Positions 1-64,000 of a stretch of DNA of 64,000 nt are shown here, piece after piece (the first letter of the stretch is position 1; every line of letters begins with the position of its first letter). The stretch comes from Nitrospiraceae bacterium (GTDB lineage: Bacteria; Nitrospirota; Thermodesulfovibrionia; Thermodesulfovibrionales; Dissulfurispiraceae), in NCBI GenBank assembly GCA_012517735.1, contig JAAYUK010000118.1:1-64000 (forward strand). Direction: 5' to 3'. The notes below the pieces were generated by a model. The model had not been told where the DNA came from and ran no database searches. It saw nothing but the letters and a program-made list of their open reading frames with translations. The position numbers and the translations under genes are program-made.

Positions 1-226
1 AGTCCCGGTTGAGGCCGAACCGTGCGCGCAGATTGATGATCGGCACGATCTTTCCCCGAAGATTGATGATGCCTTCCACGCAGTGTTCTGCATTCGGCAG
101 GATCGTGATGGCCCCGATACGGTTGACCTCCTGGATGCGGGTAATGTCCAGGGCGTATTCGCTTTCTCCCAATGCAAAAGTGACCAGTTGCACCAATGCT
201 CCTGTCTCCGATGAAAATGTCGTCAT
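1..226 (-). CDS. cheW: CheW-like chemotaxis coupling protein (partial, C-terminus outside window)
   Basis: This is the N-terminal 75 residues of a CheW-domain protein, which couples chemoreceptors to the kinase CheA in the cytoplasm. The visible sequence has the family pattern: a beta-rich start with LGESEYALDI, then IQEVNRI, then the signature GIINLRGKIVPIINLR. The ATG at 226-224 is preceded by a strong AGGAGG ribosome binding site. A sigma-54 promoter lies at 285-300 and a palindrome at 362-380, so it is probably controlled by an EBP, perhaps the one encoded immediately upstream. The frame runs off the window edge, so length and any fused domain are unknown. Confidence 0.88.
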   Translation of the reverse strand, partial: MTTFSSETGALVQLVTFALGESEYALDITRIQEVNRIGAITILPNAEHCVEGIINLRGKIVPIINLRARFGLNRD

Positions 227-284
227 GCATCCCTCCTCAGCTGCTGAACGATATCTGAATCGTTCGTGAGATCAATGACAGAAC

Positions 285-300
285 AGCAAAATCAGTACCA
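285..300 (-). promoter_or_regulatory. sigma-54 (-24/-12) promoter for cheW
   Basis: On the minus strand the sequence reads TGGTACTGATTTTGCT. The -24 GG and -12 GC are separated by exactly 10 nt, and TTGCT matches the -12 consensus. Transcription would start near 274, about 48 nt before the cheW ATG. Confidence 0.7.
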
Positions 301-361
301 TTTGATAAGCATTGATAAACAAGAAAAAATAAACTTTATGGATGGTCAGCAATATGGATCG

Positions 362-380
362 CCTCCATAGAATATGGAGG
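362..380. promoter_or_regulatory. Candidate enhancer-binding palindrome upstream of the cheW sigma-54 promoter
   Basis: CCTCCATA-GAA-TATGGAGG is a perfect 8-bp inverted repeat lying 62-80 bp upstream of the -24 element, a usual place for an EBP site. A further ATATGGA half-site lies just before it (352-358). No T-run follows on either strand, so an operator is more likely than a terminator. Confidence 0.5.
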
Positions 381-420
381 TGCTCCAGAGTATGCAGAAT
401 AAACCATGGTGAACGGGCTG

Positions 421-1785
421 CTAGTTTTCGAGTTCCTTGGCTTTGGCGAGCATGGTTTTATAGTCAATCTGCAGGAGCGATGCGGCTTTGCTTTTATTGC
501 CTCCGGTTACAGAGAGGGCATGAGCAACGAGTTTCCGCTCCAGCGCCCGGGTGGCCTGATGCAGCGGCAAAACAGTGGTCAGGGCAGGATTTTCGGCTTT
601 GGTGAGTTCAATCAGAAATTCCAGATGGTGTGGCTCAATGATGCCTTCATCGGCGAGAAAAACAGCCCGACGCACGACATTCTTGATTTCACGGACATTG
701 CCGGGCCAGGGATGCGAAAGAAGCTTTGCGACGGCTCGGTCACTCAATCGCACCTTCTTGATAAAATCCCTTTCCGCTTCGCCAAGGAAACGGTTTGCGA
801 AAAAGACGATGTCATCGGGACGCTCGCGCAGGGGAGGGATGCTCAGGCAGAACTCTCCCAGCCTGAAAAACAGATCTTCGCGGAAAACCTTTTCTCTCAC
901 AAGGGTTTTGAGTTGTTTGTTGGATGCTGCGATGATGCGTATGTCGACCGGCACGGGATCGGTGCTCCCCAAGGGATAAATGATTTTCTGTTCAACGGCG
1001 CGAAGGAGTTTTGCCTGAAGCGGCGGACTGACATTCTCAATCTCATCAATGAAAAGCGTGCCGTTGTGTGCTGCCGCGAAATATCCTGTCTTTCTGCTTT
1101 CCGCGCCGGTGAAGGCGCCTTTTTCATATCCGAAGAGTTCACTTTCCGCCAGATGATCCGGAATGGTACCCATGTCTACTGAAACAAACGGTGCTTTTGC
1201 CCGCGCGCTGTGTTCGTGAATGGCGCGGGCAACATGCGTTTTGCCGGTGCCTGTTTCTCCTTCGAGAATGACGGACAGATCCGAAGCAGCCAGTCTGATA
1301 ATGCTCCGGGCAAGGTCTTTTGCCTGCCTGCTGACGCCAAACACTTGGTCAAGGGATGTCTCGACTTCCTCCCGGATGCGCTTCATTTCGCGCTTCAACG
1401 CGCCGAATTCCAGCGCCCGATGTACGACAAGCGAGAGCATGTCAAGATCCAGCGGTTTCAGGAGAAAATCGTATGCCCCTGCCTTGATCGCCTGAACAGC
1501 CGCGGGGATATCGCCGTGAGCCGTTATTACGATGACCGGCACGCTCGCATCAATACGCTGAAGTTCCTCGAGGATGTCCATCCCATCGAGTCCAGGCATG
1601 CGCAGATCAAGCAATACCAGATTCGGCTTCCCCAGGCGGAACTGATTGAGGCCGCTGAGACCCTCCGGTGCACATGATACTGCCAGTCGATCCGCCTTGA
1701 GGCGCTCGCTGAATACAAACCGAACCTGCTCATCATCATCGATGATCAGAACCGCAGGTTGACGGTGCTTCGAAGATTTGTTCAT
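421..1785 (-). CDS. NtrC-family sigma-54-dependent response regulator
   Basis: A 454-residue response regulator that would activate sigma-54 RNA polymerase after phosphorylation. Receiver: acidic pocket IIDDDE, phospho-acceptor Asp60 in LLDLRMPG, Lys in FLLKPL. AAA+ domain: Walker A GETGTGKT, sigma-54 contact loop GAFTGA, Walker B FIDEIE. The last ~45 residues are a Fis-type helix-turn-helix. It is clearly paralogous to the EBP at 4550-5896. No complete kinase gene is adjacent: the upstream neighbour on the same strand is a PAS protein lacking a kinase domain, with a dispersed repeat between them. Downstream is the sigma-54 promoter of cheW, a plausible target. The ATG at 1785 has an AAGGGAG ribosome binding site. 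Confidence 0.93.
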   Translation of the reverse strand: MNKSSKHRQPAVLIIDDDEQVRFVFSERLKADRLAVSCAPEGLSGLNQFRLGKPNLVLLDLRMPGLDGMDILEELQRIDASVPVIVITAHGDIPAAVQAIKAGAYDFLLKPLDLDMLSLVVHRALEFGALKREMKRIREEVETSLDQVFGVSRQAKDLARSIIRLAASDLSVILEGETGTGKTHVARAIHEHSARAKAPFVSVDMGTIPDHLAESELFGYEKGAFTGAESRKTGYFAAAHNGTLFIDEIENVSPPLQAKLLRAVEQKIIYPLGSTDPVPVDIRIIAASNKQLKTLVREKVFREDLFFRLGEFCLSIPPLRERPDDIVFFANRFLGEAERDFIKKVRLSDRAVAKLLSHPWPGNVREIKNVVRRAVFLADEGIIEPHHLEFLIELTKAENPALTTVLPLHQATRALERKLVAHALSVTGGNKSKAASLLQIDYKTMLAKAKELEN

Positions 1786-1857
1786 GGTGCAATCACTCCC
1801 TTGAACATCGCGACCGCTCGTTTCATTGGTACACCCTTACAGTTGCAAGCCGGGACT

Positions 1858-2052
1858 TTAACCCGGAATTGTCATTAGCCTGGCAGAACAGGCAACACCG
1901 CTCATTCTCGGACGGCGTCCAGCCGTCCTCCGAGGTATTCGCCTGGCACCATACATCCTGTATGTGCCGCTTCGCCGAATAAATCCGCTCTGTTGCCAGT
2001 CCTGCCAGGCTTGGAGCGTCATAGGTCGAATCCAATGACGATTTTGGGTTTT
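1858..2052 (-). repeat. Dispersed long imperfect-palindrome repeat, copy 1
   Basis: About 195 bp, in opposite orientation to the related copies at 47044-47281 and 53267-53459. Ends are inverted: one reads AACCC..AAT.GTCATT and the other AATGACAATTCCGGGTT. Just inside, AGCCTGGCAGGACTGGCAAC is mirrored by a GTTGCCTGTTCTGCCAGGCT arm, and the middle carries further short palindromes. It fills most of the 1786-2109 gap. A 70-codon frame across it (1823-2035, minus) contains an AKRHIQ string that is also present in copy 2 and is not treated as a gene. Confidence 0.85.
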
Positions 2053-2109
2053 ATCGTTCCTGCGCGAACAGGGAGCAGGCTGAGCAGCGCAAGTGCCTCC
2101 TTCGGGAAT

Positions 2110-3438
2110 TCAGTTATTGTCACGGCTCGCTCGAAGCGCAGCTTGTGTCTTTTTGAGCTGCTCTTCTGCGTGCTTCTGCTCGGTAATGTCCATGATTGCC
2201 CCAATCAGGCCGGCAATAGTGCCGGTCGAATCCTTGAACGGTGCTTTATGGAAAATGACGCGACGTTTCTCTCCGCGTGCGGTTTGCGCTTCTGATTCGT
2301 ATATCTGAGTACCAGGGTTCTGAAATACCTCAAGATCTTTCGCATGATATGTCTCAGCCAGCTCTTTCGGTGCAATATCGAAAACGCTCTTGCCGACCAG
2401 GGTTTCTTTCTCAGTGCCGAACAGGTCTTCAAATGCTTTGTTGAAGCCGAGATAGCGACCTTCCGTATCCTTGTAAAAAATGGGAACGGGGATTGCATTC
2501 AGCAGCGTTTCGAGAAAAATCTTGCTGGTTTCGAGATCGGTTTCGGTCTTTTTGTGCACGGTAATGTCGCGGGCAATGCCGAGAACGCCGATTACTTTGC
2601 CGGTGTCATCATGCACCGGGGTCTTGATGGTTTCAAACAGGCCATGATAGCCACCGTCCGCAAAGGTCAACCATTCCTCGTTCATGCTTGGCTTGTCCAG
2701 TGCCATTGCCTGACGATCGTGTTCGAGAAAAAAGTCTGCAAGCGCTTTGTCGACAAAATCATAGTCGGTTTTGCCAACAATATCGGCCTGCTTTGCGCCG
2801 AAGAAGCGTTCAAATGCATGATTGCAGGCCAGATAAATGCCATTGGTGTCCTTGAGCCAGACCAGGTCGGGAATCGTCTGGACAAGCGTACGCAGACGAT
2901 GTTCATTTTCGGCAAGGGAAATCTCCGCCTGTTTGCGCACAGAAATGTCCCGGATCATGACTCGGGCAAGATCCCGGAAATTTTCATCCATCAGGGGAAT
3001 CGCCTCGATGCGTACCCAGCAGGTGGTGTCGTCGGCTCGCTGCAGACGGAGTTCGCATGTCTGGGGAAAGTGCGTCGTGAAAAGGGCGCTTTTGAGCGCA
3101 GAAAAATCCGGACGGTCATGCTCGACGACAAACTCGCTGAAAGGACGGTTGACCAATGCAGTGGGAACGCTTCCCAGCAAGGTGGCTGCGCCGACATTGG
3201 CTTTCAGGATTAACCCTCCGCTGTCAATGGTGCAAAACCCGATCGGAGCAAGGTCGTATGGATCGATGGACTGTGCCTGACGGAGTTTGTCGCACTCCGC
3301 CTCAAGTGTTGCGGTATGGTTGAGCAGTTCCCGAACAAGCATGCGCATTTCTTCGGGAGGGGAAGCAGTATTGAGCATTTTTTCAGCACGAAGACGCAGC
3401 TCTGAAGAAGTTGCTGTCAAAGCGTTGTGATCCGGCAT
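2110..3438 (-). CDS. Triple-PAS sensory protein without output domain (probably truncated kinase)
   Basis: A 442-residue cytoplasmic protein starting at the ATG at 3438, chosen because a G-rich ribosome binding site precedes it; the frame is open further upstream but without family resemblance. Three PAS domains follow a helical N-terminus. They begin near APIGFCTIDSGG, IPDLVWLKDTNG and IPVPIFYKDTEG, and PAS2 and PAS3 are each followed by a PAC-like DIT motif. The protein ends with the coiled linker AEEQLKKTQAALRAS, the stretch that normally leads into a histidine-kinase dimerisation domain, and then stops. Repeat copy 1 starts 57 bp beyond the stop codon and an NtrC-type regulator follows. 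I infer a former kinase-regulator pair whose kinase was lost. A deliberate PAS-only sensor is the alternative. Confidence 0.82.
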   Translation of the reverse strand: MPDHNALTATSSELRLRAEKMLNTASPPEEMRMLVRELLNHTATLEAECDKLRQAQSIDPYDLAPIGFCTIDSGGLILKANVGAATLLGSVPTALVNRPFSEFVVEHDRPDFSALKSALFTTHFPQTCELRLQRADDTTCWVRIEAIPLMDENFRDLARVMIRDISVRKQAEISLAENEHRLRTLVQTIPDLVWLKDTNGIYLACNHAFERFFGAKQADIVGKTDYDFVDKALADFFLEHDRQAMALDKPSMNEEWLTFADGGYHGLFETIKTPVHDDTGKVIGVLGIARDITVHKKTETDLETSKIFLETLLNAIPVPIFYKDTEGRYLGFNKAFEDLFGTEKETLVGKSVFDIAPKELAETYHAKDLEVFQNPGTQIYESEAQTARGEKRRVIFHKAPFKDSTGTIAGLIGAIMDITEQKHAEEQLKKTQAALRASRDNN

Positions 3439-3533
3439 CCGCCCCCCCCTTTGCAGGATGCTTCTGGTAGTGCGAATCATCCTGCTTTTTCTTTCATTAT
3501 ACTCGACAATTGCGGCAGTGGGCGAATAAAGAG

Positions 3534-3572
3534 AGCGGGCTGCCGGCTCGTGCCGGAGACCGGCAACCCGCT
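3534..3572 (-). terminator. Hairpin terminator after the small Cys-rich gene
   Basis: A 13-bp stem (one G.T pair), AGCGGGTTGCCGG against CCGGCAGCCCGCT on the minus strand, lies just past the stop of the 3581-3886 gene. The following tract CTCTTTATTC is only weakly T-rich. Confidence 0.5.
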
Positions 3573-3580
3573 GATGAGGG

Positions 3581-3886
3581 CTATGAGTAGATCCTCCGCT
3601 CATGGGGAACAAAAAAGAACGGTTCGTTTTCGCGAAGGGCGCAGTCTTTCGTCGCTGCGGGTTCAGCACATCCGAGGCAGGGACCTGCATAGTCCGCCAC
3701 CTGGCCGGCGCGGCTGAATTTCTGGTATACGCTGCACGATTCAAAGTGCGAGCCGCAATGATCTACCACGGATGCCAGCGACATGTTGTGCATGTTGGTG
3801 CTGAGGCATCCTCCGTAATGTTCGCTGAAAAACGGGCAGAGCATCGTCTGTCCGTTTTTTTTCCTGGTTGTCCTGATTGCTTTCAT
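3581..3886 (-). CDS. Small cysteine-rich protein of unknown function
   Basis: A 101-residue protein starting at the ATG at 3886 behind GGAGA. Its core reads MLCPFFSEHYGGC, then a segment with SLASVVDHC, then SHFESCSVYQKF. This C..C...C...C spacing resembles small metal- or Fe-S-binding proteins found near signalling genes in anaerobic bacteria; that comparison is from memory. A second CLGC pair and one further Cys follow. It lies 17 nt downstream of the receiver at 3904-4356 and probably shares its sigma-54 promoter. I cannot assign a function. Confidence 0.7.
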   Translation of the reverse strand: MKAIRTTRKKNGQTMLCPFFSEHYGGCLSTNMHNMSLASVVDHCGSHFESCSVYQKFSRAGQVADYAGPCLGCAEPAATKDCALRENEPFFFVPHERRIYS

Positions 3887-3903
3887 GGGTGTTCTCCGGC
3901 GGT

Positions 3904-4356
3904 TCAGTTGTTTGACAGGCGCTGAGCCGTTTTGGCCCGCTTTTTTTGAGGGGCTGTTTTTTTTGCAGCAAGCGAGCTCTGCGTCCTGAGCTTTTTGGTG
4001 ATGGTTTTCTGCATGTCGGCTGCGGAAAAGATGTTTTCGAGAAACTCGTGGTGTCCGCTGTTGAGCATTTCGAGCACGAACGATTTGTCGGTGAACCCCC
4101 CAACGGTCAGCATCGGAACGTTCAGTTTCCGGAACTTGAGCATGTCGGCCAGTTGCTGGGTATCGAGCCCCGGCAGATGGGTATCCACAAACATCAGATC
4201 GTACGAGCGCTTTCTGGTTTGTGAGTTGAACAAAAGGGCCAGCGCCTGCTCGGTGGTTGACGCCGAACTGACGGTATAGCCGGCATTGCGCAGCATGAAC
4301 GCCGCAACATGCCGAAAATAAGGCTCATGGTCGACAATGAGAATATGTCGTTTCAT
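3904..4356 (-). CDS. Stand-alone receiver protein with degenerate active site
   Basis: A 150-residue single receiver domain with a basic Lys/Arg-rich tail (AAKKTAPQKKRAK). The phospho-acceptor Asp58 (FVDTHLPG) and Thr84 are present. The acidic pair is DH rather than DD or DE. The invariant Lys of FLxKPF is replaced: here the motif is FLENIF, so Asn108 and Ile109 stand where Lys-Pro is expected. Such receivers often signal without normal phosphorylation. It lies directly downstream of a sigma-54 promoter (4395-4410) and upstream of the small Cys-rich gene, with which it likely forms an operon. Confidence 0.85.
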   Translation of the reverse strand: MKRHILIVDHEPYFRHVAAFMLRNAGYTVSSASTTEQALALLFNSQTRKRSYDLMFVDTHLPGLDTQQLADMLKFRKLNVPMLTVGGFTDKSFVLEMLNSGHHEFLENIFSAADMQKTITKKLRTQSSLAAKKTAPQKKRAKTAQRLSNN

Positions 4357-4394
4357 GGGTATCCTTTCACGAATGAAAAATCAGATAGGTGATT

Positions 4395-4410
4395 AGCAAA
4401 ATGAATGCCA
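4395..4410 (-). promoter_or_regulatory. sigma-54 promoter for the degenerate receiver gene
   Basis: The minus strand reads TGGCATTCATTTTGCT, with GG and GC 10 nt apart, a near-consensus -24/-12 promoter. The start point would be near 4384, about 28 nt before the ATG at 4356. Confidence 0.8.
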
Positions 4411-4462
4411 CATGATAAGTTATTGAAACGTCTGATGATGTGATTGGTGGGAAAGGAGATGT

Positions 4463-4500
4463 CTATGGCAAAATGCCAATATATGGGAAAAATGCCATAG
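4463..4500. promoter_or_regulatory. Candidate enhancer-binding sites for the 4395-4410 promoter
   Basis: TGGCA-AAA-TGCCA is a perfect dyad at 4466-4478. A wider pair, CTATGGCA (4463-4470) and TGCCATAG (4493-4500), brackets it. They lie about 55-90 bp upstream of the -24 element, between the EBP gene 4550-5896 and its likely target. Confidence 0.6.
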
Positions 4501-4549
4501 GAAAAAGATGTGTGCAGGACATCGCGAGACTCATGCTTCTGCCCGCAGG

Positions 4550-5896
4550 TTATATCCCGAACTCTTTGATTTTCCTAAGAAGTGTTTTGTAGTCGATTTT
4601 GAGAAGCGCGGCCGCCCGCGTTTTTTTCCCTCCGACAAGTTCGAGGGCGCGACGAATGGCTGCTTTTTCCGCATCCTTGATTGATAAGGCGGGTCCTTCC
4701 ATCGGTTGGTGCGACGTGTTTTCCATGGAAAGGATCACCCGAAGGTTTTCCGCGTTGATTCTGCCGTCATGGCTGAGGAGGACTGCCCGGCGGATGACAT
4801 TTTTCAGTTGTCTCAGATTGCCGGGCCACGGATAGTCGGTCAGCACCGGCACCGCGTCGGGTGCCAGTTCTCCCACCTGCTTGGACAGTTCCGTGCAGGT
4901 CTCGATCAGAAATTTTCTGCCGAAAAAGACAATGTCTTCGGGGCGCTCCCGCAGCGGCGGGAGGTGAATGACAAATTCGCCGAGACGGAAGAGCAGATCC
5001 TGGCGGAATGTGCTGTGTGCCGAAGGCTCGGAAAGGTCGCGGTTGGTGGCGCTGATAACCCTGACATCGACCGGAATAGGCTCGGTGCTGCCGATATGGT
5101 AGATACGCTTGTCTTCGATGACGCTGAGCAGTTTGCCCTGGACAAAGAGCGAAATGTTATCCATATCGTCCAGAAATACCGTGCCGCTGTCGGCGATCTC
5201 GAAGTATCCGCGTTTCATGCGGTCCGCACCGGTAAAGGAGCCTTTCTCAAAACCGAAAAGCTCGCTCTCGGCAAGGGTGTCGGGAATGCTGCCGACGGAC
5301 ACTTTGACAAACGGACCGGAGCTTCTCCTGCTGAGACTGTGTATGACATTGGCAAGGTGGGTCTTGCCGGTGCCGGTTTCCCCCTTGATGATGACCGAGT
5401 AGTCGCTCAAGGCGATCTGCTGGAGCTGACTGATGATCCGCCGCATGGCGGAGCTGCTGCCGAGCATGAATTCCAGCGACGACTGATACGCTGCATGAAG
5501 ATCGCGAATGTTTCTTTCGAGGTTCCTTTTTTCGATGGCGCGGCCGATCGTAATGATGAGCCGGTCGAAGTCGGGCGGCTTCGCAATGAAATCGTACGCC
5601 CCCTCCTTGATCGCTTCGACGGCTGACGGGATGTCGCCGTATGCCGTTACAAAGATGACGGGCACTGAGGCGTCGAGCATCTTGATTTCGCGGTGGACAT
5701 CCGTACCGCTGCGGCCGGGGAGATTGACATCCAGCAATACTGCTGAAGGGAGGCTGGACCGGAACGCAGCCAGTGCGGACGCTGCATCATGCGCCGTTAC
5801 TACGTTGTAGCCGTGAATGGCCAGAATTTTGCTGAAGTTTTCCCGGATGAGTTCTTCATCATCGATCAGCAATATGGTTTCGCGATCGCTGTTCAT
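4550..5896 (-). CDS. NtrC-family response regulator with variant GSFTGA loop
   Basis: A 448-residue receiver/AAA+/Fis-HTH protein. Receiver: LIDDEE pocket, phospho-acceptor Asp in LLDVNLPG, Lys in FIAKPP. The AAA+ domain has Walker A GETGTGKT. The sigma-54 contact loop reads GSFTGA rather than GAFTGA, and Walker B reads FLDDMDN, so the usual catalytic Glu is Asp. The C-terminus is a Fis-type HTH (GGKKTRAAALL). Its ATG overlaps the stop of the hybrid kinase upstream (ATGA), making a translationally coupled pair. The sigma-54 promoter and dyads just downstream are its likely target. Confidence 0.93.
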   Translation of the reverse strand: MNSDRETILLIDDEELIRENFSKILAIHGYNVVTAHDAASALAAFRSSLPSAVLLDVNLPGRSGTDVHREIKMLDASVPVIFVTAYGDIPSAVEAIKEGAYDFIAKPPDFDRLIITIGRAIEKRNLERNIRDLHAAYQSSLEFMLGSSSAMRRIISQLQQIALSDYSVIIKGETGTGKTHLANVIHSLSRRSSGPFVKVSVGSIPDTLAESELFGFEKGSFTGADRMKRGYFEIADSGTVFLDDMDNISLFVQGKLLSVIEDKRIYHIGSTEPIPVDVRVISATNRDLSEPSAHSTFRQDLLFRLGEFVIHLPPLRERPEDIVFFGRKFLIETCTELSKQVGELAPDAVPVLTDYPWPGNLRQLKNVIRRAVLLSHDGRINAENLRVILSMENTSHQPMEGPALSIKDAEKAAIRRALELVGGKKTRAAALLKIDYKTLLRKIKEFGI

Positions 5897-7443
5897 GGCC
5901 TCCGAAGCATCACCTGACGCAGTATTTCAATCAATTGATCGATATTGTAGGGCTTTTGGGCGACATGTGCAAATCCGTACTGCCGGTATTCGGCAAGATT
6001 GAACGATTCCGCATACCTGCTTCCGCCGATGACGCAGACCTGCGCATCAAGTTCGAGCAGGGCTTTGAGGCAACCCCTTCCTCCTTCGCGTCCGATCGGG
6101 GAGAGGTCGAGGATTACTGCGTCATACGGGTTGCCGGCGGCAAGCGCGGTTTCATAGGTCCGCACCGCCTGTACGCCGGACGGAACCGGTGTTACGGCAT
6201 GTCCGTACTCCCTCAGGAGGGCAGCTACCGTTTCCCGGACTTGCTTATCCTCTTCAACCAGGAGCAGCGAGGCTTTCCGTTCGGACAGTTCCGGAACCGT
6301 CGCAGGAGCGTCTTCCGGAGCGGCGGGCAAATACAGGTAGACGGTCGTGCCGATCCCCTGTTCCGAAAAGATGTCTATGTGCCCTCCGTGTTTGCTGATA
6401 ATGGCATAGCTGGATGACAGACCAAGGCCGCTGCTTCTCGGCTTGGTCGAAAAAAATGGGTCGAAGATCCGGGGCAGATGCTCCGGGGAGATGCCGATAC
6501 CGGTATCCCGGATGGTTATCAAAACATAGGGGCCGCTCACAAGCGCGTGGTGCTGTCGCTGATCGAGCCGGACGTTCTCGATGGCGATGGAGAGGGTTCC
6601 TCCGGCCGGCATTGCCTGTCGGGCATTCAGCACAATGCTGCTCACGACCTGGGCGATTTGCGAGGCATCGACCCGACAGTGCCACGTGTTGTCCTGCACA
6701 TGGTATGAGGCATGGATGTCCGATCCGAGCAGGGACAGATGTGCCGTGTCGAGCACCAGATCGTCGATCTTCATTGTCTTCAGCGACGGTTCTCCTCCGC
6801 GGGAGAAGGTGAGGAGCCGTGACGTGAGCCCTTTTGCCCGCATGATCTCTTTTTCGGCTTCCCGCAGTTTGGCGACCGCTTCAGGAGACGCAGCAGCATA
6901 ATGCCGGGCAAGCGATATGGAGCTGAGAATGATGGTGAGGGCATTGTTGAAGTCGTGCGCCATGCCGCCTGCCATGTGCGCAAGCGACTCCAGTTTCTGG
7001 GCCTTCTGGAGTTCGTCTTCCATCTGTTTGCGCTCGGTGATGTCATGGAGGGCAATGACACTCATCTTGCTTCCGTCAATCATCGCTACATAGACGGCAA
7101 CGATATGCAGGCTCCCGTTTCGCGTGATGAACTTGCTTTCATAGCAATGGGGTGCCGCTGCGGGATCAATGCGCCTGATGCGATGGTACTTTTCGAGGCG
7201 GGGGCGCTCGGTTTCCGGAACAAAACGGGTCCATTGCATACGACCCTCTATTTCCGAACGCGAATACCCGGCTCTTTGGGCAAATTCAGCGTTTGCCAGC
7301 ACAACCGTCATGTCGTCATCGACAATCAGGGTAGGAACCTTCGATGTTTCGAACGCGACACGATACAGAGCGTCATCCCCATGTATTCGGGGGGCGGGAG
7401 AGGAATATTTTGAGGATCTGCCCACAACGGAGAGTGCAGTCAA
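5893..7443 (-). CDS. Hybrid sensor histidine kinase (PAS-HisKA-HATPase-REC)
   Basis: A 516-residue cytoplasmic hybrid kinase. Order: PAS (about 25-140), HisKA with phospho-His in GGMAHDFNNAL, HATPase with N box VLNARQAM, G1 RDTGIGI and G2 SSGLGLSSS, then a C-terminal receiver with Asp in VILDLSPIG and Lys in VAQKPY. No transmembrane segment is seen. The first possible codon is TTG, overlapping the TGA of the diguanylate cyclase upstream (TTGA). No ribosome binding site is evident, so coupling or a slightly later start is possible. The regulator gene follows with a 4-nt overlap, so the two form a cognate pair. Confidence 0.93.
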   Translation of the reverse strand: MTALSVVGRSSKYSSPAPRIHGDDALYRVAFETSKVPTLIVDDDMTVVLANAEFAQRAGYSRSEIEGRMQWTRFVPETERPRLEKYHRIRRIDPAAAPHCYESKFITRNGSLHIVAVYVAMIDGSKMSVIALHDITERKQMEDELQKAQKLESLAHMAGGMAHDFNNALTIILSSISLARHYAAASPEAVAKLREAEKEIMRAKGLTSRLLTFSRGGEPSLKTMKIDDLVLDTAHLSLLGSDIHASYHVQDNTWHCRVDASQIAQVVSSIVLNARQAMPAGGTLSIAIENVRLDQRQHHALVSGPYVLITIRDTGIGISPEHLPRIFDPFFSTKPRSSGLGLSSSYAIISKHGGHIDIFSEQGIGTTVYLYLPAAPEDAPATVPELSERKASLLLVEEDKQVRETVAALLREYGHAVTPVPSGVQAVRTYETALAAGNPYDAVILDLSPIGREGGRGCLKALLELDAQVCVIGGSRYAESFNLAEYRQYGFAHVAQKPYNIDQLIEILRQVMLRRP

Positions 7444-8342
7444 GGCTCTGCTATGACGCGGTTGCGGCCATCCGACTTTCCGCGGTACATGAGGGCATCC
7501 GCCCGCGCCATGACGGACTGTTCAGTGTCCTCAGACCGTACCATGGTTGCTCCGAAGGTCATGGTGACCTGGAGGTTCCGGTCATCTCTGCGCAGGAAAG
7601 ACTTCTCGATAAGGGTGCGCAATTTCTGGGCCAGGTTCTGGAGGCTTTTCAGAGAGGCATGCGACGCGATGATGACAAATTCTTCGCCGCCCCATCTGCC
7701 GACCAGGTCAGTCGAGCGAACATTGGTGCGGAGCGAGCGGGCAATCATTTTGAGCATATCGTCCCCTGCGAGATGGCCATAAGTATCGTTGATCTCTTTG
7801 AAATGATCGATGTCCGCAAAAATGACGCCGAAGGGAATACCGTAACGGCCAAACTCACCGAGACTTGAAGCAAGGCGCATTTCGAGGAAACGCCGATTCG
7901 CAACCTGGGTGAGCGGATCGAGCAGAGACGCTTTTTCCAGTTCGTAAAGATAAAGGGGATCAGGTCCATGAACAGACTCACGGAATGTTTCGATACAGCC
8001 GATCACCTGACCGTCTTCATTCCGCAGGGATGTGGCATAGACCGATACGGGAATCCGGTGGCCGGATTTATGATGGAGGAATACCTCTGCATGGTGATTT
8101 TTGGTGTCATTGACCGCCTGAAGAAGCGGACAGGCGGTTTTGCAGAGTTCCACCCCGTTTTCATCGACATGCACGAGGATATTGTCCGCGCAACGGCTGC
8201 CAACCACCTCTTCTGCAGGATATCCTGTTATGCGTTCGGCCCCTCTGTTCCAGTAGAGAATCCGGCGGTCGGTATCGACAAAATAAACACCATCATAGAC
8301 ATGGTCCAGAAGGTGTTTGTAGAAGGAGGGATCAAGCTTCAT
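7440..8342 (-). CDS. PAS-GGDEF diguanylate cyclase
   Basis: A 300-residue cytoplasmic c-di-GMP synthase. It has one PAS domain (starting VYDGVYFVDTDRR, ending at a short PAC segment) and a GGDEF domain with active-site motif GGEEF, preceded at the normal distance by the product-inhibition site RSTD. The start is placed at the ATG at 8342 because TATAAT (complement of 8350-8355) ends 7 nt upstream and no ribosome binding site is present, suggesting a leaderless message. An in-frame ATG at 8351 is the alternative. First gene of the cyclase-kinase-regulator operon, divergent from the groES-like gene. Confidence 0.92.
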   Translation of the reverse strand: MKLDPSFYKHLLDHVYDGVYFVDTDRRILYWNRGAERITGYPAEEVVGSRCADNILVHVDENGVELCKTACPLLQAVNDTKNHHAEVFLHHKSGHRIPVSVYATSLRNEDGQVIGCIETFRESVHGPDPLYLYELEKASLLDPLTQVANRRFLEMRLASSLGEFGRYGIPFGVIFADIDHFKEINDTYGHLAGDDMLKMIARSLRTNVRSTDLVGRWGGEEFVIIASHASLKSLQNLAQKLRTLIEKSFLRRDDRNLQVTMTFGATMVRSEDTEQSVMARADALMYRGKSDGRNRVIAEP

Positions 8343-8397
8343 GATTCTCATTATAGCAAATCGCCTGGCCGCCGTGCGGAATCGCCGCGGAATGATA

Positions 8398-8403
8398 TAC
8401 AAT
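8398..8403 (+). promoter_or_regulatory. -10 box directly upstream of the groES-like gene
   Basis: TACAAT ends 6 nt before the ATG at 8410, so transcription would begin at or next to the start codon. No convincing -35 element is seen. Confidence 0.45.
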
Positions 8404-8409
8404 AGTGCC

Positions 8410-8799
8410 ATGAAAGCGAAAAAGAGCATTATCGTTGTCGGCGATCGGGTGTTGATCGATCTTGATGAGCGGTCGGAACGCACGACAACCGGTCTGTATT
8501 TGCCCCCGACCGTCAAGGAGCGGGAGCGCGTGCAGGGCGGCTATATCATCAAGGTCGGGCCTGGTTATCCGGTCAGCGAGGCCGCTCCGGGAGCAGAGGA
8601 ACCATGGGCTCCGAAGAAGCGGCAGGATCTCAGGTTTGTCCCGCTACAGGCGCAGGAGGGCGATTACGCCATCTTCCTGAAAGAGGCGGCAGTGGAAATC
8701 GAGTTTGATACAAAAAAATATCTGATCGTCCCGCACTCGGCCATTCTCGCGCTTGTGCGCACAGAGCTTGCTGCCGGAGACGATTGGGGGGCGCACTGA
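8410..8799 (+). CDS. GroES-like co-chaperonin family protein
   Basis: A 129-residue GroES-fold protein, divergent from the canonical ~95-residue co-chaperonin. Seen: VVGDRVLIDLDE, the mobile-loop-like TTTGLYLPP, GGYIIKVGPG and a C-terminal KYLIVPHSAILALV. An insertion of about 25 residues sits mid-protein. There is no groEL beside it, so it may be an accessory paralogue. The ATG is only 6 nt after a -10 box. Its stop codon overlaps the start of rmuC (TGATG), so the two are coupled. Confidence 0.85.
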   Translation: MKAKKSIIVVGDRVLIDLDERSERTTTGLYLPPTVKERERVQGGYIIKVGPGYPVSEAAPGAEEPWAPKKRQDLRFVPLQAQEGDYAIFLKEAAVEIEFDTKKYLIVPHSAILALVRTELAAGDDWGAH

Positions 8800-10265
8800 T
8801 GGAGTCGGTGCTGTTTCTGTTCATCGGTGTTTGCATCGGAGCGGCTGCTGCCTGGATTGCAGCCGGCTCACGCTTCAAATCAGCCGGGTTTGCCCGAGAG
8901 GCGGAAATCAGGGCTGCTGCGGACGCGCAGGTACGGGAGCTTGAGCAGCGCGCCGGAGCTGCCGAGGCGTTGCAGGGAGAGCTTCGCCTGCAGGTGCAGC
9001 GGCACGAGCGCGAGAGCGCCGAATTGCGCGCGGCGCTCGAACGCGAGCAGTTGGAACGCACTGCTGCGCTGACCCGGCTCGATGAAAACCAGAAGCGGCT
9101 TGCGGATTCCGCCCGGAACCTGGAAGAACAGAAGGCGCTGATCGAAATCATGAAGAAGGAGTTGAGCGACACCTTTACCGCGCTCTCGAGTGCGGCGCTC
9201 AAGAGCAGCAGCGAGGATTTCCTGCGCCTGGCTACCGAGTCGCTCGGCAGGGTAATGGCTGAAACAAAGGGGAAACTGGGTGAACATCAGCAGTCGATCG
9301 ATGCAACCGTGAAGCCGCTTCAGGAAATGCTGAAGCGGTATGAGCTCCAGATCCGGGAGATGGAGGATAACCGCCACAAGTCGTTCGGCAGCCTGTCGGA
9401 ACAGCTCAGGAATCTTTCGAGCATGCAGGAGCGGCTCCAGCAGGAAACCAACAATCTCGTTACGGTCCTGCGCCGTCCGAAGGTCAGCGGATCGTGGGGA
9501 GAGATCGGTCTGCGGCGGGTTGCAGAGCTTGCCGGCATGACGTCGTATTGTGATTTCTACGAACAGGAATCGGTTGCCACGGAGGGGGGCAAGCTCCGTC
9601 CCGACATGATTGTCCGCCTGCCGAACGGCCGTGAAATCGTCGTCGATGCCAAAGCGCCGGTCGATGCATACCTCAGCGCCCTTTCCGCGGGTTCCGAGGA
9701 AGAGAAGCGCAAAGGAATCGCCGCCTATGTTGCACAGGTCCGTAACCACATGAGCGGACTCGGTTCAAAAACCTACTGGGACCAGTTCCCCCGGTCTCCC
9801 GAGCTGGTGGTCATGTATCTTCCGGGAGAATCGTTTTTCAGCGCTGCGCTGGAACACGACCCGCGGCTCATCGAGGACGGCAGCCTGAAGAAGGTCGTGC
9901 TGGCGACGCCCACGACGTTTATTGCCCTGCTGAAAGCGATCGCCTATGGCTGGCAGCAGGAGCAGATCACCCAGAGCGCACAGGAGATCAACAAACTGGG
10001 CAAAGAGCTGTATGACCGGTTTGTGGTGGTGATCGATCATTTTGCAAAGACAGGGGATTCGCTCAGAAAGGCGGTCAGTTCCTATAATGACGGGGTGCGA
10101 TCTCTCGAAACGCGTCTGATTCCTTCGGTCAGAAAATTCCGCGACCTCGGCATTTCGAGTGCCAAGGAAGTATCCAGCCCTGGTGAGGTGGATCAGGTTC
10201 CGAAGCCGAGCGCGTATCTTGCTTCTGAGTTCAGGACGCCGGAAGAGAGCGGGAGGCTATTGTGA
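8799..10265 (+). CDS. rmuC: RmuC family DNA recombination protein
   Basis: A 488-residue RmuC-type protein. The N-terminus is a membrane anchor (LFLFIGVCIGAAAAWIA), followed by a long coiled coil to about residue 130 and then the RmuC nuclease-like domain, with GSWGEIGLRRVAE, LPNGREIVVDAKAP and MYLPGESFFSAAL. The family limits DNA rearrangement in E. coli; the biochemistry is not fully settled. Start at the ATG overlapping the groES-like stop. The next gene overlaps its own stop codon. Confidence 0.95.
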   Translation: MESVLFLFIGVCIGAAAAWIAAGSRFKSAGFAREAEIRAAADAQVRELEQRAGAAEALQGELRLQVQRHERESAELRAALEREQLERTAALTRLDENQKRLADSARNLEEQKALIEIMKKELSDTFTALSSAALKSSSEDFLRLATESLGRVMAETKGKLGEHQQSIDATVKPLQEMLKRYELQIREMEDNRHKSFGSLSEQLRNLSSMQERLQQETNNLVTVLRRPKVSGSWGEIGLRRVAELAGMTSYCDFYEQESVATEGGKLRPDMIVRLPNGREIVVDAKAPVDAYLSALSAGSEEEKRKGIAAYVAQVRNHMSGLGSKTYWDQFPRSPELVVMYLPGESFFSAALEHDPRLIEDGSLKKVVLATPTTFIALLKAIAYGWQQEQITQSAQEINKLGKELYDRFVVVIDHFAKTGDSLRKAVSSYNDGVRSLETRLIPSVRKFRDLGISSAKEVSSPGEVDQVPKPSAYLASEFRTPEESGRLL

Positions 10266-10927
10266 TTGAAGATCTTCGTCATTCCGAGACGTGGCGTGTT
10301 TTCCGCATTCAGTCCGAGCTGGTTGATGGATTTGAGACGCTGTACAATCTCGGTCCTGCAGTCGGCGTATTCGGCGGGGCGCGCTTTGAAGAGGACAGTC
10401 CGTATTATCAACAGGCGATGAATGTCGGAGCGATGCTTTCCCAGCACGGTTTTTCTATCATCACGGGCGGCGGGCCGGGGATCATGGAGGCGGCGAACCG
10501 CGGGGCGAAGATGGGGCGCGGCAAGTCTGTGGGACTGAATATTGAACTCCCCCATGAGCAGGAACCGAACCCGCACCTGGACATCAGTCTCTCGTTCCGG
10601 TACTTTTTTGTCCGCAAGCTCATGTTTGTGAAATACGCGATGGGATTTGTCATCTTTCCGGGAGGGTTCGGCACGATGGACGAACTCTTTGAGGCCCTGA
10701 CGCTCGTACAGACCAAAAAGGTGACAAGCTTTCCCCTTGTACTTTACAGCAGCGAGTACTGGAAAGGGCTGGTTGAGTGGATCCGGGGGACGCTCGTTGA
10801 GCGCGGGGCGATCAGCAGGGAGGATGTTGACCTTATCTATGTGGTGGACGATTCCGCCGACATTGCCCGCATCTTTCTGCAGTTTGCCGCCATGCATCCC
10901 GGCGGGTCGGATCGTCATGCGGGCTGA
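10262..10927 (+). CDS. LOG family (lysine-decarboxylase-like) nucleotide hydrolase
   Basis: A 221-residue cytoplasmic protein of the LOG/YgdH superfamily, whose members hydrolyse nucleoside monophosphates to base and ribose 5-phosphate. Diagnostic motifs are GGGPGIMEAANRGA and PGGFGTMDELFE. It starts at a GTG overlapping the rmuC stop (GTGA) and is the last gene of the three-gene operon, ending at a hairpin terminator. Substrate cannot be read from sequence. Confidence 0.93.
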   Translation: MIEDLRHSETWRVFRIQSELVDGFETLYNLGPAVGVFGGARFEEDSPYYQQAMNVGAMLSQHGFSIITGGGPGIMEAANRGAKMGRGKSVGLNIELPHEQEPNPHLDISLSFRYFFVRKLMFVKYAMGFVIFPGGFGTMDELFEALTLVQTKKVTSFPLVLYSSEYWKGLVEWIRGTLVERGAISREDVDLIYVVDDSADIARIFLQFAAMHPGGSDRHAG

Positions 10928-10938
10928 CGACCGCGGTT

Positions 10939-10957
10939 CCCGGTTTCCGGGATTTTT
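10939..10957 (+). terminator. Rho-independent terminator of the groES-like/rmuC/LOG operon
   Basis: Short stem CCCGG-TTT-CCGGG followed by ATTTTTT, 12 nt past the stop codon. Confidence 0.75.
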
Positions 10958-11022
10958 TCACCCGACTTTCGGGTCGCACAATGCCGAGTCATGATCGTTC
11001 CAGAGGGGTAATGAAGGAGGTA

Positions 11023-12558
11023 TCAGCAGCGCGCCAGAATGTGCATTGCTGCCCGAATGCCGTCCGACCCGCTCGAAATGATGCCGCCGGCATAGCCACT
11101 CCCCTCGCCGACCACATACAGATTGTCAAATCCGGTACAACGACCGTCCGGTTCTCGCAGCACTTGAATCGGTGAGGATGTCTTGCTCTCAAGGCCGAGC
11201 AGGGTGCCGGTCTCGAATCCTTTTATCGTGCGGGTGAAGTCCCTGAGACCGGCGGCGATCGCAGTCGCCACCGGAGCGGGCAGCATATTCCAGAGCGGAG
11301 CGGGTTTCAGCCCGAGCGGATAGCTCGAGTCGGGAATGCCTGACGGCATCGTTTTGTCGAGAAAATCGCGTACGGTGCAGAACGGGGCACGATATCCTGC
11401 CGTTGCAGTATAAAAACTCTCTTCCAGGGCGCCCAGCCACTCCAGCGCCTCAAGAGGGTCTAATTCCCTGCCGAGCAAGGAGTTCAGATTGATGCCCGCT
11501 ACGCAGGCTGCATTGGCAAAGACGCCGTTTCGCCGATAGCGGCTCATGCCGTTGACGATGTTGGTCTCTTCGTACGCAGCAGCCGGTACAACGACGCCGC
11601 CCGGACACATGCAGAAGGTATAGACCGGCAATCGGCCGTCGCCTGGAGAGGTGAGCCGGTATTCAGCCGCCTTGACGCCCGGCAGGCGCCTGCACCCCCA
11701 CTGAGCCAGATTGATCAGTTCCTGGGGATGTTCGACGCGGCAGCCGATCGCAAACGACTTGGTGCGGAAGGCTACTCCTTTGCCGATCAGCATGCGGTAT
11801 GTCTCGTGCGCTGAATGGCCCGGCGCGATCACGAAAAAATCAGCGGTCATCGGGCCTGCTGAGGTGATTGCCGCCGCAACGCTGCCGTTATCTGCCGACA
11901 GATCGAGCAGCATGGTCTCAAAATGGATCGTTCCCCCGAGATCGAGCAGCATCTGCCGGAGGTTTTTGACCATCACCCGCAGGTTGTCGCTGCCGAGATG
12001 CGGATGAGCCAAATACCGGATTTCTTCCGGAGCCCCTGCCTTTATATATGCGTTCAGCATGAATTCTTTTTCGCGGGTGATGTGCTTTGAACGGGAGGTC
12101 AGTTTGCCGTCGGAAAAGGTTCCGGCGCCTCCTTCTCCGAAAGCGTAGTTGCTCGCCGGATTGAACACGCCGGTTGCCTCGAATGCCCGGATTCCCTCGG
12201 CCCGTTTTGTAACTTCAGTACCGCGTTCGATCAGGGTTACGGAAATGCCCGCCTGCTGCAGTACCAGTGCCGCGAAGATCCCGGCAGGTCCGCTTCCGAC
12301 TACGACTGCGCGACGGGTGCCGGATATGCGGGGAATGACCAGTTCCGGAGCGCGTTCAGGCTCTCCTCCCGCAAGTTCATCGGATACAACACCCACCCGC
12401 AGGAGCCAGTGGATGGCGTTTTTTTTGCGGGCATCGAGGCTTTTCGAGCTGATGGTACACGAAAAATTGCGGATCTTCAGCTCTTTGCCGATGCGCCGTC
12501 TGAGCTGTTCCTCGGTATAGTCGGTCGGCAGTTTCAGTGTCAGTTCGCGATATCCCAT
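11023..12558 (-). CDS. NAD(P)/FAD-dependent dehydrogenase (COG2509-type)
   Basis: A 511-residue uncharacterised FAD-dependent dehydrogenase. About 85 residues resembling a small ferredoxin-like domain precede the FAD dinucleotide-binding fold with VVGSGPAGIFAALVL and the second-strand Glu in LIERG. GEGGAGTFSDGKL and the C-terminal VVGEGSGYAGGI are typical of the group. Cytoplasmic, no signal peptide. The function of the family is not established. Monocistronic, convergent with the upstream operon. Confidence 0.9.
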   Translation of the reverse strand: MGYRELTLKLPTDYTEEQLRRRIGKELKIRNFSCTISSKSLDARKKNAIHWLLRVGVVSDELAGGEPERAPELVIPRISGTRRAVVVGSGPAGIFAALVLQQAGISVTLIERGTEVTKRAEGIRAFEATGVFNPASNYAFGEGGAGTFSDGKLTSRSKHITREKEFMLNAYIKAGAPEEIRYLAHPHLGSDNLRVMVKNLRQMLLDLGGTIHFETMLLDLSADNGSVAAAITSAGPMTADFFVIAPGHSAHETYRMLIGKGVAFRTKSFAIGCRVEHPQELINLAQWGCRRLPGVKAAEYRLTSPGDGRLPVYTFCMCPGGVVVPAAAYEETNIVNGMSRYRRNGVFANAACVAGINLNSLLGRELDPLEALEWLGALEESFYTATAGYRAPFCTVRDFLDKTMPSGIPDSSYPLGLKPAPLWNMLPAPVATAIAAGLRDFTRTIKGFETGTLLGLESKTSSPIQVLREPDGRCTGFDNLYVVGEGSGYAGGIISSGSDGIRAAMHILARC

Positions 12559-12748
12559 GGATGGTCAGCCGCTCTTTTGTGTTCAGCACTTCCCGCAGCG
12601 ACGTGGCGCGCTTTTCCTGTCATCAGGCATTTACCCCGGATGATTGCCGATCGACCGGTCCCGAACGGGCGGATGAATTTTCCGGCTTCTGCTGCTATCC
12701 GGCTGCGCGGCCCGGCGATATGCGGGGATTCCGGCACCGGACATATTT

Positions 12749-14197
12749 TCATGCAGCCCGCTCATCGATACAAACCCGGTTGCGCCCATTCTTTTTTGCG
12801 GTGTAGAGGGCGTCATCGGCACGGGCAATCAAGGCATCAGGAGAATACCCTTCACGCCATACGGCGACTCCTATGCTCACGGTGACAGGCTCGGCAAACG
12901 CATGATTTTCGATCGCGGTGCGCAGCTTTTCGGCAACGGTCAGGGCATCGACAGCACCGCATCCCTTCAGGATTGCCAGGAATTCTTCTCCTCCCCAGCG
13001 GAACACGATGTCGGACTCACGCACTGTTTCGCGGATGATACCGGCTATCGCCTGCAAATACTGATCCCCTGCGATATGCCCGTGAGAATCGTTGATATGC
13101 TTGAAGTGATCGATATCGATCATCAGGATGGCGAAGGCCGTCTTCGAGCGGACCGCTTCACTGATGGTTTGCGGCATGAGAATTTCGAAGGCATGTCTGT
13201 TGCGGAGACCGGTCAGTCGGTCGGAGTTTGCCATTTCCTCAAGGCGCGACTGGTAACGGGAGACCGTCAGCCAGACGATGAAGATGACGACTGCCGAAAT
13301 GCCGAGACAGATGAGGATATTCAGATACAGGGTATTGCGGATCGTGATGAGGGCATCATCTTCTATTTTTTCGACAAAGAGATACCAGTTGAGTTCAGGA
13401 ATGAAACGGACATTGAGCAGATGATTCTTGCCGTTCATGAGATACTGGTACGAACCGGTATTTCTTTTCAGAATGCTGTCGGCAATCGATCCCAGTCCAT
13501 CTATGGTGCGAATGCTGGTTTCCGGGTGACCGAATCGTGACGCGAAGAGAACGATCGCACCATCCGGTTTCACAAAATAGATATCGCGCTGATACCGCGC
13601 CTGATAGTCATTGATCATGTTCCGCACCGCGTCGACGGTCAATCCTACCCCTGTCGCCCCGATAAAGCGGTTGTCATAGTCATAGACGCGATAATTGATG
13701 AAGATGGTCAAGGCATCCCGGTTGCCGAAATCCGGGTCGACATTGATTTCGTAAGGCGTTTGCATTGTCCGCACCCGGAAATACCAGGTATCGCGCGGCT
13801 CATCCTCCCTGACCTTTTTCAGGATGCCGGAGGGATGATAATAGACCCGGGAATGCTCGGAGACAAAGAAACTGGTAACGGCTCCGTATCGTTCCTTTAC
13901 CTCGGATAGATATTTGGTGATCTGCGGAATGTTCTTTTCGCCGTCCAGGACCCAGTCCCGCAGAAAGGTGTCGGTGCTCATCATGGACGAAATCAGGATG
14001 GGCCGGATAAGATCCTTCTGGATCTCGGAGTAGATCGTGTCGGAGGTGAGCGGAAGCTCCTGATCAAGGATGGCATCACGGATCGAGGATTTCGAGACGG
14101 AATAGCTGAGCAGCGAAGTAAGCAAAAACCCCGACAAAAGAACCGCGGAGAGGACAAGGATAAAACTGCGCCTGCCGTCTGACTTCATGCCGAACAT
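12749..14197 (-). CDS. Membrane-bound dCache-GGDEF diguanylate cyclase
   Basis: A 482-residue inner-membrane c-di-GMP synthase. TM1 lies near residues 12-32 (FILVLSAVLLSGFLL), then a ~250-residue periplasmic double-Cache-like sensor, TM2 near NILICLGISAVVIFIVWL, and a cytoplasmic GGDEF domain with GGEEF. The I-site RESD sits five residues before GGEEF, so product inhibition is expected. The ligand is unknown. The 190 bp before the next gene downstream show no feature. Confidence 0.93.
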   Translation of the reverse strand: MFGMKSDGRRSFILVLSAVLLSGFLLTSLLSYSVSKSSIRDAILDQELPLTSDTIYSEIQKDLIRPILISSMMSTDTFLRDWVLDGEKNIPQITKYLSEVKERYGAVTSFFVSEHSRVYYHPSGILKKVREDEPRDTWYFRVRTMQTPYEINVDPDFGNRDALTIFINYRVYDYDNRFIGATGVGLTVDAVRNMINDYQARYQRDIYFVKPDGAIVLFASRFGHPETSIRTIDGLGSIADSILKRNTGSYQYLMNGKNHLLNVRFIPELNWYLFVEKIEDDALITIRNTLYLNILICLGISAVVIFIVWLTVSRYQSRLEEMANSDRLTGLRNRHAFEILMPQTISEAVRSKTAFAILMIDIDHFKHINDSHGHIAGDQYLQAIAGIIRETVRESDIVFRWGGEEFLAILKGCGAVDALTVAEKLRTAIENHAFAEPVTVSIGVAVWREGYSPDALIARADDALYTAKKNGRNRVCIDERAA

Positions 14198-14237
14198 TGC
14201 TCGTGCCCCCTCTCCCCTTGACCGACCGGACCGGCGA

Positions 14238-15248
14238 TTACAGGGATTGCGTCAGCCGGACGACCTGCCGCAGCTTTGCGAGAGCCCTGCCGGAGTCGAT
14301 CGCGTCAGCGGCGAGCGCGCTTCCTGTTGCGAAGTCATTCGCCTGTCCGGCGACCATCAGCGCCGCAGCGGCATTCATGAGCACCACATCCCGCTTCGGG
14401 CCGGCAGCGCTGCTCAGGACATCAAGTGTTATGCGGGCATTTTCCTCCTTGCCGCTCCCGCTGAGTGATTCGCGTTCCGCAGGGGAGAGGCCGGCATTTT
14501 CGGGCGTTATGTAGAACGTATCAACTCTTTTGCCATTCCACCGGGAGATTCGTGTGCCGTTGGTGATCGTGATCTCATCGAGTCCGTCTTCGCCGTGCAC
14601 AACCATCGCGTCGGTTGCGCCCAGGTTGCCGAGCACCTGCGCAAGCGGTTCGGTCAGTTTTGAGGCGAACACCCCCATGATCTGGCGCCTCGCTCCCGCG
14701 GGATTGGTGAGCGGGCCGAGAATATTGAAGATCGTCCGGATCGCGATCTCCCGCCGCGGGCCGATGCCGAACTTCATGGCCGGGTGAAACAGCGGAGCGA
14801 AGAGAAAGCCGAATCCGGTTTCAAACAGGCACGTTTCGACCTTTTGCGGAGGCAGATCAATTTTCACGCCGAGGGTTTCGAGGACATCGGCGCTTCCCGA
14901 CTTGCTCGATACCGAACGGTTTCCATGCTTTGCAACCGGGATGCCGCAGGCAGCGACAACGATCGCGGTTGTCGTCGAGATGTTGAACGTTTCGGACATG
15001 TCGCCGCCGGTGCCGCACGTATCGATGACATTTTCAGGGGCATTGATCCGGTGCGCCTTGTCGCGCATGACCCGCGCGGCGCCCGTAATCTCATCGATGG
15101 TTTCCCCCTTGATGCGCAGCGCAGTCAGGAATGCCCCGATCTGTGCATCGGTTGCCTTGCCTTCCATGATTTCGAGCATGCATTCCGCCATCTCGGCCTC
15201 GCTGAGGTGAATGTTCTGGATGAGGAGATTGATCGCTTCCCGGATCAC
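14238..15248 (-). CDS. trpD: Anthranilate phosphoribosyltransferase
   Basis: A 336-residue enzyme transferring phosphoribosyl from PRPP to anthranilate, the second step of tryptophan synthesis. Motifs: DTCGTGGD (PRPP/anthranilate), [25 protein letters not shown] and the GPLTNPAGA loop. It begins at a GTG overlapping the trpG stop (GTGA). Last gene of trpE-trpG-trpD on the minus strand. No trpC/F/B/A follow, so the rest of the pathway is elsewhere. Confidence 0.97.
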
Positions 15249-15820
15249 CGCACCGGCCCGAGCGAAATGAAATTGCGCAGCAGATCCTTGCCGGCGCTGG
15301 TAAGAATCGATTCCGGGTGGAACTGTACCCCTTCGATGGAGAAGTTCTTGTGGCGCAGACCCATGACGATGTTGTCATCCGTCCATGCCGAGATCTCGAG
15401 GCAGGAGGGGATACTGCTCCGCTCAACGATAAGCGAGTGATAACGCGTTGCCTCAAACGGATTCGGCAGGCCGGCAAAGATTGTCTTTGCGTCATGGTGT
15501 ATCAGCGATGTCTTGCCATGCATCAGATACGGCGCACGGATGACATTGCCGCCGAATGCCGCGCCGATCGACTGGTGGCCGAGGCAGACGCCGAGAATCG
15601 GGATTTTCCCGGCAAAATGACGGATCGTTTCGATCGAGATGCCGGCTTCATTGGGCGTGCAGGGGCCGGGAGAAATCACGATATGATCCGGAGCAAGTTT
15701 TTCGATGTCGGCAATGCCGAGTTTGTCGTTGCGGTAGACGCGGACATCCTGTCCGAGTTCGCCAAGATACTGAACCAGGTTGTAGGTGAACGAATCGTAG
15801 TTATCGATCATTAAAAGCAT
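15245..15820 (-). CDS. trpG: Anthranilate synthase glutaminase subunit
   Basis: A 191-residue class I glutamine amidotransferase that supplies ammonia to Trp[15 protein letters not shown] is the standard N-terminus, and the catalytic Cys is in [10 protein letters not shown]. The ATG at 15820 lies 2 nt past the trpE stop, so translation is probably coupled. In many bacteria this subunit also serves 4-amino-4-deoxychorismate synthesis. No pabB is visible here. Confidence 0.97.
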
Positions 15821-15822
15821 GA

Positions 15823-17361
15823 TTATCTCTTTTTCTTTTCGACGAAATCGACGGCGGTCATCATTGCCATCGCCTTGTTGACGGACTCCCAATATTCGCT
15901 CTCGGGATCGGAATCGGCGACAATGCCGGCGCCGGTCTGAAAATAGACCTTTCCGTCCTTGATGACCAGTGTTCTGATCGCAATGCAGGTGTCCATGTTT
16001 CCCGAGTAGCCGAAGTACCCGACCGCGCCGGCATAAACCCCCCGCCTGGTAGGCTCAAGTTCTTCGATAATCTCCATGGCCCTGATCTTCGGCGCTCCAG
16101 CCACTGTTCCCGCCGGGAATGCCGCGCGGAATACGTCAAACGCATTCAGCCCTTCACGCAGCTGTCCTTCCACATTCGAAACCATGTGCATGACGTGGCT
16201 GTAACGCTCGGTTATCATGAAGTCAGTTACCCTGACGGTACCAATCTCGGCGACGCGGCCGACATCGTTCCGGCCAAGGTCGATCAGCATGAGATGTTCT
16301 GCCCGTTCCTTGGGGTCCGCATGCATTTCAGCTTCCAGCGCCCGGTCTTCCTCTTCGGTTCTGCCGCGTTTGCGGGTTCCCGCAATCGGACGGACCGTTA
16401 CTTTGCGGTCCTCAAGGCGGACCAGAATTTCGGGAGACGATCCCACGATATGAGCATCGCCGATATCAAAATAGAACATGTACGGTGACGGGTTAATCAC
16501 GCGGAGCGCCCGATAGATCGTGAGCGGATGGACAGAGCAGGGGCGCGAGAACCGCTGCGCCACGATGAGCTGAAAAACGTCGCCCGCATGAATATATTCC
16601 TTTGCCTTTGCGACGGCCGCCTTGAAATCATCTTTTTTGAAGCTGGATGAAAACGATGCCGCTTCCGGACGGGCTGGAACTTCGGTGCCCTGCGGCATTT
16701 CGAGCGGCGCTTTCATGGTACAGCTCTTCTGCAGTGCTGCAGCGATTTTGTCGATCTTTCTCACGGCTTCGCGATACAGGGCCGCAAGGTCTTTCTTTTT
16801 CCGGGAGGGGAAGAGCGGGGCTCCCTTGTACAGGATATCTCCTCCGGTGTGGACATTGGTCAGGATTGAAAGCGTCTGTTTGAGATTATCGAAGATGAGG
16901 ATCGAATCGAACAGCATGAGCAGCACATCCGGCATATCAAGCCCCGGTTTTTTGCGGTGCGGCAGCTTCTCGAAGGCGCGGACGACATCATAGGAAAGAT
17001 ACCCGACAAAACCGCCTGCAAAGCGCGGCAGTTCAGGCACTTCAAGCGGCTTGAACCGGGACGCGATATCTTCGACGACCGTGAGCGGATCGTCCGCCGA
17101 CACAACACGTTCTTTTCTGCCGTTGCTGATGGTGACGCGCTTGCCGTTCGCCTTGATGGTCAGGGCAGGATCAATGCAAATAAAGGAATACCGGGCCCAC
17201 TTCTCGCCGCCGACAACACTTTCCAGCAGAAAGACCGGCTTTTTCCTGAGTTTCAGAATGGCGCTTACCGGCGTTTCGGTGTCGCAGAGAATATTTTTAT
17301 ACAGGGGGATAATGGTAGCCTGATGCGCGTGGGTCCTGAATTCAGACAGTGTTAAGTTCAT
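15823..17361 (-). CDS. trpE: Anthranilate synthase component I
   Basis: A 512-residue chorismate-utilising enzyme. The C-terminal half carries [38 protein letters not shown] and [18 protein letters not shown], all typical of the active site. The N-terminal ~200 residues are the regulatory domain, with the tryptophan-site-like LLESVVGGE. The ATG at 17361 is only 5 nt after a TACAAT -10 box with TTGCGA 18 nt further up, suggesting a leaderless message. No leader peptide or attenuator fits between promoter and gene. Confidence 0.97.
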
Positions 17362-17366
17362 CCGTT

Positions 17367-17396
17367 ATTGTACTGGATGGACCGGTCTTTTCGCAA
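17367..17396 (-). promoter_or_regulatory. Promoter of trpEGD
   Basis: On the minus strand TTGCGA, an 18-nt spacer and TACAAT. The -10 box ends 5 nt before the trpE ATG. Confidence 0.5.
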
Positions 17397-17502
17397 CGGA
17401 CATTGACACGTTCGGGGAGAGTATGATAGAGTTCAAAACTGCATTTTGAAGGGATGTCCGGAGAATGCAGCGGCTTGCACAGGCCGGTTCCAGCAGTATA
17501 TT

Positions 17503-17578
17503 GCGGGTGTAGCTCAGCTGGTAGAGCACAACCTTGCCAAGGTTGGGGTCGCGGGTTCGAATCCCGTCGCCCGCTCCA
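17503..17578 (+). tRNA. tRNA-Gly (anticodon GCC)
   Basis: Complete cloverleaf: acceptor GCGGGTG pairs with CGCCCGC (one G.T), D-arm AGCTCAGCTGGTAGAGC, anticodon GCC at 17536-17538 between CAACC/GGTTG arms, T-arm with GGTTCGAATC. The CCA end is encoded (17576-17578). Confidence 0.98.
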
Positions 17579-17589
17579 TTTTTAAAACG

Positions 17590-17694
17590 GTAATGCGTGA
17601 AGAGTGATGAGTAATGAGAGGGTAGTTTGTCTCATTCGCTCATCTTTTTTTCTTGGTTTCTGAACGTGTAACCCATTACGGATCACTGATCACG
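17590..17694. repeat. Dispersed GTGAT..GTAATG inverted repeat, copy A
   Basis: The spacer between the tRNA genes holds GTGATGAGTAATGAG (17604-17618) and, about 50 nt later, CCCATTACGGATCAC (17672-17686), which pair at 12 of 15 positions. A related element with the same flanking TAATGCGT lies at 29013-29093. Confidence 0.5.
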
Positions 17695-17706
17695 GCTGTT
17701 CTTGAT

Positions 17707-17781
17707 GGCGACGTACCCAAGTGGTAAGGGAGAGGTCTGCAAAACCTTTATTCAGCGGTTCGAATCCGCTCGTCGCCTCCA
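17707..17781 (+). tRNA. tRNA-Cys (anticodon GCA)
   Basis: Acceptor GGCGACG pairs perfectly with CGTCGCC. Anticodon GCA at 17739-17741 in the loop CTGCAAA, T-arm with GGTTCGAATCC, encoded CCA (17779-17781). A T-rich stretch follows directly and may aid termination. Confidence 0.97.
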
Positions 17782-17813
17782 TTTTTTTCCTCGCTGTTCG
17801 CCTCCGATTTTCC

Positions 17814-17841
17814 TTGACATGCCACCCCCGGATTCGATAAC
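17814..17841 (+). promoter_or_regulatory. Sigma-70-type promoter of the riboswitch-htpX transcript
   Basis: TTGACA (17814-17819) and GATAAC (17836-17841) with a 16-nt spacer, placing the start roughly 15-20 nt before the aptamer. Confidence 0.6.
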
Positions 17842-17863
17842 TTAAGCTTATAGGAAGTATTTG

Positions 17864-17992
17864 TATAAAGGGGAGTAGCTGAATTCGCGGTGATCGTCAT
17901 TACGGCCGTAAAAAGCCCGGTTCCGCGGGGTTAGCGGTGCTAACGAGCAAGACCTTTATCATGATGCCTGGTATCGTGATAAGGGTTTTTTT
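17864..17992 (+). ncRNA. yybP-ykoY family (Mn2+) riboswitch with transcription terminator
   Basis: The leader has both diagnostic blocks of this class: GGGGAGTAGC at 17870-17879 and GAGCAAGACC at 17945-17954, with GTCATTAC in the internal loop region. The outer helix P1 is ATAAAGG pairing with CCTTTAT. The same CCTTTAT forms the 5' arm of a strong terminator (17953-17985 plus seven T). Aptamer and terminator are therefore mutually exclusive: Mn2+ stabilising P1 would prevent the terminator and turn htpX ON. Class identity is from conserved sequence; ligand and direction are inferred from the known family. Confidence 0.93.
17953..17992 (+). terminator. Riboswitch-controlled terminator before htpX
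   Basis: A 13-bp stem with two G.U pairs (17953-17965 with 17973-17985), loop GCCTGGT, then TTTTTTT. It shares its 5' arm with riboswitch helix P1. Confidence 0.9.
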
Positions 17993-18015
17993 GTAGGACC
18001 AAAGGAGGATAGTCG

Positions 18016-18867
18016 ATGAATACCATGAAGACCTTTTTACTGATGGGCGTTCTGACGCTCATGCTGGTGTTTGCGGGCGGTTTGGCCGGCGGCAAGACGG
18101 GCATGACCATCGCGCTGATCATGGCCTTCGGTATGAACTTTTTTTCGTACTGGTTCAGCGACAAGATTGTTCTGAAGATGTACGGTGCCCAGCCGGTCAC
18201 CGAGGCGGAAGCCCCGGAGTTGTATGCTATGGTCCGGCGCCTCGCGCAGCGTGCTGAGCTGCCGATGCCGAAGGTTGCCATCATCAATGAGGATCAGCCG
18301 AACGCTTTTGCGACCGGCCGGAATCCTGAACACGGAACCGTTGCGGTTACCACCGGGATCATGAGAATTCTTTCCCGGGAAGAACTCGAGGGAGTGTTGG
18401 CCCATGAACTCGCCCACATCAAGAATCGCGATATTCTGGTCGGCACCATTGCGGCGGCCATAGCGGGCGCGATCAGCTATCTCGCCCAGATGGCGCAGTT
18501 TGCGATGATTTTCGGCGGCGGCCGTCATGACGATGACGAGGGCGGCAGCCCGATCGGGACGATCGTCATGATGATTGTCGGTCCGATTGCCGCGATGCTG
18601 GTGCAGATGGCCATATCCCGGTCGCGCGAGTATGGCGCTGATGCCGGCGGAGCGCAGATCTGCGGCAACCCGATCTATCTGGCGAATGCACTGCACAAGC
18701 TCCAGATGGCATCGCAGCAGATACCCATGCAGGCAAATCCTGCGACAGCGCATATGTTTATTGTGAATCCGCTGAGCGGGGGCGCATTGATGAATCTGTT
18801 CAGCACGCATCCGCCGATGGAAGAACGCATCGCACGTCTGAAGGCGATGCGCATGGGAGGACGATAA
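18016..18867 (+). CDS. htpX: HtpX-type membrane zinc metalloprotease
   Basis: A 283-residue M48 protease acting in inner-membrane protein quality control. Two N-terminal transmembrane segments (residues ~5-50), catalytic HELAH at 130-134 with the downstream Glu in [13 protein letters not shown], and further hydrophobic segments at ~145-170 and ~180-205. The ATG follows AAAGGAGGATAGTCG, a strong ribosome binding site. Upstream is the Mn2+ riboswitch. purE follows with no gap, so both should be under the same switch. Confidence 0.96.
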
Positions 18868-19359
18868 ATGGCAAAGCCGCAGGTGCTCATCCTGATGGGA
18901 AGCGACAGCGATCTGCCGGTCATGGAGAAGGCAGCGGAAGTGTTGCAGGAGATGGGAGTCGCATATCAGATGGATATCAGCTCCGCGCATCGTCTGCCGG
19001 ACAAGACGGCGGAGTATGCGAAAAATGCCCGCGAGCGCGGTATCGAAGTGATTATTGCCGGAGCCGGTATGGCGGCGCATCTTGCCGGCGTCATTGCGGC
19101 ACATACCACGCTGCCGGTTATCGGTGTGCCGTTGAAATCGGGAGCTCTGGCCGGAATGGATGCCCTGTATTCAACCGTGCAGATGCCTCCCGGCATTCCG
19201 GTTGCGACGGTGGCGATCGACGGGGCGAAGAATGCGGCGTATCTTGCCTGTTCGATCCTTTCGATCAAGTATCCGGCGATTGCAAAGAAGCTTGAGTCTT
19301 CCCGTGCATCCACGCGCAAGGAGCTCGAGAAGAAGTCTGCACAGTTGCAGAAACGGTAG
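18868..19359 (+). CDS. purE: N5-carboxyaminoimidazole ribonucleotide mutase
   Basis: A 163-residue class I PurE of purine synthesis. [19 protein letters not shown] and [17 protein letters not shown] are the substrate-binding motifs. The ATG directly follows the htpX stop (TAAATG), so it is cotranscribed and, unusually for a purine gene, downstream of a metal riboswitch. No purK is adjacent. A strong terminator ends the unit. Confidence 0.96.
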
Positions 19360-19375
19360 CATTGCCTGACGACAG

Positions 19376-19409
19376 GGCCTGCATCCGTTCGGATGCGGGC
19401 CTTTTTTTT
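19376..19409 (+). terminator. Rho-independent terminator of htpX-purE
   Basis: An 11-bp stem GGCCTGCATCC with GGATGCGGGCC, loop GTTC, then eight T residues. Confidence 0.93.
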
Positions 19410-19481
19410 GTCTGCGTGTCTGAACGCATCTGGTACAATGAAAATACCGTGTGTGTCTAAGAGGTTTGGGAGGTCTTCCAT

Positions 19482-21332
19482 ATGGAGAAAAAAGTCAGCT
19501 TTTCGCTCGCCTATTTCCTGATCGCATTTCTTGTCCTCATAACTCTCCAGAACTATTTTCTGTCGCGTACGATTGCGCAGATCAGTTACTCGGAGTTCAA
19601 GGTGCTTCTGAAGGAGCGCCTGATCAATGATCTGGAGATCCGGCAGGATACCATTGAAGGCAAGCTCGTGAAAGGTGCGGATGAGCGTATCGCCGCGCTT
19701 CGCGGCAGCGATACCAGGCAGCCAAAGGTATCTCCCGACATGAAGACCTTTTTTGTCGTCCGAATGGAGGACGGCGATCTGGTGAAGGAGCTCACGGCAA
19801 ACGGTATCAGATTCAATGCCCTGCAGGAGTCAACATGGTTCCGGACGCTGCTGTCGTGGGTCGTGCCGGTTCTGCTGTTTGTCGGGCTCTGGGGGTTTCT
19901 CATGAAACGTATGGGGGCTGCCGGAGGCGGGCTCATGGCGGTCGGCAAGAGCAAGGCGAAGATCTATGTCGAGGGCGAAACCAAAGTGACGTTTGAAGAT
20001 GTCGCCGGGGTCGAAGAAGCGGAGGAGGAGCTGAAAGAAGTCATCGAGTTTCTGCGCAATCCGCAGAAGTTCCAGACGCTCGGCGGCAAGATACCGAAAG
20101 GCATCCTGCTGGTCGGCCCTCCGGGGACCGGAAAGACCTTGCTCGCACGGGCCGTTGCGGGAGAGGCGAAGGTCGCGTTTCTGAGTATCAGCGGATCGGA
20201 TTTTGTCGAGATGTTTGTCGGTGTCGGAGCTGCGCGGGTGCGTGACCTGTTTGCCCAGGCAGAGAAGATGGCGCCATGTATCATTTTTATCGATGAGATT
20301 GACGCTCTCGGCAGGGCTAGAGGGATCAGTCCGATCGGCGGCGTTGATGAGAAGGAGCAGACGCTCACCCAGCTGCTGACCGAGATGGACGGCTTCGATA
20401 CCAAAAAAGGCGTCATTATCATGGCCGCGACAAACCGTCCCGAAATCCTTGATCAGGCGCTGTTGCGGCCTGGCCGTTTCGATCGTCACGTTGTGGTGGA
20501 TCGCCCCGATCTCAAGGGACGTGAGGAGATATTTGCTGTCCACATCAAGAAGATAAAGATTGCCGGTGATGTTGTCCTGAAAACCCTTGCTTCTCTGACT
20601 CCCGGCATGGTAGGTGCCGATATTGCGAATGTCGTCAATGAGGCGGCTCTGCTGGCGGTCCGGAAAGGCAAGGATGTCGTGGAGATGAAGGATTTTGAGG
20701 ATGCCATCGAGCGCGTGGTTGCCGGCCTTGAGAAAAAGAGCCGCGTCATCAGCCCGAAGGAGCGCGAGCGGGTAGCCTATCATGAAATGGGGCATGCTCT
20801 TGTTGCGAGCGTTCTGCCGAATGCCGATCCCGTTCGCAGGGTTTCGATCATTCCTCGGGGGGTTGCTGCCCTCGGATACACGCTGCAGCTTCCCACTGAG
20901 GACCGTTTTCTCCTGACCCGGTCGGAACTGCTCGATCGCATGGCGGTCATGCTGGGCGGCAAGGCTGCCGAGGAGCTCATTTTCGGCGAGGCATCAACGG
21001 GTGCAAAGAACGATCTCGAGCGGGCCACCGATATGGCGACCGCAATGATCAAGGCATACGGCATGAGCGAAAAGCTCGGCCCTGTTTCGTATGACAAGGC
21101 GCGTCCGAGATTCCTCGACGTGCAGATGGCCGGACAGCCGAAAGATTACAGCGAGCATACGGCACAGGAAATTGATGATGAAGTCCATCAGCTTTTGCGG
21201 GATACGCTCAGGAAGTCGTCGGAGATCCTTCGCGAAAATCGGGCGCAGCTTGAGCGCATTGCACGGATACTGCTTGAGCGGGAAGTGATCGAAGGCGATG
21301 AACTCAAGGCGCTGATTGCTGAACGGCAATGA
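19482..21332 (+). CDS. ftsH: ATP-dependent zinc metalloprotease FtsH
   Basis: A 616-residue membrane AAA+ protease. TM1 near residues 7-25, a ~90-residue periplasmic domain, TM2 near 120-140. AAA module: Walker A GPPGTGKT at about 211-218, Walker [12 protein letters not shown], second region of homology [19 protein letters not shown]. Peptidase HEMGH at 434-438 (most family members have HEAGH). Degrades misassembled membrane proteins. Start at an ATG behind GGGAGGT. It follows a terminator, and a TACAAT box at 19434-19439 suggests its own promoter. Confidence 0.97.
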
Positions 21333-21414
21333 AAATCGCACAAACGATTGTTCTGTTTGACCGGATGCATGGCGCTGGGCGCCCGAATCTCCGGGCAGGC
21401 AGAGTGGAACCAAC

Positions 21415-22413
21415 ATGATGCACTGGGCCGGTTTTCTTCTCTGTTCTGCGCTGATCATCTATTCCGGAATCCGTCTGTCCCGGTATGGTGACATCATTGC
21501 CGAAAAGAGCGGCCTTGGCCGCACCTGGGTGGGAGTGGTTCTCGTTGCGACGGTCACCTCGCTTCCTGAGCTGGTATCGAGCATAAGCGGCGTTGCCATG
21601 AACGATGCGCCTGATATCGCGGTCGGCAATCTCGTCGGAGCATGCAGCGTGAATCTCCTCATTTTTGGTCTTCTGGATGCCGTGCACCGCTCCGGACCGC
21701 TCTCCGCCCGGGCCCGGCAAGGACATATCCTCTCTGCCGGGGTCGGCATCGTGATGATGTGCGGCGTTGTTTCCGGGATACAGTTACGGGACAGCGTCGT
21801 TCCGCTCGGCTGGATCGGACCGTATTCCCTGGTCTTTCTTCTCGGGTATCTGATTGCCATGCGCGTCATTTATTTTTATGAGCAGAAGAATCTCAGGAAT
21901 TACATGGAAGAAGTCGCCGAGAGGAGTCCGTTTGCGGGAATTCCGCTCAAACAGGCACTGGCGCGATTCGGTATCAATGCCGCCGTTGTGGTGGGCGCAG
22001 CTTTTTTTCTGCCCGGCATCGGAGTTGGTCTTGCCGAGCAGACAGGACTCGGTCAGACCTTTGTCGGCACCCTGTTTATTGCTGTCGCGACGACGTTGCC
22101 GGAAATCGTCGTCTCGGTTTCAGCGGTCAGAATGGGCGCGGTCGATCTTGCCATCGGCAATCTTTTCGGCAGCAATCTTTTCAATATCGCCATTCTCGGT
22201 ATTGCCGACCTGTTTTTTCCAAAAGGACCGCTCCTGTCGATGGTCAGCAGTTCGCATTCGGTCATGGGACACGCAGCCATCGCGATGTCGGGGCTGGCAA
22301 TTGTCGGTCTCACGTATCGGGCTGAGCGCAAGAAGCTCTTTCTGGCATGGGATGCGATCTGTATTGTGCTGGTATATTGTGTCAGCGTGATGTTGCTTTA
22401 CAGCCTGCACTGA
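21415..22413 (+). CDS. Sodium/calcium exchanger family (CaCA) antiporter
   Basis: A 332-residue inner-membrane protein with about ten hydrophobic segments in two inverted halves. Each half has an alpha-repeat: TSLPELVSSISG...GNLVGACSVN and TTLPEIVVSVSA...GNLFGSNLFN. The acidic Glu in each SLPE/TLPE motif is the cation ligand in this family. Ca2+ or another divalent cation is the likely substrate. The neighbouring P-type cation ATPase supports a divalent-cation efflux theme. No strong ribosome binding site precedes the ATG pair at 21415/21418. Confidence 0.92.
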   Translation: MMHWAGFLLCSALIIYSGIRLSRYGDIIAEKSGLGRTWVGVVLVATVTSLPELVSSISGVAMNDAPDIAVGNLVGACSVNLLIFGLLDAVHRSGPLSARARQGHILSAGVGIVMMCGVVSGIQLRDSVVPLGWIGPYSLVFLLGYLIAMRVIYFYEQKNLRNYMEEVAERSPFAGIPLKQALARFGINAAVVVGAAFFLPGIGVGLAEQTGLGQTFVGTLFIAVATTLPEIVVSVSAVRMGAVDLAIGNLFGSNLFNIAILGIADLFFPKGPLLSMVSSSHSVMGHAAIAMSGLAIVGLTYRAERKKLFLAWDAICIVLVYCVSVMLLYSLH

Positions 22414-22489
22414 GCAGGTAGCTGAAAAAAATGCTTTCGACCGGCTCAGCGACGGGTTGTGGTGTTTGCGGTTACAGGAGGTTGGGAAT

Positions 22490-25114
22490 ATGTGGCACAA
22501 CCGAAGTGCGGAGGACGTGATCTCGTCACTGAACGGGTCATTGCAGGGGCTTTCTGCGCAGGAAGCAGCCCGGCGTTTCGAACAATACGGTCCCAATGCG
22601 CTGGAGGAAAAGAAGGGGCGTAGCCCTGTCACCATGCTGCTGAACCAGTTCCGGGATTTTCTCATTCTGGTACTGCTTGGAGCAGCCCTGCTGTCCGGGG
22701 TGGTCGGTGACTGGAAAGACTCGATTGCAATTTTCGTGATCGTCTGTGCCAATGCGGTCATTGGATTCATCCAGGAATATCGTGCCGAGCAGGCGATGGC
22801 CGCGCTCAAGAGCATTGCTGCTCCGACAGCAACGGTACTGCGCGATGGGGTGCAGACGACGGTAGCGTCTTCGGAACTCGTGCCGGGAGATATCGTACTG
22901 CTCGAGGCGGGTCGTCTCGTTCCGGCAGATCTTCGCCTGATCGAATCGGCACAGATGCGGGTGGATGAGTCGATGCTGACCGGCGAATCACTGCCGGTCG
23001 ACAAGACTGCCGGTGACGTCATCCGGGAGCAGGCGAGTATCGGCGACCGGAAGAATATGGCATTTAAGGGAACGATCGTTACCTATGGTCGCGGTTCTGG
23101 GGTGGTTGTTGCTACCGGTATGCAGACCGAGATCGGAAAGATCGCCGGATTGCTCCAGGAAAACGAAGCGGGCATGACACCGTTGCAGAAGCGGCTGAAG
23201 GCACTCGGAAAACAGGTAGCGGTTGTCGTGCTGATCGTTTGCGCCATCGTCTTCGGCGTCGGCATCATGAAAGGCGAGTCGATCGTGCCGATGTTTCTGA
23301 CCGCGGTTTCTCTTGCTGTCGCGGCCATTCCCGAGGCCCTGCCGGCTGTTTTGACCATAACGCTTGCCCTCGGTGCAAAACGGCTTGCCCGGGTGCAGGC
23401 GCTCATGAGGCGTCTTGCTGCAGTCGAAACCCTTGGTTCTGTTACCTATATCTGCACGGACAAAACCGGTACGCTTACCATGAACCGGATGAAGGTTGAG
23501 ATGCTCTGGCATGACGGGAGCGTATTGGAATTACCGGGATCGGTGCCGGATGTTTCCGGTGCAGCGACAGACGTGCGTGTCCAGTTCTGGCTTGCCCTTG
23601 CATTAAGCAATGACGCAGACATCGGCGCTGATGGTGTCCTTCTGGGAGATCCTACGGAAACGGCTCTGCTTTCCGCTGCAGAGGGGGCGGGAGTTTCAAA
23701 GCAGCAGGTGCAGCGTCAGTATCCCCGCGTTGCTGAAGTTCCGTTTGACTCGGACCGCAAGTGCATGACGACGATTCACCGCCTGCAGGACGGCACCTAT
23801 CTGGCATTTACCAAAGGTGCTGTGGATATGCTGATCGAGCGCTCGAAATCGATTGCCGGGGGGCGTGGGATTGCTGCTGCCGAGCTCATGGAGCAGGCCG
23901 ACCGGATGGCCCGTGATGGCATGCGGGTGCTCGCTTTTGCCGTGCGTCGGCTGGACGAATTGCCGGAGAAGCTCCTTCCGGAAACCGTAGAAACTGATCT
24001 GGTATTGCTCGGTCTTGTCGGGCTGATCGACCCCCCGCGGCCCGAAGCTGCCGAGGCGGTCCAGACCTGTATTGCCGCCGGTATCCGGCCGGTCATGATT
24101 ACCGGGGATCATCCATTGACCGCCATGGCGATCGCCCGGCGGATCGGCATTCTCGGAGAGGCCGAGGACCGGGCGTCCGGACATGTGCTTACGGGAACTG
24201 ACCTTGCGGAAATGACGGATCCGGTCTTCAGCAGAAGGGTTCCCGACATTAAGGTGTATGCCCGGGTAGCGCCTGAGCAGAAATTGCGTATCGTCAAGGC
24301 GCTGCAGGCGGCAGGCCAGTATGTTGCCATGACGGGGGACGGCGTGAATGATGCCCCCGCTTTGAAGCGGGCTGACATAGGGATTGCCATGGGCATTACC
24401 GGGACCGATGTGGCGAAGGAATCCGCCCAGATGGTTCTGCTCGATGACAACTTTGCGACCATTGTCAAAACGGTTCGCGAGGGCAGGAAAATTTACGACA
24501 ATATCAGAAAATTCATCCAGTTCAATATCACAACGAATGTCAGTCAGGTTTCCCTGATCTTTCTTGCCCCGTTTCTTGGCCTGCCGGTTCCGATCCAGCC
24601 GATCCATATTCTCTGGATCAATCTTATTACCGACGGATTTCCGGCGCTTGCCCTTTCGGCTGAGCGGGCAGAAGCCCGTATCATGGAGCGTCCTCCCAGG
24701 CGGCCTGACGAGAGCATTTTTGCGGGAAGCATGCCCTACTATATCGTGCTGGTCGGTCTGTTCATGGCCGGAATCGTTCTTCTGGTGCAGGAATGGGGGA
24801 TCAGGAGCGGCATGCACAACTGGCAGACGATGGTTTTTGTGATTCTTGCCCTTGCACAGCTTGCCAATGTTTTTGCGGTCCGAACCGAGACGGAATCAGT
24901 CTTTACCAGAGGGGTGTTCAGTAACCGGCCGCTGGTCTATGCCGTTGTTGGGACATTCATTTTGCAACTGGCAACCGTCTATGTCCCGTTTCTGAACCCG
25001 GTTTTTGATACGTCGCCGCTGACGCTCCCCGAGTTGGCGTTTTCGATTGCTGCGGCGTCTATGGTATTCTTTTTACTTGAGTTTATCAAGCTGATGCGGA
25101 GGATGTACCCATGA
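22490..25114 (+). CDS. P-type cation (Ca2+/Mn2+-type) ATPase
   Basis: An 874-residue P2-type ATPase. The ATG at 22490 follows AGGAGG. N-terminal cation-ATPase domain, A-domain TGES, phosphorylated Asp324 in [13 protein letters not shown], hinge [17 protein letters not shown]4 contains [11 protein letters not shown], the PEALP form seen in bacterial Ca2+/Mn2+ pumps of the PMR1/YloB type. Relatives of this pump are classic yybP-ykoY targets, yet here the riboswitch is upstream of htpX, beyond a terminator. The stop overlaps the purC ATG (ATGA). Confidence 0.94.
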
Positions 25115-25989
25115 CAGATGTTCTGATTCAGACCGATTTCCCTGACGTGAAACTGGTGCGTCGCGGCAAGGTGCGCGATGTTTACGAAGTCGGCGATCAT
25201 CTCCTGATCGTTACGACAGATCGAGTGTCCGCTTTCGATGTGGTGCTGCCGAACGGCATTCCGGGGAAGGGAAAGGTTCTGACCGGCATTTCACTCTACT
25301 GGTTCGGCCAGATGACCGATATTATCGAGAATCATATAGTGGCGACAAATGTCGACGACTACCCTGAAATCCTGAAAAAATACCGTCCGCAGCTTGAAGG
25401 ACGGAGCATGCTGGTCAAAAAGGCGCAGCCGCTGACCATCGAATGCATTGTTCGCGGCTATCTTTCCGGCTCCGGCTGGAAAGAGTACCAGAAGAGCCAG
25501 ACGGTCTGCAGCATTCCGCTTCCTGCCGGGCTGGTCGAATCGTCGCGCCTTGAGCAGCCGATTTTCACGCCGAGCACCAAGGCGGAAGAAGGGCATGATA
25601 TCAACATCAGCTATGCAGAAGCTGAACGGATCGTCGGTGCCGAAACTGCTGCTCAAGTCCGTGACACCGCCCTTGCAATTTACACGAAAGCGCGATCGAT
25701 GGCGGAGAAGAAGGGGATCATTATTGCCGACACCAAGATGGAGATGGGTTATTACGATGGGAAGCTTATTCTTATCGACGAAGTTTTGACTCCTGATTCT
25801 TCCCGCTTCTGGTCGATCAAGGATTATGCACCGGGCAAAAGTCAGGACAGTTATGACAAGCAGATCGTGCGCGACTATCTGCTGACGCTTGACTGGAACC
25901 AGCAGTATCCCGGACCGAAGCTGCCGGATGAAATCGTCGCAAAGACCGCTGCCCGGTACGAAGAAATTCTCGGCATCCTGACGAAATAA
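25111..25989 (+). CDS. purC: Phosphoribosylaminoimidazole-succinocarboxamide synthase
   Basis: A 292-residue SAICAR synthetase of purine synthesis, the longer form found in many bacteria. Motifs: [48 protein letters not shown] and [14 protein letters not shown]. Translationally coupled to the ATPase upstream, with mazG 2 nt downstream. Confidence 0.97.
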
Positions 25990-25991
25990 TC

Positions 25992-26774
25992 ATGGAACAG
26001 TTTCAGCGCCTGGTCGATATCATGGCAAAGCTGCGGGCTCCGGGAGGGTGTCCGTGGGACCGCGAGCAGACCCATGAATCCATCAAACCGTACCTTATTG
26101 AAGAAACCTATGAGCTGGTCGAGGCGATCGATACCAAGGACGACGCGGGTATCCGCGAGGAACTCGGAGATCTTCTGCTGCAGGTGGTGTTTCATGCCGA
26201 CATGGCGAAAGAGCGCGGCGCATTTGACATCGGCGACGTTATCGATGCGATCAGCGCCAAGATGATTTCCCGCCATCCGCATGTCTTTGCCGGTGCGAAG
26301 TTCGATACGCCCGAGGCCGTTCTCCAGCAGTGGACCGACCGGAAAAGGGAAGAGGGGAAGTTCCGGGAGTCTGCGCTGGACGGGGTGCCGGGGCACCTGC
26401 CGTCGTTGTTGCGGGCGCATCGGCTCCAGTCGCGCGCCGCGCGGGTCGGGTTCGACTGGAAAGACGTCGAAGACGTCATGAAAAAACTGGATGAGGAGTT
26501 ACGCGAATTCAGGGCGGCCATGGAGCGGAATGACAAGGCGGCGATTGAAGACGAGCTCGGAGATGTCTTTTTTTCGCTCGTCAATGTCTCGCGCTTTTTG
26601 CGGATCAACGCTGAAGAGGCGTTGCGGAAAACGATCGGGAAATTTGTGACACGATTTCGCTCTATTGAGCGCATGGCGGCTGCATCCGGCAGGCAGCTTT
26701 CCGACATGTCCCTGGAAGAGATGGATGCCTTGTGGGACAAGGCAAAGGCGCTGGAGAACAAAACCGGAGATTAA
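25992..26774 (+). CDS. mazG: Nucleoside triphosphate pyrophosphohydrolase MazG
   Basis: A 260-residue protein with two tandem MazG domains. The first has CPWDREQTHESI, EETYELVEAI and EELGDLLLQVVFHA; the second has KLDEELREF and EDELGDVFFSLVN. The ExxE...ExxD metal-binding pattern is intact in both. The family hydrolyses (d)NTPs, including abnormal nucleotides. Last gene of the cation/purine cluster. Confidence 0.95.
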   Translation: MEQFQRLVDIMAKLRAPGGCPWDREQTHESIKPYLIEETYELVEAIDTKDDAGIREELGDLLLQVVFHADMAKERGAFDIGDVIDAISAKMISRHPHVFAGAKFDTPEAVLQQWTDRKREEGKFRESALDGVPGHLPSLLRAHRLQSRAARVGFDWKDVEDVMKKLDEELREFRAAMERNDKAAIEDELGDVFFSLVNVSRFLRINAEEALRKTIGKFVTRFRSIERMAAASGRQLSDMSLEEMDALWDKAKALENKTGD

Positions 26775-26834
26775 GTGCTAGAATTAGGTCAATAAGCATG
26801 CGGGAGTTTTCATGTCTGTATCGGGAGCGCACTG

Positions 26835-28085
26835 ATGGCGAAGATTCTTCTGGTTGATGACGACAAGATTATTACGAAGCTTGTTGCGCTTTCCCTGTTC
26901 AAGAAGCTCGGTGCCGTATGCGAGGCGGCGCACTCTTTCGCCGCCGGCAAGGCGCTGGCCGATGCAAATGTGTTGGACTATGACCTTGCGATTGTCGATT
27001 ACAATCTTCCTGATGCCCGGGAAGGAGAGATGATCGACTACACCATTGCCAGGAGCATCCCTACGCTTGTCCTGACGGCGTCGTTTGACAGCGATACCCG
27101 CGATCAGGTTCTCTCCAAGAAAATTGTCGACTACGTCGTCAAGCGGGATATCAAGGAGCTGGACTATCTGGAAAGCGTGGTGCGGCGACTGCTCAACAAC
27201 CGGACCGTCAAGGGGCTCGTCGTGGACGATTCCATGGTATACCGCGAGTCCATGGCCCAGCTGCTCCGGAACCAGCTGCTGGTGGTTTTTTCTGCCGAGA
27301 ACGGAGTCGAGGCATTGCGGGTAATCGACCAGCATCCCGACATCAGGATAGTGATCACTGACTATTCCATGCCGAAAATGGATGGTCTTGAGCTGGTGAC
27401 CCAGTTGCGCAAGCACTACAAGAAAGACGCCATGGCGATCATTATCGCCTCCGGACTCGGCGGGGCATCGATCATTCCGCAGTTTCTGAAGGCCGGGGCG
27501 AACGACTATCTCCTGAAGCCTTACAGTACCGAAGAGTTCATCTGCAGGATCAATGCGAATCTCGAAAATCTCCAGATGATTCAGACGCTCAAGGACCATG
27601 CGCAGACCGATCCCTTGACCGGCCTGTATAACCGGAGGTACCTCTTTGAGGCCGGCTCAACGTTGCATGCATCAGCAGTCCGGAGTAACTTCCGGCTGTA
27701 CGCCGTTCTGATCGATATCGACCATTTCAAAACAGTGAACGATACTTACGGTCACGAGGCCGGCGATCAGGTGATCAGGGCGATTGCTGACAAGCTCAGG
27801 GAGTTTTTCCGGAGAAAAACCGATATTGTGGCCCGATTCGGCGGTGAGGAATTTTGTGTGATTTCTTCCCTGGAAAGCGAGGACAATCTGCCGGCATTCC
27901 TCGAACTCGTGCGCGCGGGAATACAAGGCATTACGATTCCTTACGGGCATCACAAAATAACAGTGACGGTATCGATCGGGGCGACCACGCCCCGGACAGG
28001 CACCTTTGAAGCCTTGCTGAAGGAAGCGGATGACCTCCTCTATCAGGCGAAAAACAGCGGCAGGAACCGGGTCTGCATTGCCTGA
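26835..28085 (+). CDS. PleD-like response regulator diguanylate cyclase (REC-REC-GGDEF)
   Basis: A 416-residue soluble regulator. REC1 has LLVDDDK and Asp in IVDYNLPD. REC2 has VVDDS, Asp in ITDYSMPKMDG and Lys in YLLKPYS. GGDEF domain with active GGEEF and I-site RKTD. REC1 has VVKRDI where LxKP is usual, suggesting that REC1 acts more as a dimerisation or adaptor domain. No cognate kinase is adjacent. Confidence 0.94.
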   Translation: MAKILLVDDDKIITKLVALSLFKKLGAVCEAAHSFAAGKALADANVLDYDLAIVDYNLPDAREGEMIDYTIARSIPTLVLTASFDSDTRDQVLSKKIVDYVVKRDIKELDYLESVVRRLLNNRTVKGLVVDDSMVYRESMAQLLRNQLLVVFSAENGVEALRVIDQHPDIRIVITDYSMPKMDGLELVTQLRKHYKKDAMAIIIASGLGGASIIPQFLKAGANDYLLKPYSTEEFICRINANLENLQMIQTLKDHAQTDPLTGLYNRRYLFEAGSTLHASAVRSNFRLYAVLIDIDHFKTVNDTYGHEAGDQVIRAIADKLREFFRRKTDIVARFGGEEFCVISSLESEDNLPAFLELVRAGIQGITIPYGHHKITVTVSIGATTPRTGTFEALLKEADDLLYQAKNSGRNRVCIA

Positions 28086-28157
28086 CCGCGCAGGGGATGC
28101 GCCGGTCAAAACCCTGGAAGCAAGGATTCCGGACGCTTTTTGAATCATTGACTCATC

Positions 28158-29015
28158 ATGCGAATCCCCTCCTGGATTAAAGAGGCAACACGCGCACAGC
28201 GTGCATCTTCGGAAAAGACCTGCGCAGAACGCACGGTCAGGACACATCGCCTGCATACGGTCTGCGAAGCGGCGCGTTGTCCGAATCAACGTTACTGTTA
28301 TGCCAAGCCGACGGCGACGTTCCTCATACTGGGAGACGCCTGCACCCGGAACTGCGGATTCTGTTCGGTCAGCCATTGCGCTCCGTCTGCGCCTGATCCT
28401 GCCGAGCCCTTGATGGTTGCCGATGCAGCGGCTGCCATGGGATTGCGCTATGTCGTCATCACTTCAGTGACGCGCGACGACCTGCCCGATGGCGGCGCCA
28501 GCCATTTTGCGGCGACAATCAGGGCTGTCCGTCAGCGGCTGCCGGAATCGCGGATTGAGGTGCTCATTCCGGACTTCTGCGGAGATGCCGACGCCTTGAG
28601 AACCGTGCTTGATGCAGCTCCCGATGTAGTGAACCATAATGTCGAAACTGTCCCGCGCCTCTACCCGACGGTGCGTCCCCAGGCAGACTACCGGCAATCA
28701 CTCAATCTGCTCCGCTGCGCGAAAGAGGTATTCCCTGCAGCGCTGACCAAATCGGGGCTTATGGTGGGGCTCGGCGAGCGGTTTGAGGAGATTGAAGCTG
28801 TTCTTCGCGACCTGCGCGATGCCGGGTGTGATGCTCTGACTGTAGGTCAGTATCTCAGGCCTACAAAAAAGCATCTTCCTGTTGTAGAATACATACACCC
28901 GGACGTATTTGCGGAGCTTGGCCGGCTTGCGAAACAGCTCGGGTTCCGCTCAGTGGCGTCCGGTCCGCTGGTCAGAAGCTCGATGAACGCGGAAGAACAG
29001 TTTAACGAGACATAA
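28158..29015 (+). CDS. lipA: Lipoyl synthase
   Basis: A 285-residue radical SAM enzyme inserting sulfur into octanoyl groups. It has both cluster motifs: the auxiliary C-x4-C-x5-C (CEAARCPNQRYC) and the radical SAM CTRNCGFC. The C-terminal RSSMNA matches the RSSY region, with Met replacing Tyr. No clear ribosome binding site is seen at the ATG at 28158. No lipB or lipoylated-complex gene is adjacent. Confidence 0.95.
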   Translation: MRIPSWIKEATRAQRASSEKTCAERTVRTHRLHTVCEAARCPNQRYCYAKPTATFLILGDACTRNCGFCSVSHCAPSAPDPAEPLMVADAAAAMGLRYVVITSVTRDDLPDGGASHFAATIRAVRQRLPESRIEVLIPDFCGDADALRTVLDAAPDVVNHNVETVPRLYPTVRPQADYRQSLNLLRCAKEVFPAALTKSGLMVGLGERFEEIEAVLRDLRDAGCDALTVGQYLRPTKKHLPVVEYIHPDVFAELGRLAKQLGFRSVASGPLVRSSMNAEEQFNET

Positions 29016-29093
29016 TGCGTAGTGCGTGATCAGTAAACGGTGAACAGCCTGACCATGAGCGTGCCGTTCTCCCATTACCCGTCACAGATCACT
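29013..29093. repeat. Dispersed GTGAT..GTAATG inverted repeat, copy B
   Basis: Begins with TAATGCGT, carries GTGATCAGTAAACGG (29027-29041) and then CCCATTACCCGTCAC (29072-29086), which can pair at about 10 of 15 positions. Related to 17590-17694. Confidence 0.45.
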
Positions 29094-29118
29094 TTTCATG
29101 TTTTTTCAAGGAGGAGCG

Positions 29119-30294
29119 ATGTTCGAATTCAACAGAATCAAACGGCTGCCGCCCTATGTCTTTGCGATCGTCAACCATCTCAAGATGGAGTCCCGCCGCA
29201 AGGGCGAGGACATCATCGATCTCGGCATGGGGAATCCCGATCTCCCGACGCCGAAGCACATTGTCGATAAGCTCTGCGAAGCGGCGCACAATCCGAAAAA
29301 CCATCGCTATTCAGCCTCCAAAGGCATTACGCAGCTCCGGTGCGCCATCTCGGAGTGGTACAAGCGCCGCTTTGATGTGGATATTGATCCCGAGACCGAG
29401 GCCTGCACGACCATCGGCTCCAAGGAGGGATTGTCGCACCTGACGCTTGCCCTGATCCAGCCGGGTGATGTGGTCATCACTCCGGCGCCGGCGTATCCGA
29501 TCCACCCGTATGCCGTCATTATCGCGGGCGGCGAAGTTCAGCAGGTGCCGATCGGACCCGGCATCGACTATTTTGCGGAGATGGAAAAAACGATCCGCAA
29601 GAGCTGGCCGAAACCGAAGATGCTGATCATCAACTTTCCGCACAATCCGACGACACAGTGTCTGGACGGACTCGACTTTTTCAGGAAAGTCGTCGATTTC
29701 GCCAAGGAGAACAAGATCATCGTCATTCATGACTTTGCCTATGCCGATCTGGTGTTCGACGATTACAAGGCACCGAGCTTTCTTCAGGTTCCGGGCGCAA
29801 AGGATGTGGGCGTAGAATTTTTCTCGATGACCAAGAGTTACTCCATGGCCGGCTGGCGGGTCGGATTCTGCTGCGGTAACAAGGAAATCGTCGGAGCCCT
29901 TATCAAGATCAAGAGCTATCTTGACTACGGCATGTTCCAGCCGATCCAGATTGCAAGCATCGTAGCGTTGCGCGGGCCGCAGGACTGTGTTGAAGACATG
30001 CGGCAGATCTACCAGTCCCGCCGCAACGTTCTGATAAAGAGCCTTCAGAGTGCGGGCTGGAACATCGAACCGCCGAAAGGCACCATGTTTGTCTGGGCCG
30101 AGATTCCAGACCAGTTCAAGGCGATGGGATCGCTTGAATTCTCGAAATATCTCATTAACGAGGCAAAAGTGGCTGTGTCGCCCGGCATCGGGTTCGGAGA
30201 GGGGGGCGATCAGTTCGTCCGCTTTGCGCTGGTCGAAAATGAACACCGCATCCGTCAGGCGGCCAAGGGCATCAAGAAAGCAATTCACCAATAG
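29119..30294 (+). CDS. PLP-dependent class I/II aminotransferase (alanine-aminotransferase-like)
   Basis: A 391-residue fold-type I aminotransferase starting at the ATG at 29119 behind AAGGAGGAG. Seen: [30 protein letters not shown], Asp in [12 protein letters not shown], the PLP Lys in [14 protein letters not shown], and the substrate-carboxylate Arg in [13 protein letters not shown]. It resembles AlaC/YfdZ and LL-DAP-aminotransferase relatives. Its place directly before hom hints at aspartate-family amino acid metabolism. Specificity is not certain. Confidence 0.93.
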
Positions 30295-30309
30295 ACGGGA
30301 GCTGCTACC

Positions 30310-31611
30310 ATGGGAAAGCAAGGCGTGAATGTTGGCATCATCGGGTTCGGTACGGTCGGCACCGGCACGGCACGGATTCTTCTGGAAAACGCAGGTGTCA
30401 TTGCCAAGCGGGCCGGGTTCCCGGTTGTTTTAAAGAAAATTGCTGATCGTGACATTACCCGGGATCGCGGCATTCCAGTTCCTGAAGGAATCTTGACCGC
30501 ACATGCCGACGATGTGCTGAACGATCCTGACATCGATATCGTGGTCGAGCTGGTCGGCGGCATCCATCCGGCAAAGGACTTTATCCTGCAGGCGATTGCC
30601 AACGGCAAGCATGTGGTAACGGCCAACAAGGCGTTGCTTGCGACGGAGGGGGCGGATATTTTCGCAGCAGCCGATCAGAAGGGCGTTGAGGTCTGCTTTG
30701 AGGCTGCGGTTGCCGGCGGGATCCCGATCATCAAGGTTCTGCGGGAAGGACTGATTGCGAACAACATGGTGTCGATTTTCGGTATCATCAACGGAACGTC
30801 GAATTATATTCTGACGAAAATGACTGCCGAGAAGGCTGAGTTCGCGGACGTTCTGAAAGAGGCTCAGGCCTTGGGATATGCGGAAGCCGACCCGACGTTC
30901 GATATTGAAGGCATCGACACCGCGCACAAACTGACCATTCTTGCCTCCCTTGCTTACGGCATTCCGCTTTCATTTGACGCCGTCTATAAAGAGGGCATCA
31001 CGAAGATTACTTCCGAAGACATTGCCTTTGCGACCGAGCTGGGATACAAGATCAAGCTGCTTGCAATCACCCGGGCGGTTGACGGACAGGTCGAGCTTCG
31101 GGTGCATCCTACCATGGTGCCGAACGACTATTTGATTTCGAAGATCGACGGCGTGTTCAATGCAATCTATGTCGAGGGAGATGCAGTCGGCGCAACGCTC
31201 TATTACGGACGCGGCGCGGGAGACATGCCGACCGGCAGCGCCGTGGTTGCTGATATCGTTGATACTGCCCGGACGATCCTCCATGGAGGCAAGCGTTCCT
31301 CGGGCATTTCCGGATCCGGAAGCGCGTATACGATCAGGCAGATGGGTGATGTCGAGAGCATGTATTATTTCCGTTTTTCGGCACTTGATCAGCCGGGTAC
31401 GCTCTCGAAGATTTCAGGCATCCTCGGCAAATACAATATCAGTATTGCATCGGTTATCCAGAAGGGACGGAGTGCGAGCAGTTCCGTTCCGCTCGTCGTC
31501 CTGACCCATACGGCCAAGGAGAAGGATGTTGCGAACGCCATCGCTGAGATCGATGCGATGCCGGTTGTTGCGGATAAAACGCTTGTTCTCCGGGTGGAAG
31601 GAAAGGAATAG
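30310..31611 (+). CDS. hom: Homoserine dehydrogenase
   Basis: A 433-residue NAD(P)-dependent enzyme reducing aspartate semialdehyde to homoserine. N-terminal GFGTVGTGTARIL, catalytic-domain ANKALLATEG, INGTSNYILTKM and AEADPTFDIEGIDTAHKL. The C-terminal ~80 residues are an ACT domain (YYFRFSALDQPGTLSKI), implying feedback control by threonine. It lies 15 nt after the aminotransferase and is probably cotranscribed. Confidence 0.97.
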   Translation: MGKQGVNVGIIGFGTVGTGTARILLENAGVIAKRAGFPVVLKKIADRDITRDRGIPVPEGILTAHADDVLNDPDIDIVVELVGGIHPAKDFILQAIANGKHVVTANKALLATEGADIFAAADQKGVEVCFEAAVAGGIPIIKVLREGLIANNMVSIFGIINGTSNYILTKMTAEKAEFADVLKEAQALGYAEADPTFDIEGIDTAHKLTILASLAYGIPLSFDAVYKEGITKITSEDIAFATELGYKIKLLAITRAVDGQVELRVHPTMVPNDYLISKIDGVFNAIYVEGDAVGATLYYGRGAGDMPTGSAVVADIVDTARTILHGGKRSSGISGSGSAYTIRQMGDVESMYYFRFSALDQPGTLSKISGILGKYNISIASVIQKGRSASSSVPLVVLTHTAKEKDVANAIAEIDAMPVVADKTLVLRVEGKE

Positions 31612-31699
31612 AGTAAGGTTCAAAGAGAAAAATGCAAAAATGCGGTGGGCTGATTGCGACCGCTCATTCATTTTTTTCCATGTTGCTTCTTGATCTGGT

Positions 31700-32461
31700 A
31701 TGGAGTTCACTGCCGAACAGTCCCAGCGCTACAGCCGCCACTTCATGCTCCCCGAAATCGGGCCAAGCGGGCAGGAAAAGCTTGCCCGCGCCCGCGTATT
31801 CATGGTCGGAGCTGGCGGACTCGGCAGTCCGGTCGGATACTATCTTGCAGCCGCCGGGGTCGGTACCCTCGGCATCATTGATCACGATGTTGTCGATCTG
31901 ACCAATCTGCAGCGGCAGATTGCGCACAGCACGCCTGCGGTCGGCATGCCGAAAGCGCTTTCCGCAAAAGCAACGTTCGAGAAACTCAACCCGGATGTCA
32001 CCGTCAATGCCGTCAATGGGCAGCTGCTTCCAGAATCGGTCGAGGACCATATTCGGGAATACGATATTGTTGTGGACTGCAGTGACAACTTTGCAACGCG
32101 GTTTCTGGTGAATGATGCATGCGTGGCGCTCAGGAAGCCGCTCGTCAGCGGGGCGGTCCTCAAATTCGAGGGGCAGGTGACGACAATTCTGCCGGGCGTC
32201 GGCCATTGTTACCGCTGTCTCTTTGAAGATGTCCCGCCTGAGGACCTGCTTGATTCGCTGCAGCGGGCGGGCATTCTGGGAGCTGTCGCGGGTGTTGTCG
32301 GCACGCTTCAGGCCGTGGAGGTGCTGAAATATCTGCTCGGTATCGGCGAGCTGCTTTCCGGCAAACTCCTGTTGTACGATGCATTGAACGCCCGGTTCCG
32401 TGCAATTCATGTGCCCCGGAATCCGTCCTGCCAGGCATGTGGCGATCTTGATGCCGTTTGA
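31700..32461 (+). CDS. MoeB/ThiF-family E1-like adenylyltransferase
   Basis: A 253-residue enzyme that adenylates the C-terminal glycine of a ubiquitin-like sulfur carrier. ATP-binding VGAGGLGSPVGYYLA, Arg in NLQRQIAHS, substrate Asp in VDCSDNFATR. Two CxxC pairs (CYRC and CQAC) form the structural zinc site. No C-terminal rhodanese domain. It overlaps an M67 JAMM protease gene, so the pair likely activates and matures a sulfur carrier for cofactor or cysteine synthesis. No ThiS/MoaD-like gene is seen nearby. Confidence 0.92.
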   Translation: MEFTAEQSQRYSRHFMLPEIGPSGQEKLARARVFMVGAGGLGSPVGYYLAAAGVGTLGIIDHDVVDLTNLQRQIAHSTPAVGMPKALSAKATFEKLNPDVTVNAVNGQLLPESVEDHIREYDIVVDCSDNFATRFLVNDACVALRKPLVSGAVLKFEGQVTTILPGVGHCYRCLFEDVPPEDLLDSLQRAGILGAVAGVVGTLQAVEVLKYLLGIGELLSGKLLLYDALNARFRAIHVPRNPSCQACGDLDAV

Positions 32462-32849
32462 AGTGCCTGAGTCCGTCTATTACCGGATAATCGAGCATTG
32501 CCGTTCATGCCTGCCATTTGAGGGTTGCGGCCTCCTTGCCGGAACGGCGGGCCGGGTCTCGGTTTTTTATCCCATGGTCAATACGGAACAATCTTCCAGC
32601 AGATTTCTCATGGATCCTGCGGAGCAGTTTCAGGTTATGCGATCGATGCGCGAGTCGGGCATGGAGATGCTCGGCATCTGCCACTCCCATCCCGACGGAC
32701 CGCCATATCCCTCCGAAACCGATATCCGCCTGGCGGTGTATGAGGATGCGGTAACCCTGATCGTCAGTTTTGCCGGCGGCGGGATAACGGTCAGGGCTTT
32801 CCGTATTGCGGCCGGAACTGTCACTGCTGTCCCCCTGCGGCGATCATAA
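32451..32849 (+). CDS. M67-family JAMM metalloprotease (sulfur-carrier processing)
   Basis: A 132-residue Mov34/MPN-domain protein. Start at the ATG at 32451, inside the end of the E1 gene (11-nt overlap). The zinc site is intact: Glu in PFEGCGLLAG and HSHPDGPPYPSETD, matching H-x-H-x7-S-x2-D. Related proteases trim C-terminal residues from ThiS/MoaD/CysO-like carriers to expose Gly-Gly. Pairing with a MoeB-like E1 fits this role. Confidence 0.9.
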   Translation: MPFEVPESVYYRIIEHCRSCLPFEGCGLLAGTAGRVSVFYPMVNTEQSSSRFLMDPAEQFQVMRSMRESGMEMLGICHSHPDGPPYPSETDIRLAVYEDAVTLIVSFAGGGITVRAFRIAAGTVTAVPLRRS

Positions 32850-32862
32850 GCTGCCGATTTGG

Positions 32863-32892
32863 TTGACTTATCTAACCCCCTGAATTTATACT
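32863..32892 (+). promoter_or_regulatory. Sigma-70 promoter of rpmH
   Basis: TTGACT (32863-32868), an 18-nt spacer and TATACT (32887-32892), followed by a 33-nt leader with AGGAGGAAA before the ATG. Confidence 0.75.
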
Positions 32893-32925
32893 ATTCATTC
32901 AGTATTTTTTCAGGAGGAAAACACC

Positions 32926-33066
32926 ATGGGAACCTATACGACATTTCATCCGAATAAAACCAAACGCAAGAAGACGCACGGCTTTCTGGTCCGCATGAGC
33001 ACGAAGGGCGGACAGAATGTCATCAAGTCCAGACGCGCAAAGGGTAGAAAACGTCTTTCCGCCTGA
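32926..33066 (+). CDS. rpmH: 50S ribosomal protein L34
   Basis: A 46-residue protein with the L34 core [17 protein letters not shown] and C-terminal [11 protein letters not shown]. The N-terminus [13 protein letters not shown] departs from the usual MKRTYQP. Ribosome binding site AGGAGGAAA. Directly followed, after only 16 nt, by yidD; the RNase P protein gene that normally sits between is absent. Confidence 0.97.
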
Positions 33067-33082
33067 GCTGCACCGGTAGACC

Positions 33083-33292
33083 GTGAGAAACCTGCTGATC
33101 GCATTGATCCGGTTTTACCAGACCTGCATATCACCGCTGCTTCCGGCGAGCTGCAGGTTTACGCCAACGTGTTCTGCATATGCCAGGGAAGCAATTGAAC
33201 GTTACGGGGCGCTCCGAGGGAGCGCCCTTGCGTTAAAAAGAATCGCGAAATGTCACCCTTTCCATCCGGGCGGGTACGACCCGGTCAGGTAA
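33083..33292 (+). CDS. yidD: Membrane protein insertion efficiency factor YidD
   Basis: A 69-residue YidD-family protein starting at GTG. Hallmarks: [34 protein letters not shown] and [12 protein letters not shown]. The amphipathic N-terminal helix targets it to the inner membrane, where it assists YidC. Located between rpmH and yidC. Confidence 0.96.
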
Positions 33293-33319
33293 GACAAGAA
33301 CAGACGAGGAAGATGACCC

Positions 33320-34876
33320 ATGGATAGAAACGTAATACTGGCAATTGTGCTTTCCGTAGCAACCCTCCTTGCATTCCAGTATTTCGGGCCGAAGCCCGCT
33401 CCGGCGCCAGAGAAGACCACGCCGGCCCAGAGTGCGCCGGCTGACCAGAAACCGGCGCAACCCGGCGCTGCTGCTCCTGCGGCGAAGGCAGAGACTCCTG
33501 TCCAGAAACCGGCACAGAGCACGGTGGTAGAAAAGGAAGTGACGGTCGAAACCGATCTCTATACAGCGACGCTGACCAATAAAGGCGGCACGTTCAAGCG
33601 GATCGAGCTGAAAAAATACAGGACCACGGACGGCAGCAAGCCGATTGTTTTCAGTGCGAATGCTGCAATGCCTCCCCTCGCCATCGGTACCGATGAGGAG
33701 TTCTCGTTTGCCGGGGCGATTTTCACGCCGAATGCTTCATCACTGAAGCTCGACGCATCGAAAAAAGAGGCATCGCTGGTGTTCGATTACGCAGGGCAGT
33801 CCGGGCAGACCGTCCGCAGGACGTATACGTTCCATCAGGGTGAATACCGGATCGACATCAAGGATGAAGTCCAGGGTTTTCCGGCATATTATGTGACGCT
33901 CGGCAAAGAGTTCGGCATGCATGAAAAAGACGACAACCATTATGGTCCGGTTGTCCTGATCGAAGCGGATCGCAAGGAGTTCGATGCAACGGGTCTGAAG
34001 TCGGCGAGCGTGTTCAAGGGCGCGGTCAAGTGGATCGCCCAGGAAGACAAGTATTTCTTTTCGGCACTGGTTCCGAAAAGCACCATTGATGAAGCCCGCG
34101 TGATCCCGAAAAACAACGATTCCCTTGCTGTTATCAAGGCCTCGGGACAGATCAATCAGTTCATGCTCTATGTCGGTCCGAAGGAGATGGACACGCTTGA
34201 GCAGTACAAGGTCGGTCTTGAACATATTGTGGATCTTGGCTGGTTTTCCATCATCGCCCGCCCGCTCTTCTGGGTGCTCAAGTTCTTCAACGGATTTACG
34301 CATAATTACGGTTACGCAATTATTCTGATTGCGATAGCGACGCGTATTCCGTTCATTCCACTGATCAACAAGGGACAGGAGTCGATGAAAAAGCTTGCGA
34401 TGATCCAGCCCCGCATGAACGAGATCAAGGAGAAGTACAAAAACGATCCGCAGCGCATGCAGAAAGAGGTCATGGAACTTTACAAACAGCACAAGGTGAA
34501 CCCGGTCGGCGGGTGTCTGCCGATGCTTGCCCAGATCCCTGTTTTCATCGCACTGTTCAATATCCTGCGGCAGTCGATCGAGTTGCGCGGCGCTCCGTTT
34601 GCGCTCTGGATTACCGATCTTTCGGCCAAGGATCCGTATTACGTACTCCCGATTGTGATGGGGGCGACGACGTTCCTTCAGCAGAAGATGACGCCTTCCA
34701 CGACAACGGATCCGATGCAGCAGAAGATGATGCTGATGATGCCGATCGTGTTCACCTTCATCTTCCTGACGATGCCGTCCGGAGTGGTTCTTTACTGGAC
34801 CGTCGGGAACCTGCTGGCCATTGCCCAGCAGTTTTACATGAACCAGAAAGCAAAAGCTGCTGTCGCAGCAGAGTAG
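33320..34876 (+). CDS. yidC: Membrane protein insertase YidC
   Basis: A 518-residue insertase of the Gram-negative type. N-terminal TM (residues ~4-20), an Ala/Pro/Lys linker, a large periplasmic beta domain (to ~320), then the conserved five-TM core with YGYAIILIAIATRIPFIPL, QPRMNEIKEKYKNDPQRM, NPVGGCLPMLAQIPVF and MPIVFTFIFLTMPSG. A strong terminator follows, separating it from mnmE. Confidence 0.97.
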   Translation: MDRNVILAIVLSVATLLAFQYFGPKPAPAPEKTTPAQSAPADQKPAQPGAAAPAAKAETPVQKPAQSTVVEKEVTVETDLYTATLTNKGGTFKRIELKKYRTTDGSKPIVFSANAAMPPLAIGTDEEFSFAGAIFTPNASSLKLDASKKEASLVFDYAGQSGQTVRRTYTFHQGEYRIDIKDEVQGFPAYYVTLGKEFGMHEKDDNHYGPVVLIEADRKEFDATGLKSASVFKGAVKWIAQEDKYFFSALVPKSTIDEARVIPKNNDSLAVIKASGQINQFMLYVGPKEMDTLEQYKVGLEHIVDLGWFSIIARPLFWVLKFFNGFTHNYGYAIILIAIATRIPFIPLINKGQESMKKLAMIQPRMNEIKEKYKNDPQRMQKEVMELYKQHKVNPVGGCLPMLAQIPVFIALFNILRQSIELRGAPFALWITDLSAKDPYYVLPIVMGATTFLQQKMTPSTTTDPMQQKMMLMMPIVFTFIFLTMPSGVVLYWTVGNLLAIAQQFYMNQKAKAAVAAE

Positions 34877-34888
34877 CTCGGACTGATG

Positions 34889-34927
34889 CCCATGGCCTCC
34901 CGTTCCGGAGAGGCCATGGGTTTTTTT
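34889..34927 (+). terminator. Rho-independent terminator after yidC
   Basis: A perfect 11-bp stem CCCATGGCCTC/GAGGCCATGGG with a 10-nt loop, followed by seven T. The mnmE ATG lies only 8 nt beyond. Confidence 0.93.
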
Positions 34928-34934
34928 ATGGAGC

Positions 34935-36392
34935 ATGATGAAGCCGTTGCCTGATGACACCATAGCAGCCATTTCCACCCCGCCCGGCGAAGGCGGTATC
35001 GGCATTGTCCGTCTGAGCGGAAAAGATGCCGTCGCTGTGACCGCAGCCCTGTTCCACTCTTCACGTGATATTCAACTCCAGACGGCACGGACACACTCGA
35101 TTCATCACGGGTTTATCCTTGAGCCGGAAACGGGCCGGCTGGTTGACGAAGTGCTCGTCACCGTGATGCGCGCACCAAAGACCTATACGCGGGAAGACGT
35201 GGTTGAGGTCAATTGTCATGGAGGGGCACTGCCGGTGCGGCGCGTTTTGAGCCTTTTCCTCCAAAGCGGCGCAAGACTTGCCGAACCGGGTGAATTTACC
35301 AAACGGGCATTTTTAAATGGACGGCTCGATCTTTCGCAGGCGGAAGCGGTGATGGACCTGATCAGGGCAAAAACCGATCATGCCCGACGCCTCGCCTTGC
35401 AGCAGCTCGATGGCAGGCTGTCTGAGCGAATCATGGCATTGCGCGACGCTGTGGTTGATCTGTGCGCGCATGTTGAAGCCTATATCGATTTCCCGGAAGA
35501 TGATATACCTGATCTTGTACAGACAGAGCTTGCGATGTCCTGCATGCAGATTGTCCGCGATCTCCGGACACTGTCGAACCGGTATGAAGAAGGGCGCCTG
35601 TATCGGGAAGGCGCTGCCGCCGCGATTGTTGGCAAACCGAATGTCGGAAAATCATCGCTCCTGAACGCCCTGCTTGATGCCGACCGCGCCATTGTAACGG
35701 AAATGCCCGGAACCACCCGCGATGTTATCGAGGAATGCCTGAACATCCGCGGCATTCCGCTTCGCATCATGGATACAGCCGGCATACGGGAAACCCATGA
35801 CCTTGCCGAACAGGAAGGCGTACGACGCAGTCTTCAGGCGCTGGAAGGGGCGGACATCGTCCTTGCGGTGATTGATGGCAGCCGTCAGCCGGATGCTGCG
35901 GACAGGGAATTGATCGAACGGATTGCAGGGCAAAAAACGTTGCTCGTTATCAATAAGGTCGATGCATTTTTGCCGGATATTTCCTTTGCAGGTCTCGGCA
36001 TGAGTGTTCCTGAACCCATTCCTGATACTGCATTTCCGATAACGCGTACTGACGGAAGCGCCGGGCAGGCGATTGCTGTCTCGGCCAGGAGCGGTCAGAA
36101 TATCGAAGCACTCAAGGACGCGATCAGGAATCTCCTGCTTCCCGCTGCTCAGCTGACAGCAGGCTCTTCGCGTGATGACGTGCTGGTCGCCAATATCCGC
36201 CACAAGCAGGCCCTCGATGTCGCTGCGGAAGCAATGGAGCGGGCCCATGTTTCTCTCCGCAACCACGATCCTCAGGAGATTACCGCGCTTTCGCTTCGCG
36301 AAGCGCTTGATGCCCTTGGTGAGATTGTCGGCGTTGTTTCGACCGACGACATCCTCGATCGTATTTTCAGCCGGTTCTGTATCGGAAAATAA
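34935..36392 (+). CDS. mnmE: tRNA modification GTPase MnmE
   Basis: A 485-residue protein that, with MnmG, modifies the wobble uridine of tRNAs. N-terminal folate-binding domain (TIAAISTPPGEGGIGIVRLSG), helical domain, G domain with Walker A GKPNVGKSS, switch EMPGTTRD, DTAG and NKVD, and the diagnostic C-terminal CIGK. The G domain has a ~25-residue extension before the SARSG motif. The usual partner mnmG is not downstream; hgcA is. The ATG follows the yidC terminator closely, so its promoter position is unclear. Confidence 0.96.
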   Translation: MMKPLPDDTIAAISTPPGEGGIGIVRLSGKDAVAVTAALFHSSRDIQLQTARTHSIHHGFILEPETGRLVDEVLVTVMRAPKTYTREDVVEVNCHGGALPVRRVLSLFLQSGARLAEPGEFTKRAFLNGRLDLSQAEAVMDLIRAKTDHARRLALQQLDGRLSERIMALRDAVVDLCAHVEAYIDFPEDDIPDLVQTELAMSCMQIVRDLRTLSNRYEEGRLYREGAAAAIVGKPNVGKSSLLNALLDADRAIVTEMPGTTRDVIEECLNIRGIPLRIMDTAGIRETHDLAEQEGVRRSLQALEGADIVLAVIDGSRQPDAADRELIERIAGQKTLLVINKVDAFLPDISFAGLGMSVPEPIPDTAFPITRTDGSAGQAIAVSARSGQNIEALKDAIRNLLLPAAQLTAGSSRDDVLVANIRHKQALDVAAEAMERAHVSLRNHDPQEITALSLREALDALGEIVGVVSTDDILDRIFSRFCIGK

Positions 36393-36400
36393 TCCGGCTG

Positions 36401-36438
36401 GCCTGCTTCCGGAAAAAGCCTGATCAGGGGAAGCAGGC
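36401..36438 (+). terminator. Terminator-like hairpin after mnmE
   Basis: A 10-bp stem GCCTGCTTCC with GGAAGCAGGC and an 18-nt loop, just past the mnmE stop. No T-run follows, so factor-independent termination is doubtful. The rest of 36393-36522 shows nothing recognisable. Confidence 0.4.
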
Positions 36439-36522
36439 GGTGTTTGAGATGACCGGTAGCGGCGTTTTCCCGTCGCTGCCATCGAAGGACATGCGCCCTT
36501 TTCTTATTGCGGGATGCAGCAT

Positions 36523-36528
36523 TATACT
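36523..36528 (+). promoter_or_regulatory. -10 box of hgcA
   Basis: TATACT ends 6 nt before an ATG (36535) that is in frame with hgcA, giving a predicted start point at or next to that ATG. The -35 region (TTTCTT at 36500-36505, 17-nt spacing) is weak. Confidence 0.5.
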
Positions 36529-36534
36529 ATCATC

Positions 36535-36690
36535 ATGAGTACTTTACAGTTGCTTTCAGTGAAGCGAACCGCCAGTTCCCAGCCGTCGTGCTGACCTCCG
36601 GTTGAGCCTGCTCAGATCGAGCGGGTAAGTACGGAGTGGACATGGAAGGACCGGATCGGAGCTCTCCGGTGCCGGATCAGCGGGTTTCGC
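36535..36690 (+). other. Upstream in-frame extension of hgcA containing a TGA codon
   Basis: In the hgcA frame an ATG at 36535 opens 19 codons ending ...SSQPSC, then TGA (36592-36594), then 32 sense codons running into the usual ATG at 36691. The part after the TGA reads VSTEWTWKDRIGALRCRISG, which looks like the segment that precedes RMRYTVRPGLYAVG in HgcA proteins. No ATG, GTG or TTG lies between the TGA and 36691. Translation of this HgcA-like segment would therefore need readthrough or recoding, unless an unusual codon is used. A sequencing error or a true nonsense mutation remains possible. Confidence 0.6.
36592..36625 (+). promoter_or_regulatory. TGA codon with downstream hairpin (possible bacterial SECIS)
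   Basis: Twelve nt after the in-frame TGA, CCTGCTC (36607-36613) pairs with GAGCGGG (36619-36625), seven pairs including one G.U, closing the loop AGATC. G is the second loop base and the loop starts 19 nt after the TGA, both within general bacterial SECIS rules as I know them. No bulged U is evident. An outer CTCCG (36596-36600)/CGGAG (36632-36636) pairing could extend it. Confidence 0.35.
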
Positions 36691-37608
36691 ATGCGTTATA
36701 CGGTCAGGCCCGGTCTGTATGCAGTCGGATTGCCTACTGAGCGGTCCGATGTCCTCGTTACTGCCAATTACAAGCTGAGTTTCGACATGGTTCGCCGTGA
36801 GCTGAAGGGGCTTAATGTCTGGCTGCTGGTGCTCGATACGAAGGGTATCAATGTCTGGTGCGCGGCCGGCAAAAAGACGTTCGGCACCGCTGAACTGGTA
36901 TGTCGCATCGGATCCTCCGGTTTGGCCGGTCGGGTAACGCATCGGTGCATTATCGTTCCGCAGCTTGGCGCCCCGGGCATAGATGCTGCGGCAGTCCAGC
37001 GGGAGACCGGATTCCGGGTTCTGTACGGTCCTGTTGAGGCAAAAGACATTGCTGCATACATTCGCATGGGATACCGGAAAACCGACGCCATGCGGACCGT
37101 GCATTTCCGGTTCCGGGATCGTCTGGTGCTGACGCCGATGGAGGTCCGTCCGGCGCTGCGGTATTATGGATATTTTGCACTGGTCGTTCTGGTATTCTTT
37201 GGCGTTGCCCCTGAAGGGATTCTCTTCAAACAGGCTCTGCAGGGAGCTGGGCCGCTGCTGATCTGTGGTTTGGCCGCCGTGTTTGCCGGTGCTGTTCTGA
37301 CGCCTGCGGCGTTGCCGGTATTGCCATTCCGGGCGTTTTCGCTGAAGGGGATGGTTGCCGGATTGCTGACGATGGCTCTCGTGCAGTGGGGGACCCCGCT
37401 GCTCCATGGCGTTCAGGGCGCGATGACCGGCGCTGTCTGGCTTCTCTGTCCAGCGGCCTCGTCGTGGTTCGGACTTCAGTTTACCGGTTCGACGACGTAT
37501 ACGAACATGTCGGGCGTCCAACGGGAGTTGCAGATCGGGATACGGCTTTATATTGGCGCGGTCGTGGTTGCGGCGCTTTTGATCGGAATTGCAAAAGCCC
37601 AATTGTAG
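36691..37608 (+). CDS. hgcA: HgcA corrinoid protein of mercury methylation
   Basis: HgcA transfers a methyl group from its corrinoid cofactor to Hg(II). The cytoplasmic corrinoid domain carries the diagnostic cap-helix motif GINVWCAAGK, whose Cys is the lower-axial cobalt ligand. RPGLYAVG, LVTANYKLSFD and LVLDTKG precede it; VPQLGAPG and YGPVEAKDI follow. Five transmembrane segments come next, starting near YYGYFALVVLVFFGV and ending with IGIRLYIGAVVVAALLIGIA. 305 residues from the usual ATG, but the HgcA-like frame extends upstream across a TGA, and 357 residues would be encoded from the ATG at 36535. hgcB follows 46 nt later. The pair is the established genetic requirement for Hg methylation. 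Confidence 0.95.
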   Translation: MRYTVRPGLYAVGLPTERSDVLVTANYKLSFDMVRRELKGLNVWLLVLDTKGINVWCAAGKKTFGTAELVCRIGSSGLAGRVTHRCIIVPQLGAPGIDAAAVQRETGFRVLYGPVEAKDIAAYIRMGYRKTDAMRTVHFRFRDRLVLTPMEVRPALRYYGYFALVVLVFFGVAPEGILFKQALQGAGPLLICGLAAVFAGAVLTPAALPVLPFRAFSLKGMVAGLLTMALVQWGTPLLHGVQGAMTGAVWLLCPAASSWFGLQFTGSTTYTNMSGVQRELQIGIRLYIGAVVVAALLIGIAKAQL

Positions 37609-37654
37609 ATGGACGGAGTGTCCGGAAGTCCCCAGAAATACGATGGAGAATGGA

Positions 37655-37954
37655 ATGAAATATCTCGCCAACGTGGTTTCCCTCGAACTGATGGCCGAAA
37701 AATGCACGGGCTGTGGCCGGTGTGTCGAGGTCTGTCCGCACGGGGTTTTTGTTCTTGAAGACCGAAGGGCTGCTATTACTGATCGGGATCGGTGCATGGA
37801 GTGCGGTGCCTGCGCGTTGAATTGCGCTTTCGGTGCATTGCAGGTCAATGCCGGCGTCGGGTGTGCCCAGGCGATTATCCACAGCATGATCTATGGCGGC
37901 GAACCGACCTGCGACTGCAGCGGGCCGGCCCAGGGTCCGCGTAGCTGCTGCTAG
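37655..37954 (+). CDS. hgcB: HgcB ferredoxin-like partner of HgcA
   Basis: A 99-residue 2[4Fe-4S] ferredoxin. Cluster motifs C17-x2-C20-x2-C23-x3-C27 (CTGCGRCVEVCPHGVF) and C47-x2-C50-x2-C53-x3-C57, with the HgcB-type CMECGAC. Further conserved Cys: C70 in GVGCA, C86/C88 in CDC and the terminal pair C98-C99, thought to handle Hg(II) or reduce the HgcA corrinoid. The ATG at 37655 was chosen for its GGAG at -10; an ATG at 37643 is in frame. Confidence 0.95.
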   Translation: MKYLANVVSLELMAEKCTGCGRCVEVCPHGVFVLEDRRAAITDRDRCMECGACALNCAFGALQVNAGVGCAQAIIHSMIYGGEPTCDCSGPAQGPRSCC

Positions 37955-38059
37955 CGCGGCGAGGGCTCTCCGAAGGGAAATAAGATCAAACAATATGGAC
38001 GGAAAATAGTGCCTGCAAGCGACCGCTTGATATTCTCATCGGGCAAAGCGTTTCTCGCA

Positions 38060-38087
38060 ATGCCGGACGACCCAGCCGGTCCGGCAT
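38060..38087. other. Perfect hairpin covering the start codon of the AEC transporter gene
   Basis: ATGCCGGAC (38060-38068) and GTCCGGCAT (38079-38087) form a perfect 9-bp stem with a 10-nt loop. The start codon ATG (38086-38088) lies in the 3' arm, so the structure could hinder initiation. No T-run follows. Confidence 0.5.
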
Positions 38088-39003
38088 GATCACCATCTTT
38101 TTTGCCATTGTTCCGATATTCCTTTTGATTGTCGCCGGGGCGTTTCTCCGGCACGTTATCGTGCGCAGTGCATCGTTCTGGCGGCGGATTGAAGCGCTCG
38201 CGTATTTTGTCCTTTTCCCCGCATTGCTGATCGTCACGCTTGCGCATACCCGCATAGTCCTGCCGGTCGTTGCTCCGCTGCTCAGTGCAGTTATCGGTTC
38301 CGTTCTTCTCATTTCCTGCGGTCTGCTGGCATGCCGCCGTTTTCTTGCCCTGGATGGTCCGGCGTTCAGTTCTGTAGTGCAGGGAGCGATTCGGTACAAT
38401 ACCTATGTCGGATTTGCGGTGGTGATCGCCGTGTGCGGTGAGGAGGGACTCGCCCTGATGGCAGTCATCGCGGCCTTCAATATCCCGGTGGTGAATGTTG
38501 TTTCAGTGTATGTCCTGACGAGGCATGCGTCCCATACCGCTTTTTCATGGCTGTCGCCGGCCCGGGAACTGGCGCGCAATCCGCTCATTCTCAGTTCGCT
38601 GGCCGGACTTGCGCTGTCACTTACTGGAACTGCATTGCCGGAAACCCTGGATGCCGTGCTGTTGCTCATCGGCAAATCGTCGCTCGTCCTCGGGTTGCTT
38701 GCCGTGGGTGCGGGACTGGATATGAAGACGATAACCGCAGGTGCCCGCGCGATGGTTTTGGGGAGTGTTTTGAAACTCTTTGTTTTGCCTGCATTGGTCT
38801 GGGGTGCCGGGAAGGCAATCGGCCTGGTCGGTACGAGCGCAGAGGTTGCCCTTGTTTTCGCCGCGCTGCCGACTGCGTCGTCTGCCTACATTCTGGCTCG
38901 GATGCTCGGAGGTGATCACCAGCTCATGGCAGGATTGATCACGTTTCAGACGATAGCGGCATTCTTCAGTATCCCTCTGGTACTGATGCTCTTCGGCGCT
39001 TAG
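38086..39003 (+). CDS. AEC family transporter (auxin efflux carrier-like permease)
   Basis: A 305-residue inner-membrane protein with about ten hydrophobic helices, opening with ITIFFAIVPIFLLIVAGAFLRH. YNTYVGFAV and the C-terminal PTASSAYILARMLGGD are typical of the AEC family, whose bacterial members export or import organic acids and related solutes. No recognisable ribosome binding site; the start codon lies in a hairpin. It follows hgcB by about 130 bp, but no functional link is known. Confidence 0.9.
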   Translation: MITIFFAIVPIFLLIVAGAFLRHVIVRSASFWRRIEALAYFVLFPALLIVTLAHTRIVLPVVAPLLSAVIGSVLLISCGLLACRRFLALDGPAFSSVVQGAIRYNTYVGFAVVIAVCGEEGLALMAVIAAFNIPVVNVVSVYVLTRHASHTAFSWLSPARELARNPLILSSLAGLALSLTGTALPETLDAVLLLIGKSSLVLGLLAVGAGLDMKTITAGARAMVLGSVLKLFVLPALVWGAGKAIGLVGTSAEVALVFAALPTASSAYILARMLGGDHQLMAGLITFQTIAAFFSIPLVLMLFGA

Positions 39004-39006
39004 GGA

Positions 39007-39498
39007 TTATGCCTCGGGGATGCCGACATTCACCAGTGTCGGATTGAGCAGAGTCACGGCATCTTCCGGACGCATCCCCACCAAATAGCCGCGCCTCCCT
39101 CCGTTGATGTAGATGCGCGGCAGATCGAGAATGGACCGCTCCATGTACACCGGCATCTGCTTTCGCATACCGAACGGCGAGGTTCCGCCGACAAGATAGC
39201 CGGTGTGCCTGTTTGCGGTATCCGGCGAGCACGGCGTGACGGTTTTGACACCGACAACACGGGCCAATTCTTTCGTCGACACCTTCATGTCTCCATGCAT
39301 CAGAACCACGAGCGGCTGTCTTTTGTCGTCTTCCATGATAAGGGTTTTGATGACGGCATGTTCATCGACCTGAAGCTCTCGGGCGCATACCTCGGTACCG
39401 CCATGTTCTTCGTATGCATAAAGATGATCGGTGAATTCCACATGCGCGGCACGGAGCGCACGCACTGCAGTTGTAACGGAATGCTTTTCTTTTGCCAT
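39007..39498 (-). CDS. ybaK: Cys-tRNA(Pro) deacylase YbaK
   Basis: A 163-residue YbaK/EbsC-type trans-editing protein that hydrolyses Cys-tRNA(Pro). Start at the ATG at 39498 behind GAGG. Key segments: VIKTLIMEDD, the Lys in STKELARVVG, GYLVGGTSPFGMRKQMPVY and the C-terminal GMRPEDAVTLLNP. Its start lies just downstream of the end of the HD-GYP gene on the same strand. Confidence 0.94.
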   Translation of the reverse strand: MAKEKHSVTTAVRALRAAHVEFTDHLYAYEEHGGTEVCARELQVDEHAVIKTLIMEDDKRQPLVVLMHGDMKVSTKELARVVGVKTVTPCSPDTANRHTGYLVGGTSPFGMRKQMPVYMERSILDLPRIYINGGRRGYLVGMRPEDAVTLLNPTLVNVGIPEA

Positions 39499-39536
39499 CG
39501 GATCCTCTGGTCGTATGCAGTTTTGTTGCGCAAGCA

Positions 39537-40556
39537 CTATCCGGAGCTGTTTGCGGATCGACATTGCTGCCTGCGGCCACGCACCCTGCGGTGGTGCGTG
39601 GCAAATATTTCGGCCACGACCGGAGCGATCTCCAGAAAAGCATCGAGCACATCAGGGTGAAAATGCTCCGGGCTCATCAGCTCATTGCCATGACGCAGAA
39701 TGGCTATGGCCTGTTCGTGTGTCATCGGCTTTTTGAAGAAGTGGCGGCTCCTGAGCGTATCATAGGCGTCACAGACCTTCACAATAGCTCCGGCAAGGGG
39801 AATCTGTTTGCCGCGGAGTCCTTGCGGATATCCGCTGCCGTCCCAGTTCTCATGATGGGTCAGGGCGATCTCGGCCGCCATCTGGAGCAGTGGCGACGGA
39901 GAATTGCCGAGCAGGCGCCGGCCGATGGTCGTATGCTCTTTCAGGATTTCCGTTTCTTCAGCAGACAGGCTCTTTTCCTTGAAGAGGATGGCGGCAGGCA
40001 CCCCCATTTTGCCGATATCGTGAAGTGTGCTGGCGAACGTGATCTTGTCGATGAAGGTCATCGGCAGATCAAGCATTTCGCTCACCTTGTTGGCATAAAG
40101 CCCGACCCTGACGATATGGTTGCCGCTTGCCGAATCACGAAACTCGGCAAGGGACGCAAGACGCTGCAGAAAGTCCCGATTGGCAACTTTCTCGGCAGCA
40201 AGGCTCTGAGCGATTTCTCCGGAGAATTCGAGGGAGGTCATCCGGTCAGTCGGCAGCATCCGTTTTTTTGCCGATTCTTTCGACCGCTTTTCCTTCAGAA
40301 AGTCGATCCACGAAGAGAGATCTTCAAGATTCCGGATTACGAGGTCGGCAACTTCGTCCGACATCTCGATATCGCCGGCACGCGCCATCTTCATGAACTC
40401 TAGCGACGGCCAGATTTTATTGGTCAGGATATCGGTAAGGCAGGTCATCAGATGGGCATCCGAGGTCATGCAGATGCGCCCGTCCGCCTCCAGTTTTCTG
40501 CAGCGGTCGAGCATGATCATGCGTATTTCGTCCGGTTTTCTGTCCATCTGGCTCAC
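39537..40556 (-). CDS. HD-GYP domain protein (putative c-di-GMP phosphodiesterase)
   Basis: A 339-residue soluble protein. About 130 helical residues of unknown type precede an HD-GYP domain with HDIGK (FASTLHDIGKMGVP) and HHENWDGSGYPQGL, the intact metal and GYP motifs of c-di-GMP-degrading enzymes. It could counter the several diguanylate cyclases in this window. A TATAAT on the minus strand lies about 27 nt before the ATG. Confidence 0.93.
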   Translation of the reverse strand: MSQMDRKPDEIRMIMLDRCRKLEADGRICMTSDAHLMTCLTDILTNKIWPSLEFMKMARAGDIEMSDEVADLVIRNLEDLSSWIDFLKEKRSKESAKKRMLPTDRMTSLEFSGEIAQSLAAEKVANRDFLQRLASLAEFRDSASGNHIVRVGLYANKVSEMLDLPMTFIDKITFASTLHDIGKMGVPAAILFKEKSLSAEETEILKEHTTIGRRLLGNSPSPLLQMAAEIALTHHENWDGSGYPQGLRGKQIPLAGAIVKVCDAYDTLRSRHFFKKPMTHEQAIAILRHGNELMSPEHFHPDVLDAFLEIAPVVAEIFATHHRRVRGRRQQCRSANSSG

Positions 40557-40596
40557 GTATCCGTGTTTCTTTTTATTATACCCGGAGCGGTGTATT

Positions 40597-40626
40597 TTGG
40601 ATTTCTTGCCGGGCTTTCGCTATAAT
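40597..40626 (+). promoter_or_regulatory. Sigma-70 promoter of the outer-membrane protein gene
   Basis: TTGGAT, an 18-nt spacer and TATAAT, about 72 nt before the ATG at 40699. Confidence 0.65.
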
Positions 40627-40698
40627 CTCTCCAATACAAAATCATTTGAATACCTGCCGCCGCTTTGGCGGGAAAGGAACTATCGGGTGGAGGGTCTT

Positions 40699-41628
40699 AT
40701 GGCGGTCTGGAAGCGTTTGCTGATCATGGTTGTCGGGATGGTGCTCATCGGGCTTGCCTGCGGCGTGCCGGGGGCGCATGCCACGGAAAACGGCGGAGGC
40801 GCGTATCCGAACGGAGCGGAAGATTTTATGGCAGGTGCGGTGCCGCCGCCCGGCACGTATTTTCTGAACTATCTGACGCATTACACTGCAGGCCGGATAA
40901 AGGACGATCATGGCGACAATCTGGTGCCGGACTTCCGCCTGAATGCAACGGCGAATGTTTTTCGCCTGCTCCATGTAACCAGGGAGCAGGTCCTGGGCGG
41001 ATACTGGGGCATGCATGTCTTTGTTCCGGTAGTCTATATGGATGTGAAGATGATGGGGGCAAAGGACTCGCGCTTCGGTCTTGGGGATATCATCATCGAT
41101 CCTTTTATCCTATCGTGGCATTCGAAAAACTGGCACTTTGCAACAGGCGTTGATATCTACCTGCCGACTGGTGCATATGACAAGAACGATCTCGCCAATA
41201 TCGGCCGCAATTACTGGACCTTCGAGCCGATTATCGCGGCAACGTACACGGCTGACTGCGGATTCGAGGCATCACTGAAACTCATGTATGATTTCAATAC
41301 GAAAAACAACAGCTCCCGCCTGCCAACCGGCCAGAACGTGAAATACCTGTCGGGACAGGAGTTCCATTTCGACTATACGCTTGGATACAAGACCGGCGGC
41401 TGGAACCTCGGTGTCGGAGGCTATTATTACAAGCAGATCACAAATGACAAAGTGAATGGCGTTACTGTAGCACCTGACGGTTTCAAGGGGCAGGCGTTCG
41501 CTTTCGGTCCGCAGGTGAAATATGACTATAAGAACATGAGTTTCGCACTTAAATACCAGCATGAAGTTGCGGTGCGGAACAAGCCTGAAGGCGATAAGTT
41601 CTGGTTGAAATTCGTCTATGCATTCTGA
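40699..41628 (+). CDS. Outer-membrane beta-barrel protein of the SphA/MetA (phenol meta-pathway) type
   Basis: A 309-residue exported protein. A Sec signal (LLIMVVGMVLIGLACG, likely cleaved near AHA-TEN) precedes PPPGTYFLNYLTHYTAG and alternating beta strands rich in Tyr/Trp/Phe, ending FWLKFVYAF with a terminal Phe as in outer-membrane proteins. The family (Phenol_MetA_deg) is associated with uptake of aromatic or hydrophobic compounds, mostly by context. The ATG at 40699 follows GGTGGAGGG; the longer open frame upstream has no support. Confidence 0.88.
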   Translation: MAVWKRLLIMVVGMVLIGLACGVPGAHATENGGGAYPNGAEDFMAGAVPPPGTYFLNYLTHYTAGRIKDDHGDNLVPDFRLNATANVFRLLHVTREQVLGGYWGMHVFVPVVYMDVKMMGAKDSRFGLGDIIIDPFILSWHSKNWHFATGVDIYLPTGAYDKNDLANIGRNYWTFEPIIAATYTADCGFEASLKLMYDFNTKNNSSRLPTGQNVKYLSGQEFHFDYTLGYKTGGWNLGVGGYYYKQITNDKVNGVTVAPDGFKGQAFAFGPQVKYDYKNMSFALKYQHEVAVRNKPEGDKFWLKFVYAF

Positions 41629-41655
41629 TCAGAAAGGTGACTTTGAGGAGGCGTC

Positions 41656-42282
41656 ATGATACCGGTGACCGATCCCCGCATCGAAAAATATCTGTTGAGT
41701 TTGTTGCCGGACGACGATCCGCTGCTCCGGGAAATGGAGCGTATTGCGAGGGAGAAAGGCTTTCCGATTATCGACCGCCTCGTGGGAAGGTTTATCAGTC
41801 TGCTGGTGAGGATAAAGAATCCGCAACTGGTGGTCGAGCTCGGTTCGGGATTCGGGTATTCGGCCTACTGGTTTGCCCGGGCAATGAACCGGGGGAAAGT
41901 GGTATTGATCGATTACGACGAGTCGAACATCGACTATGCCAGAGGGATCTTTGAGGGTTCTGCTCTGGCTCCTCAGGCGGAGTTTCATGTCGGCGATGCA
42001 TTGATCGTCGGGCAGCAGTATCATGACATCGATATCCTTTTCATCGATATTGACAAATATCAGTATCTCGACGCAGTTGCTGCCATGAAGCCCCATCTTG
42101 CCAAGGATGCGCTGGTGATCGCCGACAATACCCTCTGGTACGGCAAAGTGGCCGACCGGGAGAATGATCTCGACACCATGGGGATACGGGCATTCAACCA
42201 GCAGATGTTTCGGGACCGTGATTTTTTCTCAACGATCATTCCGCTGCGCGATGGCGTGCTCGTCTCCCAAAAAATCGGCTGA
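41656..42282 (+). CDS. SAM-dependent O-methyltransferase (family 3-like)
   Basis: A 208-residue cytoplasmic methyltransferase. SAM site VVELGSGFGYSAYWFARAM, acidic end of strand 2 in LIDYDE, and ILFIDIDKYQYLDAV with ADNTLWYG matching the metal and catechol-binding region of the COMT-like family. Good GGAGG site before the ATG. Substrate unknown. It follows the outer-membrane protein closely (27 bp). Confidence 0.92.
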   Translation: MIPVTDPRIEKYLLSLLPDDDPLLREMERIAREKGFPIIDRLVGRFISLLVRIKNPQLVVELGSGFGYSAYWFARAMNRGKVVLIDYDESNIDYARGIFEGSALAPQAEFHVGDALIVGQQYHDIDILFIDIDKYQYLDAVAAMKPHLAKDALVIADNTLWYGKVADRENDLDTMGIRAFNQQMFRDRDFFSTIIPLRDGVLVSQKIG

Positions 42283-42313
42283 TATGCAGATGCCGGCTTG
42301 ACGGGTGCAGCAC

Positions 42314-43165
42314 TTATCTGTCCGCCATCGGGCCGAAATGCTGCGTGATGAAGGCGTCGATCGCATCCGTATAGATCCTGCCGGATACCAGAAATCCCGC
42401 ATTGTGATTTCCCTGGATTACGAGAAATGTTTTCGGGACTGATGCCGACCGTTCAAACAGTTCCCGCCCCTGGGCAAAGGGGATAACCTCATCGTACGGC
42501 GAGTGGATAAAAAGCGCCGGTGCGGTAATCGATGAAACCTTCTCGATGCTGGCGTACCGGTGGCGGACCAGAAGATCGACCGGCAGATACGGAATGACTT
42601 TTTTCGCTACGGTTGCAACGGACGTAAATCCGGATTCCACCACAAGCGCTCCCGCTTTTTTGCGCATAGCCAGCTCTACCGCAACGGCGCTGCCGAGCGA
42701 ACGCCCCCAGAGAATGATACGATCCGGGGCCATCGCTTCCTTGCCGACCAGATACTCCCATGCGGCTTCTGCATCGCAGTAGGTGCCTTCTTCTCCCGGC
42801 GAGCCTTCACTCTTGCCGAACCCACGGTAGTCGTAGATCAGAACATTGGCGCCGAGACCGTGAAGAATGCGGACTGTTTCCAGACGATTGCCGATGTTTC
42901 CGGCATTGCCGTGGTTGAAGAGGATGGTTGCCCGTGCGTTCGGTGCCGGAACATACCACGCATTGATGGCAACCCCGTCGCTGGTCGTCAGCATGAGATC
43001 ATGGTAAGCCAGCCCTATGTCTTTTGGTGTTGCCTCGACGGTTTTTGAAGGGTAGTAGATGATATGGGTCTGAAACAGATAGTAGTATGCGCAGAGTCCG
43101 AGATAGGCCAGGCATGCAGATGTCAGGACGGAAATAAGAAGCTTGCGGATCTTTATACGATTCAT
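42314..43165 (-). CDS. Membrane-anchored alpha/beta hydrolase (ABHD13/BEM46-like)
   Basis: A 283-residue serine hydrolase with an N-terminal membrane anchor (ISVLTSACLAYLGLCAYYYLF). Nucleophile Ser in GRSLGSAVA, oxyanion region FNHGNAGNIGNR, acid Asp in HSPYDEVIP, and His in QGNHNAG. Substrate unknown. A TACAAT on the minus strand ends 8 nt before the ATG with no ribosome binding site, another leaderless candidate. Confidence 0.92.
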   Translation of the reverse strand: MNRIKIRKLLISVLTSACLAYLGLCAYYYLFQTHIIYYPSKTVEATPKDIGLAYHDLMLTTSDGVAINAWYVPAPNARATILFNHGNAGNIGNRLETVRILHGLGANVLIYDYRGFGKSEGSPGEEGTYCDAEAAWEYLVGKEAMAPDRIILWGRSLGSAVAVELAMRKKAGALVVESGFTSVATVAKKVIPYLPVDLLVRHRYASIEKVSSITAPALFIHSPYDEVIPFAQGRELFERSASVPKTFLVIQGNHNAGFLVSGRIYTDAIDAFITQHFGPMADR

Positions 43166-43185
43166 CTCACGTCATTGTACCATGT

Positions 43186-43881
43186 TCATCGTGTGCCGAA
43201 TTGAGGGTTGACTAGCTTGTCTGAAAAAACTACGGGGCCGAACGTTTCGGGGAGGTGAAAGTTCTTTTCCGGCAATGGCTGCCATGAAGCCCAGTGCGGG
43301 TGGGAGGTTTCGTCCGCACATTTGTAGGCATTGATCCTCCATATTTGGTCTCCAACGCTGCCGAGCGGACCCACATATTTCTCCAGCAGCGTGAAGGGGA
43401 TGAAAAACTGGAGTGTCCAGAGAACGGGTGTGGTGATTTCAGGATCGATCCGGCGCGGCATGGTCGCTTTTCTCAGCACCTGGGCACAATCCTCAAGCGT
43501 AAAGCGCTCGAAGTCCCGGAAGCCGTCGGGAGTCCTTTCATGATCGGTAATATGACTGCCGAGCATCGCGCCGCCACAGTTGAACTCGAAGTTGAAGTAT
43601 CCCCTGCCGGGTTTCGGCTGCACAAAGAACTCCACGCAGCTGTCCTTCCAGATGTCGTCCATATCCTGTGTGCGGACACAGCGGACAAACCGGTCGTGTA
43701 TTCGGAACAGACCGGAAATGCCGCTGTCATGGTAGAGCAGCTGTAAAATGGTTTCAGGCCGGTGCCCGCTGCCTTCCGGCCTGAAGTGGGTGATGGCAAG
43801 CGTCTCCGCCCCGGACCACAGACAGTCATCCCAGGGATCGGACACGACAGGGATTACCTCGGAAAAACGGATAGCATACAT
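43186..43881 (-). CDS. Carbohydrate-binding family 9-like protein
   Basis: A 231-residue protein resembling the CBM9-like fold (DOMON-type beta sandwich): FVRCVRTQDMDDIWKDSCVEFFVQP, FNFEFNCGGAML, and IPFTLLEKYVGP. No signal peptide is obvious. Function is unknown; relatives are annotated as carbohydrate-binding by fold only. A TATACT box lies 10 nt before the ATG, divergent from the ykgJ-like promoter. Confidence 0.82.
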   Translation of the reverse strand: MYAIRFSEVIPVVSDPWDDCLWSGAETLAITHFRPEGSGHRPETILQLLYHDSGISGLFRIHDRFVRCVRTQDMDDIWKDSCVEFFVQPKPGRGYFNFEFNCGGAMLGSHITDHERTPDGFRDFERFTLEDCAQVLRKATMPRRIDPEITTPVLWTLQFFIPFTLLEKYVGPLGSVGDQIWRINAYKCADETSHPHWASWQPLPEKNFHLPETFGPVVFSDKLVNPQFGTR

Positions 43882-43936
43882 CTCAGATCGGAGTATACCA
43901 TGAGCCCGGAGGGTGACGGCCAGTCAACGGTTTTCG

Positions 43937-43942
43937 TATACT
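43937..43942 (+). promoter_or_regulatory. -10 box directly upstream of the YkgJ-family gene
   Basis: TATACT ends 6 nt before the ATG at 43949. GTGACG lies 18 nt further upstream as a possible -35 element. Confidence 0.5.
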
Positions 43943-43948
43943 GAGACC

Positions 43949-44215
43949 ATGAAAGAGTTCCAATGCCGGAAAGGGTGCGGGGCCTGTTGTATCGCCCCGT
44001 CGTTTTCGTTCGCCACGCCGGGATTTCCGAACGGCAAGCCGGCAGGAGTGCCTTGTTCGCACCTGACTGATGATTTCCGCTGCAGCATTTATACCCATTC
44101 AGAGAGACCGGATGTCTGTGCATCGTTTCAGGCATTGCCTGAGCACTGTGGCTCTACCCGGGAAGAGGCGCTCCTGCTGCTTGCGCGCCTTGAAGCACTT
44201 ACGCGCGGCGAGTAA
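43949..44215 (+). CDS. YkgJ-family cysteine-cluster protein
   Basis: An 88-residue UPF0153 protein with the zinc/iron-chelating pattern C-x3-GCGACC, GKPAGVPCSHL, CSIY and RPDVCASF. Function unknown. The ATG at 43949 is preceded by a -10 box only 6 nt away, so the message may be leaderless. An upstream ATG at 43913 is in frame but lies before that promoter. Confidence 0.9.
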   Translation: MKEFQCRKGCGACCIAPSFSFATPGFPNGKPAGVPCSHLTDDFRCSIYTHSERPDVCASFQALPEHCGSTREEALLLLARLEALTRGE

Positions 44216-44387
44216 CCCCATTGGAAATGTCCTTGGCTCGGAGTTGTTACTGGATTCGGGGAGAAGCGCTCACAGTCCTGACGGTGATTCCCGGTTTCAT
44301 GCGTGAATGGGGAGTCGCTCACCCTCAGATCAGGGCATGACGCTTTGACTTCATCGGTAGTGTGCTCGGGCTTGGGGGGGATATGAA

Positions 44388-44864
44388 CTATTTTTCGTAA
44401 AAGGTGAGACGGCAGCTGGCGAGGTCGTCAGAATGCGCTTCGTCAAAAACCACTTCGATTTTCCGGTCAGGGAAAGTGAGAGACAGCTTGCACGCATAAA
44501 TCTCTTTCAGGATATTGCCGATGTAGCTGAGTCGCTCGGGGGTGGCATCGTGGCAGCCGTCATAATGAAGATCGGCAATACGGAGCGTGTTCATGGCCGC
44601 TTCGACAGTGCGCTTGCAGGCGCATTCCTTGCGAAAACGCTTGAGAGCGCTTTCAGAAAAGCCTTCCCGGAGGATATATCCTTCGTACTCAACAAAACGG
44701 GGCCAGAAGATCGTACTGTATCCAATCGCTTTCTGAAAATCTCCGGCAAACCGGATCCATGAGCCGATGTCTGTTCCCTTACCGCCGTTCCAGTTCTGCA
44801 GATCCGGGATGAGCTTCTCGAATGCAGGCGTAGAATCGCGTTTTGCGGTTTTTATCATCACCAT
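44388..44864 (-). CDS. Conserved-looking hypothetical protein
   Basis: A 158-residue protein I cannot assign. It is rich in aromatic and charged residues: IGSWIRFAGDFQKAIGYS, FWPRFVEYEGYIL, then KRFRKECACKRTVEAAMN and IEVVFDEAHS. No signal peptide or membrane segment. GAGG precedes the start. The downstream 170 bp hold nothing recognisable. Confidence 0.72.
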   Translation of the reverse strand: MVMIKTAKRDSTPAFEKLIPDLQNWNGGKGTDIGSWIRFAGDFQKAIGYSTIFWPRFVEYEGYILREGFSESALKRFRKECACKRTVEAAMNTLRIADLHYDGCHDATPERLSYIGNILKEIYACKLSLTFPDRKIEVVFDEAHSDDLASCRLTFYEK

Positions 44865-44978
44865 TCATACCTCGGGAAAATGAACTGCCCCATCTTACAT
44901 CGGCGACAGATGAAAGGTCAATGCCGCCGGAGCCCAAAAAACGGTACAATGAGGTCATGCGAGATTGGAGGAGAATCC

Positions 44979-45581
44979 ATGCTGAAACAGATCGTGCTGA
45001 TAATCGTTGCGGGGGTGTTTCTTATGACCATGCCGAATGTCGAGGCTGCGGAAAAGAAGTTCGAAATCGCCACGTTTGCGGGAGGGTGTTTCTGGTGTAT
45101 GGAACCGCCGTTTGAAAAGCTTGCCGGAGTGAAAGATGTTGTTTCAGGCTATACCGGGGGGCACAAGACGAACCCGACCTATCAGGAGGTGTCAGCGGGA
45201 ACGACCGGACATGCCGAAGCAATACAGGTGACCTATGACCCGTCAAAAGTGAGCTATGCAAAACTGCTCGATACCTTCTGGCGTCAGATCGATCCGACCG
45301 ATGCAGGCGGCTCGTTTGTGGACCGCGGTTCACAGTATCGTTCAGCGATTTTCTATCACTCGGAAGAGCAACGCCGCCTTGCTGAGCAGTCAAAGGCAGA
45401 TTTGGCAAGATCCGGGAAGTTTTCGGCTCCGATCGTTACGGAGATTGTCAAGGCAGGAGTGTTCTATCCGGCGGAAGAATACCATCAGGACTATTACAGG
45501 AAGAATCCGATCCGGTACAAATATTACCGCTTCAATTCCGGAAGAGACCAGTATATCAAGAAGGTCTGGGGCGCACAGTAA
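44979..45581 (+). CDS. msrA: Exported peptide methionine sulfoxide reductase A
   Basis: A 200-residue MsrA with an N-terminal signal peptide (IVLIIVAGVFLMTMPNVEA), so it acts in the periplasm. Catalytic Cys37 in GGCFWCME, then GYTGGHKTNPTYQEV, HAEAIQVTYDP and FYPAEEYHQDYY. The ATG at 44979 follows GGAGGAG; the longer frame upstream lacks support. No msrB domain or neighbour, so it handles the S form of methionine sulfoxide only. Confidence 0.96.
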   Translation: MLKQIVLIIVAGVFLMTMPNVEAAEKKFEIATFAGGCFWCMEPPFEKLAGVKDVVSGYTGGHKTNPTYQEVSAGTTGHAEAIQVTYDPSKVSYAKLLDTFWRQIDPTDAGGSFVDRGSQYRSAIFYHSEEQRRLAEQSKADLARSGKFSAPIVTEIVKAGVFYPAEEYHQDYYRKNPIRYKYYRFNSGRDQYIKKVWGAQ

Positions 45582-45617
45582 CCTGGAGAAGGTTTTCCGC
45601 ACTCAGCGAAGTTCAAC

Positions 45618-45953
45618 TCAGGATAAGCTGCAGGTTGCCATCTGGTCCCTGATTGCAGAGAGCCAGGCATTGCGCTCCCGCAGGACAAACCGGATCTTTT
45701 CATGCCTTGTCGTGGTCACTTCAACAGCATTGGGAATGAGCATGGCAGTCTTCGTGCCGGTGATCGAAGCGAGTTCGCCGAGCGCAAAAGCGACCTCTTT
45801 CTTTATGGCCGGTCCGCCGAGAATGTACCCTACAAAAACCAGACGGTGATTGGTCAGATACAGCGCGCCCGAGAGCGTGGTGTCTTCGACCTGCAGGCTT
45901 GCAAGCCCTTTCCTCAGAATCTGTTCATCCGGCTGCGTCGGAAAACTGTACAT
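45618..45953 (-). CDS. GRAM/PH-like domain protein
   Basis: A 111-residue protein composed of one GRAM/bacterial PH-like domain: GALYLTNHRLVFVGY, ELASITGTKTAMLIPNAVEVTT and a C-terminal amphipathic helix. Such proteins may bind membranes or act as adaptors; function unknown. Convergent with msrA. Confidence 0.78.
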   Translation of the reverse strand: MYSFPTQPDEQILRKGLASLQVEDTTLSGALYLTNHRLVFVGYILGGPAIKKEVAFALGELASITGTKTAMLIPNAVEVTTTRHEKIRFVLRERNAWLSAIRDQMATCSLS

Positions 45954-46167
45954 GAATACCTCTTCGGGGAGACCTGCGCGCCCGAAGGCGCATCATGCAT
46001 TGTAGCACGCCGGGATGATGCTCCGCCCGTCCAGAGTGCCGGATCTGGGTCTGATATAATAAACCACGGATGTCAGCACTGCTTGCGGAACATATGCTGG
46101 CTTTTTATGCCGGCTCACTGGTCAGCAGAATCAACATCGTTCGATTCTGCCGGGGAGGTAGTCAACC

Positions 46168-46539
46168 ATGATTATCAAGTCAGTCTATTCCGGGGTGCCG
46201 CCATATATTACCAAGGACGGCTCGATCATCCGGGAGCTGATGCATCCTGCGGTACAGGGAAACCGGAACCAGAGCCTTGCCGAAGCGATTGTTCCTCCCG
46301 GATCGGAAACCCATCTGCATCAGCACCGGCAGACCGAGGAACTCTATCACTTCACTGCCGGGCGCGGGATAATGCAGCTCGGCGAGGAGCGTTTCCCGGT
46401 GGAGGCGGGAGACACCATCTGCATACCTCCCGGAACTCTCCATGCAGTCAGCAATACCGGTCCTGACGATCTGCGGATACTCTGCGTCTGTTGCCCTCCC
46501 TACAGCCATGACGACACCGAACTGGTTGTGACCGCCTGA
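46168..46539 (+). CDS. Small cupin-domain protein
   Basis: A 123-residue single-domain cupin. Motif 1 has ETHLHQHRQTEELYHFTAG (metal ligands His, His, Glu) and motif 2 has PPGTLHAVSN (His), so the metal site is intact. Substrate unknown. Ribosome binding site GGGGAGG. Its stop overlaps the ATG of the next gene (TGATG), so the two are coupled. Confidence 0.88.
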   Translation: MIIKSVYSGVPPYITKDGSIIRELMHPAVQGNRNQSLAEAIVPPGSETHLHQHRQTEELYHFTAGRGIMQLGEERFPVEAGDTICIPPGTLHAVSNTGPDDLRILCVCCPPYSHDDTELVVTA

Positions 46540-46931
46540 TGCCCATGCATGTACCGCGCAAACAGTTCGAACGCTATGCGGAAAAGGCCCTTGCCGGCAT
46601 CCCCCGGAAATACCGCAAGCTGTTTCACAATATCAGCATTATTGTGCAGGACATGCCCGATGAAGAGGATGTCAGACTCACTGGCGTTCCCGCTGATGAG
46701 TTGCTTGGACTTTTCAAGGGAGCGTCCATTGTCGAAGAAGAGAGTTTCTTTGCCGTTCCGCCCCCTCTTCCGAATGCCATTTATCTCTATCAGAAAAATA
46801 TCGAGGCCATCTGCCGGACAGAGCGGGAACTGATCAGCGAAATTCGCATGACACTGCTGCATGAGGTGGGGCACTATTTCGGTATGACGGAAGAAGATCT
46901 TGAAGCATTTGAAAACGGTGGCAAACAGTAA
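46539..46931 (+). CDS. Zincin-like metallopeptidase (TTHA0227/MpnA-type)
   Basis: A 130-residue minimal zincin. LLHEVGHYFGMTEEDL gives HExxH plus a downstream Glu/Asp-rich helix, as in the small metallopeptidase family first seen in Thermus. The N-terminus PRKQFERYAEKALAGIP is also typical. Soluble, function unknown. Translationally coupled to the cupin gene. Confidence 0.88.
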   Translation: MPMHVPRKQFERYAEKALAGIPRKYRKLFHNISIIVQDMPDEEDVRLTGVPADELLGLFKGASIVEEESFFAVPPPLPNAIYLYQKNIEAICRTERELISEIRMTLLHEVGHYFGMTEEDLEAFENGGKQ

Positions 46932-47043
46932 TCCCAATCATTTGGAACGCTGTTGTCTTGCCCGGAGAGATCAACGCAGAGCAGCCCGCACATTGACATC
47001 AACTTGCGGCTTCTGGTGACATACGTCGATGAAATCGATTTGT

Positions 47044-47281
47044 TTTAACCCACAATGGTCATTGGATTCGCCCCAAGACGCTCTAAGCCTGGCAGGACTG
47101 GCAACAAAGCGGATGTATTTGGCGAAGCGGCACATACAGGGCGTATGGGCGAGGCGAATACTACGGAGGAGGGCTGGATGCCGTCCGGGGAGCGGAGCCC
47201 CCGAAAATGTCGATGACTTTTCGGGGTGGCAGTTGAGCGGCGTTGCCTGTCCTGCCGGCCTGATGACAATTCCGGGTTTAA
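47044..47281 (+). repeat. Dispersed long imperfect-palindrome repeat, copy 2
   Basis: Starts TTTAACCCACAATGGTCATT and ends with its mirror AATGACAATTCCGGGTTTAA. AGCCTGGCAGGACTGGCAAC is mirrored by GTTGCCTGTCCTGCCGGCCT. Compared with copies 1 and 3 it carries about 45 extra bp (around 47195-47238). It fills most of the 46932-47315 gap and lies in the same orientation as copy 3, on the other side of the reductase module. Confidence 0.87.
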
Positions 47282-47315
47282 CGGGAAACTGGTTGTTTGT
47301 CTGAGCTGATGATAA

Positions 47316-48989
47316 ATGAAAAATTCCGTATTTGAAGAGCTGAAGAATTCAGAGGCCCAGTTATTCCAGAACTGGCTGCAAAATATGCGGCAGGTTGGGC
47401 GGGTCAAGCATATATGCATAAGCCGCGAGGACTGCCTGCTGACACTCAAGAGTTTTCTTGCCATTTTACATCATGGCATAAACGGGAAAGACATCAATCC
47501 GTTTGATATTGTTATGAGGGACTCGGACTCGTTCCTCCGGTCGCTGATTTGCCATGCGCGAAACTGGAGAGAGACCGGATTAGGGATTGCTGATTTCATT
47601 TTTATCGTGAAATTACTGGTCCAGACGATTGAAGACGCTCTCTTGCAGCAGGAATCGTTCGATTGCAAGAAAAGCCATGCGCTCCATGATCTTCGGAGAA
47701 AGGCAAATATCATTGAATCCGCCATTATTCTGGACTGGGAGAAAACCGGGAATCAGGAAAACGCTCGGGATGTGCATGAGCGGTACCGCCGTCTTCTTGC
47801 TGACAAAAAGCGCTATGAGTGGTTTTTTCAGACAACGGCCAATCTCGCGATAGTATGCAACGCAGAAGGGGTCGTGATAGAAGCCAATCCGGAAGCCATG
47901 ACTTTTTTTGGCGGAAGAAAGGTTGTTGGAAGGTATTGCTGGGAGCTGCTGCAACTGGGGGTCAATACGTTGCCCATGGTTTTTCAACGGTATGCTCCGG
48001 GAAAAGAACACATGATCACATTGCATACGGAATCCGGTGAATTTTTTTTGGAGATGCGGTGTTTTCAGTTTGATGCGTCTTTGGTCCAGCAGCAGGTTCT
48101 GTTTGTTTTGAACGATATCAGCAGATTGGTGGGAGAGCGCAAAGCCCATCATCGTAACGTGCGGGAAAGGAGTCCTGCGGGATCCCAAACGGAGAAACTG
48201 CTGGAGGCTGTTGTTTCGTCGGTTGCGGAGGGCATTCTGCTGATCGATGAGGATAGGGAGATTATCAAGGCCAATCCGCGGTCCGGGGAGATTTTCGGGA
48301 TTCTGGAACAGAACCTCATTGGTACTGATATTCGGTCCCTTGTGGATGCGACCGGTGCTGCCTTGATGGAAGAGTATTTTGGTCAATTGGTTGAGGGGCA
48401 GCGGATGAGTGGAGCGATGAACGGTCTTTATGTCGATGGCGGTCCGGTTCCGCTAACTATTACGATCGCTCGTATCGATCTGGATCGAAAAAAATACTGG
48501 GCGATTGTGCTCTGTGATAATACCGAACGTGAAGCCATGGCGGAAAACTTGCGCTGCGAAATGAAACAGGTTGAGGATGTCAGTAGTGCGCTCAAGACAA
48601 TCTTGCAGAGATCTTCTGATGAACGACGCAAGCTTGAGAACAGCATTGCATCGCGCATTCGCGACTCATTGTTGCCGGCAATCCGGAGGCTTGCCCGCGA
48701 ATCAGACGTGTCGGTCCGAAAGCAACATATCACGCTGCTGGAAGACCAGCTGGTTTCCCTGACATCCGGGCATGATGCAGAGCTTGAAGCTGCATTTTTG
48801 AGGCTCAGCAAGACTGAACTGGAGATCTGTCGTTTGATACGTTCCGGAGCCGGCAGTAAAGATATCAGTGAGGTGCTCAATATTTCCGTGGAAACCGTTC
48901 ATACCCATCGGAAAAAGATCAGGAAAAAATTAGGATTGTCAAATAAAAAGGTTAATATCAGGACGTTTCTGGACAATCGTTCATTCTGA
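47316..48989 (+). CDS. PAS-domain LuxR-type transcriptional regulator
   Basis: A 557-residue cytoplasmic regulator. The first ~140 helical residues resemble an RsbR-type N-terminal sensory domain. Two PAS domains follow (near FFQTTANLAIVCNAEG and VVSSVAEGILLIDEDR), then a coiled helix, then a C-terminal LuxR HTH (LSKTELEICRLIRSG, DISEVLNISVETVHTHRKKIRKKLG). It is the first gene of the repeat-flanked module and probably regulates the flavoproteins and cytochrome downstream. The ligand is unknown. Confidence 0.9.
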   Translation: MKNSVFEELKNSEAQLFQNWLQNMRQVGRVKHICISREDCLLTLKSFLAILHHGINGKDINPFDIVMRDSDSFLRSLICHARNWRETGLGIADFIFIVKLLVQTIEDALLQQESFDCKKSHALHDLRRKANIIESAIILDWEKTGNQENARDVHERYRRLLADKKRYEWFFQTTANLAIVCNAEGVVIEANPEAMTFFGGRKVVGRYCWELLQLGVNTLPMVFQRYAPGKEHMITLHTESGEFFLEMRCFQFDASLVQQQVLFVLNDISRLVGERKAHHRNVRERSPAGSQTEKLLEAVVSSVAEGILLIDEDREIIKANPRSGEIFGILEQNLIGTDIRSLVDATGAALMEEYFGQLVEGQRMSGAMNGLYVDGGPVPLTITIARIDLDRKKYWAIVLCDNTEREAMAENLRCEMKQVEDVSSALKTILQRSSDERRKLENSIASRIRDSLLPAIRRLARESDVSVRKQHITLLEDQLVSLTSGHDAELEAAFLRLSKTELEICRLIRSGAGSKDISEVLNISVETVHTHRKKIRKKLGLSNKKVNIRTFLDNRSF

Positions 48990-49039
48990 AGGACGATTGT
49001 GAGCCAGATCAAAATACAACAGCATGCATGGAGATTGTT

Positions 49040-50443
49040 ATGTGGGATCAATCAGTTGATGTTCTCGTTATAGGATCAGGCTTTGCCGGGCTTTCTGCTG
49101 CCATTGAAGCAAGCAAGGCCGGTGCGACGACGATCATTATCGACAAGATGCATGTTCCTGGCGGTAATTCGGCAATCAGTGGAGGTTTGCTGAGTGCTGC
49201 GGGCTCACCCTTGCAGGAGCAGTCGGGCATATACGACTCTGTCAGCCTAATGGTTGCTGATATGCTCGCTGCGGGACAACACCTGAATCATCCCAATCTT
49301 GCCCGAATCGTGGCTGAGCATTCGGTGGAGGCCCTGCTGTGGACGATAGAGGAACTGGGCGTGCAATATAAAGACCGGTTAAGCCACCTTGGAGGGCATT
49401 CCGTGCCGCGGACCTATAATACCAGAACAACATCCGGTGCCGGCATTATCAGGCCAATGCTTGCGTGTTGTCGAAAGATGGGCATTCCAATTCGGCTTGC
49501 CACGTATCTTGAGCGTTTCATTACCGATCCTCAAGGCGCGGTTGAGGGAGTTGTTGTGCGTGAAGGATATGTATTCCCGAATGCGGAAAGCGGTACGGAA
49601 AAACGTATTCGGGCTAGGCGCGCGATTATTCTGGCCTCAGGGGGGTTTGCGCGTGATGTTGCATTCCGGACGATTCAGAACCCGATGCTTTCGCAGGATA
49701 TTCAAAGCACCAACCATCCCGGAGCAACTGCGGAGACATTGAAGGCGGTTCTGACCATCGGCGGCACCCCGGTGCATCTCTCGCACATTCAACTGGGGCC
49801 GTGGTCTTCACGGGACGAGGAAGGATTCGGCGTAGGCTCAATGTTCTCAATGCTTGCGGGATTCCCCTATGGCATATTGGTGGATGTTTTCACCGGCAAG
49901 CGGTTTGTCAATGAGCTTGCTGACCGGAGACTCCTCGTAGATGCAATGCTGATGTCCGGAGTCGAGTCGATAGCCATTGTAGATCAGTCCGGAGTGAGGG
50001 AGGCTTCAACGCTTGATCAGTGTCTGAAAAGGGGGGTTGTGGCAAAGTATGACAGCATAGAGGCGTTGGCGGAGGCTAATCACATCCCCGCTGATTCTCT
50101 CCAGCTTACTATCAGAAAGTACAATTCCTTTGTCGAAAAGGGTGTGGATGAAGAGTATGGAAAACCTATCTCGCGCGACAGTGCTCCGATCACAACCCCT
50201 CCATTCTATTCGATTCGTCTCATCTCGAAAGTGCACTATTGTATGGGAGGACTGCTGATTAATGAGGATGCGCAGGTGATGCATATTCAATCACAGCTTC
50301 CTGTCGGGCGCCTGTATGCAGCGGGAGAGATTACCGGTGGAATTCACGGCGCGAGCCGTTTGGGCGGCAACTCGATTGTTGAATGCATTGTTTTTGGACG
50401 GATTGCAGGTCAAAAAGCAGCTCTGGAAACGATACGTTCGTAA
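49040..50443 (+). CDS. Cytoplasmic flavocytochrome-c-like FAD reductase subunit
   Basis: A 467-residue FAD-binding protein of the fumarate/urocanate reductase superfamily, without signal peptide. FAD fold VLVIGSGFAGLSAAIEA, GGNSAISGG, and AAGEITGGIHGASRLGGNS. By alignment with flavocytochrome c3, catalytic Arg (ELADRR, R296), His399 (VHYCMGG) and Arg440 (SRLGG) are kept, while the His that clamps fumarate is Gly (QLGPW). The substrate is probably not fumarate. The ATG at 49040 has GGAG at proper spacing; an ATG at 49028 is in frame. It lacks an export signal although its paralogue downstream has one. Confidence 0.87.
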   Translation: MWDQSVDVLVIGSGFAGLSAAIEASKAGATTIIIDKMHVPGGNSAISGGLLSAAGSPLQEQSGIYDSVSLMVADMLAAGQHLNHPNLARIVAEHSVEALLWTIEELGVQYKDRLSHLGGHSVPRTYNTRTTSGAGIIRPMLACCRKMGIPIRLATYLERFITDPQGAVEGVVVREGYVFPNAESGTEKRIRARRAIILASGGFARDVAFRTIQNPMLSQDIQSTNHPGATAETLKAVLTIGGTPVHLSHIQLGPWSSRDEEGFGVGSMFSMLAGFPYGILVDVFTGKRFVNELADRRLLVDAMLMSGVESIAIVDQSGVREASTLDQCLKRGVVAKYDSIEALAEANHIPADSLQLTIRKYNSFVEKGVDEEYGKPISRDSAPITTPPFYSIRLISKVHYCMGGLLINEDAQVMHIQSQLPVGRLYAAGEITGGIHGASRLGGNSIVECIVFGRIAGQKAALETIRS

Positions 50444-50570
50444 CAATGCCTCCGTATCACAGCCTGCCAGCAGCAGGTTGAGAACTATTGACGTGACATG
50501 CTGCCATTACTCTCATAGCGTTGTTTTTGCTTACTATTGTTGATCAAGCATCTTTTCTGCTTCGACTGGG

Positions 50571-50600
50571 TACCCAATAATACCCAATAATACCCCATTT
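50571..50600. repeat. Tandem 10-bp repeat TACCCAATAA
   Basis: Two exact units (50571-50580, 50581-50590) and a partial third (TACCCCATTT). The period equals one DNA helical turn, as in arrays of regulator-binding sites. Confidence 0.6.
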
Positions 50601-50710
50601 CATACCATTCTTGAACAAACCGAACGCTTGTACTATTCAAAGCATGAGCAGCCGAACAACAGAAAAAACGCAAACGGATCTTTTTTGCAATTCCCCTGAT
50701 GAGCGCAAAT

Positions 50711-50729
50711 ATCAACCGCAGCGGTTGAT
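50711..50729. promoter_or_regulatory. Perfect 19-bp palindrome, candidate operator
   Basis: ATCAACCGC-A-GCGGTTGAT, 9-bp arms around a central A, about 130 bp before the Tat-exported flavoprotein gene. The form suits a dimeric regulator such as the LuxR-type protein at 47316. Confidence 0.55.
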
Positions 50730-50861
50730 CTGGCTCTTGAAAGGGTGGATTTTATGGCCGGATGACGGAAGGTAGTCCAGAATTTCAGTGGGCGCTTGTT
50801 AGCGAGTATTACTCCTCAAGCGAATCGATCCAAATTATAGCGTGCATGCGGAGGTTGAATC

Positions 50862-52433
50862 ATGGAAAGGGCAAAAGAGACGACAAGCGAAGATGTAGGT
50901 GTAAGCCGGCGGTCACTGCTCAAGGGCGCTGCCGCGCTCGGCGCTGCTGTTGCAGGAGGAGTCGCGCTGAATCTTGCAGCACCTGGGTCCTCGGAAGCCG
51001 GAACGCGGATGCTGCCGAAAAAATGGGATCAGACGGTTGATGTTATCGTGGTCGGATCGGGGTTTGCGGGAATGGCGGCATCGGCGGAAGCGGCGGGAGC
51101 AGGCGCAAAGGTTGTTGTGCTTGAAAAAATGCCTACCTACGGCGGAAATTCGATCATCAACGGTGGAGTATATGCTTCATGGAATGACAAATTCCATTAT
51201 CGCGAAAATCTCAAGCTTGGGGAAGACAGTGCAGAGCTTCATATGCAGGATACCCTGAAGGGCGGAGATTATTACAATAATCCAGCTCTCGTGAAGATTC
51301 TTGCAGAAAATGCGACCGATGCGCTCAACTGGATGATTGATGAGGGAGGAGCGGAAATCAGGCCCACGGTGTTTCGTACCGGTGGACATTCCGCATACAG
51401 AACGCACGCAGCCAAGATGGGAGTCGGGAAAGAATACGTCGAGGCACTCCGTCGGATTGGGCAGAAGCGTGGGGTAAAAATTGAACTTGGCACGCAGGTC
51501 AGCTGGATTTGGCGAAAGGACGCTGACCCTCAGAGCCCGGTTCTTGGCGTGGAAGTGAAAAAGGGCCGTAAAACGATGAATATCCGTGCGCTTCGGGGCG
51601 TCGTGCTCGCATCCGGGGGATTCAGCCGTGATCTGAAAATGCGTTCCGTACATTATCCGTTTCTCACGGATGACATGAAAAGCACGAACCATCCAGGCGC
51701 TACGGGAGAGATCATCCGCTATGCGCAGGCGATTGGTGCGGAGGCCATGCAACTTAATTTCATACAGCTCTACCCCTATGCAGATCCGGAAACCGGGGTG
51801 CTGGATAGCCCTGCGTTATATCCCTTTAATGGGCCGGGAACAGGTGTTGTGTATGTGACAAAACATGGCAAACGTTTTGTCAGTGAGCTTGAGAGACGTG
51901 ATGTTGTTTCCCACGCCCAAATAAAACTCGGCGCAAGTATGAAGCCAACATATACTGTTTTCAGTGATGAAATGGTGCTGAAATTCGGCGGTTCAAGAGA
52001 GGAACTGGAAGCCGGCGTGAAAAAAGGCAGATTTATAAAGGCCGACACCATTGCGGAGCTTGCCCGGAAGCTTGGAATTCCGGAAGCAAACCTGGTTGAT
52101 ACCGTGAATAAACACAATCGTTATCTTTCTGAAGGGAAAGACCCGGAATTCAATAAACCCATTACGAAAGCGATGCTCCCGTTGGTAAATCCGCCTTTTT
52201 ACGCCGTTGCGCAATGGCCATCGGTTCACCATACTATGGGAGGCTTGAGAATCAATACCAACGCTCAGGTTATCGATATTAATGGGAATGTCATTCAGCG
52301 ACTGTACGCAGCGGGTGAGGTAACCGGAGGAGTTCACGGTTCCAATCGACTGGGCAGCAATGCGCTTCCTGATTGCGTAGTATTTGGCCGGATTGCAGGA
52401 AAGAATGTTGCTCGCGAAAACAACCAAGGGTAA
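50862..52433 (+). CDS. Tat-exported flavocytochrome-c-like FAD reductase subunit
   Basis: A 523-residue periplasmic flavoprotein. Tat signal SRRSLLKGAAALGAAVAGG, then FAD fold VIVVGSGFAGMAASAEA and the fumarate-reductase-superfamily signature STNHPGATGE. Catalytic residues by alignment with flavocytochrome c3: Arg346 (ELERRD), His456 (VHHTMGG) and Arg496 (SNRLGSN) are present, and His456 to Arg496 spans 40 residues as in the model. Tyr304 stands where fumarate reductase has a clamping His, a substitution known in urocanate reductase. A different unsaturated carboxylate is likely. Electrons would come from the heptaheme cytochrome 58 bp downstream. ATG behind GGAGG. Confidence 0.9.
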   Translation: MERAKETTSEDVGVSRRSLLKGAAALGAAVAGGVALNLAAPGSSEAGTRMLPKKWDQTVDVIVVGSGFAGMAASAEAAGAGAKVVVLEKMPTYGGNSIINGGVYASWNDKFHYRENLKLGEDSAELHMQDTLKGGDYYNNPALVKILAENATDALNWMIDEGGAEIRPTVFRTGGHSAYRTHAAKMGVGKEYVEALRRIGQKRGVKIELGTQVSWIWRKDADPQSPVLGVEVKKGRKTMNIRALRGVVLASGGFSRDLKMRSVHYPFLTDDMKSTNHPGATGEIIRYAQAIGAEAMQLNFIQLYPYADPETGVLDSPALYPFNGPGTGVVYVTKHGKRFVSELERRDVVSHAQIKLGASMKPTYTVFSDEMVLKFGGSREELEAGVKKGRFIKADTIAELARKLGIPEANLVDTVNKHNRYLSEGKDPEFNKPITKAMLPLVNPPFYAVAQWPSVHHTMGGLRINTNAQVIDINGNVIQRLYAAGEVTGGVHGSNRLGSNALPDCVVFGRIAGKNVARENNQG

Positions 52434-52491
52434 GAACCTGGAAACGCGGTGTATGCGTCAGAGTATCAGGAAAAGAGAAACTGAAGGTTTT

Positions 52492-53196
52492 ATGCGACGA
52501 CAGGCATTGTTGAGTGTGCTGCTGCTTTTTCTTGTAGCCTGTCCTCTTGGTGTCCTGGGGGCATCCCCGAATAAAGAGGCAGGAGGTATGAGAGGCAAAC
52601 CATCTTGCATGGAATGTCATCCGGATATTTCTGCTGTTTTGTCATCCTCTCATCCAAAAGTGGCAGGAAAGACTATCGATTCGTGCACCTCGTGTCATAG
52701 AGCCGGAAAAGAGCATGATGGATATTCAGTGCGACTGCATCGGGCGCATGGCGATCCTGCAAGGAATGTTGCGTGTACCGTGTGTCATGCGTGGTCTCCC
52801 GGCAAGAGTTTTTTCTTGCCGGCAACCAGGATATCTATCGGAGCGCCCTCAAAGGATGACATGCAGATAGTAAGAAAGGCTTTTGCTACATGGGCATCGG
52901 GATCGTACCTTGCAGCGCTTCATCAGAAAGGCAACATCGGATGCTCCCAGTGTCACGGCAAGCAGTTGCCCAAGCCGGATGACACGGTTGAAAATGGAGT
53001 ATGCTGTAATTGCCACGGCAGCTATGAAGATCTTGCGAAGAGGACCATGCCGATAGATTTCAAGGACCGAAATCCGCATAACTCGCACTATGGCCAAATT
53101 GCATGCACGGTTTGTCATAATGCTCACACGCCATCGAAGGTTCTTTGCCTGGATTGTCATAGCAACTTCAAAATGACGATACCGGGAGGCCGATAA
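52492..53196 (+). CDS. Periplasmic seven-heme c-type cytochrome
   Basis: A 234-residue exported protein with signal LLSVLLLFLVACPLGVLGA and seven CxxCH heme sites: CMECH, CTSCH, CTVCH, CSQCH, CCNCH, CTVCH and CLDCH. The C-terminal four hemes resemble the tetraheme cytochrome domain fused to the flavin domain in flavocytochrome c3; here the subunits are separate genes. It probably carries electrons to the flavoprotein encoded upstream. Start at the ATG at 52492; an in-frame ATG at 52453 is possible. Confidence 0.92.
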   Translation: MRRQALLSVLLLFLVACPLGVLGASPNKEAGGMRGKPSCMECHPDISAVLSSSHPKVAGKTIDSCTSCHRAGKEHDGYSVRLHRAHGDPARNVACTVCHAWSPGKSFFLPATRISIGAPSKDDMQIVRKAFATWASGSYLAALHQKGNIGCSQCHGKQLPKPDDTVENGVCCNCHGSYEDLAKRTMPIDFKDRNPHNSHYGQIACTVCHNAHTPSKVLCLDCHSNFKMTIPGGR

Positions 53197-53225
53197 AAGC
53201 GGAGCCTGCCTTACCTGTCTGCTGA

Positions 53226-53266
53226 GAATTCTGCTCAGGTTTCACGATGAAGCCTGAGCAGAATTC
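53226..53266. terminator. Perfect 14-bp hairpin after the cytochrome gene
   Basis: GAATTCTGCTCAGG (53226-53239) pairs exactly with CCTGAGCAGAATTC (53253-53266), loop 13 nt. It abuts repeat copy 3. No T-run follows on either strand, so termination without a factor is uncertain. Confidence 0.5.
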
Positions 53267-53459
53267 AACCCAAAAAAGTCATTGGATTCGATCGAAGGCG
53301 CTCCGAGCCCGGCTGGGCTCGCAACAGAGCGGATTTATTCGGCGAAGCGGCACATACAGGACGTATGTGCGAGGCGAATACCTCGGAGGACGGCTGGACG
53401 CCGTCCGAGAATGAGCGGCGTTGCCTGTCCGGCCGACCTAATGACAATTCTCGGATAAA
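53267..53459 (+). repeat. Dispersed long imperfect-palindrome repeat, copy 3
   Basis: About 193 bp in the same orientation as copy 2. It begins AACCCAAAAAAGTCATT, ends AATGACAATTCTCGGAT, and shares the central block GCGGATTTATTCGGCGAAGC with copy 1. It closes the 47-53.5 kb reductase module on the right and fills most of 53197-53498. Confidence 0.87.
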
Positions 53460-53498
53460 GAACACGCCATGGTGAATGTAAACTGCTAAAATATGATC

Positions 53499-54926
53499 AT
53501 GAACGTTCTAATCACCGGTGCAACCGGTTTTATCGGACGGCGGCTGAAGCGGGCTTTGCTGAATGAGCCCGGCGTGTCGCTTCGCCTTTTTGTCCGCAAT
53601 GCGCGGAAACTGAGTCCGTCGGTCATCTCGCAGGTAGAGGTCGCAGAGGGCGATGTATTTGATGTCCCGTCGCTCCGGAAAGCAGTGGAGGGAATTGACG
53701 TTGCTTACTATCTTATGCACTCCATGGCGTCAAGGGATTTCCGGGAGCGCGATCGTACCAGCGCCCTCAATTTCCGCGATGCGTGCATTGATGCCGGGGT
53801 GAAACGGATCATCTATTTCGGCGGATTGGGAGTCAAGGAGACCGCCAGTCCGCACCTGCTCAGCCGTATCGAGGTCGGTGAACTGCTGAGTGCCCGACCT
53901 GCCGATATCCAGACCATCTGGTTTCGTGCCGGGGTGGTGATCGGATCGGGGAGTGCCAGCTTTGAGATTATCCGTCACCTGGTGCAGAAACTGCCGGTCA
54001 TGACCACTCCCAAATGGGTACGGACCAAAACACAGCCGATCGCCGTCGATGATGTCATTGCGTACCTGACCCGGGCAAAAGACCTTGCAGTACAGGGCGA
54101 CCTGGTCGTTGATGTCGGCGCCGAGGTGCTGAGCTTCGGCGAGATGATGCTTCAGACAGCCGAAGTCATGGGGCTGAAGCGGTATCTTGTTCCGGTGCCG
54201 GTGCTGACACCGCGCCTGTCGTCATACTGGCTTGTGCTGGTGACCCCCGTGCCGTATGCGATAGCTTCGGAGCTTATCGAGGGGCTGAAGTCGGAGACGG
54301 TGATGCAGAATGATCATGCAGCCCGCTACTTCCCCGATATCCGTCCCATGCCGCTCAAGGAGGCTGTTCGCCGGGCGATCGACGAGATTGTTCGCGATCA
54401 GGTGATCAGCCGCTGGTGCGACAGTACCGAGGGCGCTGTCTGCGACATCAATTATCAGGAAAGCAGCCTCAATGACGCAATCTATAAATTCCGCAAGGTG
54501 AAGACCTTTCCTCCGGATCGTGCCGACAAAGTGTTTCAGTCAGTGCTGATGATCGGCGGGGAGCGAGGATGGTTCCGGTACAGTATTCTTTGGGAGATCC
54601 GTGGTCTGATCGACAAGCTGATCGGCGGTTATGGACTGAACCGGGGACGGCGTCATGGAACCGAGCTGCGGGTGGGCGACAGCCTGGACTGGTGGAAGGT
54701 GGTCGATCTGAAACCCGGCAGGCGGTTGCTGCTGCAGTCGCAGATGAAGCGTCCCTGTTGCGCATGGCTGGAGTTTCTGGTGGAGCACGATACGCTCACC
54801 GTGACGGCATATTTCTACCCGAACGGCCTTCTCGGGCGCCTCTACTGGTATGCAACATTGCCTGCGCATTATCTTGTGTTTGAGGATCTCGCTGCCGGTA
54901 TCCTTGAAAAAGCGGCAACGCTGTAA
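53499..54926 (+). CDS. SDR-family NAD(P)-binding protein with DUF2867-like C-terminus
   Basis: A 475-residue protein. The N-terminal half is an atypical short-chain dehydrogenase (NmrA/epimerase-like): NVLITGATGFIGRRLKRAL, AYYLMHSM, IIYFGGLG. The C-terminal ~190 residues match the DUF2867 type seen in relatives (GERGWFRYSILWEIRGLIDKL). Function unknown. The ATG at 53499 gives the classic start and lies 6 nt after TAAAAT, another leaderless candidate; an ATG at 53493 is in frame. Confidence 0.88.
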   Translation: MNVLITGATGFIGRRLKRALLNEPGVSLRLFVRNARKLSPSVISQVEVAEGDVFDVPSLRKAVEGIDVAYYLMHSMASRDFRERDRTSALNFRDACIDAGVKRIIYFGGLGVKETASPHLLSRIEVGELLSARPADIQTIWFRAGVVIGSGSASFEIIRHLVQKLPVMTTPKWVRTKTQPIAVDDVIAYLTRAKDLAVQGDLVVDVGAEVLSFGEMMLQTAEVMGLKRYLVPVPVLTPRLSSYWLVLVTPVPYAIASELIEGLKSETVMQNDHAARYFPDIRPMPLKEAVRRAIDEIVRDQVISRWCDSTEGAVCDINYQESSLNDAIYKFRKVKTFPPDRADKVFQSVLMIGGERGWFRYSILWEIRGLIDKLIGGYGLNRGRRHGTELRVGDSLDWWKVVDLKPGRRLLLQSQMKRPCCAWLEFLVEHDTLTVTAYFYPNGLLGRLYWYATLPAHYLVFEDLAAGILEKAATL

Positions 54927-54941
54927 TCTTTTGGAGAGAAA

Positions 54942-55325
54942 TCAGGTGCGCGATGCGAGCTGGTGTTCGATGACCGACAGCAGTTCCTTTATCCTGATGG
55001 GCTTGGAAACGTAGTCGTCAAACCCTTTTGCGAGGAAGGTTTCCCGGTCGCCTTTCATCGCATATGCGGTGAGGGCGATTACTTTTGCATTTTTTGTTTC
55101 ATCCATTTCGCGGAGCCTGCCGAGGATTTCAACGCCGTCCATTTCAGGAAGCTGAATGTCGAGCAGGACAATATCGGGTCTCACTTCTTTGGCTATCGCG
55201 AGCGCAGACGGGCCATCGGTGGCCGAAAGATACCCATAGTCGGTTTCCGACAGGATATCGAGAAACAGTTCAAGGTTAACGGGATTATCTTCAACAACAA
55301 GGATATTGATGTCTTCTTTAGCCAT
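54942..55325 (-). CDS. Single-domain response regulator
   Basis: A 127-residue CheY-like receiver starting at the ATG at 55325. Acidic pocket VVEDNPVN, phospho-acceptor Asp in LLDIQLPEMDG, Thr in ALTAYAM and Lys in DYVSKPI are all present. No output domain. The gene overlaps the end of the large hybrid kinase by 8 nt and is probably its phosphorelay partner. Confidence 0.93.
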   Translation of the reverse strand: MAKEDINILVVEDNPVNLELFLDILSETDYGYLSATDGPSALAIAKEVRPDIVLLDIQLPEMDGVEILGRLREMDETKNAKVIALTAYAMKGDRETFLAKGFDDYVSKPIRIKELLSVIEHQLASRT

Positions 55326-58206
55326 TGGATATGACCCTTCCTCCTCCGCCATCCTTGCCGGTGCGCAGGAGGTGATGAGCAGCGGCAAGGAGTTCTTCAG
55401 GAGATTGTGCATCCTGCGGATAGGTTACCACCGCGATCGTTGCGGACATCTTTCCTGACGGCAGGGTTTCGATGCCGTAAAACGGGTAGCTTTCAATGAA
55501 CGACAGGAACCGCCGGGCCACCCTGGTTGCGGCATCTTTGGTCGTATCCGTGAGGATGACCGCAAATTCGTCGAGTCCGAAACGGACAATCGTGTCGGAG
55601 CCGCGGAGCGATTTTCTGAGGAAGTCCGCTATCCTTTTCACACAGACGTTGCCGTGCTTCATGCCGAACTGCCCATGATATCCAGTAAACCGGTCGATAT
55701 CGATCATGACAACGGCAAACGTCTTCTTGTAGCGGACGGCGCGATTGACTTCCTGCGCCAGCCGGATATGGAAATAGCAGCGGTCGAAAAGACCGCTCAC
55801 CTTGTCGATCAGCCCTGCACGGGCAGGGTAGAGAACTTCGAGGTCGCGGAGGTGCATCAGCAGATCTTCTTTGGAAAAGAAACTCTTCTGCATGACACTT
55901 TCGATTTTGCCGGCCAGCTCGATCCGCTCTTCCACGGTGACCTCTTTTGCGGTCAGAATGCAGATCGGGATGTCGGCCGTAGCGGTATTGCTCTTGAGCG
56001 CCTGCGCGACCTCAAATCCGTCGAGATCGGGCATCATCAGGTCAAGAATAATGAGGTCCGGCCGATAGATGATTGCCTTCTCGATACCGGCCTTGCCGGA
56101 ATCCGCCAGCAGAACTGAATACCCGGCAGGCTCAAGAATGCCGCTGAGCAGCTCGAGGACATCCGGGTGATCGTCAATGCAGAGTATGGTGGCGGGTTTG
56201 CGGTGGCGTTTGTTTGCGGTGGTCAGCTGATCGAGCTTCCTGATGAGGCAGGTGCGGTTGATCGGTTTCATCAGGTAGTCCGTTGCCCCGAGAGCGAAGC
56301 CGAGCTCCTGGTTGTCGACCATCGATGCCATGATGACCGGAATGTCCTTGAGTTCAGGATCGGATTTCATCTCCTGGAGGATCTGCCAGCCGTCCTTGCC
56401 GGGCAGCATTACATCGAGAATGACGGCAAACGGCCGCGTTTCACGGATTCGGGCAAGCGCCTCATCGCCGGTTCCGACCGTCGAGACCTGATAACCGCTC
56501 TCTGCCAGATACACTGTAAGCAGCTCCCGGGTTGCACGGTCGTCCTCAACGACCGTGATCAAAGGGGCTGAGCCGCTCCGTTCGGGAAACTGTTCTGTCG
56601 GTTCGCCGAAATCGGCGTCGCAGAACGGAACCGGCGCAACCGCTTCTTCTGCCGGTGGCAGAATAAAGGTGAATGTACTTCCCTTGTTTTCCCGGCTTTC
56701 AACAAAAATCTGTCCACCATGGAGTTCGACCAGCCGCCGGGTGAGGGCGAGGCCGAGACCGGTGCCTTCGAACCTGCGCGCATAACTGCTGTCGACCTGC
56801 TCAAACTCCGAAAAGATGCGCTCCTGATCCTCGGGCCTGATGCCGATTCCGGAATCCGTTATGCTGATCTGAAGGTGATCGGCGACGGGGGCGGAATCAG
56901 CTGCAGAAACCGGGTCTGCAACCATTCCGGCGTGCAGGACAACCTCCCCCCGTTCCGGCGTAAACTTGACGGCATTGGAGAGCAGATTGTACAGCACCTG
57001 CTTGAACTTGATCCGGTCGGCGGTGATATGGGCAACCTCGGGGTCGATCGAAATGCCGAACGCGAGATGCTTTTTGTCAAAAAGCGGCCGGATGACGCTT
57101 GTTACTTCATCAATCGCCTGCGGGACAAAGAAATGCTCTGGGTGCAGTTCCATCTTGCCGGATTCGATTTTTGCGAGATCAAGAATGTTATTGATCAGCT
57201 GGAGCAGATGGCTCCCGGAATGGTAAATGTTGGAGACATAACGCTTCTGTTTGTCAGTCAGTGTGCCGGCCCGATCCTCGCCGAGGAGTTCGGAGAAGCC
57301 GAGAATCGAATTCAGCGGGGTGCGGAGTTCGTGGCTCATGGTGGCGATGAACCGGCTCTTGATCGCGTTGGAACGTTCCAGTTCACTATTGGCTTTGCGC
57401 AGCTCGCGCGTGCGTTCCATGACTTTTTCTTCCAGATGTTCATTCAACTCACGGAGTTCGCGGTTTCTTTCCTCCACCTCGCGCTGGAGACGTTTTTTTT
57501 CGGTGATGTCTTTCGTAATGCCCACCGTACCGAGCCGCTCGCCGGCATCATTGGTGATATAGGAAAGCGTGACAATCGTGTCCAGAATCCGGCCGTCCTT
57601 CGTCTGGAGTTTCGTTTCGTAGTTGGAGATGAATCCGTCACGCTCCATATGGCCGAGTATCGCGCGGCGCTGTTCCGGATTGATCCAGAGGGTTTCGATA
57701 TGCCTGCCGACCATCTCCTCCCGCGAATATCCGAATATGCGGGAGGCGCCGGGATTGAACTCGACGATCAGTCCTTTGTTGTCGGTCGTGATAATGCTGT
57801 CCGCGACATTATCAAGAACATTTTCGAGATAGGTCTTGGCATCTTCTGCGGTCTCTTCAAGCTCGGCATGCTGCACATAATGCTTTTTCATCATGCTGAG
57901 GAAGAGCCGGACGCTCGATGGTTCGATAAGCTCGGCTTCGGGCGTTCTCTCGCGAATCAGCGCCGGGGAAATGCCGTCAACGGAGCAGGTGAGGAAGATA
58001 ACATCCGGTTTTTGCGCAACGAGATGCTCCAGCTCGCTGCAGACCGGAATGGCGTATTTTTTTGCAGACAGAACGCCGGGAGCCTGCGGGTCGCTCGCGA
58101 CAATACAGACAAGATTGACGTCGCGCTCATGCAGGAGAAGCTGCAAAAGATCGCTGCCATCCTGACCTGCGCCGATAATTGCAACACGTCCCTTGAATTC
58201 TGTCAT
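55318..58206 (-). CDS. Large hybrid histidine kinase with N-terminal Rossmann-like domain and degenerate GGDEF
   Basis: A 962-residue soluble hybrid kinase from the ATG at 58206. Order: N-terminal ~110 residues with a Rossmann-type nucleotide motif (VAIIGAGQDGSDLLQLLL, then strand VCIVASD); PAS; coiled coil; HisKA (ATMSHELRTPLNSILGFS); HATPase (LLSNAVKFT, DSGIGI, GTGLGL); two receivers (ILDVMLPGKDG and ILDLMMPDLDG); and a C-terminal GGDEF-like domain whose signature is GLDEF, with I-site RGSD kept. The cyclase is probably inactive or only c-di-GMP-binding. The Rossmann domain suggests sensing of a nucleotide such as NAD(H). The single receiver gene follows. Confidence 0.92.
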   Translation of the reverse strand: MTEFKGRVAIIGAGQDGSDLLQLLLHERDVNLVCIVASDPQAPGVLSAKKYAIPVCSELEHLVAQKPDVIFLTCSVDGISPALIRERTPEAELIEPSSVRLFLSMMKKHYVQHAELEETAEDAKTYLENVLDNVADSIITTDNKGLIVEFNPGASRIFGYSREEMVGRHIETLWINPEQRRAILGHMERDGFISNYETKLQTKDGRILDTIVTLSYITNDAGERLGTVGITKDITEKKRLQREVEERNRELRELNEHLEEKVMERTRELRKANSELERSNAIKSRFIATMSHELRTPLNSILGFSELLGEDRAGTLTDKQKRYVSNIYHSGSHLLQLINNILDLAKIESGKMELHPEHFFVPQAIDEVTSVIRPLFDKKHLAFGISIDPEVAHITADRIKFKQVLYNLLSNAVKFTPERGEVVLHAGMVADPVSAADSAPVADHLQISITDSGIGIRPEDQERIFSEFEQVDSSYARRFEGTGLGLALTRRLVELHGGQIFVESRENKGSTFTFILPPAEEAVAPVPFCDADFGEPTEQFPERSGSAPLITVVEDDRATRELLTVYLAESGYQVSTVGTGDEALARIRETRPFAVILDVMLPGKDGWQILQEMKSDPELKDIPVIMASMVDNQELGFALGATDYLMKPINRTCLIRKLDQLTTANKRHRKPATILCIDDHPDVLELLSGILEPAGYSVLLADSGKAGIEKAIIYRPDLIILDLMMPDLDGFEVAQALKSNTATADIPICILTAKEVTVEERIELAGKIESVMQKSFFSKEDLLMHLRDLEVLYPARAGLIDKVSGLFDRCYFHIRLAQEVNRAVRYKKTFAVVMIDIDRFTGYHGQFGMKHGNVCVKRIADFLRKSLRGSDTIVRFGLDEFAVILTDTTKDAATRVARRFLSFIESYPFYGIETLPSGKMSATIAVVTYPQDAQSPEELLAAAHHLLRTGKDGGGGRVISNG

Positions 58207-58583
58207 AGCAAAGTCGAAAGTCACTCGTACTACCTTTATATTTTAGATGGTTCTCGTGCGGGAGGCAACAGATGTTCCGGCTCCCTCATGCCGGATAACG
58301 CCAGCACTAATACTACCTCTTGCCGATTCTCCATGTAAAGGAAAGTTTTTCGGCGGTTTCCTTTTCTGCCTGCCAGGCCGCTCCGGAGTTTACGCAACGG
58401 GGATGCTGTCTGTCAGTCTGTGAAGTAGGCACGAAAAAAGTGTTTTGCGTTTTTTTGCACGCTCAGGTATCGTAAAAAGATTGTTCTTGTAGGACAAATG
58501 CCGATAGCATTTATCGGCTGAAAACAGTTTTAATAACGATACGTGTTTTTTCAAGATACTGACGGCTGAGGACGTATAAACTC
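58207..58583. other. Divergent intergenic region before the HemN-family gene
   Basis: 377 bp without a gene. It contains a small hairpin, AAAGGAAA/TTTCCTTT (58337-58364, 12-nt loop), and GCCGATA..TTATCGGC near 58501-58519. No clear promoter is identified. Confidence 0.5.
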
Positions 58584-59882
58584 ATGTATCCAGCATTGTT
58601 GCGAGAGCCTGCACTTCGGGTCGCAGAGAAGATCATTACCTCTGTCGCCCGCTGGAAAAATGCACGCTGTCTCCGGTTTTCCCCGACGTCGTCGCTGTCC
58701 GTTCCCCGCAGAACCGGAACGGTTCCGACCCTCCTGTACATGCATGTGCCTTTCTGCGAAGAGCTCTGTCCGTATTGCTCGTTCAACCGCGTGAAGTTTC
58801 AGGAGGAGCTGGCGCGTCCGTATTTCGAGGCGTTGCGGAAAGAAGTCCTGATGTATAAAGCGCTCGGGTACGATTTCGCGGCATTGTACGTCGGCGGCGG
58901 AACGCCGACGATCCTCATGGATGAACTCGCTGCAACCATCGCGCTCATCCGGACGCATTTCGCCATTGCTGAGATCTCGATTGAAACCAACCCCAACCAC
59001 CTCACGCCGGATAACCTTGCGGCATTGAAAGAAATGGGCGTGAACCGGCTCTCTGTCGGCGTGCAGACCTTTGATGACGAACTGCTGAAGGCGCTCAACC
59101 GCTACCATAAATATGGCAGCGGGCGCGATATTGCACAACGGCTGCACTATGCGCAGGGAATATTCGACACGCTCAATGTGGATCTGATGTTCAACTTCCC
59201 GATGCAGACCCTCCGGATGCTTGAGAAAGACCTTGCTACCATTATCGGGTTGGGGGTCGATCAGGTGACCTATTATCCGCTGATGTCGTCGTCGCAGACG
59301 CAGGAAAAGATGCAGCAGGAACTGGGCAAGGTCAACTATGCGCGGGGGCGGGAGTTTTATACGAAGGTGACCGACACCCTTGCATCGCATTACACGGCAA
59401 CCACGGCATGGTGCTTCTCGCGCAATGACAAAATGATCGATGAATACGCCGTGCATTATGAAGAGTATGCCGGTCTCGGCAGCGGCGCGATCGGCCATAT
59501 CGGCGGCAGCGCCTACGCGAACACGTTCGACATCGAAGCCTATACGCAGAAGGTCAATGCCGGGGTTCTGCCGATTGCCGCAAAACGCGACTTTTCGCTT
59601 CGCGACCGTCTCTGCTATGACTTTTTGATGAAGCTCTTCGGCCTTCGCCTGAACCTCTCCTCGGTCAATGAAAAACATGGCGTGGATATGTCCTACGAGC
59701 TCTGGCCCGAAATCCTTTTTTTCCGGCTCATCCGCGGGCTGACCAGGCAGGGCGACGAGCTGCAGCTGACCAAACACGGCCGGTACTATTGGCTGTTGAT
59801 GATGCGGGAGTTCTTCATCGGAGTCAACAATTTCCGGGATTACTGCCGCGCCCAGATAGAGGAAAAGCGCGAGATTGCCTAA
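58584..59882 (+). CDS. HemN/coproporphyrinogen III oxidase-family radical SAM protein
   Basis: A 432-residue radical SAM enzyme. Cluster motif CEELCPYCSF (C-x3-C-x2-C), then YVGGGTPTI, SIETNPNHLTPDNL, NRLSVGVQTFDD and DLMFNFPMQTL, all typical of the HemN family. C-terminal HemN domain with GLGSGAIGHIGG. It may be a coproporphyrinogen dehydrogenase or a heme-handling paralogue (HemW/HutW type); the conserved residues I can see do not decide. A role in heme supply would suit the multiheme cytochromes nearby. The N-terminal ~45 residues before TLLYMHVPF are unusual. Confidence 0.88.
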   Translation: MYPALLREPALRVAEKIITSVARWKNARCLRFSPTSSLSVPRRTGTVPTLLYMHVPFCEELCPYCSFNRVKFQEELARPYFEALRKEVLMYKALGYDFAALYVGGGTPTILMDELAATIALIRTHFAIAEISIETNPNHLTPDNLAALKEMGVNRLSVGVQTFDDELLKALNRYHKYGSGRDIAQRLHYAQGIFDTLNVDLMFNFPMQTLRMLEKDLATIIGLGVDQVTYYPLMSSSQTQEKMQQELGKVNYARGREFYTKVTDTLASHYTATTAWCFSRNDKMIDEYAVHYEEYAGLGSGAIGHIGGSAYANTFDIEAYTQKVNAGVLPIAAKRDFSLRDRLCYDFLMKLFGLRLNLSSVNEKHGVDMSYELWPEILFFRLIRGLTRQGDELQLTKHGRYYWLLMMREFFIGVNNFRDYCRAQIEEKREIA

Positions 59883-59937
59883 AAAATCGGGCCCTCTTTA
59901 TTATCTAACTGCAGAGGAGAGTTCGAGAACACCCTTT

Positions 59938-61581
59938 TTATTGTCTCTGCTGATTTGGCTGTGATGAGTCGTACTCCTGAAGTTTGCGATAAAGGGTTCG
60001 GAGTCCGATATTCAATTCTGCTGCCGCCCGAACCTTGTTTCCGTTTGTTGCACGGAGAGCCGCCAAGATATACTCTCGTTCAATCTCTGCAAGAGGCCGG
60101 ATGAGTGAAGCAGAGGATGGCAAAGGAACGGACGTTGCATGCAGTTCCTGGGGCAGATCGTCCACGTCGATCTGACAGCCTGATGAGAGCGCAAGTGCAT
60201 ACTCGATTGTGTTCTGAAGCTCTCGCACGTTTCCAGGCCAATCATGCTGGAGGAGTTGTCTTACCGCTTTGGGGCTGAAGCCGACCGCTTTGCATTTCAT
60301 TTTTCCGTTCATTTTGTTCAGAAAAAAACGTGCAAGGGGGAGAATATCTTCGCGGCGTTCTCTGAGCGGCGGGACGGTAATTTCAATTACTCTCAAACGG
60401 TAGTAAAGATCCTTGCGAAAACGACCCGCGGTGACCTCTTCCTGGAGCGTACGGTTTGTTGCCGCAATGATTCTGACATCGATTCGGCGCGGTCGATTTT
60501 CTCCAATTCGACGAATCTCTCGTTCCTGTAATACGCGAAGAAGTTTCACTTGCATGCTTAAGGGGATTTCCCCGATTTCATCCAAAAAGAGCGTTCCGCC
60601 GGTCGCTGCTTCAAAAAGTCCGAGAGCATCCTTTTCTGCTCCGGTAAATGCCCCTCGGACATGTCCGAAAAGTTCTCGCTCCAATAAAGTTTCCGGGATT
60701 GCCCCGCAGTTGATGGACACAAAAGCTTTATTTGCGCGAGCCGACTTGTCATGAATAAGGCGCGCGATTCGCTCCTTTCCCACCCCGCTTTCTCCGGTGA
60801 CGACAACGGAGGAATCAGTGAGAGCAACTCGTTCGGCAAGATTGAGTACTTTCTGCATCTGGTCACTCGCTACGATCATTCCATACACGTGAAGGTCTTC
60901 TCCCAAGACAATGCTCAGTTCCTTCTTGCGAGCGTGGAGTTTGTTTTCGGTTGATCTGAGTTTGGCTGTAAGATCGTTTAGAGTCGCATCGATTGTTTCT
61001 CTCCGATAAAACTGCAGGTGTGGCTCGATCTCTTTGCCCCATTTATGCCGGAATCGTCCGCTGATATGACAACAACTATCCCCTTTGCCACGGCAGCGGT
61101 CTTCAATGAAGTAGACGTCCTGATTTTCCTTGAATGAGACATAGCCGCTTGCGAACCCGACGAGCGTCCAGCATACAGGCTCGTCAGAAAGCCCGACGTG
61201 CAGGAGGTGTTGCTCCGCTTCATAGGAATCCTGCCAAGTTGCATCAACAAGCGGAAGGTGGCCCAGTCCGTCGGTTCTAATGTTTTGGGTAACATTGACA
61301 AGGCCGTGCAGTGTATGTATTTTTGGCCCTGCTTTCCCTTCTTCCCAGAGGTCGGGCCACTCCTGTTGTAATGTTTTTGCAGTTCTCCATCCGTGTGCGT
61401 AGCCGAAGCGGGTGAGAATGGCGCGTGCAGCCACGAGCCCCAGCGTTTCAATGAGCTCTTTTCGCAATAGGCCAAGAGCTACAGCATCAAAGATAAGGGC
61501 GCGCTCGCCCATGAAGGAAATAATTCCTCCTTGCGGATCAAAAGCGAGCAGTTCTCGAAGATCAAGGTCGGCTGCCTTCAT
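59938..61581 (-). CDS. XylR/DmpR-type sigma-54 activator (XylR_N-V4R-AAA+-Fis HTH)
   Basis: A 547-residue ligand-responsive enhancer-binding protein. Residues ~10-110 match the XylR N-terminal domain (ALGLLRKELIETLG, AILTRFGYAHGWRTA). A V4R domain follows (SGYVSFKENQDVYFIEDRC, GDSCCHISGRF). AAA+ domain with GESGVGKE, GAFTGAE and LFLDEIGEI, and a C-terminal HTH (NKVRAAAELNIGLRTLYRKL). Relatives bind aromatic compounds directly and need no kinase. It is divergent from the cytochrome/flavoprotein operon, which has a sigma-54 promoter. A dyad 20 bp before its own ATG suggests autoregulation as well. Confidence 0.94.
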   Translation of the reverse strand: MKAADLDLRELLAFDPQGGIISFMGERALIFDAVALGLLRKELIETLGLVAARAILTRFGYAHGWRTAKTLQQEWPDLWEEGKAGPKIHTLHGLVNVTQNIRTDGLGHLPLVDATWQDSYEAEQHLLHVGLSDEPVCWTLVGFASGYVSFKENQDVYFIEDRCRGKGDSCCHISGRFRHKWGKEIEPHLQFYRRETIDATLNDLTAKLRSTENKLHARKKELSIVLGEDLHVYGMIVASDQMQKVLNLAERVALTDSSVVVTGESGVGKERIARLIHDKSARANKAFVSINCGAIPETLLERELFGHVRGAFTGAEKDALGLFEAATGGTLFLDEIGEIPLSMQVKLLRVLQEREIRRIGENRPRRIDVRIIAATNRTLQEEVTAGRFRKDLYYRLRVIEITVPPLRERREDILPLARFFLNKMNGKMKCKAVGFSPKAVRQLLQHDWPGNVRELQNTIEYALALSSGCQIDVDDLPQELHATSVPLPSSASLIRPLAEIEREYILAALRATNGNKVRAAAELNIGLRTLYRKLQEYDSSQPNQQRQ

Positions 61582-61601
61582 ATGGATAAAATGCCAAAAT
61601 G

Positions 61602-61622
61602 GCCAATAATAGTCAAATTGGC
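61602..61622. promoter_or_regulatory. Candidate enhancer dyad between the XylR-like gene and the reductase operon
   Basis: GCCAAT-N9-ATTGGC, flanked by ATGCCAAAATGG and by TTGGCAATATGG, so several TGGC half-sites cluster in 61591-61630. It lies 70-90 bp upstream of the sigma-54 promoter and just before the activator ATG. Confidence 0.55.
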
Positions 61623-61689
61623 AATATGGGTGGGTAAGTTGGTCGAGCGAAAATGCTTATTAATCAGCATGTTATCTATGATAGATGTG

Positions 61690-61705
61690 TGGCATCCAAA
61701 ATGCA
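61690..61705 (+). promoter_or_regulatory. sigma-54 promoter of the cytochrome/flavoprotein operon
   Basis: TGGCATCCAAAATGCA, with -24 GG and -12 GC 10 nt apart. Start expected near 61716, 22 nt before the cytochrome ATG. Confidence 0.8.
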
Positions 61706-61737
61706 ATTGCAAAGAGAAGTCACTTTGGGAGGGAAAA

Positions 61738-62076
61738 ATGAACGTATACAGACTTTCTTTTCTTGCACTACTGCTGGTTTTCGGCGCCCTGTTTATCGGC
61801 CATGCTTTTGCGTTGGAGAGCAAGCACAGTGGTCGAGGGCTTGTATGCGCTGATTGCCATCAGGCGAGCAGCCCCGCAAAGGCAGCATCTGAAAAGGCGT
61901 GCATAACCTGTCATGGCGATTATCAGAAAGTTGCTGCCTTGACCCGGGCACTGCACGCGAACCCTCACGACTCTCATCTGGGACCGATGGACTGCACAAA
62001 GTGTCATAAGGAGCACAGGGCGTCTGAGATTTCATGCCTTGAGTGCCATAACCAGTTTGAGTTCAAAAACAAATGA
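61738..62076 (+). CDS. Periplasmic tetraheme cytochrome c (cytochrome c3-like)
   Basis: A 112-residue exported cytochrome. Signal FLALLLVFGALFIGHAFA, then four CxxCH sites: CADCH, CITCH, CTKCH and CLECH, spaced as in the small tetraheme domain of flavocytochrome c3. It should pass electrons from the quinol pool to the flavoprotein encoded 48 bp downstream. Good GGGAGGG ribosome binding site. First gene behind the sigma-54 promoter. Confidence 0.94.
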   Translation: MNVYRLSFLALLLVFGALFIGHAFALESKHSGRGLVCADCHQASSPAKAASEKACITCHGDYQKVAALTRALHANPHDSHLGPMDCTKCHKEHRASEISCLECHNQFEFKNK

Positions 62077-62124
62077 AACACTTTATCAGGCGACGCGCCA
62101 TATACGCATGAAAGGAGAGGGAAG

Positions 62125-63660
62125 ATGAGTAAAAAAAGTATTGGGAGCATTATTGTACTGATGCTGGCGATCTGTATTTTTGCGGGTTCTGCATATGCGG
62201 ACAAGACCATGAATACCGATATCGCCATTGTCGGGGGAGGGACATCTGGACTTGCAGCAGCCGTCCAAGCAATTCAGGGAGGAGCAAAAGTAATTGTACT
62301 TGAGAAGCAAGCTAAAGTTGGCGGTACCGGTAACTTCTGCGAAGGTATATTTGCCGCTGAAAGCAAAATGCAGAAACGTCAGGGAATTATTGTTACAAAA
62401 GAATTTGCCTTCAAGACGATTATGGACTATAGCCATTGGCTTGCAAATGCGCGTCTGGTCAGGGCAATTGTCGACAAATCTCCGGAAACGCTCGACTGGC
62501 TGAACGATCTTGGCGTGCAGTTTGAGTATATCGGTCCCGGAGGTCCCGGGGGGGCGTTGACCTGGCATGTGATCGCACCGGGACCTGATTATCCACATAA
62601 GGACAAAACCGATTTTCACTGCTCCCGCATGATTAATGTTTTCAATAAGTACATTCTTGCCAATGGGGGGCAGATTCTTTTGCAGACGCCCGGGGTCGAC
62701 CTTATCAAGGAAAAAGGAAAAGTAGTGGGTGTTGTTGCGAAGGACAAATCAGGCGAGACTATCCGCATCAATGCAAAAGCAGTAATTGTGGCAACAGGAG
62801 GCTTTGCCAACAATAAGGAAATGATGCAGAAGTATGCACCATATCCCGACGTGATTCCGGTCGGCCAGATCGGGAAAGATGGGGATGGTATTAAAATGGC
62901 TTGGTCTGCAGGTGCAGGGGAAGAGGGTGTCCGCGTCATGCAGGCATACCGTCCGGGCCTGAGAGGATTTGGTCCTGCTGATCATATGATTGGGGCGGCG
63001 GTACAGCCGTATTTTTGGGTCGATCCTCGAGGGGTGCGCTTTACGGATGAGTCAACGGTAGTGCTTTGGCCATACTCAGGCAATGCGCTCGAGAAGATTG
63101 GCGGCACCATGTACTCAATCTATGATGACGCCACGCGGCGATTTATGGTCGAAAAGGGAATCCAGTTGCAGCTTGGGGAGTGGATTTTACAAGGCACCAA
63201 GCTGACGAAACTGGATGAAACGTTCAATAAGGAACTCGCGAAGAAAAACGGCAATGTCTTCAAGGCAAATACGATTGAAGATCTTGCGCAACAGCTTGGC
63301 ATGAATCCCTCGGTATTGAAGGCGTCTGTTGACGAGTACAACCAGATGGTTTCAATGCGTGAAGACACCATGTTTTTTAAGAAACGTGAGTACCTCCGCC
63401 CTGTAGCTACTCCGCCGTTTTATGCAACAAAGCTTAATCCGCGCCATCTTGGAACGCTCGGCGGCGTAAAGATCAATGAAAAAACCGAGGCGGTCACGCA
63501 GAAAGGGGATCCGATTCCCGGACTGTATGTGGTTGGTACTGATGCTGGCGGAATGTATGGCGACAGCTATGACTTGCTGCTCGGCGGCGGAACTGCTGCA
63601 TTTGCATTGAATTCAGGTCGTATCGCGGCAGAGAATGCCATTCAATATATGAAGAAATAG
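62125..63660 (+). CDS. Sec-exported flavoprotein reductase of the fumarate-reductase superfamily, divergent active site
   Basis: A 511-residue periplasmic FAD protein. Signal IIVLMLAICIFAGSAYA, FAD fold IAIVGGGTSGLAAAVQA, VEKQ-type second strand (VLEKQAKVGG), and VIVATGGFANNKEMM. Two catalytic Arg of fumarate reductase are not where expected: the TTRD region reads GVRFTDESTVVLW and the NRLGG region reads GDSYDLLLGGG. The His region is RHLGTLGG. The substrate is therefore probably unlike fumarate. The XylR-like activator suggests induction by an aromatic or enoate compound. A porin gene follows. Confidence 0.9.
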   Translation: MSKKSIGSIIVLMLAICIFAGSAYADKTMNTDIAIVGGGTSGLAAAVQAIQGGAKVIVLEKQAKVGGTGNFCEGIFAAESKMQKRQGIIVTKEFAFKTIMDYSHWLANARLVRAIVDKSPETLDWLNDLGVQFEYIGPGGPGGALTWHVIAPGPDYPHKDKTDFHCSRMINVFNKYILANGGQILLQTPGVDLIKEKGKVVGVVAKDKSGETIRINAKAVIVATGGFANNKEMMQKYAPYPDVIPVGQIGKDGDGIKMAWSAGAGEEGVRVMQAYRPGLRGFGPADHMIGAAVQPYFWVDPRGVRFTDESTVVLWPYSGNALEKIGGTMYSIYDDATRRFMVEKGIQLQLGEWILQGTKLTKLDETFNKELAKKNGNVFKANTIEDLAQQLGMNPSVLKASVDEYNQMVSMREDTMFFKKREYLRPVATPPFYATKLNPRHLGTLGGVKINEKTEAVTQKGDPIPGLYVVGTDAGGMYGDSYDLLLGGGTAAFALNSGRIAAENAIQYMKK

Positions 63661-63665
63661 CTTGT

Positions 63666-63696
63666 GCGGGCATCCGTATCTTGGACGGATGCCCGC
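63666..63696 (+). terminator. Perfect hairpin after the flavoprotein gene
   Basis: GCGGGCATCCGT (63666-63677) pairs exactly with ACGGATGCCCGC (63685-63696), loop 7 nt, 6 nt past the stop. No T-run follows, so it may only stabilise the mRNA end while the porin gene is still cotranscribed. Confidence 0.55.
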
Positions 63697-63738
63697 ATGA
63701 ACATTGTGTGGACACAATATGAACAAAAGGGGAATGGA

Positions 63739-64000
63739 ATGAAAAGGAAGGAGCTTTTGCTACATGGAGTCGCCTTGCTGATTGCGCTTGTCATGTTTGT
63801 TGAGAGCGCTCCTGCGGAAACAACGTTTGATTACGGAATGAATGTGCGGGCTCGGCATGAGTTGTGGGACAACATGTTTTCGCTTGGCACGAGACAGACA
63901 ACGAATACAAACTATGACCGTTCATTTTTTCGTCTTGCATTGTTCCCGTGGGCAAAAGTTGAATTTGACAAGAATGTAACGCTTTATGGCCGTATGGTGT
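63739..64000 (+). CDS. Putative outer-membrane porin (partial, C-terminus outside window)
   Basis: The first 87 residues are visible. Signal peptide LLLHGVALLIALVMFVESAPA, then short amphipathic beta strands (FDYGMNVRARHELWDNM, RSFFRLALFPWAKVEF, NVTLYGRMV) as in alginate-export/porin-type barrels. Ribosome binding site AAGGGGAA. Placed behind the periplasmic reductase, it may admit the substrate. The product is inferred from a partial sequence. Confidence 0.75.
   Translation, partial: MKRKELLLHGVALLIALVMFVESAPAETTFDYGMNVRARHELWDNMFSLGTRQTTNTNYDRSFFRLALFPWAKVEFDKNVTLYGRMV

Follow-up and report, generated by a model that had tools for sequence, protein, structure and literature searches.

Does the in-frame TGA near the start of hgcA, the mercury methylation gene encoded in the window (the 64,000-nt stretch of Nitrospiraceae bacterium contig JAAYUK010000118.1 analysed here), interrupt the gene, or is it read as selenocysteine (Sec)? 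The initial annotation raised Sec as a possible reading. This is now supported by recurrence of the Cys-TGA arrangement in related genes, by relatives that carry Cys-Cys, by hairpins downstream of the TGA, by the presence of SelA, SelB and SelD, and by four other selenoprotein genes with in-frame TGAs in the same genome. Judging from the sequences compared, it is very probable that hgcA is intact and that the UGA at 36592 is translated as Sec, giving a Cys-Sec pair.

Selenoprotein forms of HgcA are already published, and the window gene is a well-supported further example. A 2026 review tabulates ‘Mercury methylation corrinoid protein HgcA, NF040863, CU’ as a predicted prokaryotic selenoprotein and credits Sec-HgcA to Haft & Gwadz (2023, J Bacteriol 205:e00259-22) (PMC13188914). 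Another paper, citing the same work, counts certain hgcA and hgcB homologues as possible selenoproteins (PMC11588087). The window HgcA and the Sec-HgcA of Haft & Gwadz belong to the same family, have the same Cys-Sec motif and are both predicted from an in-frame TGA, but they come from different genomes, as far as can be told. For the 2008 marine survey that the review cites beside HgcA, the CO-dehydrogenase name was without a match.

The codons around the stop-like TGA read CCG TCG TGC (Cys, 36589-36591), TGA, CCT CCG GTT GAG, and the frame closes with a TAG (Table 1). The read-through product scores 380.7 bits against the HgcA_corrinoid model NF040863 (cut-off 275), covering profile positions 1-320 of 325, and it includes the cap-helix motif N(V/I)WCA(A/G)GK as TKGINVWCAAGKKTFGT. 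The geometry described in the initial annotation, in which 19 codons lead from ATG 36535 to the TGA and 32 start-less codons then lead to ATG 36691, is correct in its coordinates, and the 32 codons contain no ATG, GTG or TTG. The TATACT element placed 6 nt 5' of ATG 36535 is indeed found there, at 36523-36528; a consensus promoter scan 5' of hgcA gave no match above chance. An ATG does occur at 36535, and a second in-frame ATG lies at 36514, 7 codons further 5'. Conservation among relatives begins near the position equivalent to ATG 36535, which is probably the start, with ATG 36514 as the alternative.

Table 1. Features of the hgcA-hgcB locus, with positions in the window.
Feature	Position	Strand	Basis and remarks
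hgcA, full read-through frame MSTLQLLSVKRTASSQPSC-U-PPVEPAQIERVSTEWTWKDRIG...	36535..37608	+	Corrinoid domain and transmembrane domain; NF040863 match
N-terminal coding segment ahead of the predicted Sec codon, 19 codons	36535..36591	+	Start probably ATG 36535
In-frame TGA, predicted to be read as Sec, second residue of the Cys-Sec pair	36592..36594	+	TGC-TGA context in relatives; Sec machinery of the genome
SECIS-like hairpin CCTGCTC-AGATC-GAGCGGG	36607..36625	+	Loop 19 nt past the TGA, its second base G
hgcB, ferredoxin, GVGC and C-terminal SCC	37655..37954	+	NF040864, 121.1 bits (cut-off 99)

Directly 3' of hgcA is hgcB, with both ferredoxin motifs present and the start MKYL, as in relatives. 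Sec-HgcB (NF040864, motif GVGU), also described by Haft & Gwadz, is likewise the partner of HgcA in the pathway, with Sec replacing a conserved Cys, whereas the window HgcB retains Cys at that site.

Is the Cys-TGA arrangement peculiar to this gene? HgcA above the cut-off occurs in 12 of the 31 genomes of the window’s family, the window’s genome included. Seven of the 12 have Cys-TGA (L033, L034, L036, L037, L039, L040 and the window’s own L042), three have CC (L032, L035, L038) and two have neither (L041, L043). Cys-TGA also occurs in a gene from another family of the same phylum (L083, genome G112; NPPC-TGA-GPPV) and in one from an uncultured Clostridia bacterium (L026; HNC-TGA-DPSA). With the six other family members, L083 and L026, eight further hgcA genes carry it at the homologous site. 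The positional match was made by motif rather than by column-by-column alignment, in a tail that is short and variable. A script scored 64 HgcA loci: nine have Cys-TGA (every row inspected individually), 32 carry CC or CxC in the tail and the others have one or no Cys, the counts of these last classes being approximate because some loci placed in them were mis-framed (L084, L089, L116). Cys-TAA or Cys-TAG at the homologous site was found in none of the 64. The initial annotation had proposed asking whether Cys aligns with the TGA in other HgcA N-termini, and by motif it does: Cys-Cys is present in the three family members noted above and in many others. Cys-Cys-tail HgcA, about half of the 64 scored, has Cys at the tail position where the window HgcA is predicted to have Sec, and needs no SECIS hairpin, as it has no in-frame TGA.

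In bacterial SECIS elements, the apical loop lies about 16-37 nt 3' of the TGA and has a G as its first or second base. The 7-bp hairpin with loop AGATC, reported initially with its stem 12 nt past the TGA, is present, falls within this range with its loop at 19 nt and an early G, and exceeds chance by fold energy. The 42 nt 3' of the hgcA TGA fold at -22.0 kcal/mol, whereas sampled window TGAs average -8.2 (sd 3.9) and only 0.4% of them fold as low. An equally good hairpin (loop at 18-23 nt, G as first or second loop base) follows only 8 of 2346 window TGAs, that of hgcA included. Comparable hairpins follow 2 of 140 TGAs at L033, 1 of 131 at L083 and 1 of 180 at L026, counts that include the hgcA genes themselves.

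A hairpin follows the TGA in every one of the nine Cys-TGA genes. Its apical loop begins 18-23 nt past the TGA, with G in loop position 1 or 2, and four distinct stem sequences are represented. The six Cys-TGA relatives in the family have CCTGC-TGTAC-GCAGG, L083 has TTCCGCC-GGT-GGCGGAA and L026 has CAGTTG-TGTA-CAACTG. Alternative pairings rival this hairpin in the minimum-energy folds of L036 and L039. The window loop lies 4 nt nearer the TGA than in most of the six family genes, an offset that counts against the Sec reading. Four TGA-less close relatives from another family of the order (L091, L095, L097, L114) have no good hairpin at 18-23 nt; L114 has one, but only at 33 nt.

Can this organism insert Sec? 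The genome encodes SelA (602 bits), SelB (335 bits, truncated at its 3' end where contig 214 stops) and SelD (331 bits; L029, contig 16), and selD itself contains a TGA in frame, read as AAGUAAKIGP. An in-frame TGA is also present in the genes of three formate dehydrogenase alpha subunits, on contigs 186, 27 and 43 (L131, L132, L133). It lies in ARI-U-HSATVPALAESFG (UHSATV) in the two full-length genes and in RL-U-HAPTV in the third frame. These TGAs sit at the classical Sec site of the enzyme (UHxxT), and a UHxP-type motif is listed in the review table (PMC13188914). Given SelA, SelB and SelD, and TGAs at the Sec sites of SelD and the formate dehydrogenases, the gene content indicates that this genome makes use of Sec decoding. 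Automatic annotation may truncate all four of these TGA-containing genes.

Of the sel genes that the initial annotation proposed to look for, selA, selB (incomplete) and selD are present, but searches of the 268-contig assembly turned up no selC (tRNA-Sec), the best Rfam matches being tRNA-Ser and other tRNAs. This and the truncated SelB are points against the Sec reading. A selC-like pattern search, and an anticodon-arm pattern allowing one mismatch, likewise recovered no selC from the assembly. None lies in the region matching the selC neighbourhood of the same genus, where the flanks are on different contigs and synteny is lost. ARAGORN finds an unmistakable tRNA-Sec in a same-genus genome (G015) and tRNA-Sec in eight other genomes of the family. 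No tRNA-Sec was found in G007, another assembly with a Cys-TGA HgcA, and its congeners G006 and G009 have one. Most likely, selC falls in a gap of the fragmented assembly.

Could the TGA instead be an ordinary leader stop, with the protein starting past it, whether from ATG 36691 or from a non-standard codon? ATG 36691 is the earliest standard start 3' of the TGA, and HgcA proteins wholly without a Cys tail do exist. However, this ATG specifies the M of the conserved FRMRY, so that a start there would cut the conserved domain, and the NF040863 match begins at residue 28 of the read-through product, well 5' of this point. In L034, L039 and the window gene, there is no start codon between the TGA and the conserved core. 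Relatives with a normal start just past the TGA, which would favour such a start, were not what we found: HgcA relatives that lack the TGA begin upstream of this point instead. The sequence ahead of the TGA is itself conserved between relatives and ends in Cys. L037 and L040 are identical at 29 of 30 nt right before the Cys codon versus 7 of 30 some 60-90 nt before it, and agreement between L033 and L036 rises from 5/30 to 20/30 to 28/30 nearing and crossing the TGA. A downstream start is therefore very improbable.

The other alternatives fare slightly worse still. Many relatives have Cys at the site, as would be expected had a TGC or TGT codon become TGA by nonsense mutation or by sequencing or assembly error, yet eight other genomes share this TGA, each with a hairpin downstream, and the HgcA domain and hgcB that follow are intact. 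We give this explanation hardly any weight. The initial annotation had listed mutation, assembly error and non-standard initiation as alternatives, and all of them are disfavoured. An open frame across the TGA is also consistent with its being read as another residue, through suppression or a genome-wide code change, but other in-frame TGAs fall at classical Sec sites (SelD, FdhA) and SelA, SelB and SelD are present, making this the least credible of the alternatives.

Under the Sec reading, the hairpin just 3' of the UGA would recruit SelB loaded with Sec-tRNA, and after Sec insertion translation would proceed into the corrinoid domain. The product would have a vicinal Cys-Sec in its N-terminal tail, where many HgcA have Cys-Cys or CxC. 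A PDB search returned solely corrinoid/iron-sulfur protein relatives of the HgcA domain and no structure spanning this tail. Selenolate holds Hg(II) more tightly than thiolate does, so a vicinal Cys-Sec would suit a role in Hg(II) transfer. The thiol/selenolate pair may bind Hg(II) or aid methylmercury release, as a counterpart of the C-terminal Cys pair of HgcB, which in the published HgcAB model possibly transfers Hg(II) or methylmercury (PMC7305189). By this analogy, Hg(II) binding or handoff, or methylmercury release, would be the most likely function of the pair. Relatives of family f2, the clade nearest the six family Cys-TGA genes, have neither a Cys pair nor Sec at the site, so Cys-Sec is not essential to every HgcA and would be an aid rather than a requirement. 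Where gene callers end a frame at TGA, the N-terminus of such an HgcA is cut short or missed, and with it goes a likely mercury ligand. Since close relatives include Sec, Cys-Cys and Cys-free HgcA, what the tail does in mercury methylation can be tested directly.

How did the Cys-Sec tail evolve? A maximum-likelihood tree built from 64 HgcA proteins (L083 was left out) needs at least three changes to explain the distribution of Cys-TGA. The window HgcA falls outside the clade of the six family Cys-TGA relatives, which also weighs against the Sec reading, and its branch, at 1.24 changes per site, is much longer than those of other HgcA in the family. Its exact place is unsure for both reasons. 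The long branch may reflect either transfer or fast evolution, and f2 may have either lost the Cys pair or never had it. Tentatively, and with rather less than even confidence, we suggest that the Cys-Sec tail arose several times, in the window gene, in the six family relatives, elsewhere in the phylum and in Clostridia, which occupy separate positions, each time with its own SECIS hairpin sequence. If so, the N-terminal tail would be a repeatedly optimised Hg(II)-handling site working with the C-terminal Cys pair of HgcB.

The tail takes a further form in HgcA of Geothermobacter and of a Desulfobacterales MAG (L020, L025), which have several repeated N-terminal CC pairs (for example SCCPT, ACCPT, TCCGP, RCCQP) that look like a multi-site metal-binding tail.
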